Assembly (NCBI GenBank): GCA_949284715.1
Contig: CASDWH010000001.1
Coordinates: 1 to 51,278, forward strand
DNA from: an uncultured bacterium
GTDB taxonomy: Bacteria; Cyanobacteriota; Vampirovibrionia; Gastranaerophilales; Gastranaerophilaceae
Direction: 5' to 3'
Length of the DNA stretch: 51,278 nucleotides
Part shown: piece after piece, positions 1 to 51,278 of the stretch
Position numbering within the stretch: the stretch's first letter is position 1
Layout: the number at the start of each line of letters is the position of its first letter
Notes under the pieces: generated by a model
Seen by the model: the letters and a program-made list of their open reading frames with translations, nothing else
What the model was told of the DNA's origin: nothing
The model's database searches: none
Translations under genes and position numbers: made by a program

Positions 1-14
1 GCTTGGCGCGATTC
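1..14 (-). repeat. Copy of tRNA-Lys 3' end at window edge
   Basis: These 14 bases match, without mismatch and in the same orientation, positions 197-210, which are the T-arm and acceptor 3' half of tRNA-Lys. The copy runs off the window. It may be the end of another tRNA or an attachment-site-like duplication. Confidence 0.5.
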
Positions 15-145
15 TCTTGCTCGGCGGCATTAAACGGGTCTACGGTTGCCTACTTCAATGCTTCTAGCATTTCGTAGTCAAACCTTCGCCCTCTGCCGCC
101 TCGCGCTCGAACACCGGATGATGCTTTCGCATCAGGCGTTTTCAT
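1..145 (-). other. Short GC-rich reading frame interrupted by an in-frame TAG
   Basis: On the minus strand an ATG at 145 opens 31 codons (start MKTPDAKASSGVRARGG, end FDYEMLEALK) that stop at TAG 50-52. The same frame then stays open to the window edge and reads ATVDPFNAAEQENRAK. The last residues are encoded by the tRNA-Lys 3'-end copy. The base composition is clearly richer in G and C than the neighbouring genes, and there is no convincing ribosome binding site. It could be a dispersed repeat, a decayed gene or a contig-end artefact. I cannot assign a function. Confidence 0.3.
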
Positions 146-156
146 CTTGGCTAACA

Positions 157-196
157 GCAAAATAAAAGAGGTCTAAATAGACCTCTTTTATTTTGC
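157..196 (-). terminator. Bidirectional hairpin terminator after tRNA-Lys
   Basis: There is a perfect 18-bp inverted repeat (157-174 with 179-196) with a four-base loop. Its outer part is A/T-rich, giving a U-rich tail on both strands. It begins inside the last two bases of tRNA-Lys and would end that transcript. Confidence 0.85.
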
Positions 197-266
197 GCTT
201 GGCGCGATTCGAACGCGCGACCTATCCCTTAAAAGGGGAGTGCTCTACCTGCTGAGCTACAAGCGC
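195..266 (-). tRNA. tRNA-Lys (anticodon UUU)
   Basis: This 72-nt cloverleaf has a 7-bp acceptor stem (GCGCTTG with CAAGCGC), D-stem GCTC/GAGC, anticodon loop CTTTTAA with anticodon TTT, and T-arm GCGCG-TTCGAAT-CGCGC. The first anticodon-stem pair is a C-T mismatch. CCA is not encoded. A hairpin terminator follows directly. Confidence 0.95.
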
Positions 267-369
267 ATAAATATTAACATTTAAATTGTTACCAGCTATT
301 TCCTTCGGCTTTAAGGCTGTCAACTACTTTAATATACCAAGAACATTTTTTATCGTCAAGCATTTTATT

Positions 370-1500
370 TTAAATTTTTAAAATATTTATAAAGTCTTTG
401 TGCAATTTTACGTTATGCACCCTGATATAATCAACCCGCTTTTCCATCAAACGGCTATTTACTGCTAATGTATAAATATCTTTATCCATATTATCAGAAG
501 ATAATCCTAAAAAGCTTTTTCTTGAAACCCCCACCAAAACGGGAAGGGCTAAAGAATAGAAACTTTCTATTCTATTTAGAATTTCCCAATTATCAGATTT
601 TGTTTTTCCAAAGCCAATACCGGGGTCAATTATAATCCGGTTAATTCCCAGGGCTTTTGCGAAATTCACTTTTCTTTCAAGTTCTAAATAAACTTCCTCT
701 ACAACATTATTATAAACCGGATTCACTTGCATATTTTCCGGCTCACCCTGCGAATGTTGGATAATAATCTTTGCATCATATTTGGCTATGATTTCAGGCA
801 TATTTTTGTCATAATCAAAGCCTGATACATCGTTAATAATATAGTTGCCGCGTTTAAGAACCTCTTCCGCTACTTTTGCCGAACGGGTATCAATACTAAC
901 CGGCAAAGTTATATTCTCTTTTTGGATAAAATCCAGAACCGGTAAAATCCTCTCTAGTTGAATATCCGCATCAACAGGTGAAGAATATGGCTTTGTAGAT
1001 TCAGCACCAATATCAATACCGTCAGCACCATCTTCTATTAATTTTATAAAATGTTTTTTAGCATCCTCTATATTCAAATACTGCCCGCCGTCAGAAAAAG
1101 AATTATCTGTAATATTTAAAATTCCAATAATTTTTGTGATATTACTTCGTGTAATATCACAAAAGGAAAGCAGTTCTTCTGCTAGTATCTTAAGACTAAA
1201 CGGCTGACATACAAGTTTACGGGCGATTTTTTTTAGTTCAGAAACTGTCGCGGCAATAATAGCATTAGATTTTTCTATTTTACCGGTAATTACTTCTCTG
1301 TGAGTCATACAATCAGCACCAACAGAAATAGCGGTTTGTTTTAAAATATTAGCTTGAGCAGGCGAAAGGTCATAGACCTTAACGAGTTTAAAATCCAATT
1401 TTTTAACAGCATTAAACACATAAGAAGAGTCATACCCAATTTGGGATAACTCTTCTTGCGGATTTTCATTTTTAAGTTCTCTTAATATAAATTTTTGCAC
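370..1500 (-). CDS. folP: Dihydropteroate synthase with N-terminal extension
   Basis: The enzyme condenses 6-hydroxymethyl-dihydropterin pyrophosphate with p-aminobenzoate in folate synthesis, in the cytoplasm. The catalytic TIM barrel starts near residue 126: GILNITDNSFSDGG, DIGAESTKP, VSIDTR, INDVSG, IIDPGIGFGKT, GVSRKSFLG and RVHNV. At 376 residues it is about 100 longer than the common form. The extra N-terminal domain (about 1-120) resembles the extension I know from some Firmicutes DHPS. Variant positions are DIGAEST where DIGGEST is usual and RVHNV where RVHDV is usual. The start is GTG, abutting the lpxA stop codon with no gap, so the gene is probably translated from the lpxA message. 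Confidence 0.93.
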   Translation of the reverse strand: MQKFILRELKNENPQEELSQIGYDSSYVFNAVKKLDFKLVKVYDLSPAQANILKQTAISVGADCMTHREVITGKIEKSNAIIAATVSELKKIARKLVCQPFSLKILAEELLSFCDITRSNITKIIGILNITDNSFSDGGQYLNIEDAKKHFIKLIEDGADGIDIGAESTKPYSSPVDADIQLERILPVLDFIQKENITLPVSIDTRSAKVAEEVLKRGNYIINDVSGFDYDKNMPEIIAKYDAKIIIQHSQGEPENMQVNPVYNNVVEEVYLELERKVNFAKALGINRIIIDPGIGFGKTKSDNWEILNRIESFYSLALPVLVGVSRKSFLGLSSDNMDKDIYTLAVNSRLMEKRVDYIRVHNVKLHKDFINILKI

Positions 1501-2310
1501 TTACTCTTCGCTTTCCAAAGATTGATGTCCTGTTTTATGAGATTTAAGTGTTACACCGCGCTTTGAAGTTTGAATAAATTCAATCATATCTTCAACTAGC
1601 TGATTAACAGGAAGTTCTTTTCTGATTTTTTCAATAGCCTGTGAAGTATTATATTCATCAGAAATAAGAAGTTTAAACGCATCATACGCTATAGTTCTGT
1701 CTTCTTGAGAAAAACCTCTTCTCTTTAACGCAACTACGTTCAAACCTCGTGGAATCGGAGGTCTGCCTTCACCTTTGGAGTATGGGAGGATATCCTGTCT
1801 TGCTGCTGAAAAGCCGCTTATTATAGCCATCTTTCCTATTCTAATATTTTGATGGAACACACTCATGCCGCCGACAAAGGCACCAAACCCGACATGAACA
1901 TGGCCTCCTAGAGTAACCAGATTTGCTAGTATAACTTGATCTTCTAACACACAATTATGAGCGACATGAGAACCAACCATTAACAAACATTTATTACCTA
2001 CCCTTGTTGTAAAATCGCCGCAAGCTGCCCCTCTATGAATAGTGACATTTTCTTTAATTATTGTATCATCACCTATAACAACCTTTGTCGGTTCACCCTT
2101 GTATCCTAAATCCTGAGGTTCAGACCCAATTGTAGCAAAAGGCGATATTGTACAGCGTTCACCAATCTCTGCAAATTCAATATACGCATTTGCAATAACA
2201 CGTGTTTTACTTCCTATAATAACATTTTCTCCGATTACAACATTCGGGCCGATTATAGCATCTTCTGCGATTTTTGCACTCGGGTGAATAACTGCACTTT
2301 TGTCAATCAT
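1501..2310 (-). CDS. lpxA: Acyl-ACP:UDP-N-acetylglucosamine O-acyltransferase
   Basis: LpxA performs the first step of lipid A synthesis, moving a 3-hydroxyacyl chain from ACP to UDP-GlcNAc. The 269-residue length is normal. The N-terminal two thirds are a left-handed beta-helix of hexapeptide repeats (such as IGPNVVIGENVIIG). The catalytic histidine lies in HVAHNC (about His118), and a helical C-terminal domain follows. The ATG start is preceded by AGAGGAG at good spacing. folP follows without a gap, so the two form an operon. No other lpx gene is next to it in this window. Its presence implies a lipopolysaccharide-type outer membrane. Confidence 0.95.
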   Translation of the reverse strand: MIDKSAVIHPSAKIAEDAIIGPNVVIGENVIIGSKTRVIANAYIEFAEIGERCTISPFATIGSEPQDLGYKGEPTKVVIGDDTIIKENVTIHRGAACGDFTTRVGNKCLLMVGSHVAHNCVLEDQVILANLVTLGGHVHVGFGAFVGGMSVFHQNIRIGKMAIISGFSAARQDILPYSKGEGRPPIPRGLNVVALKRRGFSQEDRTIAYDAFKLLISDEYNTSQAIEKIRKELPVNQLVEDMIEFIQTSKRGVTLKSHKTGHQSLESEE

Positions 2311-2400
2311 GATATACTCCTCTTATTGAATTTATTTACAAATTTAAGTATAGTATAAAAAAAAGTTTTATTTAAAATTTTAATATTATTTTAATATGAA

Positions 2401-2430
2401 AAACCGTTCTGATATTATTCAGAACGGTTT
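2401..2430 (-). terminator. Hairpin terminator after the small gene at 2454
   Basis: A 12-bp perfect inverted repeat (2401-2412 with 2419-2430) has a six-base loop. On the minus strand it is followed by a short T-run. It lies just downstream of the 123-residue gene and upstream of lpxA. Confidence 0.75.
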
Positions 2431-2453
2431 GTTTTATTTCAATATTTAATAAT

Positions 2454-2825
2454 TTAATTTTTTGGAACTGACTGAGATTCAAGAGTATTAATAATTGTCT
2501 TAAAGTCCGGAGTTTTATTTCCTCGAGCCAGAGTTGTTGCTCCAAAGCCAAGCGCTGTAAGTCCTAACGGAGCGATTGAGATTAAACGGCCCCATTTATT
2601 TTTCAAGAAAGAACCGCCTAACATTGCAAGCAAAGATGCCGCAGTAATAGAACCGCCTATAATATTTTTCCGTTTAACAGCCTTTTTATGCTGCGATTCA
2701 AGCTGTGATACAAACTCATCTAGTGCCTGTTCAGGAAGCCGTTGAGGAGTATTAATAGGCGCCGGTGTTTGTTGCGGTGCATTAACCGGATAAGTTGTTG
2801 TGTTTGGAGTAATTCCTTGTACCAT
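2454..2825 (-). CDS. Small membrane protein, unknown function
   Basis: I do not recognise this 123-residue protein. It has a Pro/Thr/Gln-rich N-terminus (1-30), a charged stretch (about 35-52), then two hydrophobic segments near residues 55-72 and 80-98, with a short soluble tail. No signal peptide is seen. It is probably an inner-membrane hairpin with both ends on one side. GAAAGGAAG precedes the ATG at good spacing, and a terminator follows, so it appears to be a single-gene transcript. Confidence 0.7.
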   Translation of the reverse strand: MVQGITPNTTTYPVNAPQQTPAPINTPQRLPEQALDEFVSQLESQHKKAVKRKNIIGGSITAASLLAMLGGSFLKNKWGRLISIAPLGLTALGFGATTLARGNKTPDFKTIINTLESQSVPKN

Positions 2826-2967
2826 AATTCTTCCTTTCTATAACTAACCATATTGTAAGCAAAATAAATATAAACTAACCTTACTATTATAAACACATTT
2901 TCTTAAAAAAAATTGCTAATAAAAAATATAATGTAAAGAAAAATTTACAAAATATTAAAACTAGTAG

Positions 2968-2995
2968 TTGAATTTGAAAGTTGAACTGATATAAT
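2968..2995 (+). promoter_or_regulatory. Promoter for the tRNA-Pro transcript
   Basis: TTGAAT (2968-2973) and TATAAT (2990-2995) are 16 bases apart, and TGA stands directly before the -10 box (extended -10). Transcription would start near 3002 and run through the tRNA-fragment region and tRNA-Pro, possibly on to the small gene at 3324. Confidence 0.7.
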
Positions 2996-3023
2996 AGATT
3001 ATGGCTCAGGGAAAGCCGCAAGG

Positions 3024-3195
3024 TTGACAACTGAATATCGGGATGTAGCAGGTTCCATGCTGCAAAAGATGCCAGGCATGTTTTGCAGTAGGGCAGGCGA
3101 ATGGAGAGCCAACGGCTCGATGGAGCCGTATGAGAGATTTACCAAGCTGCGCCCCGTTAAACAAAAAACTTGACAACTGAATATCGGGATGTAGC
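3024..3195 (+). repeat. 26-bp direct repeat carrying the tRNA-Pro 5' end, plus an inverted D-arm copy
   Basis: The 26 bases at 3024-3049 recur exactly at 3170-3195. The second copy includes the first 11 bases of tRNA-Pro, so the first copy is a truncated tRNA 5' end. In addition, 3140-3152 is the exact reverse complement of tRNA-Pro D-arm bases 3194-3206. Between them, 3120-3140 contains GGAGCCGTATGAGAGA, which resembles the 5' half of a group II intron domain V; this resemblance is weak. No gene is seen in 2826-3184. Confidence 0.7.
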
Positions 3196-3257
3196 GCAGC
3201 TTGGTAGCGCACCTCGCTTGGGACGAGGGGGTCGCACGTTCAAATCGTGTCATCCCG
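3185..3257 (+). tRNA. tRNA-Pro (anticodon UGG)
   Basis: The 73-nt cloverleaf has acceptor CGGGATG/CATCCCG, D-stem GCGC/GCGC, anticodon stem CCTCG/CGAGG with loop CTTGGGA, and T-loop TTCAAAT. CCA is not encoded. It lies downstream of a strong promoter and a region of tRNA fragments. Confidence 0.95.
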
Positions 3258-3323
3258 ACCATTTTAAAGAGAGTGTAAGAACTCTCTTTTTTATTATCAG
3301 ATAATATTTTAGGAGGTGTAATC

Positions 3324-3557
3324 ATGGGGAAAATTTTTGGCATATCCGACAATCCGGTATCCACAATAGGGAGTGCATTAAATCCTGTCAATTGTGAAAA
3401 GAAAGAGCAGCCTGTTACAATTATTGACAGACCGGTGAACAAAGCCGACACCTTTGTATCTACGCAAAAACGCCCAAGCTCTAATTCTTTTATAAAAATG
3501 CGTAACGGTTTTGGAAAACTAATGTCACATTTTAGCAAAAAACTGCTAAAAAAATAA
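3324..3557 (+). CDS. Small basic protein, unknown function
   Basis: This 77-residue protein has no recognisable domain. The N-terminal part is neutral. The C-terminus (about 50-77) is strongly basic (Lys/Arg-rich, ending KKLLKK) and could be an amphipathic helix. A strong AGGAGGTG ribosome binding site precedes the ATG, and a hairpin terminator follows, so it is likely expressed. It is 66 bases after tRNA-Pro and may be co-transcribed with it. Confidence 0.65.
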   Translation: MGKIFGISDNPVSTIGSALNPVNCEKKEQPVTIIDRPVNKADTFVSTQKRPSSNSFIKMRNGFGKLMSHFSKKLLKK

Positions 3558-3590
3558 TACACAATATTTTTTATAAATTCATCATAACAC

Positions 3591-3616
3591 AAAAGGCAGG
3601 TTCTAACCTGCCTTTT
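3591..3616. terminator. Bidirectional terminator between the small gene and eno
   Basis: A 10-bp perfect stem (AAAAGGCAGG with CCTGCCTTTT) has a six-base loop and A/T flanks that give a U-tail on either strand. It is shared by the two convergent genes. Confidence 0.85.
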
Positions 3617-3644
3617 GATTTACACGTATTATCCGGTGCTATTA

Positions 3645-5051
<1,407 letters not shown>

Positions 5052-5202
5052 TTATATTTATCAAATATAAATATCCGGTGAAATAATCTTTCTGAAAATT
5101 TCTAGTATTCTAAAAAGTTCATTATCAACATAACATTTAGTATAAAGTTCAGCACAGGGGCAATACTCCTAAAATGAATGCGATAATACAACAATAGCAA
5201 AA

Positions 5203-5225
5203 CAAACCGGAAATCAGCCGGTTTG
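5203..5225 (-). terminator. Hairpin terminator after leuC
   Basis: An 8-bp stem (CAAACCGG with CCGGTTTG) has a seven-base loop, and a T-run follows on the minus strand. The rest of 4959-5245 holds nothing I can assign beyond the eno upstream region. Confidence 0.7.
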
Positions 5226-5245
5226 ATTATGTTTAATAATTTAAT

Positions 5246-6487
5246 TTACTCAGCAGAAATATATCCTCTTATCGCAGTATACGCAGCAACATAAGGCGAG
5301 GCAAGATATATAAATCCTTTTGTATTTCCCATTCTCCCTTGAAAATTTCTGTTTTGTGTTGCAAGACAGACTTCACCGTCACCGAGAATACCGGCATGCA
5401 CCCCTACACACGGGCCGCACCCGGGAGCCATAATTGCAGCATTTGCTTCTACAAAAATATCAATCAATCCCTCTTTGAGCGCCTGTCTAAATACATCCTT
5501 AGACGCCGGAGATATAATCATTCTAACATCAGGATGCACTGTCTTGCCTTTTAAAATTTCTGCCGCCACTCTCAAATCTTCAATTCTGCCGTTTGTACAT
5601 GTACCCAGGAATACCTGATTAACTTTTACTTCCTTAAGTTCTTCTACCGGTTTGGTATTATCAACTGTATGCGGGCATGAAACAGTGTGAGGGATAGAAG
5701 AGGCATCAATAACAATAATTCTTTCATAATCAGCATCAGAATCCGGAAGTATTTGTTTAAACTTATCCTCCCTGCCTCTCTGTTTTAAAAATTCTTTCGT
5801 CTTTTCATCCGCAACAAACAAACCGCATTTAGCACCAGCCTCTACCGCCATATTTGCAAGCGTAAATCTTTCTGACATTGACATATTGTTTATCGTATCA
5901 CCACAGAATTCAAGCGCCTTATAGGTTGCACCGTCAGCCCCAATCATACCTATAAGATGGAGCATTAAATCTTTCGAGCAGACACCCGGCTTAAATGTTC
6001 CATTTACCACAATTTTAAATGTCGAAGGAACTTTTAGCCAGGTTTTACCTAAAGCCATCGCTACTGCAATATCCGTCGACCCCATCCCTGTAGCAAATGC
6101 CCCCAGCGCACCTGATGTACAAGTGTGAGAATCGGCACCCACAAGAACTTCACCAGGATTAACGTAGGTTTCAATAAGTCTTTGGTGGCAAACACCTGCA
6201 CCTACATCAGAAAGAACCGCACCATACTCTTTTGAAAACTCTCTTAACACCATATGTGTATTAGAAAGCTCTTTCCTCGGACTGGGCGAAGCGTGGTCTA
6301 TAAAAAGAATCGTACGCTCAGGATTGTTGAGTTTTGTTTTGCCCAACTTTTTAAACTCCGCCACAGTTAACGGCCCTGTTCCATCCTGTACCGCCGCTAC
6401 ATCAACCTTTGATATAACAAGTTCCCCTGCCTTAACATCTTTTCCGGCATGCGCTGATATAATTTTTTCTACAAGTGTCTGCCCCAT
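5246..6487 (-). CDS. leuC: 3-isopropylmalate dehydratase large subunit
   Basis: This aconitase-family [4Fe-4S] enzyme isomerises 2- to 3-isopropylmalate in leucine synthesis together with LeuD. Signature blocks are VGADSHTCTSGALGAFATG, GTCTNGR and PGCGPCVG; the last two carry the cluster cysteines. The 413-residue length fits the shorter LeuC/HACN class rather than the roughly 465-residue enterobacterial type, so a homoaconitase role cannot be excluded. leuD is not in this window. AAGGGGA precedes the ATG. The gene lies between two terminators and is probably its own unit. Confidence 0.9.
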   Translation of the reverse strand: MGQTLVEKIISAHAGKDVKAGELVISKVDVAAVQDGTGPLTVAEFKKLGKTKLNNPERTILFIDHASPSPRKELSNTHMVLREFSKEYGAVLSDVGAGVCHQRLIETYVNPGEVLVGADSHTCTSGALGAFATGMGSTDIAVAMALGKTWLKVPSTFKIVVNGTFKPGVCSKDLMLHLIGMIGADGATYKALEFCGDTINNMSMSERFTLANMAVEAGAKCGLFVADEKTKEFLKQRGREDKFKQILPDSDADYERIIVIDASSIPHTVSCPHTVDNTKPVEELKEVKVNQVFLGTCTNGRIEDLRVAAEILKGKTVHPDVRMIISPASKDVFRQALKEGLIDIFVEANAAIMAPGCGPCVGVHAGILGDGEVCLATQNRNFQGRMGNTKGFIYLASPYVAAYTAIRGYISAE

Positions 6488-6532
6488 AATTTCCCCTTTT
6501 TTATAATCATAACATAAAAATATTAGTATAAA

Positions 6533-6561
6533 AATGCGGTTTATAAAATATAAACCGCATT
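6533..6561 (-). terminator. Terminator of the rpsE-secY operon
   Basis: An 11-bp perfect stem (AATGCGGTTTA with TAAACCGCATT) has a seven-base loop. On the minus strand it is followed by a T-run. It lies 23 bases after secY. Confidence 0.85.
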
Positions 6562-6583
6562 AAAATAAAATTATACATTTATT

Positions 6584-7918
6584 TTATTGTTTTAAAAAAG
6601 ATTCATAGTTCCTTGCAAGAAGATGTGTTCTTACCTGATTAATTAAATCAAGTGCAACACCGACCATGATGATTAAGGAGGTTGCCCCAATCCCTTGCAA
6701 TGTTGTAATACCGGTAAAGTAACTGGTTATTGAAGGAACAAGAGCAATTATACCAAGCCCGAGAGCGCCGATGAATGTTGTTTTTGTCAATATTTTATCT
6801 AACGCATCTGCGGTTGGTTTACCGGGCTTAATCCCCGGGATTGATGAACCGTATTTTTTTAAGTTATTTGCAATTTCCTTTGGCTGCATATTCGGCATAA
6901 TTGATGCATAGAAAAATGTTAATGCAACAATCAGCGTAAAGTACAGCGCATAGTAAGTTATTCCGCTGGGTGAAAATATCTTGTTTAAGAAAAGAACTGT
7001 ATTTTCAATCCACCCTGCCGGCAAATGCGCTTGCCCGATTAAACTAAGAATTGTTGAAGGGAAAAGCAAAATTGCAACGGCAAAGATAATCGGCATAACA
7101 CCACCGGGATTAAGCTTAAACGGAATAAAAGTATTTACCCCGCCATAAACCTTATTTCCGACCTGACGTTTAGGATTTACAATAATAACTTTTCTTACAG
7201 CTTCCTGCATAATAACAATGAATACCATTGTTGTAAAAAAGATTGCCAAAAGTACTAACAAACCAATTTGCAGCATAGAATCATGCATAACGATTTGTGC
7301 AGTTCTCTGAGTATAAAGCGGAATTCCCGAAATAATACCAATAAAGATTATAAGCGAACCACCGTTACCAATACCTTTTTCAGTTATTAATTCAGAAATC
7401 CACATTACAAGCGCACTTCCTGCCGTCAAAGAAACTATTGACGAAATATAAAACATCATATGGTTACTTACAGTAATTGTATTTTCCAAATGCGATAAGT
7501 AAGCCATAAATACAACAGACTGGAATGCGGCAAGAACAACCGCAAACACTCTCGTATATTGAGAAAGTTTACGTCTTCCCGCCTCTCCTTCTTCTTTTTG
7601 CAATTTTTCCAGCGAAGGAATAATTACAGCAAGTAACTGCATAATAATTGAAGAAGTAATGTAAGGTCCAATACCTAACGCGAAGATAGATACCTTACCC
7701 AATGCGCCGCCGGAGAACAAATCAAGGAAACCAATAATATTGTTCTGGCTTGCAATGTTTGCAAATACTTCGTTGTTAATACCGAAAATCGGTAAGTGAA
7801 CACCGAACCTGAACGCTACCAGCATTATAAAAGTGAAAATAATCTTCTCTTTTAAGCCTGATGCATTCCACATAGACATTAAGTCTGCTGTTGTCGGCAG
7901 TTTTATATTTTGTGCCAT
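6584..7918 (-). CDS. secY: Sec translocon channel protein SecY
   Basis: SecY forms the inner-membrane protein-conducting channel with SecE and SecG. The 444-residue protein has about ten hydrophobic segments and the family features: an N-terminal amphipathic stretch, the plug region LFSGGALGKVSIFALGIGPY, the EEGEAGRRK loop, GGVNTFIPFKLNPGGVMPIIFA, and GKPTADALDK near the C-terminus. Its start overlaps the rplO stop codon by one base, so the two are translationally coupled. adk and map, which often follow, are absent; a terminator and leuC follow instead. Confidence 0.97.
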   Translation of the reverse strand: MAQNIKLPTTADLMSMWNASGLKEKIIFTFIMLVAFRFGVHLPIFGINNEVFANIASQNNIIGFLDLFSGGALGKVSIFALGIGPYITSSIIMQLLAVIIPSLEKLQKEEGEAGRRKLSQYTRVFAVVLAAFQSVVFMAYLSHLENTITVSNHMMFYISSIVSLTAGSALVMWISELITEKGIGNGGSLIIFIGIISGIPLYTQRTAQIVMHDSMLQIGLLVLLAIFFTTMVFIVIMQEAVRKVIIVNPKRQVGNKVYGGVNTFIPFKLNPGGVMPIIFAVAILLFPSTILSLIGQAHLPAGWIENTVLFLNKIFSPSGITYYALYFTLIVALTFFYASIMPNMQPKEIANNLKKYGSSIPGIKPGKPTADALDKILTKTTFIGALGLGIIALVPSITSYFTGITTLQGIGATSLIIMVGVALDLINQVRTHLLARNYESFLKQ

Positions 7919-8373
7919 TATACTAACTCAACCTTTCCGCCGGCTTTTTCAATTTTTTCTTTAGCTTGCGGCGTTACATAATTTGCTTTAACTGTAATTG
8001 ATTTTGAAAGTTCACCGTTTCCAAGAATTCTCAATGCTTGTGATGACGGATGAATTCTTTTTGCATCAATCAAAGCTTCAAGAGAAACATCAGTAATGCC
8101 CCATTGTTCAAGTCTGCCAACGTTAACAGCCGCTGTCTTGATTGGATTAATAAGTTCAAAACCTTTTAATTTAGGTAAACGTCTGTAAGCAGGCATTTGA
8201 CCGCCTTCAAAACCTCTTTTGGAGGATCTGCCGGAACGTTGGCCTTCACCGTTATTACCGCGGCAAGATGTTTTACCCATTCCTGATGAACGCCCGCGGC
8301 CTACGCGTTTGCTCTTTGATGTAGCGCCTGAAGCAGGTGCCAAATCTGTTAATTCTATTCTTTTATCTGACAT
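7918..8373 (-). CDS. rplO: 50S ribosomal protein L15
   Basis: L15 is a late-assembly protein of the large ribosomal subunit. The Gly/Arg-rich N-terminal extension (VGRGRSSGMGKTSCRG, then GQRSGRSSKRGFEGGQMP) and the YRRLPKLKGF block are family hallmarks. The 151-residue length is typical. It sits between rpmD and secY in the conserved spc order. Confidence 0.97.
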   Translation of the reverse strand: MSDKRIELTDLAPASGATSKSKRVGRGRSSGMGKTSCRGNNGEGQRSGRSSKRGFEGGQMPAYRRLPKLKGFELINPIKTAAVNVGRLEQWGITDVSLEALIDAKRIHPSSQALRILGNGELSKSITVKANYVTPQAKEKIEKAGGKVELV

Positions 8374-8398
8374 AATTTATTCCTCTTTCTGATATTTA

Positions 8399-8590
8399 TT
8401 ATTCTATTACTTCTACAAGGTGTGATACTTTATTAATCATCCCCTTAATAATAGGTGTATCGTTTTGTTCAACGATGCTGTTTGTTTTCTTTAAGCCCAG
8501 TGCTGCTACGACTTTTCTTTGTGCAGGAGAACAGCCAATCAGACTTCTTTTTAATTGAATTTTTATTTTTTTAGTTTCAGTCTTACTCAT
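8399..8590 (-). CDS. rpmD: 50S ribosomal protein L30
   Basis: L30 is a small large-subunit protein. The 63-residue chain matches the family pattern: [29 protein letters not shown], read as IGC...QR..V.ALGL.K, with a C-terminal V-x-H-L-V-E-V-I-E strand. Some relatives lack rpmD; here it is intact between rpsE and rplO. Confidence 0.95.
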
Positions 8591-8638
8591 TATTCTATTC
8601 CTTATTATTTCATGTAAAATTTATAAATAAATCCGCTG

Positions 8639-9295
8639 TTAGTTTAATAATTCAGCCATTGTTAAACCGCGTTTTTTAGCAACTTCGCTAAACGGTGTTA
8701 AAGATTTTAACGCAGCTATAGTTGCGTTTGCCGCATTTAACGGAGATTTTGAGCCTAATGATTTTGAAAGAATATTTTCAATACCGGCAAGTTCTAATAC
8801 TGAACGAACAGCACCGCCTGCAATGATACCTGTACCTTGTGAAGCAGGTCTTAACATAACAGCACCTGCGCCGGAACGTCCTGTAATCGGGTGCGGAATA
8901 GTTGTTTTAAAAATAGGTACGCTGACAAGGTTTTTACGGCCGTCTGCTACTGCTTTCTGAATTGCAATTATAACTTCAGCAGCTTTGGCACATCCTACGC
9001 CAACCTGACCTTTTTGGTTTCCTACAATTACAATTGCACGGAAACTTAATTTCTTACCGCCTTTTACAACCTTTGTTACACGGCGGATTTGAACTACTTG
9101 TTCTTTCCATTCTGATTGCGGTTGTTCTTCTTTTGTTGTTTCAATTTTCTTTTTTCTAGAGCGTTGTTTCTTTGCAGGAAGAACTTCAACATTCTCTTCT
9201 GCTGCGGCTGCTTCCGGTTCAGCAGTTTCGTTTACAGTTTCTGCACCTGCTGTTTCTTCAACAGCGCCTGATTCGATTTTTTCTTCTTCAGTCAT
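8639..9295 (-). CDS. rpsE: 30S ribosomal protein S5 with acidic N-terminal extension
   Basis: S5 is a small-subunit protein involved in translational accuracy and mRNA unwinding. The normal S5 body starts near residue 63 ([19 protein letters not shown]) with [32 protein letters not shown] and the usual C-terminal helix. The first 40 residues are Glu/Ala-rich, followed by a basic KKQRSRKKK patch, for a total of 218 residues against about 165 in E. coli. It is the first gene of a four-gene cluster; rplR, which normally precedes it, is not adjacent. Confidence 0.96.
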
Positions 9296-9452
9296 TTTTT
9301 ACCTTTCTAAATTTATTTTACTAACTTATTATTTGTTTTATTTGAATACATCAAAAGATAAGCAAAATCTGCTTTTTGAAAACTATTCAAATCTGGGTTA
9401 TTTTCTGACAGAAATATATTATTATAAACAAAAATTAAATGCAAGTGTTGAA

Positions 9453-12400
9453 TTAATCCTGCTGACTTATCTCTGTACTTGTATGCACCAGCCCTTTAAG
9501 TACCGCCTCCGTTTGATTAATAAAACCGCGTTCAGCATTTATATCAATATCGTAGTTCTGAATCTCAACTATTTCTACAAGTTTCTTTTTTAGAAAATAT
9601 AAAAGAAGGATACACGGTTTTGATGTTCGTTCCAATATTGTAATAGAATTAGTCAAAATTTGAAGAGCCGTCTGATAATTTCCCTCAGATGCCCTTAAGT
9701 CTGCAAGCAAATAATTAGAAAGATGCGTAATAAAAAACAAAGAATTATTTTTACTTTTTGCAAGTACATTATTAAATATATGTCCGGCTTTTTCATATCC
9801 TTTGAGGGATTTATAGGCATAGCCAATCAACAAGTCGCCAAGCAGTGTATAAGGGAGTTTTCCCTGTTCGGAGGCCGCCTTTTTAAAATCATAAATATTT
9901 GATGCAAATATTCCGTAATCCCCGTTAAAAGCAGTAAAAGAGTTAAGAAGCTTTGATAAAAGCGTAAAATATTCATCTTCGCTATACTCCGCTGTCTGAT
10001 TGACAGGCTGACCTTGTAAAAACTTAACAATATTAATCAGCACCGCATACGATGCAGGCTTTTTACCTACTGCCAGTTCAATTCTTTCTATACAATTATC
10101 AATATTACACTCACCGGTTAAAATGGAAGCAAGCAGATAATACACAAAACTATCGGTAATATGCAGCATAAACTGTTCCATCGTAAATACTTCCGGCTTC
10201 AATCCGGAAATTTTATCGGGAGTCAATATACTCAATATATCATTACTTACCGCAATACATTTATCGTACAAACCAAGATAAAAATAAATTTCAAGACTTA
10301 CCAGCGAAAGTGAGAAAACTTTAAAATTAATATTTCCATCCCTGTCCGCAACAGCACAATTTTCAGTCCTCTCAAGTATATTTTGAAGCAAAGTAACAGT
10401 ATTTGTATAATTAGATGTTAAAAGCCCGCCCTGAAGCATCATATTAGATAATATGGTAATTTTTTCATTATCACCGGCCTGAATTGCTTTTTGCAGCAAA
10501 CTCTCGGCTATAGGATAAATTCTCTCAGGTGCGTACCTGTAGAGTAATTGCGTTAAATTATTGTAAAAATCGGACTGATATTCTGCCAGTTCTTCTTCAG
10601 GAATATCTTTTTCTAAACCTTTAAGCAGTTTTAAAAGTTTAATACACATTTTTAAATACGCATCATAATCGCCGAACTGCAAGGTCGTAATAGACAATTC
10701 ATATAGCTTAGAAAAGGCCATGGAATAGTCATTTAAATACTCATACACCAGCACCTGTTTATAGCCCGTTCGTTCTCCGCTGAAAACTTTTGAATTTAAG
10801 TTAGCAGCAAGGTATTTAAGAACCTCCGGCTTAAGTGTTATCTTAAAGCTTTTTCTAAGGGTTTCATAATTTTGAATATAAATACTATTACCGTATAAAT
10901 TTAAATACCCGCTGTTTTGAAGTTCTCTTATGTTATCAGTATTATTTAGCCCGAGTTTATCAAGAACTGTAGTTTCTATTACAGGGCCTAATATGTATGA
11001 ATACGCCAGAATCAATGATTTTGCAGTATCTTTGGAAATTCGTTTTAAACGGGTATTAATAAGATGTTCTAAGTTAAACGGAAGTATGACAGTTTTGGAG
11101 TCAGTAACAACCGTTTTATTATTGAAATTTATTATAATCCCGCAATCCTTTAAATAATTAACAGCATTTACACAATAGAGATATGAAGCCCCGGCATTAT
11201 CTATAATTTTCTTATAATAATATGAGTTTTGAAAATCCTCCGTATCAACAAGCTGTTTTATCGCTTCAGAAGTATTCATCTGCCCGATAAATATCTCTGT
11301 ATAAAAATACGAATTAAGAAGATCAGGCATGACCTTCTGTAAAGCATAGCTTTTACAATTTGTTATTATAAATGACAGTTTTGTATTATTAATTTTGCTA
11401 AAAACTTCTTCTAACAAACGCTGCGATGCAATATCCACATATTCAAAATTTTCGATATAAATTGTTGAACGCGGAAGCACCGTTAACAACTGTAGAAAAG
11501 ATTCAATATATGCAAGTCTGGCGCTTTCTGCATCTGGAAAATCCGGCGGAGCAAGATTCAAAAGAGAATTTATTAATTTATCGCCTCTTGCGCCAAGGGT
11601 TATTTTATTAACACTATTGTTCATTATTTCATTAATAAGTGTCCTGAGCAATCCCCACGGCGACATTGAAATATCTTCTGTACAGATTACAGTATAACAG
11701 GGTACATTTTTTGACCTTATTATATTTTCTATAACATTCGTCGGCAGAGTCCTTTCACTATCACCTCTTAACGATATTATTCTGCTTCCTGTCTGAAAAT
11801 TTATACTATTTAAATAATCATAAATCCTATCAGCGCCAAATTGTTCAAATTTACAATTAACTTTTATACCCTCAATACTTTTTTTATACAGTTCCTGCTC
11901 AAAATCCAGTTCTTTTTTCGTTACAATTTTAACAGCACTTGCCTGAATATTGGCTGCATCATCTGTCGTTTTTTTCTCAGGAATAATATAGTCCGATGTA
12001 TTTAGTGAATAGTATGATATTACTTGTCCTTCTCTTTCTGTCGTATAAAGAGAATCCATTTTGTATTCTTTTCTCAAATACTTATAAATAAATTGATCGA
12101 CCGTAAGCTGTAAGCCTTTTGCACCATTTGTCTGCTCGGTATAAAGGTCAAGAAGTTTAACCTTCTCTGTGTCTTCGTTCAATTCAAAAAAGTTTTTTAA
12201 ATTCTTTTCCTCTACAGTCAAACGAACCTCAAGCGTAAACATTAGTTCTTTTTTAAGAGTTCTGTTCAAATTTCCTAAAATATTTAATAACTTAATACTC
12301 GATTTCATTGCCTTTTGAGCAGAAGTAAAGCCTGATGCTTCATTTATAAAATTCAGTATGAATACTGTTTCGTTATACATGATAAAATATGCTTTTTCTT

Positions 12401-12776
12401 CTTTTGCAAAATTTGAAAGCATTGTTTTAAATTTGTATAAAAATTTAGTTACAAGTTTTTTATTACCGAGAGTTTTGTATAACTTTGTAATATTACTGCA
12501 ATTAATACTCAATGCTGAATAAAACTCATTCTCTGTTAATCTCTTAACCGCACTAACCACAGTTGATTCACCGCATTTTGAGCAGTAATTGCTGTTTGTT
12601 TTATTTATAGTTCCGCATTTTGAACATTTGCTTAATATTATATACCCGCAATTAGCGCAGGTACTTACATCAGAAGTATTGCCGCATCTCGGGCATACTA
12701 ACGCCAGAACCTTTTTACAATGAGGGCAGACCGTAGATTTATTGTCTATTTCTTTTTTACACTTCGGGCAAATCAT
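9453..12776 (-). CDS. Zinc-ribbon, degenerate cyclase/NTPase and TPR multidomain protein
   Basis: This 1107-residue protein opens with tandem zinc ribbons (CPKC, CPHC, CPRC, CANC, CSKC, CSKC in residues 1-70). Next comes a stretch at about 80-260 whose secondary-structure pattern resembles a class III nucleotide cyclase, but without the metal-binding Asp motifs. A region at about 310-620 resembles a STAND/AAA ATPase (LRGDSERTLP at the Walker A place, STIYIENFEYVD at Walker B) but lacks the GKT/S of a P-loop. The rest (about 650-1100) is helical and TPR-like. The order zinc ribbon-cyclase-AAA-TPR is known from large signalling proteins; here both enzyme sites look lost, so a scaffold or sensor role is my inference. 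The start has no good ribosome binding site but lies six bases after a -10 box. Confidence 0.6.
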   Translation of the reverse strand: MICPKCKKEIDNKSTVCPHCKKVLALVCPRCGNTSDVSTCANCGYIILSKCSKCGTINKTNSNYCSKCGESTVVSAVKRLTENEFYSALSINCSNITKLYKTLGNKKLVTKFLYKFKTMLSNFAKEEKAYFIMYNETVFILNFINEASGFTSAQKAMKSSIKLLNILGNLNRTLKKELMFTLEVRLTVEEKNLKNFFELNEDTEKVKLLDLYTEQTNGAKGLQLTVDQFIYKYLRKEYKMDSLYTTEREGQVISYYSLNTSDYIIPEKKTTDDAANIQASAVKIVTKKELDFEQELYKKSIEGIKVNCKFEQFGADRIYDYLNSINFQTGSRIISLRGDSERTLPTNVIENIIRSKNVPCYTVICTEDISMSPWGLLRTLINEIMNNSVNKITLGARGDKLINSLLNLAPPDFPDAESARLAYIESFLQLLTVLPRSTIYIENFEYVDIASQRLLEEVFSKINNTKLSFIITNCKSYALQKVMPDLLNSYFYTEIFIGQMNTSEAIKQLVDTEDFQNSYYYKKIIDNAGASYLYCVNAVNYLKDCGIIINFNNKTVVTDSKTVILPFNLEHLINTRLKRISKDTAKSLILAYSYILGPVIETTVLDKLGLNNTDNIRELQNSGYLNLYGNSIYIQNYETLRKSFKITLKPEVLKYLAANLNSKVFSGERTGYKQVLVYEYLNDYSMAFSKLYELSITTLQFGDYDAYLKMCIKLLKLLKGLEKDIPEEELAEYQSDFYNNLTQLLYRYAPERIYPIAESLLQKAIQAGDNEKITILSNMMLQGGLLTSNYTNTVTLLQNILERTENCAVADRDGNINFKVFSLSLVSLEIYFYLGLYDKCIAVSNDILSILTPDKISGLKPEVFTMEQFMLHITDSFVYYLLASILTGECNIDNCIERIELAVGKKPASYAVLINIVKFLQGQPVNQTAEYSEDEYFTLLSKLLNSFTAFNGDYGIFASNIYDFKKAASEQGKLPYTLLGDLLIGYAYKSLKGYEKAGHIFNNVLAKSKNNSLFFITHLSNYLLADLRASEGNYQTALQILTNSITILERTSKPCILLLYFLKKKLVEIVEIQNYDIDINAERGFINQTEAVLKGLVHTSTEISQQD

Positions 12777-12782
12777 TCTTTA

Positions 12783-12791
12783 ATTATATCA
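12783..12791 (-). promoter_or_regulatory. Extended -10 promoter giving a near-leaderless mRNA
   Basis: On the minus strand TGATATAAT is an extended -10 box whose last base is six bases before the ATG at 12776. Transcription would therefore start at about the first base of the start codon. The -35 region (CTGGTA at 17 bases) is weak. Confidence 0.5.
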
Positions 12792-12820
12792 CAATTCTAT
12801 TTCAATACCAGTAACACATC

Positions 12821-12849
12821 TTGTTATCCAGAACAAAAAGTAGTACCAT
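12821..12849 (+). promoter_or_regulatory. Promoter for a leaderless start at 12856
   Basis: TTGTTA (12821-12826) and TACCAT (12844-12849) have 17 bases between them. The ATG is six bases after the -10 box and no ribosome binding site is visible, so the transcript is probably leaderless. It is divergent from the promoter at 12783. Confidence 0.45.
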
Positions 12850-12855
12850 GTAGAA

Positions 12856-14514
12856 ATGAATCTATTAGAACAGGTAAACAAAGCTATTTTATTAGCAAAG
12901 CAAGGTAAAAACGCCGCAGCGGAAAAGCTTTATCTTGAACTTCTGGAAAGATATCCTGACGATATCCGTATTTTACCGTTTCTTGGCTGGTTTTATATAT
13001 CAACCTCGCAATACAATAAAGCCGTAAACATATTTGAAAAAATCAACCGGTCAACAAAAAATATTAATGTTATTACAGGTTTAGGACTTGCCTATTATCA
13101 TACAAACAGATTTAAAGAAGCTTATGAAAATTTAAAAATTGCTGCTGATGCTAATCCAGCCTTTGATATTCTTGAGAAACTTATTACATGCGCATGCGAA
13201 AAGACAAATCATCCCGAAACAGTCTTTGAATATGCTAAAAAAATGAAATCATTGTACCCCGATTCACCAAAAACCTGGGAATGTTATATTCTGGCAGCTC
13301 TATGCGCAGGACATTTTAAAGATGCGGAGAATTACTGTGCAGAGCTTCTTAAAACGAATCCAAACTCGCCGGAATTATATTTAAGCGCCGGACTTATTCA
13401 GGAAGTTCTGTATTCCAATTATAATCTAGCTCTTGAATGTTATTTAAAAGCCGTCAATATTTCACATTCACCTGCCGCACTATACAATGCCGGATTAATA
13501 TACTCCCGGTTAAAGAATTATAAGGAAGCAGAAAAATATCTGCTTGAAGCATATAAAACCAATACAGATTCCCCATCACTAAATACTACGCTCTATCTTT
13601 TATACATGAAAATGAAACAGTTTAAGAAGGGTTATTCTTATTTCAAAAAATCCGCATTGGAGTATGGTGCCGGAAAAATGCTCAAGAATTTATGGAATGG
13701 CAAATCTGCTATTAATGAAACACTATATGTGTACGGCGACCAAGGATTGGGTGATATAATTATGTATTCCAGATACCTGTTATGCCTGCGCGATAAATTT
13801 AAGAAGGTAATTCTGGCCTTGCCCCAAACTTTAATACCGTTATTTACAGAAGTTTTACCGGAAAATTTTTTCAAAATTGTATCACTCAATACACCTGTGG
13901 AATACGATAAATCTGTTTTAATTTCATTTCTTCCATATCATTTAAATCTGGATTTTTTTGAATATATACCATATTCTGACGGATATATAAAACTAAACAA
14001 AAATATAATCTATACCGAATTAATTCCGCGAAATAATAAAAAACTTAAAGCCGGTATTGTATGGGAAGCAGCAGGAACTGCGCTAAGAGGGCCTATTGAC
14101 AGAACTGTTAATATAAAACTTCTATCCAATATATTAAATATTAAAGAAATAGATTTTTATTCTTTACAGGTAAACCCTTCAATGAACGGATTTAGTATAT
14201 ACCCGCAATTGAAAGATTTAGGCAACACTTTTAATAATTTTCTAAATACTGCTGTTGCAATAGAAAACCTTGATATAATCATTTCTGTTGATACCTCTGT
14301 TGCCCATCTTGCAGGAGCAATGGGTAAAAAAGTATTAATAATGCTTCCATACGCCTCAGATTGGCGCTGGTTTGATACAAAAGGCAGCACTTCGTGGTAT
14401 AAAAGCGCAGAAATATTTTCACAAAAAACACCGGGCGACTGGTTCAGCGTTATAACAGATGTAGAAGAAAGGCTTAAACAGTTTTTAATATCACCCTCCG
14501 CCCTGCGTCAATGA
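12856..14514 (+). CDS. TPR protein with glycosyltransferase-like C-terminal domain
   Basis: The 552-residue protein has TPR-type helix pairs in residues 1-270 (for example A-A-E-K-L-Y-L-E-L-L and EAEKYLLEAYKTNTDSP). The C-terminal domain resembles GT-B glycosyltransferases of the GT9/GT41 type: GDQGLGDIIMYSRYL near 295, AGIVWEAAGT near 396 and SVDTSVAHLAGAMGKKV near 477. Proteins of this design often glycosylate surface polysaccharide or protein, but the substrate here is unknown. No signal peptide is present, so it acts in the cytoplasm. Its last 24 bases overlap the end of the convergent gene at 14491. Confidence 0.8.
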   Translation: MNLLEQVNKAILLAKQGKNAAAEKLYLELLERYPDDIRILPFLGWFYISTSQYNKAVNIFEKINRSTKNINVITGLGLAYYHTNRFKEAYENLKIAADANPAFDILEKLITCACEKTNHPETVFEYAKKMKSLYPDSPKTWECYILAALCAGHFKDAENYCAELLKTNPNSPELYLSAGLIQEVLYSNYNLALECYLKAVNISHSPAALYNAGLIYSRLKNYKEAEKYLLEAYKTNTDSPSLNTTLYLLYMKMKQFKKGYSYFKKSALEYGAGKMLKNLWNGKSAINETLYVYGDQGLGDIIMYSRYLLCLRDKFKKVILALPQTLIPLFTEVLPENFFKIVSLNTPVEYDKSVLISFLPYHLNLDFFEYIPYSDGYIKLNKNIIYTELIPRNNKKLKAGIVWEAAGTALRGPIDRTVNIKLLSNILNIKEIDFYSLQVNPSMNGFSIYPQLKDLGNTFNNFLNTAVAIENLDIIISVDTSVAHLAGAMGKKVLIMLPYASDWRWFDTKGSTSWYKSAEIFSQKTPGDWFSVITDVEERLKQFLISPSALRQ

Positions 14515-15492
14515 TTTATGATTATCGTCAGACGCCTTTTCAGGCAATTTTTCCTTTATTTCTTCTTCATTGTACTGTTTAAACTCTGTCTGGTTCACAG
14601 GATGTATAGATGAATCTTGCGAACCGAATCTTTGATTTATTATTTTCTCAAATTCAACAAAAGTATCATGCCCGACTAGCTGCTCCATCATAGAACGTTT
14701 TTCATAAAAATCACCGCGTGCTTTCATTTGCTGGTCGATTGCATCTCTGTAAAAAGCATCAGTAACCAGCAGTACATCCTTAGACGATTCCTGCGCAGCC
14801 TTATAATTAGCGTAACGCTGCTGTACCATCCGGCTGGTTAAATCATATATTTTTCTTGTTGTAAGATAATCATAATAAGCATTGACTATTTTTTGCTGCA
14901 AATCATCAATCTTTCTTACAAGAATAATCATATCGGCATCGCCGACACGCGTATACTTATAATTAAGCGCCTTGGTATCCTGCGACATAATACCAAGAGT
15001 ATTTCCGCCGATAAGCGACGCACACGATAACAGCGCGTTTCCAGTACCTGCACCAACAAGAGTAGACATGCCGGCAATTGTTTGCAAAACATTTTTTACA
15101 GCAGCATTAGTAGGTTTGTCTTTATCCGGATTAGAAAGCTTATACAGTGCATACTTAACAGTATCACTCCTTGTTGCCGCACCCTGCCAGAGAATGGAAA
15201 GGTCTGTCATCATAGTATCATAGTCCCCGTCAATTGACTGGGCAAATTCATTGGACATCCGTTTGATACTTAAATCAGCATATGTCATCCCCGGTGTTTT
15301 TATATCATCTTCTGCCTTTTTTGCAGTAGTAGTATTAATCTTGATTTCATAATCAGCTTTAACTTCGGGAGTATCAGTAGTTCCAACCCGGTATGCGGGC
15401 GGATGAAGTGTATTTAAGTCCTCATATTCAGCAGCCGGAACCATTATTCCGATAGAAAGAATTATACTTAATATCAAATACTTTCTTATCAT
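14491..15492 (-). CDS. Exported helical protein, paralogue of its upstream neighbour
   Basis: A signal peptide is clear (MIRKYLILSIILSIGIMVPAA). The 333-residue mature part is mostly helical. It shares with the upstream protein a block around D-L-x-I-L-W-Q-G (residues 97-105), then a hydrophobic Gly-rich segment (about 135-170) and a long coiled region (DDLQQKIVNAYYDYLTTRKI and on to EQLVGHD). That long hairpin-like region recalls one half of a TolC-type efflux protein, but the beta-strand part is not evident, so I do not call it OEP. It begins two bases after the neighbour's stop codon. Function unknown; probably periplasmic or envelope-bound. Confidence 0.7.
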   Translation of the reverse strand: MIRKYLILSIILSIGIMVPAAEYEDLNTLHPPAYRVGTTDTPEVKADYEIKINTTTAKKAEDDIKTPGMTYADLSIKRMSNEFAQSIDGDYDTMMTDLSILWQGAATRSDTVKYALYKLSNPDKDKPTNAAVKNVLQTIAGMSTLVGAGTGNALLSCASLIGGNTLGIMSQDTKALNYKYTRVGDADMIILVRKIDDLQQKIVNAYYDYLTTRKIYDLTSRMVQQRYANYKAAQESSKDVLLVTDAFYRDAIDQQMKARGDFYEKRSMMEQLVGHDTFVEFEKIINQRFGSQDSSIHPVNQTEFKQYNEEEIKEKLPEKASDDNHKSLTQGGG

Positions 15493-15494
15493 AC

Positions 15495-16307
15495 TTATTT
15501 CCCTTTAAACAATGCCGAATTAAAATCATACTGATAAAGTTCCAGCTTATCAACTGCCGTTTTGCCTGCAAGCCGCTGAAGTTCAGTATGATATTTTTTT
15601 GCAGCCTGTTCCAACTTGTACTCTTCTATGTACATATTATCGTATAACGATGATGACAGAGCTATGTCCAATATATCATTACTTTGAATCGCACGCGAGT
15701 AGTTTTTGCTGTAAAGTATCATCTTTGAGCGCGTTGTTTTTAACTGATTCAACGTATTCTTATAATTGTAGTAAGAAGATATAATTTTATCCTGAAGTTC
15801 TTCTACCAGACTTGCAAGCTGAATTAATTCCGTATCTGTTAGAGGAACCTCCTGCGGCACATTCTTTTTGTTAAGAAGTGACTGAGCAATCCTGCCCGCT
15901 GAAAATGCCGCTGTTTGAACTGTAGGATGCTGCCCCATAACATAAGGAACAAATGATGCGCCCGATATAACAGCAGAAAGTGTTTTCGCCATAATTGACG
16001 AATGTATTCTCTTTTGACTATCCGGGCTTGCCAGTTTTTTTATTGCAAACTCTATAACTTTATTATTAGCTACAGTTCCCTGCCACAAAATTTCTAAGTC
16101 CGCCAAATCCTTTTTACGCTGGGTATCAATTAGCATTTGCAGTGTAGCATCATCCTTTATCAAAAGAGAGCCTGAAATTTTTTTAGGCTTCGTATCAATA
16201 TTTACTTTTTCTTTATTTTCAACTTGCAGCACAACTTCATCCGCAAAAGCAGTATCAGCCAGTATAGTTAGTATTAATATTGCAATAGCCAGAACTCTTT
16301 TTTTCAT
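15495..16307 (-). CDS. Exported helical protein, first gene of a paralogous pair
   Basis: This 270-residue protein starts with a signal peptide (MKKRVLAIAILILTILADTAFA). The block DLEILWQGTVANNKVIEFAIKKLASPD matches DLSILWQGAATRSD...LYKLSNPD of the downstream protein. A hydrophobic middle (about 110-140) and a C-terminal helical region (VEELQDKIISSYYNYKNTL, then EEYKLEQAAKKYHTELQRLAG) follow in the same order. The two genes arose by duplication and probably form one complex; this is inference. It heads a two-gene operon and is divergent from the TPR gene at 16439. Confidence 0.7.
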   Translation of the reverse strand: MKKRVLAIAILILTILADTAFADEVVLQVENKEKVNIDTKPKKISGSLLIKDDATLQMLIDTQRKKDLADLEILWQGTVANNKVIEFAIKKLASPDSQKRIHSSIMAKTLSAVISGASFVPYVMGQHPTVQTAAFSAGRIAQSLLNKKNVPQEVPLTDTELIQLASLVEELQDKIISSYYNYKNTLNQLKTTRSKMILYSKNYSRAIQSNDILDIALSSSLYDNMYIEEYKLEQAAKKYHTELQRLAGKTAVDKLELYQYDFNSALFKGK

Positions 16308-16438
16308 AATATTTTTATAGCATACGCAAATTAAAAAATCTAACTTTTAATATTAATCGAAAGATTAATCAAAATATCCACCCTTTGGAGGTTATTCAAT
16401 ACTCTTAAAAATAATAGAATAAGCTTTGGAAGGGGGAT

Positions 16439-17215
16439 ATGGTGGAAATAGAAGTTATTTCAGATTCAAATCTTAGTAAAGTAATTAATTCAATTAGACC
16501 CGTTAAATACAATAATGTTTCTTACCGTTTTTGCGTAAGCGGTGATGCACTGCGGCTCGCTAATAAACATAAAGAATCTATCCCCCACTACCTGCAAGCT
16601 ATAATGAAAGACAGAAACAATATTGATGCCTATATCGGTATTGCTCATTCATACAAGGCAGTTGAGAATTTTGAAAAAGCTCTGCACTATTTTAGGCAGG
16701 CATGTCTTTTAGAACCTGATTTTTCATTATATCTTGAAATCGGGATGTGTAATTTTGCATTAGCACGATATGATGAGGCATTGAAAGACTTTATGTCTGC
16801 AATAAAGCTTTCACCTGATAATCTTGATGCACAAACATGGCTTGCGCTGACTCACGAAGAACTTGAAGAATACAGCATGGCTTTTCTTATATACGACAAC
16901 ATAATTGAAAAACACCCGGGTTATTTAAATGCGTATATTAATAAAGGCACGCTGGAAATGAGTATAGACCAGTATAAAGAAGCAACCAGCACATTTTCAC
17001 AGGTAATTAAAATCAATCCGGATTTTTATAAAGCATACTTTGGAATTGCGCTTTGTTTTGATAAACTTGGCATGCTAAAAGATGCAAAACGTTATTATTC
17101 CAAGTTTATCAGCCTTAAACCGCAGGCAGAAGTGGCTGATTTTGTAAAAGCGCGTATTAATAAAATCTCAGCATTAAAAAGACCCAGATATTCTCACCTG
17201 AGTCTTGTTAATTAA
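16439..17215 (+). CDS. TPR repeat protein
   Basis: The 258-residue protein consists of about six tetratricopeptide repeats (for example AYIGIAHSYKAVENFEKAL, CNFALARYDEALKDFMSAIK, AYINKGTLEMSIDQYKEAT and YFGIALCFDKLGMLKDAKRYY), a fold used for protein-protein contacts. No signal peptide or enzyme domain is seen. GGAAGGGGG lies only two bases from ATG 16439 and five from the following GTG (16442), so the GTG may be the real start. Partner unknown. The spacer 17216-17396 holds nothing I can assign. Confidence 0.8.
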   Translation: MVEIEVISDSNLSKVINSIRPVKYNNVSYRFCVSGDALRLANKHKESIPHYLQAIMKDRNNIDAYIGIAHSYKAVENFEKALHYFRQACLLEPDFSLYLEIGMCNFALARYDEALKDFMSAIKLSPDNLDAQTWLALTHEELEEYSMAFLIYDNIIEKHPGYLNAYINKGTLEMSIDQYKEATSTFSQVIKINPDFYKAYFGIALCFDKLGMLKDAKRYYSKFISLKPQAEVADFVKARINKISALKRPRYSHLSLVN

Positions 17216-17396
17216 TCTCTCCTCGTGTTTCCGGTATTGTCCTCGTATTTTTCTTATTTTGCTCCTTATCTGACGTTTGTTATTGTCTTTTGTACATATA
17301 TAAAGTTTATATAAAACAGAAAATTTCACAAAACATTTAATCTGTTACAAAAGTTTACATCAAAGTTAATTAATTACGCAATTGTTTTATAATAGT

Positions 17397-17402
17397 TATA
17401 AT
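17397..17402 (+). promoter_or_regulatory. Possible -10 box for dapA
   Basis: TATAAT lies 30 bases before the dapA ATG. The matching -35 region (TTACGC at 17 bases) is poor. I see no lysine riboswitch-like structure in 17216-17432. Confidence 0.35.
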
Positions 17403-17432
17403 GATTGTATTTATTATACGGGAGGGATATTA

Positions 17433-18320
17433 ATGAGGTGTAATTTAGGAGAAGTTGTAACAGCAATGGTTACTCCGATGGATGAAAGGGGAAACATTGA
17501 TTATGAGGCATTAGAAAAACTTGCTTCATATCTTGCTGACAACGGCAGTGATGCAATACTTGTCTGCGGAACGACCGGAGAATCCCCGACAATATCCAAC
17601 TCTGAAAAACTTGAAATACTATCAAGCGTAAAGCGAGCAGTAAGTAATAAAGCAAAAGTTATAATGGGTGCCGGTTCAAATTCTACTTATAAAACTATAG
17701 AATTTATAAAAACTGTCTGCCGGGAAGAACTTGCAGATGCAATTCTTACAGTTGTGCCATATTATAATAAACCCTCACAAAGCGGTATGTATGCGCATTT
17801 TGCAGCGATTGCAAAAGAGTCGCCGCTTCCCGTAATTATGTATAATATTCCTTCCCGCACCGGAGTTAATATGCTGCCCGATACAGCAGCAAAACTGGCT
17901 AATGAATTTGAAAATATCGCCGCTCTAAAACAAAGTTGTCCGGACATGGATATGATATCGGAACTGAAAATAAAATGTCCAAAAGATTTCGTTATATACA
18001 GCGGTGATGACAGCCTGACGCTTCCGATGATATCAATAGGTGCAGACGGCGTAATCTCTGTTGCATCTCATTTATTCGGCAAAGAAATTAAATCAATGAT
18101 AAGAAACTTTAAAACAGGTGAAATTGTCGCCGCAAAAAATATGCATGCCGCATTGTTTCCTATTTTCAAAAAACTATTCTTCGCACCTAACCCTGTACCG
18201 GTAAAAGCACTTTTAAATTACAAAGGTCTGGCAGGTGAAACCGTCAGACTTCCGCTTGTTATGCTTAATGATGAAGAAAAAGAACAGCTTATATCTGTAT
18301 ATAATTCTATTAGCCTATAG
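17433..18320 (+). CDS. dapA: 4-hydroxy-tetrahydrodipicolinate synthase
   Basis: DapA condenses pyruvate with aspartate semialdehyde, the first committed step towards diaminopimelate and lysine. The 295-residue TIM barrel shows GTTGESPT (Thr in the catalytic relay), VVPYYNKPSQSGMYAHF, YNIPSRTG with the catalytic Tyr (about 137), and the Schiff-base Lys in AALKQ (about 166), then YSGDD. I start at ATG 17433, which has GGGAGGG upstream and fits the family N-terminus; a longer frame from 17382 is not supported. Confidence 0.95.
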   Translation: MRCNLGEVVTAMVTPMDERGNIDYEALEKLASYLADNGSDAILVCGTTGESPTISNSEKLEILSSVKRAVSNKAKVIMGAGSNSTYKTIEFIKTVCREELADAILTVVPYYNKPSQSGMYAHFAAIAKESPLPVIMYNIPSRTGVNMLPDTAAKLANEFENIAALKQSCPDMDMISELKIKCPKDFVIYSGDDSLTLPMISIGADGVISVASHLFGKEIKSMIRNFKTGEIVAAKNMHAALFPIFKKLFFAPNPVPVKALLNYKGLAGETVRLPLVMLNDEEKEQLISVYNSISL

Positions 18321-18386
18321 AATATATTCAAATGTACTATTAAATTTAAAATGTTTTTGATAGAATTCCATTGAGGAGTATAAGAA

Positions 18387-19697
18387 ATGAAAAATAAAGT
18401 AAAATTGTTTTGGTTTATTGTATTAGTGGTTATAGCCGCTATGTACGTAATTATAACCAAACCGACAAAATTAGGTTTAGACCTGGTAGGCGGCTCCCGT
18501 TTGGTTTTAGAAGCACAAACAACGCAAACGCTGCCCGAAATCACACAGGACATGATGAACAGCTTACAATTTGCAATAGAAAACCGGGTTAACAAACTCG
18601 GGGTTGCAGAAACGGTTGTTCAGCGCCAGGGAGATAAAAGACTTGTTGTAGAAATTCCGGATGTAACAGATTTAGAAAAAGCTAAACAGTTTATCGGTGA
18701 AACAGCAGAACTGGAATTTAAAAAACTTGCGATGGTCAATGGCAAACTCGATTGGGTATCTACAGGCCTGACCGGTAAAGACTTAAATAAAGCAATGGTT
18801 TCAAGCAACCCGAACAATGGTGAATGGGTTGTTTCACTTGATTTTAATAATGAAGGAGCAAAGAAATTTTCTGATTTAACAAGAGAATTGACAGGCAAAC
18901 AAATGGCAATTTTCTTTAACGGAGAACTTCAATCAGCACCAAATGTAAATGAGCAAATCACAGGCGGACACGCACAAATTACAGGCGGCGGACAATCCGG
19001 ATTTGCATATGAAGAGGCAAAACAAATGGTTGACCTCTTAAATGCAGGCGCACTTCCTGTGCCGGCAAAAATTATTGAAGAAAATACAGTCGGCCCAACT
19101 CTCGGTGCAGACAGTATTGCGCGTTCAAAGCTCGCAGGCATGATTGGTATCGGGCTTGTAATGATATTCATGGCAGCATACTACAGATTCCCTGGATTAA
19201 TTGCTGACGGCGCTCTATGTATATATGGAATTATTTTATTTGCACTATTTAAAATTATTCCTGTTACCCTGACACTTGCAGGTATTGCCGGTTTTATTCT
19301 AAGCATAGGGATGGCTGTTGATGCTAATATTCTTATATTTGAGAGAACAAAAGAAGAGCTGAAAGCAGGCAGGACTCTGTTTACAGCAATAAACTCAGGA
19401 TTTGACAGAGCGTTTACAAGTATTTTTGACTCAAACGTAACTACTATTATTTCCTGCATAATCTTGTATATGCTGGGAACAAGTATTGTTAAAGGGTTTG
19501 CTCTAACACTTGCTCTCGGGGTTGCTGTTTCAATGTTTACAGCAATAACAGTAACCAGAAACTTTATGCATTTAATCTTCGGAACAGGTGACTTGAAACA
19601 CCCTGAATGGTTCGGTATTAAAAAATCCGAAATCGGAGATGAGTATAAAGCTGTTGAAACTAAACGTGAAAAAGCAAAATTTGGTATTTTAGACTAA
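18387..19697 (+). CDS. secD: Protein translocase subunit SecD
   Basis: SecD, with SecF, uses the proton motive force to pull exported proteins out of the Sec channel on the periplasmic side. The 436-residue chain has an N-terminal membrane segment, the GLDLVGGSRLVLE motif, the P1 head domain (DFNNEGAKKFSDLT, AIFFNGELQSAPNVNEQI) and five C-terminal membrane segments with VGPTLGADSI and GMAVDANILIFERTKEE. GAGGAG precedes the ATG. secF follows after 21 bases. Confidence 0.97.
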   Translation: MKNKVKLFWFIVLVVIAAMYVIITKPTKLGLDLVGGSRLVLEAQTTQTLPEITQDMMNSLQFAIENRVNKLGVAETVVQRQGDKRLVVEIPDVTDLEKAKQFIGETAELEFKKLAMVNGKLDWVSTGLTGKDLNKAMVSSNPNNGEWVVSLDFNNEGAKKFSDLTRELTGKQMAIFFNGELQSAPNVNEQITGGHAQITGGGQSGFAYEEAKQMVDLLNAGALPVPAKIIEENTVGPTLGADSIARSKLAGMIGIGLVMIFMAAYYRFPGLIADGALCIYGIILFALFKIIPVTLTLAGIAGFILSIGMAVDANILIFERTKEELKAGRTLFTAINSGFDRAFTSIFDSNVTTIISCIILYMLGTSIVKGFALTLALGVAVSMFTAITVTRNFMHLIFGTGDLKHPEWFGIKKSEIGDEYKAVETKREKAKFGILD

Positions 19698-19718
19698 ATG
19701 AAGGGCAGGTTATAAATT

Positions 19719-20669
19719 ATGAAATTAGATATAGTAAAAAATAAAATTTGGTTTTTATGCCTCTCAGCATTACTGCTGCTGCCGGGTATTGTAGCGATGG
19801 TGTACTCATCAATAACTTATCCTACTCACACGCCTTTAAAAGTTGGTATAGATTATACCGGAGGGACTACTTTACAATACGGAATTGACAGTACAACACC
19901 GAATGAAAAACTCGGGGAGTTGAGAACAAAACTCGAAGAGAACGGTATTGATAATCCGTATTTACAGGTTATAAATGTTTCTGCCGATAATCAGAAAGAA
20001 GGACTTAAGTCTATTATTTCTATAAGAACTAAATTTATAGAAGAAGGTTCAAATATAACAAATCAAATTACCGAGATAATGAATAAAGAATATTCATCAG
20101 CCGAACTTTTGCAGGTATCATCAGTCGGCCCGACTCTGGGAAGTGAATTGTTTAAAAATGCAGTTATTGCCCTCTCTCTTGCAATCTTGGGTATAATATT
20201 CTATTTAACAGTAAGGTTCCAATTTGATTATGCACTTGCAGCAATTCTCGGGCTGGTGCATGATGTTCTTTTTATCCTCGGAGTATTCTCTATTATGGGA
20301 TTAGTCTGGGATGTTCAAATTGACGGATTGTTTATAACGGCACTCTTAACCGTTGTAGGGTTTTCTGTCCACGATACAATTGTCGTATTTGACCGTGTAA
20401 GAGAAAACCTCAAATACTATTCCAAAAAGATGACATTTGGCGAAATAGTTAATTTCTCTATACACCAGACACTCGCAAGAAGTATTAATACATCTTTAAC
20501 AACTGTTTTGACATTGCTTGCACTTTACTTATTCGGCGGAGTTACAACAAGAGATTTTGTACTTGCAATGATGCTCGGTATAATCATCGGAACTTATTCA
20601 AGTATTTTCTTCTGCGCTTCGCTTGTTGATATGTGGAGAGAAGGTGCTAAGAAAAAACAGGCTGCGTAA
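19719..20669 (+). CDS. secF: Protein translocase subunit SecF
   Basis: This is the partner of SecD in the export motor. The 316-residue protein has the first membrane segment, the IDYTGGTTLQYG motif, a short periplasmic domain and five C-terminal membrane segments with SSVGPTLGSELF, GFSVHDTIVVFDRVREN and SINTSLTTVLTLLALYLFGG. It is co-transcribed with secD and followed by a strong terminator. Confidence 0.97.
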   Translation: MKLDIVKNKIWFLCLSALLLLPGIVAMVYSSITYPTHTPLKVGIDYTGGTTLQYGIDSTTPNEKLGELRTKLEENGIDNPYLQVINVSADNQKEGLKSIISIRTKFIEEGSNITNQITEIMNKEYSSAELLQVSSVGPTLGSELFKNAVIALSLAILGIIFYLTVRFQFDYALAAILGLVHDVLFILGVFSIMGLVWDVQIDGLFITALLTVVGFSVHDTIVVFDRVRENLKYYSKKMTFGEIVNFSIHQTLARSINTSLTTVLTLLALYLFGGVTTRDFVLAMMLGIIIGTYSSIFFCASLVDMWREGAKKKQAA

Positions 20670-20689
20670 ATCAGTTTTTAGTTTATATA

Positions 20690-20730
20690 ACAAAACACAG
20701 GAGCTATATTAATATGCTCCTGTGTTTTGT
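20690..20730 (+). terminator. Terminator of secD-secF
   Basis: A 15-bp perfect stem (20690-20704 with 20716-20730) has an 11-base loop, and its descending arm ends in a T-rich run. It lies 20 bases after the secF stop codon. Confidence 0.85.
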
Positions 20731-20773
20731 TGAGAATCGTATTTTTCTTAATATATTCTTAAAAAACTCCCTC

Positions 20774-20801
20774 TTGCCTGTAATCTTTGATGTGCGATAA
20801 T
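20774..20801 (+). promoter_or_regulatory. Extended -10 promoter for the radical SAM gene
   Basis: TTGCCT (20774-20779) and GATAAT (20796-20801) are separated by 16 bases, with TGC directly before the -10 box. The start site would fall at about 20808, where the GGAGGG ribosome binding site begins, giving a very short leader. Confidence 0.45.
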
Positions 20802-20818
20802 AAAACCGGAGGGCGGTA

Positions 20819-21445
20819 ATGAATACCTTAGTTTATTCAATAGAACAAACCGAAAATCCTGAAACATTATACATAAATCTGACCAACTCATGTACAAACA
20901 ACTGCATTTTTTGCCTGAGAACGCAAAAAGACGATATCTGCGGCAAAGAAATGTGGCTTGAGAACGAAAACTTTTCGGTTGAAGATATTATTAAGCAATT
21001 TGAACAATTTTCTGTACCCAGAACTGTTTGTTTCTGCGGTTATGGGGAACCAATGCTCAGACTTGAACTGCTAAAAGCTTTTGCTAAATATTTAAAAGAA
21101 AACCACCCTGATATCTATATAAGAGTAAACACAAACGGACATGCTAATGCTATACAGAAAAGGAATATTCTGCCGGAATTAAAAGGGCTTGTTGATGAGT
21201 TTTCAGTAAGTCTTAACGGTTCCAGTGAAGAGGAGTATAACAGCTTATCCAAACCCCGTATACACAATGCATACGACGAAGTTAAAAAATTCATCAAAGC
21301 TGCTGCGGAAAGCGGCTTTACCGTCATTGCAACAGTCGTAACCGGATATGTCAGCGGAGTGCCGGATGCGGAGAAATGCAAAAATATTGCGGAATCACTG
21401 GGTGCAAAATTCCGAGCAAGAGAATTTATACCTAACGGTTATTAA
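20819..21445 (+). CDS. Small radical SAM protein
   Basis: The CTNNCIFC motif (Cys25, Cys29, Cys32) binds the [4Fe-4S] cluster used to cleave S-adenosylmethionine. GYGEPML is the SAM-binding GGE-type motif, and VSLNGSSEEEY follows. The 208-residue length and the N-terminus resemble the TatD-associated radical SAM family, but tatD is not in the window and I am not certain of the subfamily. GGAGGG precedes the ATG. It probably heads a transcript with the two genes that follow (17-base and 1-base gaps). The substrate is unknown. Confidence 0.85.
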   Translation: MNTLVYSIEQTENPETLYINLTNSCTNNCIFCLRTQKDDICGKEMWLENENFSVEDIIKQFEQFSVPRTVCFCGYGEPMLRLELLKAFAKYLKENHPDIYIRVNTNGHANAIQKRNILPELKGLVDEFSVSLNGSSEEEYNSLSKPRIHNAYDEVKKFIKAAAESGFTVIATVVTGYVSGVPDAEKCKNIAESLGAKFRAREFIPNGY

Positions 21446-21462
21446 TATCTGAAAGGGAATAT

Positions 21463-21873
21463 ATGCAGGTACAAAAAATTACAAACACAAACAATACACC
21501 GGCTTTTAACGGAATAATAGATATTATTCCTGGAGATTTAAGCTACAGGCCTGCAAAATATGTACGTAAAGCTTACAATACAATGGAAAACCTCATAAAA
21601 GATAAACCCTTTAACCTCTATATCCGCCAAAATCACCAAAAAGACACAGTTAGTGTAATTGCACAAAAAGAAAATGATTTTATAAAAAATAAAGGCTTGC
21701 GTGTTGAATACACCGCATCATCCTCTTTAGATATATATGATAAACTGGCAGCTTTAGCGGTTGACACGTACGATGTAATGGCTAATTCTCAGCCAAAATC
21801 ATTAAAACAAAAATTTAAAAATCTTTTTATAAAGCAGAGCTTTAAATTTACAATAAAGAAAGGACAAAAATAA
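21463..21873 (+). CDS. Small protein with N-terminal AF-x-G motif, unknown function
   Basis: The 136-residue protein starts MQVQKITNTNNTPAFNG and continues IIDIIPG. The AFNG-I-I-D stretch matches AFKG-V-L-D at the same distance from the N-terminus in the unrelated membrane protein at 45821. The rest is mixed alpha/beta with a strongly basic C-terminus (about 108-136, many Lys). No signal peptide or membrane segment is seen. GAAAGGGA precedes the ATG. The stop codon is one base before the acyl-CoA synthetase start, so the two are coupled. Confidence 0.75.
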   Translation: MQVQKITNTNNTPAFNGIIDIIPGDLSYRPAKYVRKAYNTMENLIKDKPFNLYIRQNHQKDTVSVIAQKENDFIKNKGLRVEYTASSSLDIYDKLAALAVDTYDVMANSQPKSLKQKFKNLFIKQSFKFTIKKGQK

Positions 21874-21874
21874 A

Positions 21875-24034
21875 ATGAACGCGTTAGACAAAATTATGAA
21901 GCCAAAATCAATTGCGGTTATTGGTGCATCAACAAAAGAACACACTATTGGTTCTGATTTGATGAAAAGATTACAAGAGTACAAATTTAATGGTAAGATT
22001 TATCCCGTTAACCCGAAAGGCGGGATTATTGAAGGCTTACAAGCGTATACATCAGTATTGGAAGTCCCGGAAGAAGTTGATTTAGCAATTATTGTAGTTA
22101 ATTCAAAATTTGTTTTATCAACTCTTGACCAGTGTCATGAAAAAGGAATCAAGGGTGTATGTATAATTACTGCCGGATTTAAAGAAACAGGCGCAGAAGG
22201 TGCTGAACTTGAAAAACAATTAGTTGCAAAACTTAAAGAATACGGCATGAGATGCGTCGGGCCTAACTGCCTCGGCGTTGTAAATACTCACCCGGATATC
22301 AGAATGGACGGATGCTTTGCAGAAAGCCTGCCGGAGCGCGGAAATATTGGTTTTGTTTCACAATCAGGCGCTTTAGGCGGCGGTATTTTGAATATTTTAA
22401 AAGATTTAAATCTTGGTTTTGCACAATTTATTTCTATCGGAAATCAGGCTGATGTTAATGCTGAAACTGCAATTGAGTACTGGGAAAACGATGACGATGT
22501 AAAACAAATTCTTCTTTATATGGAATCAATTCAAAACCCGTCTAATTTCAGAAAACTTGCCTCCAGAGTTTCTAAAAAGAAACCTATTCTGGCGTTAAAA
22601 TCCGGACGCTCAGCAGCAGGAGCGTCAGCAGCATCTTCGCACACAGGCTCACTTGCCGGTGCTGATAAAGCGGCCGCTGCTTTACTCCAACAATCAGGTG
22701 TAATCAGAGAATTTTCTCTTCAAAACCTGTTTGAAACAGCAAAAGTATTTGCAAACTGTCCTATTCCCAAAGGCGACAGAGTTGCAATTATTACTAACTC
22801 AGGCGGCCCGGGCATCATGGCTACAGACGCAGTTTGCGAATACGGTATGCAAATGGCTAAGATTACTGATGAAACAAAAGCAAAATTAAGAAGTTTCTTA
22901 CCTGCGGCTGCATCTGTTAAAAACCCGATTGATATGATTGCATCTGCACCTATTGAACACTATAAACAAACTTTAGAAACAGTTATTGCTGATGAAAATG
23001 TCGATATGATTATAACAATCTATCTTCCGTTCTTAGGTTTAAAAGATATTGATGTAGCACAAGCTTTGATGGAAATTAAAGCTAAAAATCCGCAAAAACC
23101 GATTATCGGTGTATTTATGACAAAGAATGAATTCTTTACGAAGATTTCTGATATGGATGTTAATATGCCGTTCTTTATGTACGCAGAGCAAGCAGCAGAC
23201 GGCTTGAACAGACTTAACCAACAAAGATTATGGATGGAAAGACCTGAAGGCAAAATTCCTTGCTATGACGTAGACAGAGCAAAAGTTGAAAAAATTATTG
23301 CAAAATCTGTTGCAGAAGGCAGAGCGCAATTAACTACCTTAGAATCAATTGATGTTCTTCAAGCGTACGGTATCAGAGCTTGCAAATACGGTCTTGCAAC
23401 TAATGAAGAAGAAGTTGTTGAACTCGGCAACTCTATCGGATATCCGGTTGTTATGAAAATGACTTCAAAAACAACATCACACAAAACAGATGTTGGCGGT
23501 GTAAGAGTTAATATTAAATCAGAAGAACAATTAAGAGCTGAATATAAAGACCTTCTTGCTAAACTTGAAGAAAAAGGACTCCTTGACGGTTTAGAAGGTG
23601 TTATTATTCAGGAAATGGTAAAAGGCAGCCGTGAAATGGTTTGCGGTATTGCAACAGACCCGCAATACGGCCCGATGATGATGTTTGGTCTGGGCGGTGT
23701 TTTTGTTGAGGTTATGAAAGATGTAACCTTCAGAGTTGCTCCTTTGACAGATGTTGATGCAATGGAAATGATTAAATCAGTTAAAGCGTACAAACTGTTG
23801 GAAGGTGCAAGAGGAACAAAACCGGCTCAAATCGGCCAAATTCAAGAAACCTTGCTAAGACTTTCTCAATTAGTATCCGATTTCAAATACATTGATGAAT
23901 TAGATATTAACCCGTTATTAATTTCAGAATCAACAGGTGAAGGTATTGCAGTAGACGGGCGTATTAAAGTAAGACTAGAAGAAGCACAAAAAGCTTTGAA
24001 TACTTCTTGCTCAGCCTGCTCTTGCTGCGGATAA
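21875..24034 (+). CDS. ADP-forming acetate/acyl-CoA ligase, alpha-beta fusion
   Basis: The enzyme converts acyl-CoA, ADP and phosphate to the acid, CoA and ATP, giving substrate-level phosphorylation in fermentation. The order is a CoA-binding domain (KSIAVIGASTKEHTIG), succinyl-CoA-ligase-like domains with GFVSQSGALGGGI and the phosphohistidine motif SSHTGSLAG (His near 256), NSGGPGIMATDA, then an ATP-grasp domain (GYPVVMKMTSKTTSHKTDVGGV, FGLGGVFVEV, ELDINPLL). The 719-residue length fits the fused form. It ends in CSACSCCG, an extra cysteine-rich tail. GAAAGGA precedes the start. Confidence 0.92.
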   Translation: MNALDKIMKPKSIAVIGASTKEHTIGSDLMKRLQEYKFNGKIYPVNPKGGIIEGLQAYTSVLEVPEEVDLAIIVVNSKFVLSTLDQCHEKGIKGVCIITAGFKETGAEGAELEKQLVAKLKEYGMRCVGPNCLGVVNTHPDIRMDGCFAESLPERGNIGFVSQSGALGGGILNILKDLNLGFAQFISIGNQADVNAETAIEYWENDDDVKQILLYMESIQNPSNFRKLASRVSKKKPILALKSGRSAAGASAASSHTGSLAGADKAAAALLQQSGVIREFSLQNLFETAKVFANCPIPKGDRVAIITNSGGPGIMATDAVCEYGMQMAKITDETKAKLRSFLPAAASVKNPIDMIASAPIEHYKQTLETVIADENVDMIITIYLPFLGLKDIDVAQALMEIKAKNPQKPIIGVFMTKNEFFTKISDMDVNMPFFMYAEQAADGLNRLNQQRLWMERPEGKIPCYDVDRAKVEKIIAKSVAEGRAQLTTLESIDVLQAYGIRACKYGLATNEEEVVELGNSIGYPVVMKMTSKTTSHKTDVGGVRVNIKSEEQLRAEYKDLLAKLEEKGLLDGLEGVIIQEMVKGSREMVCGIATDPQYGPMMMFGLGGVFVEVMKDVTFRVAPLTDVDAMEMIKSVKAYKLLEGARGTKPAQIGQIQETLLRLSQLVSDFKYIDELDINPLLISESTGEGIAVDGRIKVRLEEAQKALNTSCSACSCCG

Positions 24035-24059
24035 CGGCAGATAAAAGAACCAGAAAGAA

Positions 24060-24088
24060 AACAGACTCCAAATATTTTGGAGTCTGTT
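24060..24088 (+). terminator. Terminator after the acyl-CoA ligase gene
   Basis: An inverted repeat of up to 13 bp (AACAGACTCCAAA with TTTGGAGTCTGTT) has a three-base loop if fully paired. A T-rich tail follows. Confidence 0.75.
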
Positions 24089-24173
24089 CTTCTATTAAAA
24101 TAACTTCCCCGATAAGGGAAATAGAAAATATTTTTTATTTATACTAAAATATTTTTATGAGGGGGAATTAAAT

Positions 24174-26753
24174 ATGAGAAAGCTCGTTTTTTTATTTGCG
24201 TTTTTTATTTTTATGCTTAACCCTGTTATTGCAGGTGATTATACAGTACATAAGCTTGATAACGGCCAAACCGTTGTTATTCAAGAGGAACATAATAACC
24301 CGATTGTCACAATAGATACCTGGATAAAAACAGGTTCTGTTGATGAAAACGACGTAAATAACGGGGTGTCTCATTTTCTGGAACACCTGTTTTTCAAAGG
24401 GACTAAAGCACACCCGGCAGGAGAATTTGATAAACTACTTGAATCAAAAGGCGCAGTTATTAATGCTGCGACAAGTAAAGATTTTACCCATTACTACATA
24501 GTAATCCCCTCTAAGTTTTTTGATTTGGCTCTATCGCTGCATTCAGATATGCTGCTTAATCCACAGATTCCAAGAAAAGAATTAGAAAAAGAACGAAAAG
24601 TTGTATTGGAAGAAATTTCCAAGAATGAAAGCGATCCGGATAGAAAGCTCTACAAAAACCTGACTTCAATAATGTACACAGACCATCCTTATAAAAGAGA
24701 AGTCATTGGTACATCTAAAATTATAGAAACAATAAGACGGGAAGAAATTCTTGAATATTATAACTCCCACTACGCTCCTACGAATATGGTTACAGTAATC
24801 GTTGGGGATGTAAACACTCAGGATGTTCTTAATAAAATATCAAAGAATTTTGTATCAGAACCGAGGAAGATAGAAAAAAACACATTCAAACGTGAAAAAG
24901 CTTTAACTGAAAAGAAAGTCTATACTGAAAAGGCAGATGTTAATTCCGGCTATCTTCTCATGGGGTTTAGAGGTGCGCCGATAGCCGATAATGACACATA
25001 CGCACTGGATGTTCTTGCAACAATTCTTGGTGACGGAAGAAGTTCAAGACTCTATCAGACAATAAAAGAAAATAAACAGCTTGCTTATTCTATAAGTGCA
25101 TCGAATTCATCTATGCGTGATGACGGTATTTTTTATATAAGTGCAAAATTCACGCCTAAAAATATCGAAAAAGTAGAAAAAGCAATTTTTGCAGAAATTG
25201 AAAACATCAAGAAATACGGAGTTACAGATAAAGAACTCAATATTGGCAAAAGTATTATTGAAAAAGATACATACTACTCCAGAGAATCTGTTTCTAATAT
25301 TGCAACAGGAATAGGCTATACACTTGCTTTAACCGACAATCCTGATTATTACAGAGATTATCTTGGTAATATTGCAAAAGTTACGGCAGATGATGTTAAA
25401 CGTGCAGCAAACAAATATCTGGCAGAGAATAAAGCCGCCGTTTCAATACTGCTTCCTAATGATAAAAATGAAGTTAAAACAAGCTGCACCTCAACAACTA
25501 TTACCCCGCCGGTTCTCAACGAACAGAACGGTAATTACAAAAAATATACACTTGGGAATAATGCGAAACTGCTGCTTACCCAAAATGATGCCAATGATAT
25601 CTTAGCTATAGAGATTCTGATAAAAGGCGGTGATTTTCTTGAAAAAATACCGGGGACAGCAATGCTTACCGCAGGACTTATGAAACAGGGTTCTGAAAAA
25701 TACACATCAGAAGAGCTGGCAAAACTGTTAGACGAAAATGGTATAAAAATAAGCTTTGCCTCTGCTTCCGATTACTTTGCTGTAAGCCTTCTAACAACTA
25801 AATCAAAAGAAAGACAAGCTCTTGAAATTCTGGATGAAGTAATAAACCACCCTAAATTTGACGACTATGAACTCGAAAAAAAACGGGCGGAAATTTTACA
25901 AAGAATAAAGCAGTCGGAAGATGAACCGCTAATGCTTGCAGTTGATGAACTAAAATCACTTATTTATGCAGGCAGTGTATATGGCAGTTCAAATACAATA
26001 CTTGAAAAATCGCTGCCGCAGATTACAAGAAATGATATTCTGGAATTTTATAACAGATTATTTAATTCAAAAAATTTAATAATCTCCGTTAACGGAAAAA
26101 TTGATGAACAACTTTTAACTGACACCTTCAGCAAAATGTTTACTGAAAAATCAGAACCTGAATTCTGTTATAATAATATAAACATTTCACCCCTCAAAGA
26201 ATATAAAGAAAGCACAGTACACAAGCCTGAATTAAAAACCACATGGATAATACTGGGCTGGAGAACAGATGGAATTGTTAACGAAAAAGATTATGCTGTT
26301 TTTGAAGTTATTGATACAATTCTTGGTTCGGGAATGAGTTCAAGATTATTTAGAAACCTTCGAGAAGAAGAGGGGCTTGCATATCAATTAGGCTCCTCTT
26401 ACTCCCCAAAAGTTAAATCAGGAGTTTTCTTAACCTATATCGGCACAAACCCGAAAACAGCAGAACAGTCTAAAACAAAGCTTCTTGAAGAAATATCACG
26501 TATAAAAAAAGAATTTGTATCAGAGAAAGAATTAAGAGATGCAAAAGACAGAATAGCCGGCTCATACATAATCGGTCTAGAAACGAATTCCGATAAAGCA
26601 ACAATGACAGCACACGATGAACTTATCTGCAAAAATCTGTACAGAAACGGAGAATACCTTAAACTAATAGATTCTGTTACCGTATCAGATATTATAGAAA
26701 CAGCAAATAAGTATTTAAATGATATTTATGTACTTTCTGTAGTAGGAAATTAA
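24174..26753 (+). CDS. Secreted M16 zinc metallopeptidase, two-domain type
   Basis: The signal peptide MRKLVFLFAFFIFMLNPVIA sends this 859-residue protein to the periplasm. The N-terminal half carries the inverted zinc motif HFLEH (His67, Glu70, His71) and the downstream Glu of LEEI (about 147). The C-terminal half is a second M16 pair without HxxEH but with the family R/Y region (SGMSSRLFRNLREEEGLAY). Such proteins form a clam-shell chamber that degrades peptides. TATACT stands about 20 bases upstream, GAGGGGG precedes the ATG, and a terminator follows. Confidence 0.92.
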   Translation: MRKLVFLFAFFIFMLNPVIAGDYTVHKLDNGQTVVIQEEHNNPIVTIDTWIKTGSVDENDVNNGVSHFLEHLFFKGTKAHPAGEFDKLLESKGAVINAATSKDFTHYYIVIPSKFFDLALSLHSDMLLNPQIPRKELEKERKVVLEEISKNESDPDRKLYKNLTSIMYTDHPYKREVIGTSKIIETIRREEILEYYNSHYAPTNMVTVIVGDVNTQDVLNKISKNFVSEPRKIEKNTFKREKALTEKKVYTEKADVNSGYLLMGFRGAPIADNDTYALDVLATILGDGRSSRLYQTIKENKQLAYSISASNSSMRDDGIFYISAKFTPKNIEKVEKAIFAEIENIKKYGVTDKELNIGKSIIEKDTYYSRESVSNIATGIGYTLALTDNPDYYRDYLGNIAKVTADDVKRAANKYLAENKAAVSILLPNDKNEVKTSCTSTTITPPVLNEQNGNYKKYTLGNNAKLLLTQNDANDILAIEILIKGGDFLEKIPGTAMLTAGLMKQGSEKYTSEELAKLLDENGIKISFASASDYFAVSLLTTKSKERQALEILDEVINHPKFDDYELEKKRAEILQRIKQSEDEPLMLAVDELKSLIYAGSVYGSSNTILEKSLPQITRNDILEFYNRLFNSKNLIISVNGKIDEQLLTDTFSKMFTEKSEPEFCYNNINISPLKEYKESTVHKPELKTTWIILGWRTDGIVNEKDYAVFEVIDTILGSGMSSRLFRNLREEEGLAYQLGSSYSPKVKSGVFLTYIGTNPKTAEQSKTKLLEEISRIKKEFVSEKELRDAKDRIAGSYIIGLETNSDKATMTAHDELICKNLYRNGEYLKLIDSVTVSDIIETANKYLNDIYVLSVVGN

Positions 26754-26764
26754 AATTATTACTG

Positions 26765-26787
26765 ACCCGGAAATAATATTTCCGGGT
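26765..26787 (+). terminator. Terminator after the first M16 gene
   Basis: A 10-bp perfect stem (ACCCGGAAAT with ATTTCCGGGT) has a three-base loop, then TCTTATTTT. It separates the two M16 genes into different transcripts. Confidence 0.8.
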
Positions 26788-26811
26788 TCTTATTTTAATC
26801 CTCGATTTTAA

Positions 26812-26840
26812 TTGCTAATTTATTAGGTTTGTGCAATAAT
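26812..26840 (+). promoter_or_regulatory. Promoter for a leaderless start at 26847
   Basis: TTGCTA (26812-26817), 17 bases, then AATAAT (26835-26840) with TGC just before it (extended -10). The ATG is six bases after the -10 box and there is no ribosome binding site. Confidence 0.5.
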
Positions 26841-26846
26841 CACGAT

Positions 26847-28055
26847 ATGAAAGAATTTAAACTAAAAAACGGAATCTGTGTCGGATATAAAAATAATCCA
26901 AATACACCAAGAATTGCTTTAACACTAAACATAAAAATAAATGAAGAAGAGATTACCCCGGGAGTATATGCTTTAATGAGCAGACTTCTTCAACAGGGAA
27001 CTTCAACTTATACATCAGAAGAACTTGCTAATATTCTTGATGAAAATGCCATTGAATTTTCGTCTGAATTGAAACAGGATTACTTAAGCTTTAGAGTAGT
27101 ATGTTTAAATGAAGATTTTAATTTATCTTTAAATCTTCTGGATGATATTGTAAAAAATTCAACATTTCAAGAATTTGATAAAGAATTAATTAAACTAAAA
27201 GGTGAATACTCTGCGGAACTTGATTCTAACAGGGCCAAAGTGTCTGATGAATTTATTAAAACAATATTTGCCGGACATATGTACGGACATACTTACACTA
27301 CTGTACTGGAAAATGTAGATAACATTACCAAAGATGATGTTATTAATGCATATAAAAACATTTTATATCACGGTAAAAAAATTATTTCTGTTGTCGGAGA
27401 TATCAGTTCTAATGATTTAGAAAATTTTCTTAATTGTACACTTGCAGATTTACCTAACGACGATATTAAATCCGATACAATTAAAATTCCGGTATTAGAG
27501 AAACAAAAATATAGTGAAATAAACAAGGCTGACGCACAGCAGGCACAGATACTGCAAGGCTGGCTTGTTCCTACAGTAAACTCCGTAGAATATCCTGCTA
27601 TTGCGGTTTTAAATACAATACTTGGTGCCAGCGGACTATCCTCAAGATTATTTCTGGAACTAAGAGATAAAAAAGGACTTGCTTATACTGTTAGAAGTGC
27701 TTACCGCTCTTTTGAAAAAAGCGCGCTTTTTCATATTTATATCGGAACAGAACCTAAAAACGTAGAAGTTTCACTGCGCGGCTTTGAAGAAGAAATTAAT
27801 AAAATAAAAACAATTCCTGTCACTAATGAGGAACTGAAAGCTGCTAAAAATAATATTCTTGGCAGACAACAGTTTATATCTGAAACAAATGCCCAGCAAG
27901 CAAACATTTCTGCTAACTACGCTATAATGGGATTCGGGTTCAATTTTCAGCAAACGCTTATTGAGAATATTAAAAACGTAACACCTCAAATGGTTATGGA
28001 TGCGGCAAACAAATTTCTGAACAACAACTACGTAATTGCTATTATCTGTCCGTAA
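26847..28055 (+). CDS. M16-family protein without the zinc site
   Basis: About 402 residues, equal to one M16 pair. It resembles the C-terminal half of the preceding protease (LLQQGTSTYTSEELANILDENAIEFS against GLMKQGSEKYTSEELAKLLDENG) and keeps the R/Y region SGLSSRLFLELRDKKGLAYT. HxxEH is absent (MSRLLQQGT at that place), so it is not a peptidase by itself. No signal peptide is seen, which suggests a cytoplasmic location, unlike its paralogue. I start at ATG 26847; an upstream TTG (26829) is possible. A regulatory or partner role with another M16 subunit is conjecture. Confidence 0.8.
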   Translation: MKEFKLKNGICVGYKNNPNTPRIALTLNIKINEEEITPGVYALMSRLLQQGTSTYTSEELANILDENAIEFSSELKQDYLSFRVVCLNEDFNLSLNLLDDIVKNSTFQEFDKELIKLKGEYSAELDSNRAKVSDEFIKTIFAGHMYGHTYTTVLENVDNITKDDVINAYKNILYHGKKIISVVGDISSNDLENFLNCTLADLPNDDIKSDTIKIPVLEKQKYSEINKADAQQAQILQGWLVPTVNSVEYPAIAVLNTILGASGLSSRLFLELRDKKGLAYTVRSAYRSFEKSALFHIYIGTEPKNVEVSLRGFEEEINKIKTIPVTNEELKAAKNNILGRQQFISETNAQQANISANYAIMGFGFNFQQTLIENIKNVTPQMVMDAANKFLNNNYVIAIICP

Positions 28056-28095
28056 TTGATAAGTTTCCAGAATAAATCACAATTAAACCATTTAA

Positions 28096-31000
28096 TTATC
28101 TGTTTAAATAATTAAGCTTAATTACGTTATTTTGTACTGCGTTTTTCTTAGCTTTTGATACTCTCGCCGCGTTCTTTTTTGCAGGAGCTTTTGTTACGGA
28201 TTTTTTATTAGATTTCTTTTTTATTTTTGCTTTCTTATCAGGCGTAATTTTCATACCCGGATTAATAAGCACTTCATTTGAGCCTTCTGTATACTGAACA
28301 GATGACCGGTTTTGATTTTGAACAGGTACTATATTTTCATTTTTTTGTTGTTTTCTTTTTAATTTTTTAGATTTATTTTGTTTCTTGTCTAATTTTTTCT
28401 TATCGCTGATATCAATAATTCTTTGTCCATCGAGAGTTTCTGAATCTAAAATTAATTCAGGAACAACTAAATATTCATCATTACCATAACCTGTAACCCA
28501 TCTCATACCAAGGCTTATTGATATTCCTGTTCTTCCGCCGTTTTGTATCATCGTTTGACCAAACGCCATAAAGTTATCTTTAAATATTTTTTGGATACCA
28601 ATACCATATTGAATATAAGGGTCGATAGACATTTCAGGAAGTTGTGCGTTACCGGCTATAGCACTTTCAGCGGTCACTTTTGATATATCAAAAATATTCC
28701 ATACAAAATTTGCACCTATATATGGCTGCCATCCGTTTTTAGTATTTGCGATAAAACGCACTCCCGGAGATACAGTAATTGAATGAAGCGGAGAGCTGTT
28801 TATATTAATACCTGAAGCATTAACATAATCAAAAGTATTCACAAAGGTGTAAGATAATAAGAAGTTTGGCTGAATTATAAATAAACCGTCTTTAAACTCA
28901 AAATTATACCCTGTTTTATTAGCAACACCGGCAAGCAGCATTGTAGGCCTGTCATTACCATACGGGGTGCTGACATCGGAAACAATTGCACCGGTGCTGA
29001 CAGTTGTAGCATTAAATAAGTTTCCTTTATATAAAGTTACTGTACCGCCGAGCAAGCCGCCATTTTGGATAGAACTTATGCCTCTGTATGTAAGGCTAGC
29101 ACCGGTATAGCCGATATAGCCGGTAAACGCACGGCTCCAGCCATTACCAACTTCTTTCAGTTCCGAATCATATCCCAATAATGAACCATAAGTTGTAACA
29201 CTAACATCAGGGCCATCATGTAATGGAATATTACCGAAACTTACGTAGGGCTTAAACCACATATTGCCTTCTTCATATGGCTTATAAACAGGGGTTCCGT
29301 CGACAATTGCGTATTTATTTCTGTCAAGAAGCGCGCTTCGTCTTAAAGAAGGCATTGCCATATAGTTATCACTATGCTGGAATGAATAATTCATAACCTG
29401 ATCCATAGTAGCTTTTGCGCCGACCTGTGAAGAAACAGAACTTACAAGCACAGATGGAGAAAATGTGTCGCTCGGGTTAGAGGGACCTATAATTTTTCCG
29501 GTGTCAGGGTCATAGAATCCGCCACGTGCAAAAACCATATCACCGGTATGATAATCATAACTTGCTCCATACATATACATAGGGGTATAGACTGCATCAC
29601 GCCCGTGATATTGAACCTGATCGGCAAAGGACATATCAGCGAAATTAATATTAATCAATCTTTTGCTCATATCTGGAACATTAAGAATATTAACGGCGTT
29701 AAGGTGAATTGCCGAATCTCCACCGTGCTTTATATACTCATCAATAGTTAATTTACCCATAGTATTTTGATGGAAATCGACATCAGATGATGCAATATTA
29801 ATTGTTCCATTAGTCATCTCGACAGTGCCAAGGTCAAGAGAATCTAATGTTAATGCTCCTAAGTTTAAAGTACTGGAATTCAAAGCAATGTTATTATTTA
29901 CATATTTATAAGGATCTGTAAAATCAATACGGCTGTTGTTGTATGCGGAAATATTCTGATTTTCAATATTTCCGGCAGATACAAGATAAGAACCGCGGAG
30001 ATTAATATTACCGCGTTTTTCATCATCAGAAGAGGTAATTTCTTCAACACCGACGAGCTTAGTATTATTCAATGTTAACGATGCATCGTTAGTAATATTA
30101 TTAACGTAGACATCCTCCGGTATAGTATCAGGATTATTTGCAGAATCAGGATTAACGATGTCCGGACTTCCAAAGGAGAGAGAGCCTGTATTCATAATTT
30201 TATCAACAGAAGCTGTACCTTCAACAGACATTTCTCCTGAATTATCTATAGTTGTTGTAATACCCGTGTCACCTTCAATCAGAATATTCCCGGTATTAAC
30301 AAGGCTCTCAGAAACAGTCTCGCCGCTAACAAATAACTTGCCGGCGTTAGTAATAGATTCTTTTATAATCAAATTTTTATCAATATTAAGCTCTTTATTA
30401 TTAGTAACATTATCAAGTCCGAGGCTGCCACGAATATTTGCTGTACCGTCATTTGTCATTTCTTTAGAAACTACATTGCCGGACACGCTCATAGAACCGT
30501 CGTTATAAACCTTTTCTTCAGAAACAAGATTTCCGCTTGAGTTAAAATTACCACTGTTAGTAATAGTATCTACGTTAACATCTCCGGTATAGATAGTACC
30601 ATTTACGTTATTGGTTAATTCATCCGAATTAATAACGCCATCCAATTCTATATATCCGTCATTTACCAGCAAGTTAGAATTTATAGTACCTTTTCCTGAT
30701 AATAGATTACCCGAGTTCACAAACTCGTTCATATTAGCAACAGCGTTCATACCCATTGAACCGCGGTTATCAAGGTTGTTTATGTTAATTATACCGTTAG
30801 CATTAAATAAACCATTATTAATAATATCTTTTTCAGTAAATGTTACATTATTATAAGTAAGAGTACCATTATTAGTAATTGTTCCGGAGGTATTTTTAAT
30901 AATTATATCGGATATAGTAAGATTTTGACCTTCATTAATAGTATTAAGAAACTCGTGTCCGTTGATATCAAAAGTTATATCATTACCGATGATATCCATT

Positions 31001-34000
31001 TTGTTACCTTTAATTTCGGTAACATCTCTTGATAGAATGTAGTTAGTATCAGGAATAAAAGTAAAGGATTTATCATCAATAATATCTAAATCGGCCCAGG
31101 CGCCAAAAGTATTCTGCCATCCGCGGATTTCAATACTATCATTTTTAGTATCTGTGGTCGCCAAACCAAAATCACTGGCAATTATAATATCACTTGTCAT
31201 GTGAGCTGTTGCCTGACTAAGAACTTTCGATTCATCATAATCTAATTGCGGAGCATCTTCAACAGCAGATTTTATTATTTGCAGGATATATAACTCATTG
31301 TCATCACAGTTATTAATAACATTTGAGCCGACATTAATTGTAGAGATATAAATAGTACCGCTGCCGCCTTCTGAGAGTGTAAAGGTATCTGCATGCTGTT
31401 CATCTTTGTTTAGAACAATGTCAATAGCCCAGCGCGAATCCTCTGATGAGTTAAGTTCTCCGATATTATAATTATTATACTGCCCGTCATTCGTATTCAC
31501 ACGGGAATTATTAACATTAAGAGCCGAATCCTTGAAGATATCACTGTCTGTACCAAAATTAAGTACACTATTATCTACAGTTACTTTCTGGTTTTGTAAT
31601 GTGCCTGTCAGATTAACAGTAGAATCAACTACATCAACAACTCCGCCGCTGTTTATACCAATAACATCACCTGTAACATTGAATGTAGAATTTGTTACAT
31701 TTACCTCGCCGTTATTAATACCGGAATTAATATCAATTGCAGCATTACTAATATTTACAAGCGAATTGTTATTAAAGTTATCTGAAACGAATGTATTGTA
31801 AGCGTTAATAGTTCCGTCATTAGTAAGATTTGTTAACGTACCGCCGTTATTTAACTGGAGCGTGCCGCTGTTATTAGTATTTAATGAAGTTGTAATTCCA
31901 TCAACTGTAATATTGCCTTTGTTAATTAAATCATTATTTACAGTTAAAGTTTTATCAATTTTAACTTCGCCGTCTTCATCGTTAGAGAAGTCATTAGCGC
32001 TGACATCACCTGAGGCATTAATAGTATTAGTATTTGTAACAATATTTGCGGTGATATTTTCATCGACATCGAGATTACCTGTATTTTGGATAATCGTATC
32101 AGAGATAAGAGAACCCGATATATCCATATCATTGTTATTTGTTAGAGAATCAATTATAGCATCCCCTGTCACATTTGCTATATTTTCATTTGTAAACGAC
32201 TCAAATTCAACACCATCATTTGCAATAAGTTCGCCTGTATTTTCGCCGCTTACACCTGATATATGTCCCTGAACTGTCATATTGCCGGAATTATTGAGAT
32301 GATTGGTCAAATCAAGAGTCCCGCCGATTGATGCACTACCGGAGGCGGTAAGATTAGTCCCGGTAACATTACCTAACACTTCAAATTTATTAGAGGTTGT
32401 TATTTCGTTACCCTCAACATCATTAGTAACATATAAATCGCCTGTATTGTTAATTATGGAGTCAGAAATAACAGAACCTGCGACATCCATATCGTTGTTA
32501 TTAGTCAGAGAATCGATAACAGCATCGCCGGTTACAAAAGTTGTCTTATCATTAACAAATGAATTTGCATCCATACCGTCACGAACAGTGAGTATTCCGG
32601 TATTTTGAGCAGTATCGGTACTCAAATGTCCCTGAACAGTTAAATCATCCGAGTTGTTAATATGTTCGGTAACGGTTAAATCTTTTTCGATAGAGGCGTC
32701 ACCACTGTTTGTGAAATTATTGGAGGAAACAGAACCGGAGATATCAAATATATTTCCGGTTGTAATATCAGCGCCCGCGTTAACATCTCCTGTTACGGTT
32801 AATACACCTGTATTGTCGATATTATTCTCCGCAAAAACAGAACCATCGACATCCATATCACCGGAGTTATCAAGGTTAATATTATTTGAATCACCTGTAA
32901 TTACGACTTTATTAGTATTTGTAAACTCATCAATGTCAACACCATCGTAAGCATTAAGGATACCGCTATTTTCCGTAACGACTGATGTAATTAACCCGCT
33001 AACAGTCATATTGTTAGAGTTAATAATATTATTGTCTGAGGTTAAAGTTCCGCCGATTTGAACGGTGCCTTCGTTTGTAAGATTGGAACCATCGACATTA
33101 CCTTGAACAATTATACTGCTTTGTAAACCGGTATTGCTGATATCACCTTCGGCATTCAGATTACCGTCGATTGAAGTATAATCTGAGTTAGTAAAATCAG
33201 ATGAAGCAACAGAACCGGTAACATCAAAAATTGAATTATTAGTGATATTTTCTTCTGCATCAACGTTTCCTGAAACTTGGAGCATACCATCGTTTAATAT
33301 GGAATTATTGCCGGTATCACCATCCAGTACGCCGGAGGCAACCAAATCACCGGTTATATCAACAATACCGCCTTCGATGTTATTCATGCCATTAACATTG
33401 GCACCTTCTTCTACCGTTAATTGTCCGTCATTAATAACATCATGCGCAGTCATTGTACCTTCGACTGTAATAATACCGGAGGTGGTAATGTCTTCAGCAG
33501 AGTTCACATCTCCTGTAACGGTAACATTTGATGCGTATTCAACATTAAGATTACCGGTATTGTTGATTTCTTGGGCTATCAAATACCCCAATACATCCAT
33601 ATCAGAATAGTTATTTAATATTCCTTGAAGGGTTACATTACCAGTTACATCAACATCACCATAGTTAGTCATATTGTTTCCTGTGACATGTCCGGAAACA
33701 CTAAGTATAGAATTTTCATTATTTATAATATCATTAGAATCAAGATTACCGGTGATATAGGCTTTACCGTTATTAGTAAAGTTGTCTGTTTCAGCGCCTT
33801 CATAGATAGAAATTGTTCCGCTGTTGTTGAAATCCTGTGAACTTAAATGCCCGTAAACCGTCATATCATTAGTATTAGAGAAATCGCCTGAGGCAGATAC
33901 ATCACCTGAAACTGTTGCTGTACCTTCATTAGTAATATTAACACCGGAAAGGTTTCCTGTTACGTCAAGAGTTCCGCTTGAAAGGACATCACCAGTAAAT

Positions 34001-37000
34001 CCAGCATTCCCCCCTATAGAAGCGGTACCGGAGTTGGTAAACTCTATACCTGATACATTACCGAGAACATTAAGAGTATTTTCATTGGAAATATTACCTG
34101 TAGCTGTCAAGTCTTCAAGAAAACGTCCGCCGCCTGTGTTGGTAATAAACAGGTCATTAAGTGCGGCATCTCGGTTAACTGTAAGAGTACCGGTAGAAAG
34201 TAGAACATCACCATTGCCGGTAAGAGTGCCGACAGTGTATTTACCGTTCTCATCACCTGTAGTATTAAGAGTTGCGCCACCAGAGAGGTTTAGTTCATTA
34301 TTAATACCTGCGCCGTCATCAAAAGTCAGAGAATCGGCTACATAGGTAATGCCGCTTCCAGATACTATTTTATCTAGTGTACCGCTAAGATTAAGCGTTT
34401 TATTATTTTCAATAGTGCCTGTAAGATTTTCTGCTGTACTTGTCAGAATACCTTCATTCCAAACATTACCGATATCATTATTATTGTCAAGGTTTCCGGT
34501 TTCGGTAATATAGACATCTTGACCGATTACGGCATTATTAATAACTTCACCGGTAACTGTCGTTGCGCCTGCGCCTGAAACATTCTGAGTTAATGTACCG
34601 CCGGTCAGAATCAAACTATTGGAATTTGTTACTACTCCGCCAATATTGTCAGCATTAGAAGTTAATTGACCAGTTATATTGATTAATTGTCCAATTAAGG
34701 CATCAGCAAGAACATTACCGGTAATATTTGTTTTACCATCTCCGGTAACGGTATGAACCAAAGTTCCGCCGGTCAGAGTAAAACTATTAGCATTTGTAAC
34801 TTCACCGCCAATGTTATCTGCATTGGAAGTTAAGGCACCTGTTTCATTGATGTTAATATCCTGTCCGATTAAAGCATTGTTTTGAACAGAACCTGTTACA
34901 TTAGTAATACCATCTCCGGTAACTTCATGGTTAAGGGTTCCGCCTGTCAGGTTCAAATCGCTTGCGTTTGTTACATTACCGCCGATATTTGTTGCTGATG
35001 AGGTTAATGAACTGTCTGCGGCTATATCTATATGCTGGTTTATTGATGCATTTGATATTACGTCATTTGTTATGTAGGTATCGCCTGTTCCGCTAACCTG
35101 GTGGTTAAGAGTTCCGCCTGTCAGGTTTAAATCGCTTGCGTTTGTTACATTACCGCCGATGTTTGTTGCTGATGAGGTTAATGAACTGTCTGCGGCTATA
35201 TCTATATGCTGATTGATTGCAGCATTTGATAGCACGTCATTTGTTATGTAGGTATCGCCTGTTCCGCTAACCTGGTGGTTAAGCGTTCCGCCTGTCAAGT
35301 TTAAATCATTTGCGTTACTAACTGTTCCGCCAAGAGAAGAAGCATTAGAAGTTAACGAACCAACTTCTGTTATAATAACATTCTGTCCGATATTTGCATT
35401 ATTTAGGACTGTACCATCCACAGTCGAAGTGCCTGAACCTGTAATATTATTAGCAATGGTTCCGCCGGTAATAATGTAAGAGTTATCATTTTGTACCGTG
35501 CCGCCTATGTTATCAGCATTAGAGGTTAATTCTCCGGATGCAGATATTGTAACATTCTGTCCTATATTCCCTGTATTAGTAACAGCGCCGGTTACATTTG
35601 TTGTACCGTTACCTGAAACATTCTGGCTGAGAGTGCCGCCTGTGAGGTTCAAATCGTTAGCATTCGTAACATCTCCGCCGATATTAGAAGCGTTAGAGGT
35701 AAGAGAAGCATTATCAGAAATATCAATATCCTGTCCAATTAATGCACCGCTTGTAACATCACCTGTTACATAAGTCATGCCGCTTCCGGAAACTGTATTA
35801 GTAAGTGAGCCTCCGGTTAAAATCAAGTCATTAGCATTAGTAACATTTCCGCCGACATTTGAAGCGTTTGTAGTTAGACTTCCGGCATTGTTAATATTAA
35901 TATTCTGGCCTATATTAGCATTACTTGTAACATTACCTGTTACGTTGGTTGTACCGCTGCCGGATACGGTGTGAGAAAGAGTACCGCCGTTAAGTGTCAA
36001 ATTATTAGCATTAGTAACATTTCCGCCGACATTAGACGCATTAATATTAAGCGCGCCCGTTGTTGATATATTGATAGCCTGTCCAATTAAAGAATTAGAT
36101 AGAACCGAACCGGTAATATTTGTAGTTCCGGAGCCTGTAACATCATAAGAAAGTGTGCCGCCGCGCAGAGTTAACCCGCCGGCGTTTGCAACAGCACTCG
36201 TAATACTGTTTGCCTGCATACTGGCATTTCCGCCGGAAGCTATTGTCAAAACGGCATTAATAATCGCAGAATCAGACATGGTAAGCGAACCGTTATTAAC
36301 ATTAACAGCAGATTGATTGACAGAAGCGTTCATATTTAATGTTCCGGCGGTAATGTTAGTTGTACCGGCTCCTGCTATTGAGCTGTTAAGTGTATTTGTA
36401 CCGCCGGTAACATTTAAAGTTCCTGCGTTATTTATTGCCGCATTACTGTTTGAATTACTCAACGTAACATTGTTAAGGTTAATGACAGTACCTGAATTTG
36501 TAGAATTAATAACAGAGCCTGCGGAATTCGGCGCGCCTGTTATATTAACATTGTTCAGGGTTAGTGTTTTAGGAGCATCTAAAACAAAACCTGTATGATT
36601 GTTCATATTAATAGTAGATTTTGATGAGCCGCTTGCAACACCGTTAACATTAAGATTATTTCCCGCGGAAACCCCGAGGTTATCACCTAGATTATAAGTA
36701 TTTCCGGCAGCATCAAAATTGAAGTTTTTAACATCATTTGTTTCTAGCTGGTTCCATAGCGTCATAGTATCGCCAAGGACAGTATAACCTTCGCCAGAAA
36801 CATTCTTTGTAAGAGTATAACTGATACTATCGTTTGTAGTGGTTGTTGTAGCGAGCTTGTACTCTCCGTAAATATCTACTGTTTCATCCAGTCGTTCATA
36901 GATTTCATTCCAAACAGTATCAGCTAGAATAGTATCTTCATAAGAATTGTACTGTGTACCAATGTGATTTTGTCCGGTTAGAGAACTATTAAGAGCAAGC

Positions 37001-40000
37001 TTTAAACTGTTATTCTGAGTTTGAAGAATTTGAATAACACTTGTACCTTCAACCGGCTCACCGGTAACATTAATACTATTCAAATAAATTGTACCTGATG
37101 AGGCTGTATTAGTTTTAATAATATCGCTCTGTTTAGTACCTATATTTAAATCTATATTCCAATCAGTATTTGTATTTCCGGAAGCAACCTGATTTATTGT
37201 ATAAGTTTTATATTGACTATCATTAAGCACCATAACAGCATTGCCGGTTGCATTTATTTTGGTACCGGCTGCGGCAAGTGCGTTTTCAGTAATATGAATA
37301 TTACCGCCGGAGAGAGTAACATTACCGCCCTGAATAGCGTTATCAATATTAAAATAAATATCACCGGTTGTATTCCCATTTATTGTCATGGCGAAATTAG
37401 AAGCTCCGGAAATAACATCATTGAAAATAATATCACCGTTATTAACCGCATTAAGAGTTAAACGTCCTGCATTGACATAAATAGCCTGATCCTGTTTAGT
37501 TGTTCCATTCTGGATATAGTTATCGGTAAAAGATGTAATGCCGTTATCAGCTTTAATAGTAAGGTTCTTGTTTGTCCAGATAGCCCCGCCCTGCGCTCCT
37601 GTCGCAGTAGAAGTAACATAATTATTCTCGAAAACGGCATTAACAATACCATTTGTTACTGTACCATTATTATAAATAGCTCCACCGAAGGAATTTCCGG
37701 CACCACCGTCAGTATAATTATTCTTAAATGTACCACGAAGTTCTTTTATCGTAGAATTATTTCTTATTGCACCACCGTAAGTACCTGCAACACCTTTAGC
37801 ATAGTTACCATCAAATGTTGCATTTATATTACCCGCGTTACCGCTGTTAACATGTATTGCTCCGCCTTGTGCGACATTTCCCGCAGCATAATTTTTTGTA
37901 AATGTAGCACCTGTAATACCTTTAGACAGAGTTCCACCTGTAAAAATAGCTCCGCCATACGCGTTAGTTGCCCCACTGGAATAATTACCAGTAAATTCAC
38001 CTGTAATATCTTTTATAGTACCATTATTTCTTATTGCACCACCATAAGCATTTCCTGTAGCCTCAGTGTGGTTTCTATCAAAAACAGCATCAATATTACC
38101 TGCATTACCTCCTGATACAAGTATCGCACCACCTTCAGCATTTGCTCCTTTTGCATAGTTTTGCGTAAATTGAGCATCGGTAATACCATTAGTAATAGTA
38201 GCACCGGTATAAACCGCGCCGCCTGATGCAACTCCAGAAGATTCACTATAATTGCCTGTATACTCACCAGATAAAACGCCTATTGTATTACTAGTCCATA
38301 CAGCACCACCGCGAGCTGTGTTTCCGACAACTCTGTTTTCTTTAAAAGAAGCATCCGTAATCCCGTTAGTAATTTTTCCGCTGTTATAAATCGCACCGCC
38401 GTATGCTTCTACCGTGGCTGAATCAGTAGCAGAATGATTACCGGTAAAAGTACCTTTTATTTCCTCTATTGTTCCGGAACCATCATTAAAAAGAGCCGAA
38501 CCATGAGCAGCACCAAGTGACCACGCGTAATTATCTTCAAAAGTAGAATCAATAGTACCAATTGCACCGTTATTGTAAAGAGCGCCGCCGTATGAACGCC
38601 GTGTATTATCAGCAGTAACTTTAGTATAATTATCTCTGAAAGTGGCATTAATATCTCCGATTGTTCCTACATTATATATCGCACCACCCCTTGCGTAAGC
38701 AGCCGTACTATTAGAGGTCTTTGCCTCCGTTTCATTAAGGTAGGAACTATCATATTCGTATGCATCAGTACTAGCTTCAGTACTTGCCGTAGCTGAAATT
38801 ACATAATCCGAACTCCAGGAATATGGTCCCTCCCTATAAATTGTTTCAGAGGTTTGTTCATCTGATGCATCAGGAGTAACCCAATTATATACAGTTGAAG
38901 ATGAAGATTGTGTAGCCTGAAAAGTATACATTTGGTAATCATCCTCCCAGGTATAACCGGAAGGGATATTGAGGGTAATATTGGCGGTAGCATTTACATT
39001 GACAGTGCCTTCTCTCGCATAAGCAGTACCGGAAGTAGCATTCGCCGTACCTGCAACAGCAGTACCTTCAAGCGCCTCGGCAATAGCAGAATTGCCGGTA
39101 TAAGTCCCTGATATTGAGCCTATTGTACTGTCAGCCATATTGGCAAGCGCGCCGCCGTTTGCATAAGCCTGCGCGTTAGTAGTTGCATTCGCATAAGCTT
39201 CTGCGCTTGCATAAGCTAATGCTTCAGACGATCCATAGGCCTCCGCAATAGCTTCTGGTTCATAACTAAAAGCATCAAGATGCCGGCTCGGCTCTGCCAC
39301 ATAATCATATGTTACGTTGATAGTAATATCCCCCGCGTACGCATTTGCGCTACCGCCTTTTGCAGTAGCAGTCCCGCCATAGGCGCCCCCCCCCGTAACG
39401 CGGGATACGGCTGTGTTCCCCGAAAAATCAGCCGAGAGCGCACCTATTGTACCTCCACCTGAATTTGCAAGCCCGCCCCCGTACGCATATCCCTGAGCTG
39501 TAGAGGTTGCATTAGCATAGGCATCAGCGTCAGCATCGGCAATAGCAGTACTGTCTCCACGTCCATCAAGAGTACTATCACTAGGATAATTAGAGGTCGT
39601 GTAATATGAATCATTTATTTCAAGAGTAAACTCCGGACCGTACAGAACTGCAGTACCGCCGGTGGCTGTTGCGTCACCCGCGTATACACTTTCGCCTTTT
39701 GTAGTAACACTAACCGTATTGTTTGTATAACTTCCGCTTATATCACCGGCGTCGCCGGTATTATTCTGGGCTCCGCCGTATAATTCCCTTGTATACGTAC
39801 TCGACTTGCTGGCTGACGCACTGGCAGATACAATAACCGAATCTGAAACAGCGAAATGCTCATTCCGCGGATTAGTTACTGTACCGTAATCATAACCGTA
39901 ATCGCTATCATAACCGCCCTCATCTGTATCATCAGTACCGCGAACAGTACCGCCTGTGGTATTCTCAGAGTTAGTCCTTCCGCTATACGACACGGCTGCT

Positions 40001-40500
40001 CTTGGTGTAGCAGCAAGTACCGTACGTGAAGATGAGGTTTCAGAGACCGACACAGGTTCTGCCAGAGTCTGCGCCATTGCCGCCCTGCTCACGGCAGATG
40101 AGGACACTTCTGCTGTCCCGTCCGCGCCCTGATATTGAAGGTAAACAGTCCTGTTATCCGGCAGCTTTACTTCTATAGTATTCTCACCGGGGGCGGATAC
40201 CTCTACCCAGTTAGCGTTATCTACAGTTTGACCGTTAAAAACGACACGGTAATAATTTAATGAAACCGTACCGTCTGAATTAGTCACCTTATTAACATAA
40301 TCATAGTTCTGTGCAGTACCGGGGATAAGTGTACAATTTCCGCCGGATATTGCGGATAAGTTATTTGTATTAAGTACAACAGGCAGCATGACATTCTCAT
40401 TAGCATACACTCCGTTACATATAAACATGCAACCTGCAAATGCCGATGCAGCCAATAATCTTTTCAATTTATTCTTATCTGTCTTACAACTATCACTCAT
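28096..40500 (-). CDS. Giant autotransporter adhesin-like protein with Lys-rich C-terminal tail
   Basis: This 4134-residue surface protein has a signal peptide (hydrophobic LLAASAFAGCMFICNGV, cleavage near VYA-NEN). The passenger has four parts. Residues 200-600 are Ala/Tyr/Thr/Ser-rich. About 600-970 carry GGAI...FxxN repeats like those of chlamydial Pmp proteins. About 1440-2010 carry ten repeats of about 58 residues (LTGGTLxxxVSGxGTTxVTG). About 2080-3500 carry shorter Asn/Gly/Asp/Val repeats. All suggest a long beta-helix. The barrel is at about 3745-4003 (MWFKPYVSFG ... SISLGMRWVTGY). Unusually, about 130 more residues follow, very Lys-rich from about 4030. GTGAG precedes the ATG. Adhesion is inferred. 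Confidence 0.9.
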   Translation of the reverse strand: MSDSCKTDKNKLKRLLAASAFAGCMFICNGVYANENVMLPVVLNTNNLSAISGGNCTLIPGTAQNYDYVNKVTNSDGTVSLNYYRVVFNGQTVDNANWVEVSAPGENTIEVKLPDNRTVYLQYQGADGTAEVSSSAVSRAAMAQTLAEPVSVSETSSSRTVLAATPRAAVSYSGRTNSENTTGGTVRGTDDTDEGGYDSDYGYDYGTVTNPRNEHFAVSDSVIVSASASASKSSTYTRELYGGAQNNTGDAGDISGSYTNNTVSVTTKGESVYAGDATATGGTAVLYGPEFTLEINDSYYTTSNYPSDSTLDGRGDSTAIADADADAYANATSTAQGYAYGGGLANSGGGTIGALSADFSGNTAVSRVTGGGAYGGTATAKGGSANAYAGDITINVTYDYVAEPSRHLDAFSYEPEAIAEAYGSSEALAYASAEAYANATTNAQAYANGGALANMADSTIGSISGTYTGNSAIAEALEGTAVAGTANATSGTAYAREGTVNVNATANITLNIPSGYTWEDDYQMYTFQATQSSSSTVYNWVTPDASDEQTSETIYREGPYSWSSDYVISATASTEASTDAYEYDSSYLNETEAKTSNSTAAYARGGAIYNVGTIGDINATFRDNYTKVTADNTRRSYGGALYNNGAIGTIDSTFEDNYAWSLGAAHGSALFNDGSGTIEEIKGTFTGNHSATDSATVEAYGGAIYNSGKITNGITDASFKENRVVGNTARGGAVWTSNTIGVLSGEYTGNYSESSGVASGGAVYTGATITNGITDAQFTQNYAKGANAEGGAILVSGGNAGNIDAVFDRNHTEATGNAYGGAIRNNGTIKDITGEFTGNYSSGATNAYGGAIFTGGTLSKGITGATFTKNYAAGNVAQGGAIHVNSGNAGNINATFDGNYAKGVAGTYGGAIRNNSTIKELRGTFKNNYTDGGAGNSFGGAIYNNGTVTNGIVNAVFENNYVTSTATGAQGGAIWTNKNLTIKADNGITSFTDNYIQNGTTKQDQAIYVNAGRLTLNAVNNGDIIFNDVISGASNFAMTINGNTTGDIYFNIDNAIQGGNVTLSGGNIHITENALAAAGTKINATGNAVMVLNDSQYKTYTINQVASGNTNTDWNIDLNIGTKQSDIIKTNTASSGTIYLNSINVTGEPVEGTSVIQILQTQNNSLKLALNSSLTGQNHIGTQYNSYEDTILADTVWNEIYERLDETVDIYGEYKLATTTTTNDSISYTLTKNVSGEGYTVLGDTMTLWNQLETNDVKNFNFDAAGNTYNLGDNLGVSAGNNLNVNGVASGSSKSTINMNNHTGFVLDAPKTLTLNNVNITGAPNSAGSVINSTNSGTVINLNNVTLSNSNSNAAINNAGTLNVTGGTNTLNSSIAGAGTTNITAGTLNMNASVNQSAVNVNNGSLTMSDSAIINAVLTIASGGNASMQANSITSAVANAGGLTLRGGTLSYDVTGSGTTNITGSVLSNSLIGQAINISTTGALNINASNVGGNVTNANNLTLNGGTLSHTVSGSGTTNVTGNVTSNANIGQNININNAGSLTTNASNVGGNVTNANDLILTGGSLTNTVSGSGMTYVTGDVTSGALIGQDIDISDNASLTSNASNIGGDVTNANDLNLTGGTLSQNVSGNGTTNVTGAVTNTGNIGQNVTISASGELTSNADNIGGTVQNDNSYIITGGTIANNITGSGTSTVDGTVLNNANIGQNVIITEVGSLTSNASSLGGTVSNANDLNLTGGTLNHQVSGTGDTYITNDVLSNAAINQHIDIAADSSLTSSATNIGGNVTNASDLNLTGGTLNHQVSGTGDTYITNDVISNASINQHIDIAADSSLTSSATNIGGNVTNASDLNLTGGTLNHEVTGDGITNVTGSVQNNALIGQDININETGALTSNADNIGGEVTNANSFTLTGGTLVHTVTGDGKTNITGNVLADALIGQLINITGQLTSNADNIGGVVTNSNSLILTGGTLTQNVSGAGATTVTGEVINNAVIGQDVYITETGNLDNNNDIGNVWNEGILTSTAENLTGTIENNKTLNLSGTLDKIVSGSGITYVADSLTFDDGAGINNELNLSGGATLNTTGDENGKYTVGTLTGNGDVLLSTGTLTVNRDAALNDLFITNTGGGRFLEDLTATGNISNENTLNVLGNVSGIEFTNSGTASIGGNAGFTGDVLSSGTLDVTGNLSGVNITNEGTATVSGDVSASGDFSNTNDMTVYGHLSSQDFNNSGTISIYEGAETDNFTNNGKAYITGNLDSNDIINNENSILSVSGHVTGNNMTNYGDVDVTGNVTLQGILNNYSDMDVLGYLIAQEINNTGNLNVEYASNVTVTGDVNSAEDITTSGIITVEGTMTAHDVINDGQLTVEEGANVNGMNNIEGGIVDITGDLVASGVLDGDTGNNSILNDGMLQVSGNVDAEENITNNSIFDVTGSVASSDFTNSDYTSIDGNLNAEGDISNTGLQSSIIVQGNVDGSNLTNEGTVQIGGTLTSDNNIINSNNMTVSGLITSVVTENSGILNAYDGVDIDEFTNTNKVVITGDSNNINLDNSGDMDVDGSVFAENNIDNTGVLTVTGDVNAGADITTGNIFDISGSVSSNNFTNSGDASIEKDLTVTEHINNSDDLTVQGHLSTDTAQNTGILTVRDGMDANSFVNDKTTFVTGDAVIDSLTNNNDMDVAGSVISDSIINNTGDLYVTNDVEGNEITTSNKFEVLGNVTGTNLTASGSASIGGTLDLTNHLNNSGNMTVQGHISGVSGENTGELIANDGVEFESFTNENIANVTGDAIIDSLTNNNDMDISGSLISDTIIQNTGNLDVDENITANIVTNTNTINASGDVSANDFSNDEDGEVKIDKTLTVNNDLINKGNITVDGITTSLNTNNSGTLQLNNGGTLTNLTNDGTINAYNTFVSDNFNNNSLVNISNAAIDINSGINNGEVNVTNSTFNVTGDVIGINSGGVVDVVDSTVNLTGTLQNQKVTVDNSVLNFGTDSDIFKDSALNVNNSRVNTNDGQYNNYNIGELNSSEDSRWAIDIVLNKDEQHADTFTLSEGGSGTIYISTINVGSNVINNCDDNELYILQIIKSAVEDAPQLDYDESKVLSQATAHMTSDIIIASDFGLATTDTKNDSIEIRGWQNTFGAWADLDIIDDKSFTFIPDTNYILSRDVTEIKGNKMDIIGNDITFDINGHEFLNTINEGQNLTISDIIIKNTSGTITNNGTLTYNNVTFTEKDIINNGLFNANGIININNLDNRGSMGMNAVANMNEFVNSGNLLSGKGTINSNLLVNDGYIELDGVINSDELTNNVNGTIYTGDVNVDTITNSGNFNSSGNLVSEEKVYNDGSMSVSGNVVSKEMTNDGTANIRGSLGLDNVTNNKELNIDKNLIIKESITNAGKLFVSGETVSESLVNTGNILIEGDTGITTTIDNSGEMSVEGTASVDKIMNTGSLSFGSPDIVNPDSANNPDTIPEDVYVNNITNDASLTLNNTKLVGVEEITSSDDEKRGNINLRGSYLVSAGNIENQNISAYNNSRIDFTDPYKYVNNNIALNSSTLNLGALTLDSLDLGTVEMTNGTINIASSDVDFHQNTMGKLTIDEYIKHGGDSAIHLNAVNILNVPDMSKRLININFADMSFADQVQYHGRDAVYTPMYMYGASYDYHTGDMVFARGGFYDPDTGKIIGPSNPSDTFSPSVLVSSVSSQVGAKATMDQVMNYSFQHSDNYMAMPSLRRSALLDRNKYAIVDGTPVYKPYEEGNMWFKPYVSFGNIPLHDGPDVSVTTYGSLLGYDSELKEVGNGWSRAFTGYIGYTGASLTYRGISSIQNGGLLGGTVTLYKGNLFNATTVSTGAIVSDVSTPYGNDRPTMLLAGVANKTGYNFEFKDGLFIIQPNFLLSYTFVNTFDYVNASGININSSPLHSITVSPGVRFIANTKNGWQPYIGANFVWNIFDISKVTAESAIAGNAQLPEMSIDPYIQYGIGIQKIFKDNFMAFGQTMIQNGGRTGISISLGMRWVTGYGNDEYLVVPELILDSETLDGQRIIDISDKKKLDKKQNKSKKLKRKQQKNENIVPVQNQNRSSVQYTEGSNEVLINPGMKITPDKKAKIKKKSNKKSVTKAPAKKNAARVSKAKKNAVQNNVIKLNYLNR
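34465..36185 (-). repeat. About ten tandem ~58-codon repeats in the autotransporter
   Basis: Each unit reads roughly LTGGTLxxxVSGxGTTxVTG, then a variable NIGQxIxI stretch, then SLTSNASNIGG-V-TNAN. Copies are diverged except for two adjacent ones (34937-35110 and 35111-35284, 174 bp each), which differ at about nine positions by my reading. This points to a recent duplication. Confidence 0.8.
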
Positions 40501-40657
40501 TATAAACTCACTAAGTACATATACTAAGGGAATTATTTACTCACATACTTCCTGCAAAGCCACGCTCTAAGGAACATAAATCTACATATCTAGTATAAAC
40601 CATATTACACAAAATGTATACCCTTTTTTGATGTATATTAAAAAAAGTTTATTTTTT

Positions 40658-40912
40658 GGCGCAATAAATTGCACTCATCTAAACAGTCATCCCGAATTTA
40701 TTTCGGGAGCTTACAGGTTAGGAAGTATAACTTGATTCCAGTCCTAACCAGGGGCGGGGTTAGGGGTGGAGTGCGATTTTGGAGTATACTAAACAATTGT
40801 AATCAAGGACAGTTCCCCATCCTTGCCTTCCCCAACCGGGGAAGGAACAATATTATTGAATCTCCGCCACCTGCTAAACTGTCATCCCGAACTTGTTTCG
40901 GGATCTTACAGG
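40658..40912. repeat. REP-like palindromic repeats in a gene-free spacer
   Basis: The 577-base spacer 40501-41077 has no credible gene. At 40658-40674 lies a GC-AATAAATT-GC palindrome related to the repeats around the RAYT gene. At 40681-40717 and 40881-40912 lie two copies of a TCCCGAA...TTCGGGA hairpin preceded by GTCA and followed by CTTACAGG. A further hairpin (CCTTCCCCAACCGGGGAAGG) is at about 40828-40847. A third copy of the TCCCG hairpin element is at 48336-48371. These look like dispersed intergenic repeats. Confidence 0.7.
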
Positions 40913-41077
40913 AAAGAAAGTATAACGCAAAACTGGCAAGATGCTGAATCCATCCTGGATTATTCGGGGTGGCGGAAAATTCAACATTTCCCACCCTTTA
41001 CGGGTTCCGCCCTGCTCCACCCAACCGAAAATCCGCAGTTTAGTACGACAAAAGTTCGCCCCAGGGATGGAGTGTCC

Positions 41078-41737
41078 TTATCCACCAGCAAGTTTTGTAC
41101 TCTTCAAAAACTCCTTAACCACATTCACAGGAATTGCAAATCCTATACCTATATTAGATATATTATTATCAGGATTATATATCGACTGGTTTATTCCAAT
41201 AACTTCACCGTTAGTGTTCAGCAGCGGCCCGCCCGATGAACCGGGATTTATCGCAGCATCAGTCTGTATTTTATTCTTTGTATAATCTATCCTCGATATT
41301 ATTCCCTGTGTCAGTGTACCGTTAAATCCAAAAGGGTTTCCTATTGCAAGAACCTTCTGCCCAACTTTTATCTGTTCCGAATCACCCAGCTTAACTGTCT
41401 GCATCGGTTTATCTGTCTTTATTTTCAACAGCGCTAAATCATTATTCCTCCCGACTTTCTTCAACACCTCCGCCTTATATGTCTTACCATTATAAACCGT
41501 AACCGTTATATCATCACCATCCTCTATAACGTGTGAACTCGTTAATATAACTCCGTCATCTGACACCACACACCCGGTTCCGCATGAAAGTCCGTATTTA
41601 ATCTGGGTATCTATAGACACTATCGCCGGATTGATTTTCTCATATACATTTATATTAATCATCTCTTCCCTGTCATACGAAAAAACAGGGGTTGACATAA
41701 TCAGCATCACAAAACAACTTAATATTTTTTTCTTCAT
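41078..41737 (-). CDS. Secreted trypsin-like serine protease (HtrA-type, no PDZ)
   Basis: The signal peptide is MKKKILSCFVMLIMSTPVFS. The 220-residue protein has the full S1C triad: His69 in TSSHVIEDG, Asp100 in NNDLALLKI and Ser168 in NPGSSGGPL. It stops right after the protease domain, so the PDZ domains of DegP/HtrA are missing and substrate choice or activation must differ. Two cysteines (SCGTGC, 52 and 56) are unusual for the family. I start at ATG 41737; an extended frame to 41818 has no signal-like N-terminus. Likely periplasmic or extracellular. Confidence 0.88.
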   Translation of the reverse strand: MKKKILSCFVMLIMSTPVFSYDREEMININVYEKINPAIVSIDTQIKYGLSCGTGCVVSDDGVILTSSHVIEDGDDITVTVYNGKTYKAEVLKKVGRNNDLALLKIKTDKPMQTVKLGDSEQIKVGQKVLAIGNPFGFNGTLTQGIISRIDYTKNKIQTDAAINPGSSGGPLLNTNGEVIGINQSIYNPDNNISNIGIGFAIPVNVVKEFLKSTKLAGG

Positions 41738-41812
41738 TTCAATCACCGAGTACATAATGCCATTTTGACCGGCTTTTTGCCATACACAACCGTTTTTTAT
41801 CACAGGCGTGTC

Positions 41813-41841
41813 TTGCAAGGATTAAAGTTCTAATATATAAT
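41813..41841 (+). promoter_or_regulatory. Promoter for the Ycf23-family gene
   Basis: TTGCAA (41813-41818) and TATAAT (41836-41841) are 17 bases apart. The leader of about 40 bases ends with a GGAGAG ribosome binding site before the ATG at 41890. Confidence 0.65.
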
Positions 41842-41889
41842 AGAAAAGAATTCATAGTACATATTTACATTTAGATAGGAGAGTACATT

Positions 41890-42648
41890 ATGACAAGAAT
41901 TGAAAATTTTAAAAGAGCATTGACAGAAAAAAGAGCTGTTAAAGTTATTGCTGGTATCAATAACTTTGATTCAGACTCCGTAAAAAAAGTTGTTGCTTCT
42001 GCAAATCAGGCCGGCGCAACAGCAATTGATATCTGTGCAGATGCCGATATTATAAAAATGACAAGAGAAATGACCGATTTACCAATCTTCGTTTCCTCGG
42101 TTAAACCGCAAGAACTTGCTAATGCAGTTGAATTAGGTGCTGATGCTATTGAACTCGGCAACTTCGACGCACTGTATGCAAAAGGTCAATCATTCTCCGC
42201 ACAAGAAGTTCTTGATTTAACAAAACAAACTTTGAGCCTTATTAACAAAGAAGATGTATTTTTCTGTGTTACAATTCCGGGCAGCATTGATATAAACGAA
42301 CAAATTTCTCTTGCAAGAGAACTTGAATCTCTTGGCATCGACCTTATCCAAACAGAAGGACATTTCACAAATGAAGAACCTTCAAACGGTGTAAGAGGTC
42401 TTATTGAAAGAGCTGAACTTACTCTCTCCAACACTATGGAACTTGTAAGAAATATTGACATCCCTGTTATGACTGCAACCGGTATCAACCCGACAACCGC
42501 TCCTTTAGCTTTCGCTTCAGGTGCATCAGCAATAGGCTGCGGCTCCTGCATTAACAAGCTTTCATCAGAAATTGGTATGATTGCTGTTATAAAGAGCCTT
42601 ATGGAAATCGCTGAAAGAAATACCTCTAAAGTTGTTGAGTTAGTATAA
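41890..42648 (+). CDS. Ycf23/DUF561-family TIM-barrel protein
   Basis: The 252-residue protein matches the Ycf23 family pattern known from cyanobacteria and plastids: AGINNFD, AGATAIDICAD, LPIFVSSVKP, GADAIELGNFDALYAKG-x-x-FSAQEVL, IQTEG, and TGINPTTAPLAFASGASAIGCGSCINKL. The Gly-rich C-terminal motif suggests phosphate binding in a TIM barrel, but the reaction is not known to me. A GGAGAG ribosome binding site precedes the ATG, and its own promoter and terminator make it monocistronic. It is the strongest single link of this genome to the cyanobacterial lineage. Confidence 0.88.
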   Translation: MTRIENFKRALTEKRAVKVIAGINNFDSDSVKKVVASANQAGATAIDICADADIIKMTREMTDLPIFVSSVKPQELANAVELGADAIELGNFDALYAKGQSFSAQEVLDLTKQTLSLINKEDVFFCVTIPGSIDINEQISLARELESLGIDLIQTEGHFTNEEPSNGVRGLIERAELTLSNTMELVRNIDIPVMTATGINPTTAPLAFASGASAIGCGSCINKLSSEIGMIAVIKSLMEIAERNTSKVVELV

Positions 42649-42669
42649 AGCATGTTTTAGTTATTTATT

Positions 42670-42698
42670 TGGCGCGGAATTACTACTAATCCGCGCCA
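42670..42698 (+). terminator. Terminator after the Ycf23-family gene
   Basis: A 9-bp GC-rich stem (TGGCGCGGA with TCCGCGCCA) is followed by six T residues. Confidence 0.85.
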
Positions 42699-42746
42699 TT
42701 TTTTACATTTATTTACAAATACTTTATTTCAACATATTAATATTTA

Positions 42747-42755
42747 TGCTACAAT
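42747..42755 (+). promoter_or_regulatory. Extended -10 promoter of the CoA-transferase operon
   Basis: TGCTACAAT is an extended -10 box 18 bases before the ATG at 42774. A GGGGG ribosome binding site lies between, so the leader is very short. Confidence 0.45.
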
Positions 42756-42773
42756 CAAGTGGGGGTAGAGTAA

Positions 42774-43436
42774 ATGAAAAAAATCGTATCAGCTAAAGAA
42801 GCGGTTAAAGATATTAAAGACGGTGCAACTGTTATGGTTGGCGGTTTCTTAAGCTGCGGGGTGCCGGACAAGCTTATTGACGCGCTTATTGAACAAAACA
42901 CTCAAAACCTTACCATGATTTGCAACGATACCTCCTACCCCGATGCAGATAAAGGAAAGCTTATATCAAACAAGCAAATAAAAAAAGTAATTGCCGCCCA
43001 TATTGGCACCAACCCGGAAACCGGACGCCAGATGAACAGCGGAGAACTGGAAGTAGAATTAACCCCGATGGGAACTCTGGTTGAACGAATTAGAGCTAAA
43101 GGTGCCGGTCTGGGCGGAGTTCTCGCGCCTACAGGAGTTGGAACCATCGTTGAAAACGGAAAGAAAACAATGGAAGTTGACGGCAAAAAATATATCTTTG
43201 AAAAACCGCTGGGTGCAGACTATGCTTTAATTTACGGTACTAAAGTCGACCGTTTCGGCAATGTTTCTTTTTATGGCACAACGAGAAATATAAACACGAT
43301 TATGGCTACCGCTGCTGATACAGTAATAGTTCAGGCGGATGAAATAGTTGACGAAATCGACCCGAATGAAGTCGTTATCCCGGGGATTTTTATCGACTGC
43401 ATAGTTGAAAGAGAAAAAGATTTAGAAGCTGTATAG
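42774..43436 (+). CDS. Class I CoA-transferase subunit A (acetate/acetoacetate type)
   Basis: Alpha subunit of a family I 3-oxoacid/acyl-CoA:acid CoA-transferase (AtoD, ScoA or CtfA-like). The 220 residues carry MVGGFLSCGVPDKLIDAL, the family N-terminal signature, then GTLVERIRAKGAGLGGVLAPTG and ADYALIYGTKVDRFGN. It needs subunit B, encoded eight bases downstream. It probably moves CoA between acetate and a short-chain acyl or acetoacyl group; the exact substrate cannot be read from sequence. Confidence 0.92.
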   Translation: MKKIVSAKEAVKDIKDGATVMVGGFLSCGVPDKLIDALIEQNTQNLTMICNDTSYPDADKGKLISNKQIKKVIAAHIGTNPETGRQMNSGELEVELTPMGTLVERIRAKGAGLGGVLAPTGVGTIVENGKKTMEVDGKKYIFEKPLGADYALIYGTKVDRFGNVSFYGTTRNINTIMATAADTVIVQADEIVDEIDPNEVVIPGIFIDCIVEREKDLEAV

Positions 43437-43444
43437 GAGTACAA

Positions 43445-44125
43445 ATGGAATTGACACTTCTTTCTAAAGAAAAAACAAGAGAAATTATTGCAAAACGCGC
43501 TGCTCAGGAATTCAAAACCGGTGATGTTGTAACGCTGGGTATCGGACTGCCTACCGAAGTTGCGAACTATGTTCCGGAAAATCAGCACGTAATATTTCAA
43601 TCAGAAAACGGATTGTTAGGTGTCGGCAAAAATACATCAGGCGATAAGATGGACAGAAGAATTATCAATGCAGGCGGAGTCTGTGTTGAAGCTAAAAAAG
43701 GCGCCTGTTTCTACGATGCAGCTACTGCCCTCTCTATGATGCGCGGCGGTCATATAGATGCTACCGTATTAGGCGCGCTTCAAGTAGATGAAGAAGGCAG
43801 CCTTGCAAACTGGATGATTCCTAATAAATTAGTCCCCGGCATGGGCGGTGCTATGGATTTGGTTATTGGCTCCAAACGCGTAATAATCGCAATGGAACAT
43901 ACCAGCAAAAACGGAGAAGCAAAAATAGTCAAAAAATGTACTCTGCCCCTGACTGCTTACAGAGAAGTTGACTTAATCATAACTGAGCGATGTGTATTTG
44001 ATGTTACACAGGAAGGACTGCTGCTTACAGAAATCAATCCCATGTTTTCTATGGATGAAATCAAATCCTCTGTCACCGCAGATTTTACAATCTCTGATGA
44101 CTTGAAATATATGGATATTGATTAA
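43445..44125 (+). CDS. Class I CoA-transferase subunit B
   Basis: Beta subunit with the catalytic glutamate in SENGLLGVG (Glu54), which forms the glutamyl-CoA thioester. Other family blocks are VTLGIGLPTEVANYVP, GGHIDATVLGALQVDEEGSLANWMIP, GMGGAMDLV and the C-terminal TERCVFDV. The 226-residue length is normal. It follows subunit A with an eight-base gap, and a strong terminator ends the operon. Confidence 0.93.
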   Translation: MELTLLSKEKTREIIAKRAAQEFKTGDVVTLGIGLPTEVANYVPENQHVIFQSENGLLGVGKNTSGDKMDRRIINAGGVCVEAKKGACFYDAATALSMMRGGHIDATVLGALQVDEEGSLANWMIPNKLVPGMGGAMDLVIGSKRVIIAMEHTSKNGEAKIVKKCTLPLTAYREVDLIITERCVFDVTQEGLLLTEINPMFSMDEIKSSVTADFTISDDLKYMDID

Positions 44126-44134
44126 TAAAACTTT

Positions 44135-44173
44135 AAAAAGCGGGCGGATGATTTTATCATCCGCCCGCTTTTT
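44135..44173. terminator. Bidirectional terminator between CoA-transferase and serpin-like gene
   Basis: A 17-bp perfect stem (44135-44151 with 44157-44173) has a five-base loop, a GC-rich core and A/T ends that give U-tails on both strands. It serves two convergent operons. Confidence 0.92.
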
Positions 44174-44186
44174 CTATATATAAATC

Positions 44187-45758
44187 CTATTCTTTTACAA
44201 GAAATTCAGGATTTTCTACTCTGACCGCAAAGTATGGTTTATCCTTGCCTTCTTCTTTTAAGAACATTACAAACTCTTTATCAAAATGATATTTTCGTCC
44301 GATTTGAGGAGCCAAAGACATTCTCATTATTGCTAATGCAGCTTCACTCTTTAAAGTTCCGCCTTTATTATCCATATTGAACTTTATGGTCTGCAATGCC
44401 TGAGTAATGATTTTGTTTGTACCTTTTATAGTTTTTCCGCACAACTCATCATAAGATATAGTTTTATCAATCTTAAAGTTCGGCACCATCAGGCTGTCCT
44501 CTTTTGCAAACTTTTCTGATACATCCTGCTGTGTTACATATAGATACAAGTCCTCAAAATTATCTTTTTTGTCCGTACGGAAAAGGATAACATCCTCTTT
44601 CTCTTTTGTTGTAAGTTTAACTGCATACTCTTCCGGAGAATTGTAGAAAAGAACATGAACATTCTTTCTCAGCTTTCTTTCACTCTCTTGATTTACACCA
44701 AAATATTTAACCTTTTCAGTACTTCCGTTAAACGGTGCTGAGGTAAGTTTATCAAACGGAGTTTCAAAATTGAAGTCTTTCTTTAACATTGCATAGAATA
44801 AATACGAATTCTTTGCACCCCAGTTAATAGTATCTAAGATATCGCTTGTTTCGTTAAATTTTTGTTCTATAGCACGTTCAATTTTCCTCTTTAACGACTT
44901 ATTGATTTTGCCATAAGTTGCATAATAAGAATCTTCATTTAACAAATCAGATGTATACAGCTTTTTGTTTAACTCATTAGCAACCGGCGGATTACCTCCG
45001 GCTAACAAAACCGGCCCGTGAGTAACTTTATCCATAAAAGTATTCCATACAAGCTGGAAAGTTATACACCAGAGTTTATTTTTTATAGCTTCATACCCGG
45101 ATTCCGTTTTAGTAATTGCTGCCTGCTGAACAGCGGCTTCCTGTTCAGCCGCCTGTACTTTATCCCCTGAACTAACAGGCTGAACTACCACATCACTTTC
45201 AGATTTTACGGCATTTTCCTGCGCCGGCTCAACAGGCGTTTCCTCTACTGTATTTGATACAGGTTTTTCTTCCTCAACTACGGAAACAGGTTCAGCTTTT
45301 GCATTTTCAGCCGGTTCTGCTTTTTCTTCTAAACTATTTACGGCAGATTCCTCTGCTTCTATACTCTTTGCAGATGTTTCCTCAACTGCTGTATTAGTTT
45401 CCTTTTCTTCATCAACAGACGGTGTATTAATTTTTTCATCATTTGACACTGCCGGTTTTTCACTATCCTCCAGCACAAGTTCTTTCTCTGATACCGGTGT
45501 CGCAGATTCTAACTCTACTTCCTTTGTTTCTTTTGTATTTACATTATCCTGTTCATCATACGGCGGAACAACATGCCGGACATCCGATATAGGTTTATAT
45601 TGAGCCTTATCTGCCGGCTGCTGCACAGGCACATTCGGCGCCGCCTGCGGCTGTGCATTCTGCTGTCCATTGGTCTGTTCTGCTGCCTGTACCGTCATTA
45701 AGCCCACGGATAACACAAGCAAAACACCCAGTAAAGATGTAACCTTCTTAATTCTCAT
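44187..45758 (-). CDS. Secreted protein with serpin-like C-terminal domain
   Basis: The start is ATG 45758, with GAGGAG upstream and a signal peptide (RIKKVTSLLGVLLVLSVGLM, cleaved near VQA). Residues 30-215 are a disordered Glu/Pro/Val/Ala linker. Residues about 235-523 can be laid over the serpin fold in order: NSYLFYAMLKKDFNFETPFDKL at the 'NAIYFKG-W...PF' place, VPNFKID at 'PKFKIE', NKGGTLKSEAALAIM at the reactive-loop hinge (usually EEGTEAAAAT), and VMFLKE...AVRVENPEF at the 'PFLF-I...GRV-NP' end. The hinge is imperfect, so inhibition is uncertain. It lies 62 bases after the AF-x-G membrane protein gene. The serpin assignment is inference by eye. Confidence 0.55.
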   Translation of the reverse strand: MRIKKVTSLLGVLLVLSVGLMTVQAAEQTNGQQNAQPQAAPNVPVQQPADKAQYKPISDVRHVVPPYDEQDNVNTKETKEVELESATPVSEKELVLEDSEKPAVSNDEKINTPSVDEEKETNTAVEETSAKSIEAEESAVNSLEEKAEPAENAKAEPVSVVEEEKPVSNTVEETPVEPAQENAVKSESDVVVQPVSSGDKVQAAEQEAAVQQAAITKTESGYEAIKNKLWCITFQLVWNTFMDKVTHGPVLLAGGNPPVANELNKKLYTSDLLNEDSYYATYGKINKSLKRKIERAIEQKFNETSDILDTINWGAKNSYLFYAMLKKDFNFETPFDKLTSAPFNGSTEKVKYFGVNQESERKLRKNVHVLFYNSPEEYAVKLTTKEKEDVILFRTDKKDNFEDLYLYVTQQDVSEKFAKEDSLMVPNFKIDKTISYDELCGKTIKGTNKIITQALQTIKFNMDNKGGTLKSEAALAIMRMSLAPQIGRKYHFDKEFVMFLKEEGKDKPYFAVRVENPEFLVKE

Positions 45759-45820
45759 AAAATAAAACTCCTCTATTAAATAGCCAAGATTATTATACCA
45801 TAAATAAAAAGGTTTCAAAA

Positions 45821-47356
45821 TTATACCGTCTTACCATTAATTTTTCTTTCCCTGCGCGCGTTATACTTTGTCCACTCCGCATTTATTACAGGAAGCGCTA
45901 TACCCAATGCCAGTGCTGAATACAATATTCCGGATGCATGTGCAAGGTTGAGTTTCCAGATATTCTTTTTCGCAAACTTTTCACCCTTAGCGGCCAGTTC
46001 ATTATGAGTTTTTAAACTTAAGTCATTAAGCCAGTGTTTAACACCTTTACCCTCTTTTTTTATATTAAAAAGATTTTCCCGCTTTTTATCAAGAAAATTA
46101 GCAACCCCCTTTGCCGCAAATCCGCCAAATACAAGCCAGTTTAAGAACCCGTTATAATCTCTGAATACCGTTTCCCGAAGTTCTGTAGAATTATCCGATG
46201 CCATAAAACGCCCTACTATATTCGCACCGTATACAGTCTTAATCGCGTTTCCGCTGGTTACAGGGCCGGTAAACTCAAGCTTCCTTACAAAATCTTTCCA
46301 ATTCTTAACACGCATTACAGCTAGCAGCATCCCTATCATGCCGGCCGATGCTGCAATTTTTTTTGCTGTAAGATATTTATCCTTCTTTTGAACCGCACCG
46401 CAGCCGCGGGTTTCATAATCCACATCACCAACAAACCCCTTTTTTCCGGTTCTTTTTTCTGTAATCTTTCTATTTATATATTGATTAGTAAGCCCTAAAA
46501 TGCACGATGCACTAAGTGCGCCAAAAATCTTCAGCTTATTGATTTTTGCAAGTTTTGCAAGCGCTTGAGCTGGTTTTACTTTATTATTCGTATAAACGTC
46601 ATTTCCCATATTGTAAGCATCGCGGAGTATATTTTCTAATTTATCAGCAATTTTGTTATCTCCTATGGTTAATGTTGTATCCCGCCCTGCGCCAAGCGCA
46701 TTCGTTAGCCGAATCTCCATTATACGTAAAATATTACCTTTATCTTCACGGGCTATTTTTTTATCATCAATGATTTTAACAAGCGTATCAATAAACCCTT
46801 CTGCTGTTTTTAAATTATTTTCAATACCTTTATATTCAGGATTTTTCCATTTTATTTTTGCCCATCGGTCTTTATCTATCCAATTAACTTTATCCCAGTC
46901 AATTTCGCTGAATTTATTCACCTTACACCCGTCAACCCCAGAAAGATTATTAAAAATATTTCTTGAATACCCTTCAAGATTTTTGCCGCCCACCCACGCA
47001 GCTTGAAGTGCGGCTAAAGAATCTTTGGAGTACCAGCTATTTGAATTAATACTTACCTCCGGCATTACCCATTTTGATGCAAAATATGAAATCAGGCTTG
47101 CAAACACTCCGGCAGATAGACAATTAATAAATGTACCCTCCATTTCTCTTGAAAGAGTTTCAATCCCCGCATATTTATTACGCTGGGTTGCATCAATATA
47201 GGCTCTCGGCAGTGACATCGGGCCGACATCTAATACCACCGCATTAATCATTTCATTGGTATCAAGAACCCTCATTACATTAGTGAATGTCCCGTCTAAA
47301 ACGCCTTTAAAAGCCTGATTCCTATTTTCTGTCTGTATTCTGTTGATTGTTACCAC
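45821..47356 (-). CDS. Membrane protein with N-terminal AF-x-G motif, unknown function
   Basis: About 511 residues. The N-terminus (after GTG 47356) reads VTINRIQTENRNQAFKG, then VLDG, matching the small protein at 21463 (AFNG-IID). Hydrophobic segments lie near residues 80-100, 285-305, 340-358, 400-425 and 468-490; between them are basic loops. There is no signal peptide and I recognise no domain. An alternative GTG at 47368 overlaps the AGGAG ribosome binding site, so 47356 is preferred. The gene lies directly after the predicted serine leader/terminator and before the serpin-like gene. Confidence 0.7.
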   Translation of the reverse strand: MVTINRIQTENRNQAFKGVLDGTFTNVMRVLDTNEMINAVVLDVGPMSLPRAYIDATQRNKYAGIETLSREMEGTFINCLSAGVFASLISYFASKWVMPEVSINSNSWYSKDSLAALQAAWVGGKNLEGYSRNIFNNLSGVDGCKVNKFSEIDWDKVNWIDKDRWAKIKWKNPEYKGIENNLKTAEGFIDTLVKIIDDKKIAREDKGNILRIMEIRLTNALGAGRDTTLTIGDNKIADKLENILRDAYNMGNDVYTNNKVKPAQALAKLAKINKLKIFGALSASCILGLTNQYINRKITEKRTGKKGFVGDVDYETRGCGAVQKKDKYLTAKKIAASAGMIGMLLAVMRVKNWKDFVRKLEFTGPVTSGNAIKTVYGANIVGRFMASDNSTELRETVFRDYNGFLNWLVFGGFAAKGVANFLDKKRENLFNIKKEGKGVKHWLNDLSLKTHNELAAKGEKFAKKNIWKLNLAHASGILYSALALGIALPVINAEWTKYNARRERKINGKTV

Positions 47357-47386
47357 CTGCTTAACCACTCCTTTTGTCTGCTCACT

Positions 47387-47418
47387 AAAAAAGCCCCGCT
47401 TGTTTTTGCGAGGCTTTT
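47387..47418 (-). terminator. Terminator/attenuator hairpin before the AF-x-G membrane protein
   Basis: On the minus strand AAAAGCCTCGC (47408-47418) pairs with GCGGGGCTTTT (47389-47399, one G-U), followed by T residues to 47387. A second GCGGGGC lies upstream at 47461-47467 inside the leader ORF and could pair with the same GCCTCGC, giving an antiterminator. The hairpin ends about 20-30 bases before the gene start. Confidence 0.8.
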
Positions 47419-47439
47419 GAAATCTATATCCGTTAAAAA

Positions 47440-47523
47440 CTACACACCGAAAATCATCCTGCCCCGCAAGTACTTAGAGGAGGATGAGGATGATGAATTT
47501 GTATAAACAGTGTATAATTTCAT
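47440..47523 (-). CDS. 27-residue leader peptide with seven consecutive serines
   Basis: The ORF reads MKLYTVYTN, then seven Ser (codons 10-16: TCA TCA TCC TCA TCC TCC TCT), then KYLRGRMIFGV and TAG. GAAAGGT precedes the ATG, and a consensus promoter lies just upstream. A terminator follows 22 bases after the stop. The layout is that of a ribosome-mediated attenuator leader. The Ser-codon segment AUCAUCCU (47487-47494) can pair with AGGAUGAU (47453-47460), next to the antiterminator strand. Alternatively it is a short, highly expressed peptide gene with its own terminator. Confidence 0.65.
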   Translation of the reverse strand: MKLYTVYTNSSSSSSSKYLRGRMIFGV

Positions 47524-47542
47524 ATCTTTACCTTTCAAAATA

Positions 47543-47572
47543 AGTATACGCCTGTTTATAAAATATTGTCAA
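47543..47572 (-). promoter_or_regulatory. Near-consensus promoter of the serine leader
   Basis: On the minus strand TTGACA (47567-47572), 18 bases, then TATACT (47543-47548). The start site would be near 47536, about 13 bases before the leader ATG. It is the only perfect -35 box I found upstream of a gene in this window. Confidence 0.8.
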
Positions 47573-47584
47573 TAGTTATATTAA

Positions 47585-47616
47585 CTAATATTAATATCTG
47601 GAATTGGTGCAATAAA
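47585..47616 (+). repeat. 32-bp direct repeat, left copy, flanking the RAYT gene
   Basis: These 32 bases recur exactly at 48296-48327, 711 bases further on, so the transposase gene and its palindromes lie between two identical copies. Confidence 0.9.
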
Positions 47617-47623
47617 TTGCACC
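47606..47623 (+). repeat. REP palindrome, forward copy
   Basis: GGTGCAAT-AA-ATTGCACC is an 8-bp inverted repeat with a two-base loop, followed by CTAC. The same element occurs inverted at 47693-47710 and forward at 48271-48288. The forward/inverted pair before the gene has the arrangement of a REPIN. Confidence 0.85.
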
Positions 47624-47692
47624 CTACTAATACCAGTTAAACAGCACAGAAAAACACACTATAAACTCTTAAATATATGCAGAAAATTGTAG

Positions 47693-47710
47693 GGTGCAAT
47701 TTATTGCACC
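47693..47710 (-). repeat. REP palindrome, inverted copy
   Basis: This is the reverse complement of the 47606 copy, including the GTAG flank (47689-47692). It lies 18 bases before the transposase ATG. Confidence 0.85.
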
Positions 47711-47728
47711 TTAATATAAAATTATTTT

Positions 47729-48268
47729 ATGAGTAATTATAGACGTTATTTTTTCAATTCACTTAATCCGGTCTTTATAACATTTGTTACTTACGATAGA
47801 AGAAATATCTTAATTCCCAATATAGATATTTTTAGAAATTGTTTTAGACTTGCGAAGTCCAAATATAGATTTGAAATTATTGCAATAACTGTATTAGAAA
47901 ATCATTGTCATATAATAATATCACCTAAGCAGCCCAGCGATATTCCTAAAATAATACGAACAATTAAGTATAATTTTTCTACAAATATTCCTGATAAATA
48001 TATTTGCAATAATTTATCACAATCAGCAATTAAAAGAGGAGAAAAAGGGATTTGGCAAAGAAGATATTATGATCATATTATAAGAGATGAAAAAGATTTA
48101 AATAGACATATAGACTATATTCACTATAATTCATATAAGCATTATAATATCGCACCAAAAGATTGGTTGTATTCCTCATTCCCCAAATTTGTCCAAAATA
48201 ATTATTATGATATAAATTGGTGTAATTTGGATGATAAATATAAAATTACACAACTTAATTATGAATAA
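47729..48268 (+). CDS. REP-associated tyrosine transposase (RAYT)
   Basis: This Y1/HUH-family single-strand DNA endonuclease is related to IS200/IS605 transposases and acts on REP palindromes. The 179-residue protein has the HUH-type motif HCH (His59, His61) in ENHCHIIIS and the family signature WQRRYYDHIIRDEKDL with the catalytic Tyr (112 or 113), then HIDYIHYNSYKH. Family-like palindromes lie just before and just after the gene, as expected for a RAYT with its own targets. No ribosome binding site is visible before the ATG. It is very AT-rich compared with its neighbours. Confidence 0.9.
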   Translation: MSNYRRYFFNSLNPVFITFVTYDRRNILIPNIDIFRNCFRLAKSKYRFEIIAITVLENHCHIIISPKQPSDIPKIIRTIKYNFSTNIPDKYICNNLSQSAIKRGEKGIWQRRYYDHIIRDEKDLNRHIDYIHYNSYKHYNIAPKDWLYSSFPKFVQNNYYDINWCNLDDKYKITQLNYE

Positions 48269-48270
48269 TC

Positions 48271-48288
48271 GGTGCAATAAATTGCACC
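48271..48288 (+). repeat. REP palindrome, downstream forward copy
   Basis: Identical to the 47606 copy with its CTAC flank. It begins three bases after the transposase stop codon. Confidence 0.85.
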
Positions 48289-48295
48289 CTACAAT

Positions 48296-48457
48296 CTAAT
48301 ATTAATATCTGGAATTGGTGCAATAAAATTTTCCCAAACAGTCATCCCGGATTTATTTCGGGGCTTACCGGAATACAAATGTAACGCCACGTTGATAAGA
48401 TGCTGAAACGAGTTCAGCATGACAATATTGTTGGTTTTTGCTGCAATAAATTGCGCC
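48296..48457 (+). repeat. Repeat cluster downstream of RAYT
   Basis: It contains the right copy of the 32-bp direct repeat (48296-48327), a partial REP (GGTGCAATAAAATT), a TCATCCCG...TTTCGGGG hairpin element (48336-48371) like those at 40681 and 40881, a GCTGAAACGAGTTCAGC hairpin (about 48402-48418), and another diverged REP (48440-48457). No gene is seen here. Confidence 0.8.
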
Positions 48458-48466
48458 ACTCATTCA

Positions 48467-50119
48467 TCAAACCAATGCCGGATATTCTTCAGAAGTATCC
48501 AGCAACAACTCATCATAGAGGCTTTTGCCACCGCAGAGCGAGTACACATTTGTATATCCGTATCCGGTCACAATCCTTGCCGCAACATAACTGTTATACC
48601 CGCGCCGGCAATAGAGAATTACTTTTTTGTCCTTTGGAATTTCATTATAGCGTGTGCGGATTTCCGTTGACGGAATGGAAACCGCATCCTTAATCCAACC
48701 CTCTTTATACAATTCAGGCGAGCGAACATCTACAATAAACACATCGTCTGTAATATCTTCAAAAAACGCAGGCTTAAACAGTCCGTCAAGAATATTTTTA
48801 GAGGACATGCCGGCAAGGTTTACTACATCTTTTGCGCTTGAATACGGCGGTGCATAACAGAGTTCTGAATCTATCAAATCCTGTACAGTTCCGCCCAGCC
48901 TAATTACTGTAGAGATTACATCAATCCTCTTTTCTACACCATCCAAGCCCGCCGCCTGTGCGCCTAATATTTTACCGGTCGAAGTAAACAGTAGTTTCAA
49001 TACTACATGAGTTGCGCCTGGATAATATCCGGCATGGTCATTAGCTTTAACAATATTTTTTAAATACTTTATCCCCGCAGACTTAAGCTGTTTTTCATTA
49101 CAGCCCGTTGACGCAAATGTCATGTCAAATACTTTTATAACGGATGTTCCTAATGAATTCTTGTATTTTTGCATTTTTAAATCCGGATTGGTTTGAGCGG
49201 CAATATTATCTGCAATAATTCTTCCCTGTCTGTTTGCCGGCCCTGCAAGCGGAATAACAGTCGGCTGAGCTGTTACATAATTAAGAACTTCGACACTGTC
49301 ACCGCCTGCCCAAATAAAACTGTCAGAGGTCTGCATATATTCATTAGTCTTTATGGTATTTCCGATTCCTGCAGCAAGTCCCGCGTTTAGAGCAACTTCT
49401 GTATCAGGTCTGACACCTATTGAGATTACACCGATATCATATGTGAGTTTTTGACCTGAGATTAATTCAACCTCATTATCGGAAAAAGATTTTACCCCAT
49501 CAGAAAAAATCAATTTACATCCGTTTTTTCTTAACTCATTATGAGCAAGAGCAACCATATCCCTGTCAAACGGTGCTAAAATCTGCGAACCGGCCTCCAC
49601 AATCGTTGTATTTATTCCAAGCTTTATAAAGGCTTCCGCCATCTCTATCCCGATAAATCCGCCGCCGGCAATTACCGCATTTTTAACCGGATTTTTAGAA
49701 ATATAATCTTTTATCCTGTCAGCATCTCTTAATGTTCTAACCGTAAAATTCTTTTTATTATTAATCCCGTCAACAGACGGAATAAATGGAGATGCGCCTA
49801 ATGCTAATACCAGATTGTCATATTTAAGTGTGTAATCATTATTAACGGTGACACTTTTTTCGCTGCGGTTTATTGACGTAACTTTTGAATTGAGCCTAAC
49901 CTCAATATTAAACAGATTTTTAAATTGCGAAGGCGGCGCAACAATCATTTGCTTTCTGTCACTTATTTCACCTGAACAGTAATAAGGCAGACCGCAGTTT
50001 GCAATTGATATTTCATCAGTTGCCTCAAGAATAATTATTTCTGCATTCTCATCCAATCTTCTTAATCTTGCAGCACAACTCGCCCCACACGCACCTCCGC
50101 CTACAATTACTGTCCTCAT
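48467..50119 (-). CDS. CoA-disulfide reductase/NADH oxidase family with C-terminal rhodanese domain
   Basis: This 550-residue flavoprotein starts with the FAD-binding motif VIVGGGACGASCAARLR. The redox-active Cys42 is in SIANCGLPYYCSG, typical of CoA-disulfide reductases. NAVIAGGGFIGIEMAEAF binds NAD(P)H. WAGGDSVEV is the second FAD motif, and the dimerisation domain follows. The last ~100 residues are a rhodanese domain with its active Cys in YCRRGYNS (about 503). Such fusions reduce CoA disulfide, polysulfide or CoA persulfide and protect against oxidants. It is probably monocistronic. Confidence 0.9.
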   Translation of the reverse strand: MRTVIVGGGACGASCAARLRRLDENAEIIILEATDEISIANCGLPYYCSGEISDRKQMIVAPPSQFKNLFNIEVRLNSKVTSINRSEKSVTVNNDYTLKYDNLVLALGASPFIPSVDGINNKKNFTVRTLRDADRIKDYISKNPVKNAVIAGGGFIGIEMAEAFIKLGINTTIVEAGSQILAPFDRDMVALAHNELRKNGCKLIFSDGVKSFSDNEVELISGQKLTYDIGVISIGVRPDTEVALNAGLAAGIGNTIKTNEYMQTSDSFIWAGGDSVEVLNYVTAQPTVIPLAGPANRQGRIIADNIAAQTNPDLKMQKYKNSLGTSVIKVFDMTFASTGCNEKQLKSAGIKYLKNIVKANDHAGYYPGATHVVLKLLFTSTGKILGAQAAGLDGVEKRIDVISTVIRLGGTVQDLIDSELCYAPPYSSAKDVVNLAGMSSKNILDGLFKPAFFEDITDDVFIVDVRSPELYKEGWIKDAVSIPSTEIRTRYNEIPKDKKVILYCRRGYNSYVAARIVTGYGYTNVYSLCGGKSLYDELLLDTSEEYPALV

Positions 50120-50297
50120 ATAGATATCCCTTTCCTTAGTATATATACCAGCATAACTTTTTATAACCCTTTTTTCAAGTTTTTATTATTATATTTCTCT
50201 AATTGTTAAATTTTGGTTAAAAAAACAGAGTTTTTGAATAACAGAGTAATAATATAAGTGTAGAAAGAAAATGTATGAAAGATGAAAGGAGTACATT

Positions 50298-50753
50298 ATG
50301 AAATTCTTAATTAAAAAATCACCTGACGGCTTTATTAAATCAGTAAATGATGAAATCAGTTCAATTTTGAACAGAAACTTTGACAGCTTTTTCCCTGAAT
50401 ATATACTAAACGAAGAAACAGACAAGTATGCAATGCCTGTAGAACTACACGAAAAAGACAACGAGTACAGTGTAAAAGCTGAACTTCCGGGAGTTAAGAA
50501 AGAAGATTTGGACATCGACATTGATAAAAATTATATTACAATTAATGCTAAACGTCACGAAGAACACAAAGAGGATACTAAAGGGTACAGGAAATCAGAA
50601 TTCCGTTACGGCGAATATTCAAGAACTGTTTACTTCCCGCAAGAAATTGATGTCGAAAAAACAAAAGCTAAACTTGAACACGGTATTCTTGCAATAGAGG
50701 CTCCTAAACTCTCTGCCGAAAAAAATAATACTAAAAAACTTACAGTTGAATAA
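50298..50753 (+). CDS. Hsp20/alpha-crystallin small heat-shock protein
   Basis: The 151-residue ATP-independent chaperone binds unfolding proteins and forms oligomers. The alpha-crystallin domain spans about 45-140: MPVELHEKDNEYSVKAELPGVKKEDLDIDI, then RKSEFRYGEYSRTVYFP and the A-x-x-x-x-G-I-L motif (AKLEHGILAIEAPK). The short N-terminal arm has FFPEYI. The usual C-terminal I-x-I/V anchor appears as KLTVE at the very end. AAAGGAG precedes the ATG. I see no CIRCE element upstream. A terminator follows. Confidence 0.93.
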   Translation: MKFLIKKSPDGFIKSVNDEISSILNRNFDSFFPEYILNEETDKYAMPVELHEKDNEYSVKAELPGVKKEDLDIDIDKNYITINAKRHEEHKEDTKGYRKSEFRYGEYSRTVYFPQEIDVEKTKAKLEHGILAIEAPKLSAEKNNTKKLTVE

Positions 50754-50777
50754 TCTGTTAAATTCTCTAATCACTAA

Positions 50778-50808
50778 AAAGACCGGCTGACAGTCTCAGC
50801 CGGTCTTT
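50778..50808 (+). terminator. Terminator after the Hsp20 gene
   Basis: A 13-bp perfect stem (AAAGACCGGCTGA with TCAGCCGGTCTTT) has a five-base loop. The descending arm ends in TTT. Confidence 0.85.
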
Positions 50809-50863
50809 ATGTTACTATATCATATTGAGTTTGCGGAAAATATACATTTTTCCGCATCCTCTG

Positions 50864-51278
50864 TTATAATGCAGCCCCGACGCTTGCAGGAATTACACCC
50901 ATTGCGGCTGCTCCGTCAAGGAATGACGGAAATACTATTGCATCAAGCGCATAAGCACCGGCTGCAACAGATACAACTATTATACCTGCTTTTACTGCGG
51001 CAGGTAAATTATCTATGGCTTCTCTTACTTCATCAAAAGAAGTTTTTGCTCTTACTCCTAATGAAGTTTCACCTACAACCATCTGCCCCATCTTTGGAAG
51101 TAATATTACACTGTTATCACCCAGTTTAAAATGTGCAGGTCTGCCGTTTTTGATATTTTCAAGCGCTTTTTCCATCATAGCGGCTGATAATTCCTTTTTA
51201 ATTTTGTCCCTTATGGCTTTATCCTGTCTGTACCAGTCTTCATCTCTCATATTCAAATCTTTATCAAAATATTTTACA
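50864..51278 (-). CDS. Small membrane protein, 5' end beyond the window
   Basis: I do not recognise this protein. The readable part ends with two hydrophobic stretches: VKAGIIVVSVAAGAYALDAIV and a Gly/Ala-rich C-terminus ending PASVGAAL. The N-terminal part is charged and helical (RDEDWYRQDKAIRDKIKKEL). ATG 51250 and TTG 51256 are possible starts, but neither has a clear ribosome binding site, and the frame stays open upstream (VKYFDKDLN) to the edge. The gene may therefore be partial. Confidence 0.55.
   Translation of the reverse strand, partial: VKYFDKDLNMRDEDWYRQDKAIRDKIKKELSAAMMEKALENIKNGRPAHFKLGDNSVILLPKMGQMVVGETSLGVRAKTSFDEVREAIDNLPAAVKAGIIVVSVAAGAYALDAIVFPSFLDGAAAMGVIPASVGAAL

Follow-up and report, generated by a model that had tools for sequence, protein, structure and literature searches.

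A conserved, probable transcription attenuator read through serine or cysteine codons, ahead of an orphan membrane-type protein gene in Gastranaerophilales

The leader described here occupies positions 47387-47572, minus strand, of the window, by which we mean the whole 51,278-nucleotide stretch of DNA that was analysed. As read from the sequence, it opens with a promoter at 47543-47572 (TTGACA at 47572-47567, an 18-base spacer and TATACT at 47548-47543) and a ribosome-binding site, AAAGG (47531-47535), followed by a leader ORF of 27 codons, MKLYTVYTNSSSSSSSKYLRGRMIFGV, which extends from the ATG at 47523 to the TAG at 47440. Codons 10-16 of this ORF (47476-47496; TCA TCA TCC TCA TCC TCC TCT) are seven UCN serine codons, designated the regulatory run on the grounds of the sequence and of the UCN-only bias described below. 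Downstream of the run lies the core of segment 2, GCGGGGC (47461-47467), which is adjoined by AGGATGAT (47460-47453) and is a leader copy of the 3' arm of an intrinsic terminator. The terminator itself, AAGCCUCGC-loop-GCGGGGCUUUUUU on the minus strand, is built of segment 3, GCCTCGC (47408-47414), and of a 3' half at 47387-47399 that comprises segment 4, GCGGGGC (47399-47393), and six T residues (47392-47387). Segment 3 is common to the terminator (3:4) and to an alternative antiterminator helix (2:3). The initial annotation had listed the promoter, the ribosome-binding site, the 27-codon ORF with its seven serine codons and the hairpin with its T-run, and all of these are present at the stated positions; the GCGGGGC duplicate within the leader ORF is likewise exact, and its GCCTCGC partner lies at 47414-47408.

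Folding of the 150-base leader yielded a minimum free energy (MFE) structure of -44.6 kcal/mol (z -5.2), better than 200 of 200 shuffled sequences, in which the leader GCGGGGC is paired by serine codons and the terminator is formed. The strongest 1:2 hairpin joins UCAUCCUCCUCUAA (47487-47474) to UUGCGGGGCAGGAUGA (47469-47454). Pairing of serine codons with segment 2, as initially proposed, is therefore present in the MFE structure; the segment involved, however, is the late serine codons (segment 1, 47474-47487) and not AUCAUCCU alone. The assignment of segment 1 as the partner of segment 2 in ribosome-free RNA draws on this structure and on the 5'-shuffling test described below. An outer stem (47436-47521) closes the leader by pairing the start codons (47521-47508) with 47449-47436. 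The element UUUUGAUGUGUAGUUUU (47436-47455 in the window) is able to pair with the leader start as this outer stem; relatives retain it in the stretch that separates the leader from the terminator, including cases in which it falls outside the ORF. Beyond the promoter, at 47600-47720 and 47729-48268 (plus strand), an IS200-type Y1 transposase gene (REP-type) adjoins palindromes, GGTGCAATAAATTGCACC. In one relative (L004), repeats resembling these occur in several copies ahead of the leader.

The gene that follows the terminator (45821-47368, minus strand) encodes a 515-aa orphan, predicted to be a helical membrane-type protein, and is the sole neighbour always found with the leader. Its start is probably the GTG at 47356 rather than 47368, judging from the orthologue alignment and the spacing of the SD site. 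The protein carries an F-x-G motif near the N terminus and several moderately hydrophobic helices, and its structure was modelled as helical with confidence (pLDDT 83.9). This model gave no more than weak PDB matches, with Foldseek E values of 0.1 and above and a VIA Z of at most 6.3, to a membrane pyrophosphatase, the latter lying within the chance range for helical proteins; a fold is therefore neither claimed nor excluded. A second gene (44187-45758, minus strand) encodes a product with a signal peptide and is specific to the genus, being present in 5 of 6 same-genus loci and in no other locus; it is possibly co-transcribed with the 515-aa gene. The other neighbouring genes differ between relatives. 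Neither the 515-aa protein nor the second gene product had a sequence match in Pfam, NCBIfam, PADLOC or PDB, and family searches placed the former neither among known serine or cysteine genes nor in a resistance family. The serpin-like nature initially ascribed to the second product consequently finds no sequence support; in the comparison with serpins its structure model was poor (pLDDT 36). The description of the downstream genes held for a predicted membrane-type orphan with an F-x-G motif, while the regulated unit would be this single protein, and an "envelope" role is only a prediction. Similar F-x-G motifs (FKG, FGG, FRG) occur near the N termini of many otherwise unrelated proteins of the lineage (L138 6505-9525, L143 and ORFs of G000:C14), and are perhaps a targeting signal. 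Paralogues of the 515-aa protein (at G000:C14 and at that locus in relatives) are without such a leader, and a search of the window's own genome for the patterns TCN x6 and TGY x4 revealed no convincing second short ORF with a serine or cysteine run.

To follow the leader through evolution, the orthologous locus was gathered from 80 other genomes by means of the downstream protein alone, so that the leader itself was not selected for. The named-genome relatives of this protein are nearly all Candidatus Gastranaerophilales, bacteria akin to the cyanobacteria, from animal guts, and leader and gene occur together in 7 of 7 genomes of the window's genus. A short ORF with a serine run (67 loci) or a cysteine run (12 loci) stands ahead of the gene in 79 of the 80; it starts with ATG in 78, and the 79th (L142) has a GTG-started leader with a CCCC run. 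The run, the leader copy and the terminator recur together in these same 79 loci, which is far beyond chance. No locus keeps the terminator while lacking the run or the copy, a combination named in the initial annotation as evidence against attenuation, and the sole exception among the 80 (L074) has lost both leader and terminator. Upstream of position 4001 in L074 the promoter-like pair is kept, and expression there is probably constitutive. The runs read SSSSSSS, SCSSSSS or SSSSSCS within the genus and SSS up to ten serines in other gut clades; deeper branches carry CCCC, and a locus from another family of the order (L012) carries CCC. Asn and Lys interrupt the run in places, and the C-terminal half of the leader is missing in many relatives.

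Promoter-like pairs scoring at least 9/12 were found upstream of 80 of 80 leaders, compared to 45% of shuffled sequences, with a spacing of 18 in 56 of the 80. SD-like sites precede 43 of 80 leaders. Some 15 relatives (among them L085, L087, L091 and L118) have just 6-7 bases between the -10 box and the leader ATG, and their leader mRNA therefore looks leaderless. On the gene tree, a quick tree with the outgroup on one long branch, a single change separates cysteine-run from serine-run leaders (branch SH-aLRT 99%); together with the cysteine-run outgroup this suggests that the cysteine run is probably ancestral. The serine run originally described is borne out in 67 of 80 loci, but as the ancestral run appears to be of cysteine, the device is better regarded as reading Ser/Cys codons than as purely a serine one.

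The core of segment 2 varies between clades (GCGGGGC, CGGGACUU, CGGAACUU, CGAGACUU, CAGAGCUU, GAGGAACUU and UUAAGGACUU), and the terminator changes in step. Counted on an alignment of 41 sequences, 96% of cells in the 2:3 helix are paired, with 15 double-changed cells compared to 2.8 in shuffles (0 of 500 shuffles as high), whereas sliding the helix out of register left only 20-56% of cells paired. In the 3:4 helix, 99.7% of cells are paired, with 26 double-changed cells compared to 4.5 in shuffles. These counts in part ignore relatedness. Across 79 non-redundant leaders, the mean energy of the duplex was -12.8 kcal/mol between own-species partners, -10.4 kcal/mol for swapped partners and -5.7 kcal/mol for shuffled leaders, and the own-species mean was matched by none of 20,000 permutations (p<5e-5). 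In view of this swap test and of the variety of core sequences, inheritance alone is an unlikely cause of the covariation. The comparison of related genomes suggested in the initial annotation has thus yielded conserved runs and compensatory changes in leader copy and terminator, as its trp/his-type four-segment scheme predicts. For 1:2, the pairing used in the alignment (CAAGU/ACUUG) showed covariation no higher than in shuffles, so that segment 1 probably differs between clades.

Switching between these helices was modelled by folding each leader to the end of segment 3, i.e. before segment 4 exists. In serine-type leaders the median modelled probability of the 2:3 helix was 0.02 in free RNA; a ribosome placed on the first codon of the run raised it to 0.95 and one on the last codon to 0.78, and a ribosome at the stop codon gave 0.00. 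Cysteine-type leaders behaved similarly. In the model the folding thus switches in the manner that attenuation demands. Shuffling the sequence 5' of segment 2 raised the free-state probability from 0.27 to 0.86 (p=1e-13), which in this model indicates that the 5' part is adapted to holding segment 2. The corresponding values for the window leader were 0.00 (free), 1.0 (first serine codon), 0.0 (last serine codon) and 1.0 (stop codon), suggesting that stalls early in the run are those that matter and that the setting in this genus would depend on quick release of the ribosome at the stop codon.

The family was also searched, in 146 genomes, with a covariance model of the leader. This returned the orthologous leaders and weaker matches ahead of a different orphan family (IISAIGNNSSxYPLxxRD...; G000:C36:39395-40639, which is L202, and L166, L170-L176 and L187-L205), whose leaders carry histidine runs; the leader of the member in the window's own genome (G000:C36) is MKTGNQNRLHHHHHLG. 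Matches that were weak and covered only part of the model (positions ~75-147) were disregarded, being probably plain terminators. In 24 histidine-type leaders the histidine codons are CAU (106) and CAC (9), and own duplexes averaged -10.3 compared to -7.3 for swapped ones (p<1e-4). A terminator covarying with the leader was found outside the window's genus; none was found within it. These leaders point to a separate, putative His-codon attenuator ahead of another orphan family, and support the use of attenuators outside biosynthesis in this lineage. Upstream of distant homologues of the histidine-type family (L206, L209) there is no run; a conserved peptide ending in R-x-A-N-L-x-W-G-L-stop is found instead.

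The choice of codons within the runs is markedly restricted, being almost exclusively UCN and UGY. Serine is encoded by 327 UCN and 5 AGY codons, whereas the AGY share of serine codons is 25% in genes of the window and reaches 36% among the orthologues of the 515-aa gene (binomial p=1e-55, a nominal value because the leaders are related). UCC accounts for 60% of UCN codons in the runs compared to 8% in the gene, and may be favoured there also for its pairing with GGGA. When B. subtilis is starved of serine, ribosomes become denser at the four UCN codons and at the Cys codons but not at AGC or AGU, and the slowing at Cys codons was put down to cysteine being made from serine (PMC3862929). By analogy, the interchange of serine and cysteine together with the UCN-only bias would be the pattern expected of a serine-shortage sensor of the B. 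subtilis type.

The amino acid supply of the genus was examined in the same context. No match was obtained in any of the seven genus genomes for serC (TIGR01364, the only serC model used; control positive in 11 of 14 genomes) or for hisD (PF00815; control positive in 13 of 14), and by its gene content the genus looks like a serine and histidine auxotroph. A cysE match above the cut-off was present in six of the seven, the seventh giving weak partial matches only. From the missing serC and the presence of cysE we infer that serine is largely imported and that cysteine is made from it; GlyA could be a source of some serine. The cysteine-type leader was considered as a marker of cysteine auxotrophy and set aside as a trend only, with cysE in 11 of 11 serine-type and 3 of 7 cysteine-type genomes, two of the four cysteine-type genomes without it being incomplete.

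Taken together, these results make it highly likely that the leader is a ribosome-mediated transcription attenuator read through Ser/Cys codons. A ribosome would translate the 27-codon leader right behind the RNA polymerase. When serine is plentiful it would clear the run and leave, upon which segment 1 would pair with segment 2, segment 3 would be free for segment 4, and transcription would stop at 47387. When charged tRNA-Ser (UCN) is low, or tRNA-Cys in the relatives, the ribosome is expected to pause on the first codons of the run and to cover segment 1, leaving GCGGGGC free to pair with GCCUCGC; this 2:3 pairing would block the terminator, and the 515-aa gene would be transcribed. Since cysteine is made from serine and the genus seemingly is without the phosphoserine route, the signal is most likely serine shortage.

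In one alternative explanation, the run would report on the modification of tRNAs and not on their charging. UCN serine and UGY cysteine codons are read by tRNAs carrying (ms2)i6A at position 37, and a loss of MiaA/MiaB activity (through iron, redox or SAM) would slow both codon sets, in keeping with the Ser/Cys interchange, the avoidance of AGY and the fact that every codon of the run begins with U. We nevertheless regard this as improbable: a single mutation converts UCC into UGC, so that the interchange needs no special cause, the Phe, Tyr, Trp and UUR Leu codons are also U-initial and form no runs, and the second attenuator of the lineage, which uses His CAY codons, does not fit. Marginally less probable again is a response to general translation stress or to a ribosome-targeting antibiotic, as in erm and ABC-F leaders, which also combine a short ORF with a terminator (PMC4191407, PMC4335068); here the Ser/Cys run is the most conserved feature of the leader, and the target does not belong to a resistance family. 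It is very unlikely that the leader ORF encodes a peptide with a function of its own, for instance a Ser/Cys/Thr-rich precursor of a modified peptide, the terminator being incidental. Ser, Cys and Thr do interchange as in azole-type precursors (PMC2887384), but Asn and Lys break the run, many relatives have lost the C-terminal half, the need to pair with the terminator constrains the DNA, and the neighbouring genes vary. Terminators and A+T-rich spacers are common, but the covariation already contradicts an ordinary terminator of a preceding transcript beside an unregulated low-complexity run, and the codon bias and the conservation in 79 of 80 loci speak against it too; the probability of this reading is negligible.

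Throughout an entire order of uncultured gut bacteria, a probable attenuator reading Ser/Cys codons is conserved ahead of an orphan protein, and it provides the first handle on the function of that protein, which is predicted to be on under Ser/Cys shortage. That the protein helps to acquire or husband the scarce amino acid is a weak inference, a guess from its regulation. As a broader and tentative proposal, one we think may well be wrong, the Gastranaerophilales would have lost certain amino acid biosyntheses and re-used leader-peptide attenuation for a superfamily of membrane-type proteins peculiar to the lineage, every member of which would respond to an amino acid that has to be imported (Ser/Cys here, His at G000:C36); the proteins would form a new class for amino acid acquisition or starvation, and the run would have changed once from Cys to Ser, leaving the RNA logic unchanged. 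Together with the His-codon leader, the present system suggests that attenuators are retained in auxotrophs, where they are put to use outside biosynthesis.

To our knowledge, no serine-codon transcription attenuator has been described, and a search of the literature found none; the system is real, conserved and, as far as the literature was searched, a previously undescribed candidate for attenuation through Ser/Cys codons. Rfam gave no match to the T-box model at gathering or at E<=1, and the best matches to His_leader, Leu_leader and Phe_leader all fell below gathering (24.4/49, 19.5/50 and 22.7/55 bits, respectively). The mechanism is nonetheless of a known kind. As in trp/his-type systems, a leader ORF with a run of one amino acid stands under its own promoter, an intrinsic terminator precedes the gene, and the 2:3 antiterminator excludes the terminator, as indicated by covariation and by the cognate-duplex test; blocking of 2:3 by a 1:2 helix is favoured by the energetics, the helix as drawn being without covariation. 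The trp/his/leu/phe attenuators of Proteobacteria (Rfam RF00514, RF00512, RF01859) share the leader codon run, the leader copy of a terminator arm, the mutually exclusive helices 2:3 and 3:4, together with a 1:2 helix that here is predicted, and the U-tract terminator, but here the codons are Ser/Cys, the sequence is unrelated, the phylum is another and the target is not a biosynthetic operon. In such attenuators the controlled gene usually, though not by definition, serves the metabolism of the amino acid that is read, whereas the target here is an orphan family. Cys codons in a short ORF with an intrinsic terminator are also found in uORFC-8-2, the cysS leader of Rhodobacterales, which in contrast has two tandem Cys codons and stands before a cysteine gene (PMC8632094); the Cys-run leaders of actinobacterial cys operons likewise have such codons in a short ORF, but precede cysteine genes and have no clear terminator (PMC1262725). 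A Met transporter riboswitch in an auxotrophic Lactococcus lactis is, in what PMC7058034 relates of it, similar in that leader RNA senses shortage of a required amino acid, and differs in its RNA mechanism and in having a known transporter as target. SinR/Sda of Bacillus subtilis share the sensing of serine through UCN and not AGY codons, as well as the slowing at Cys codons, but in B. subtilis the codons form part of the controlled coding sequence itself, whose translation they reduce, whereas here leader codons would raise the transcription of another gene (PMC3862929, PMC11925247). What is new is the amino acid that is read, the documented switch of that amino acid and the orphan target: the system shows neatly how an attenuator can exchange one sensed amino acid for another while its RNA changes in compensation, and it echoes, as an independent product of evolution, the preference for UCN over AGY codons in the serine sensing of Bacillus.
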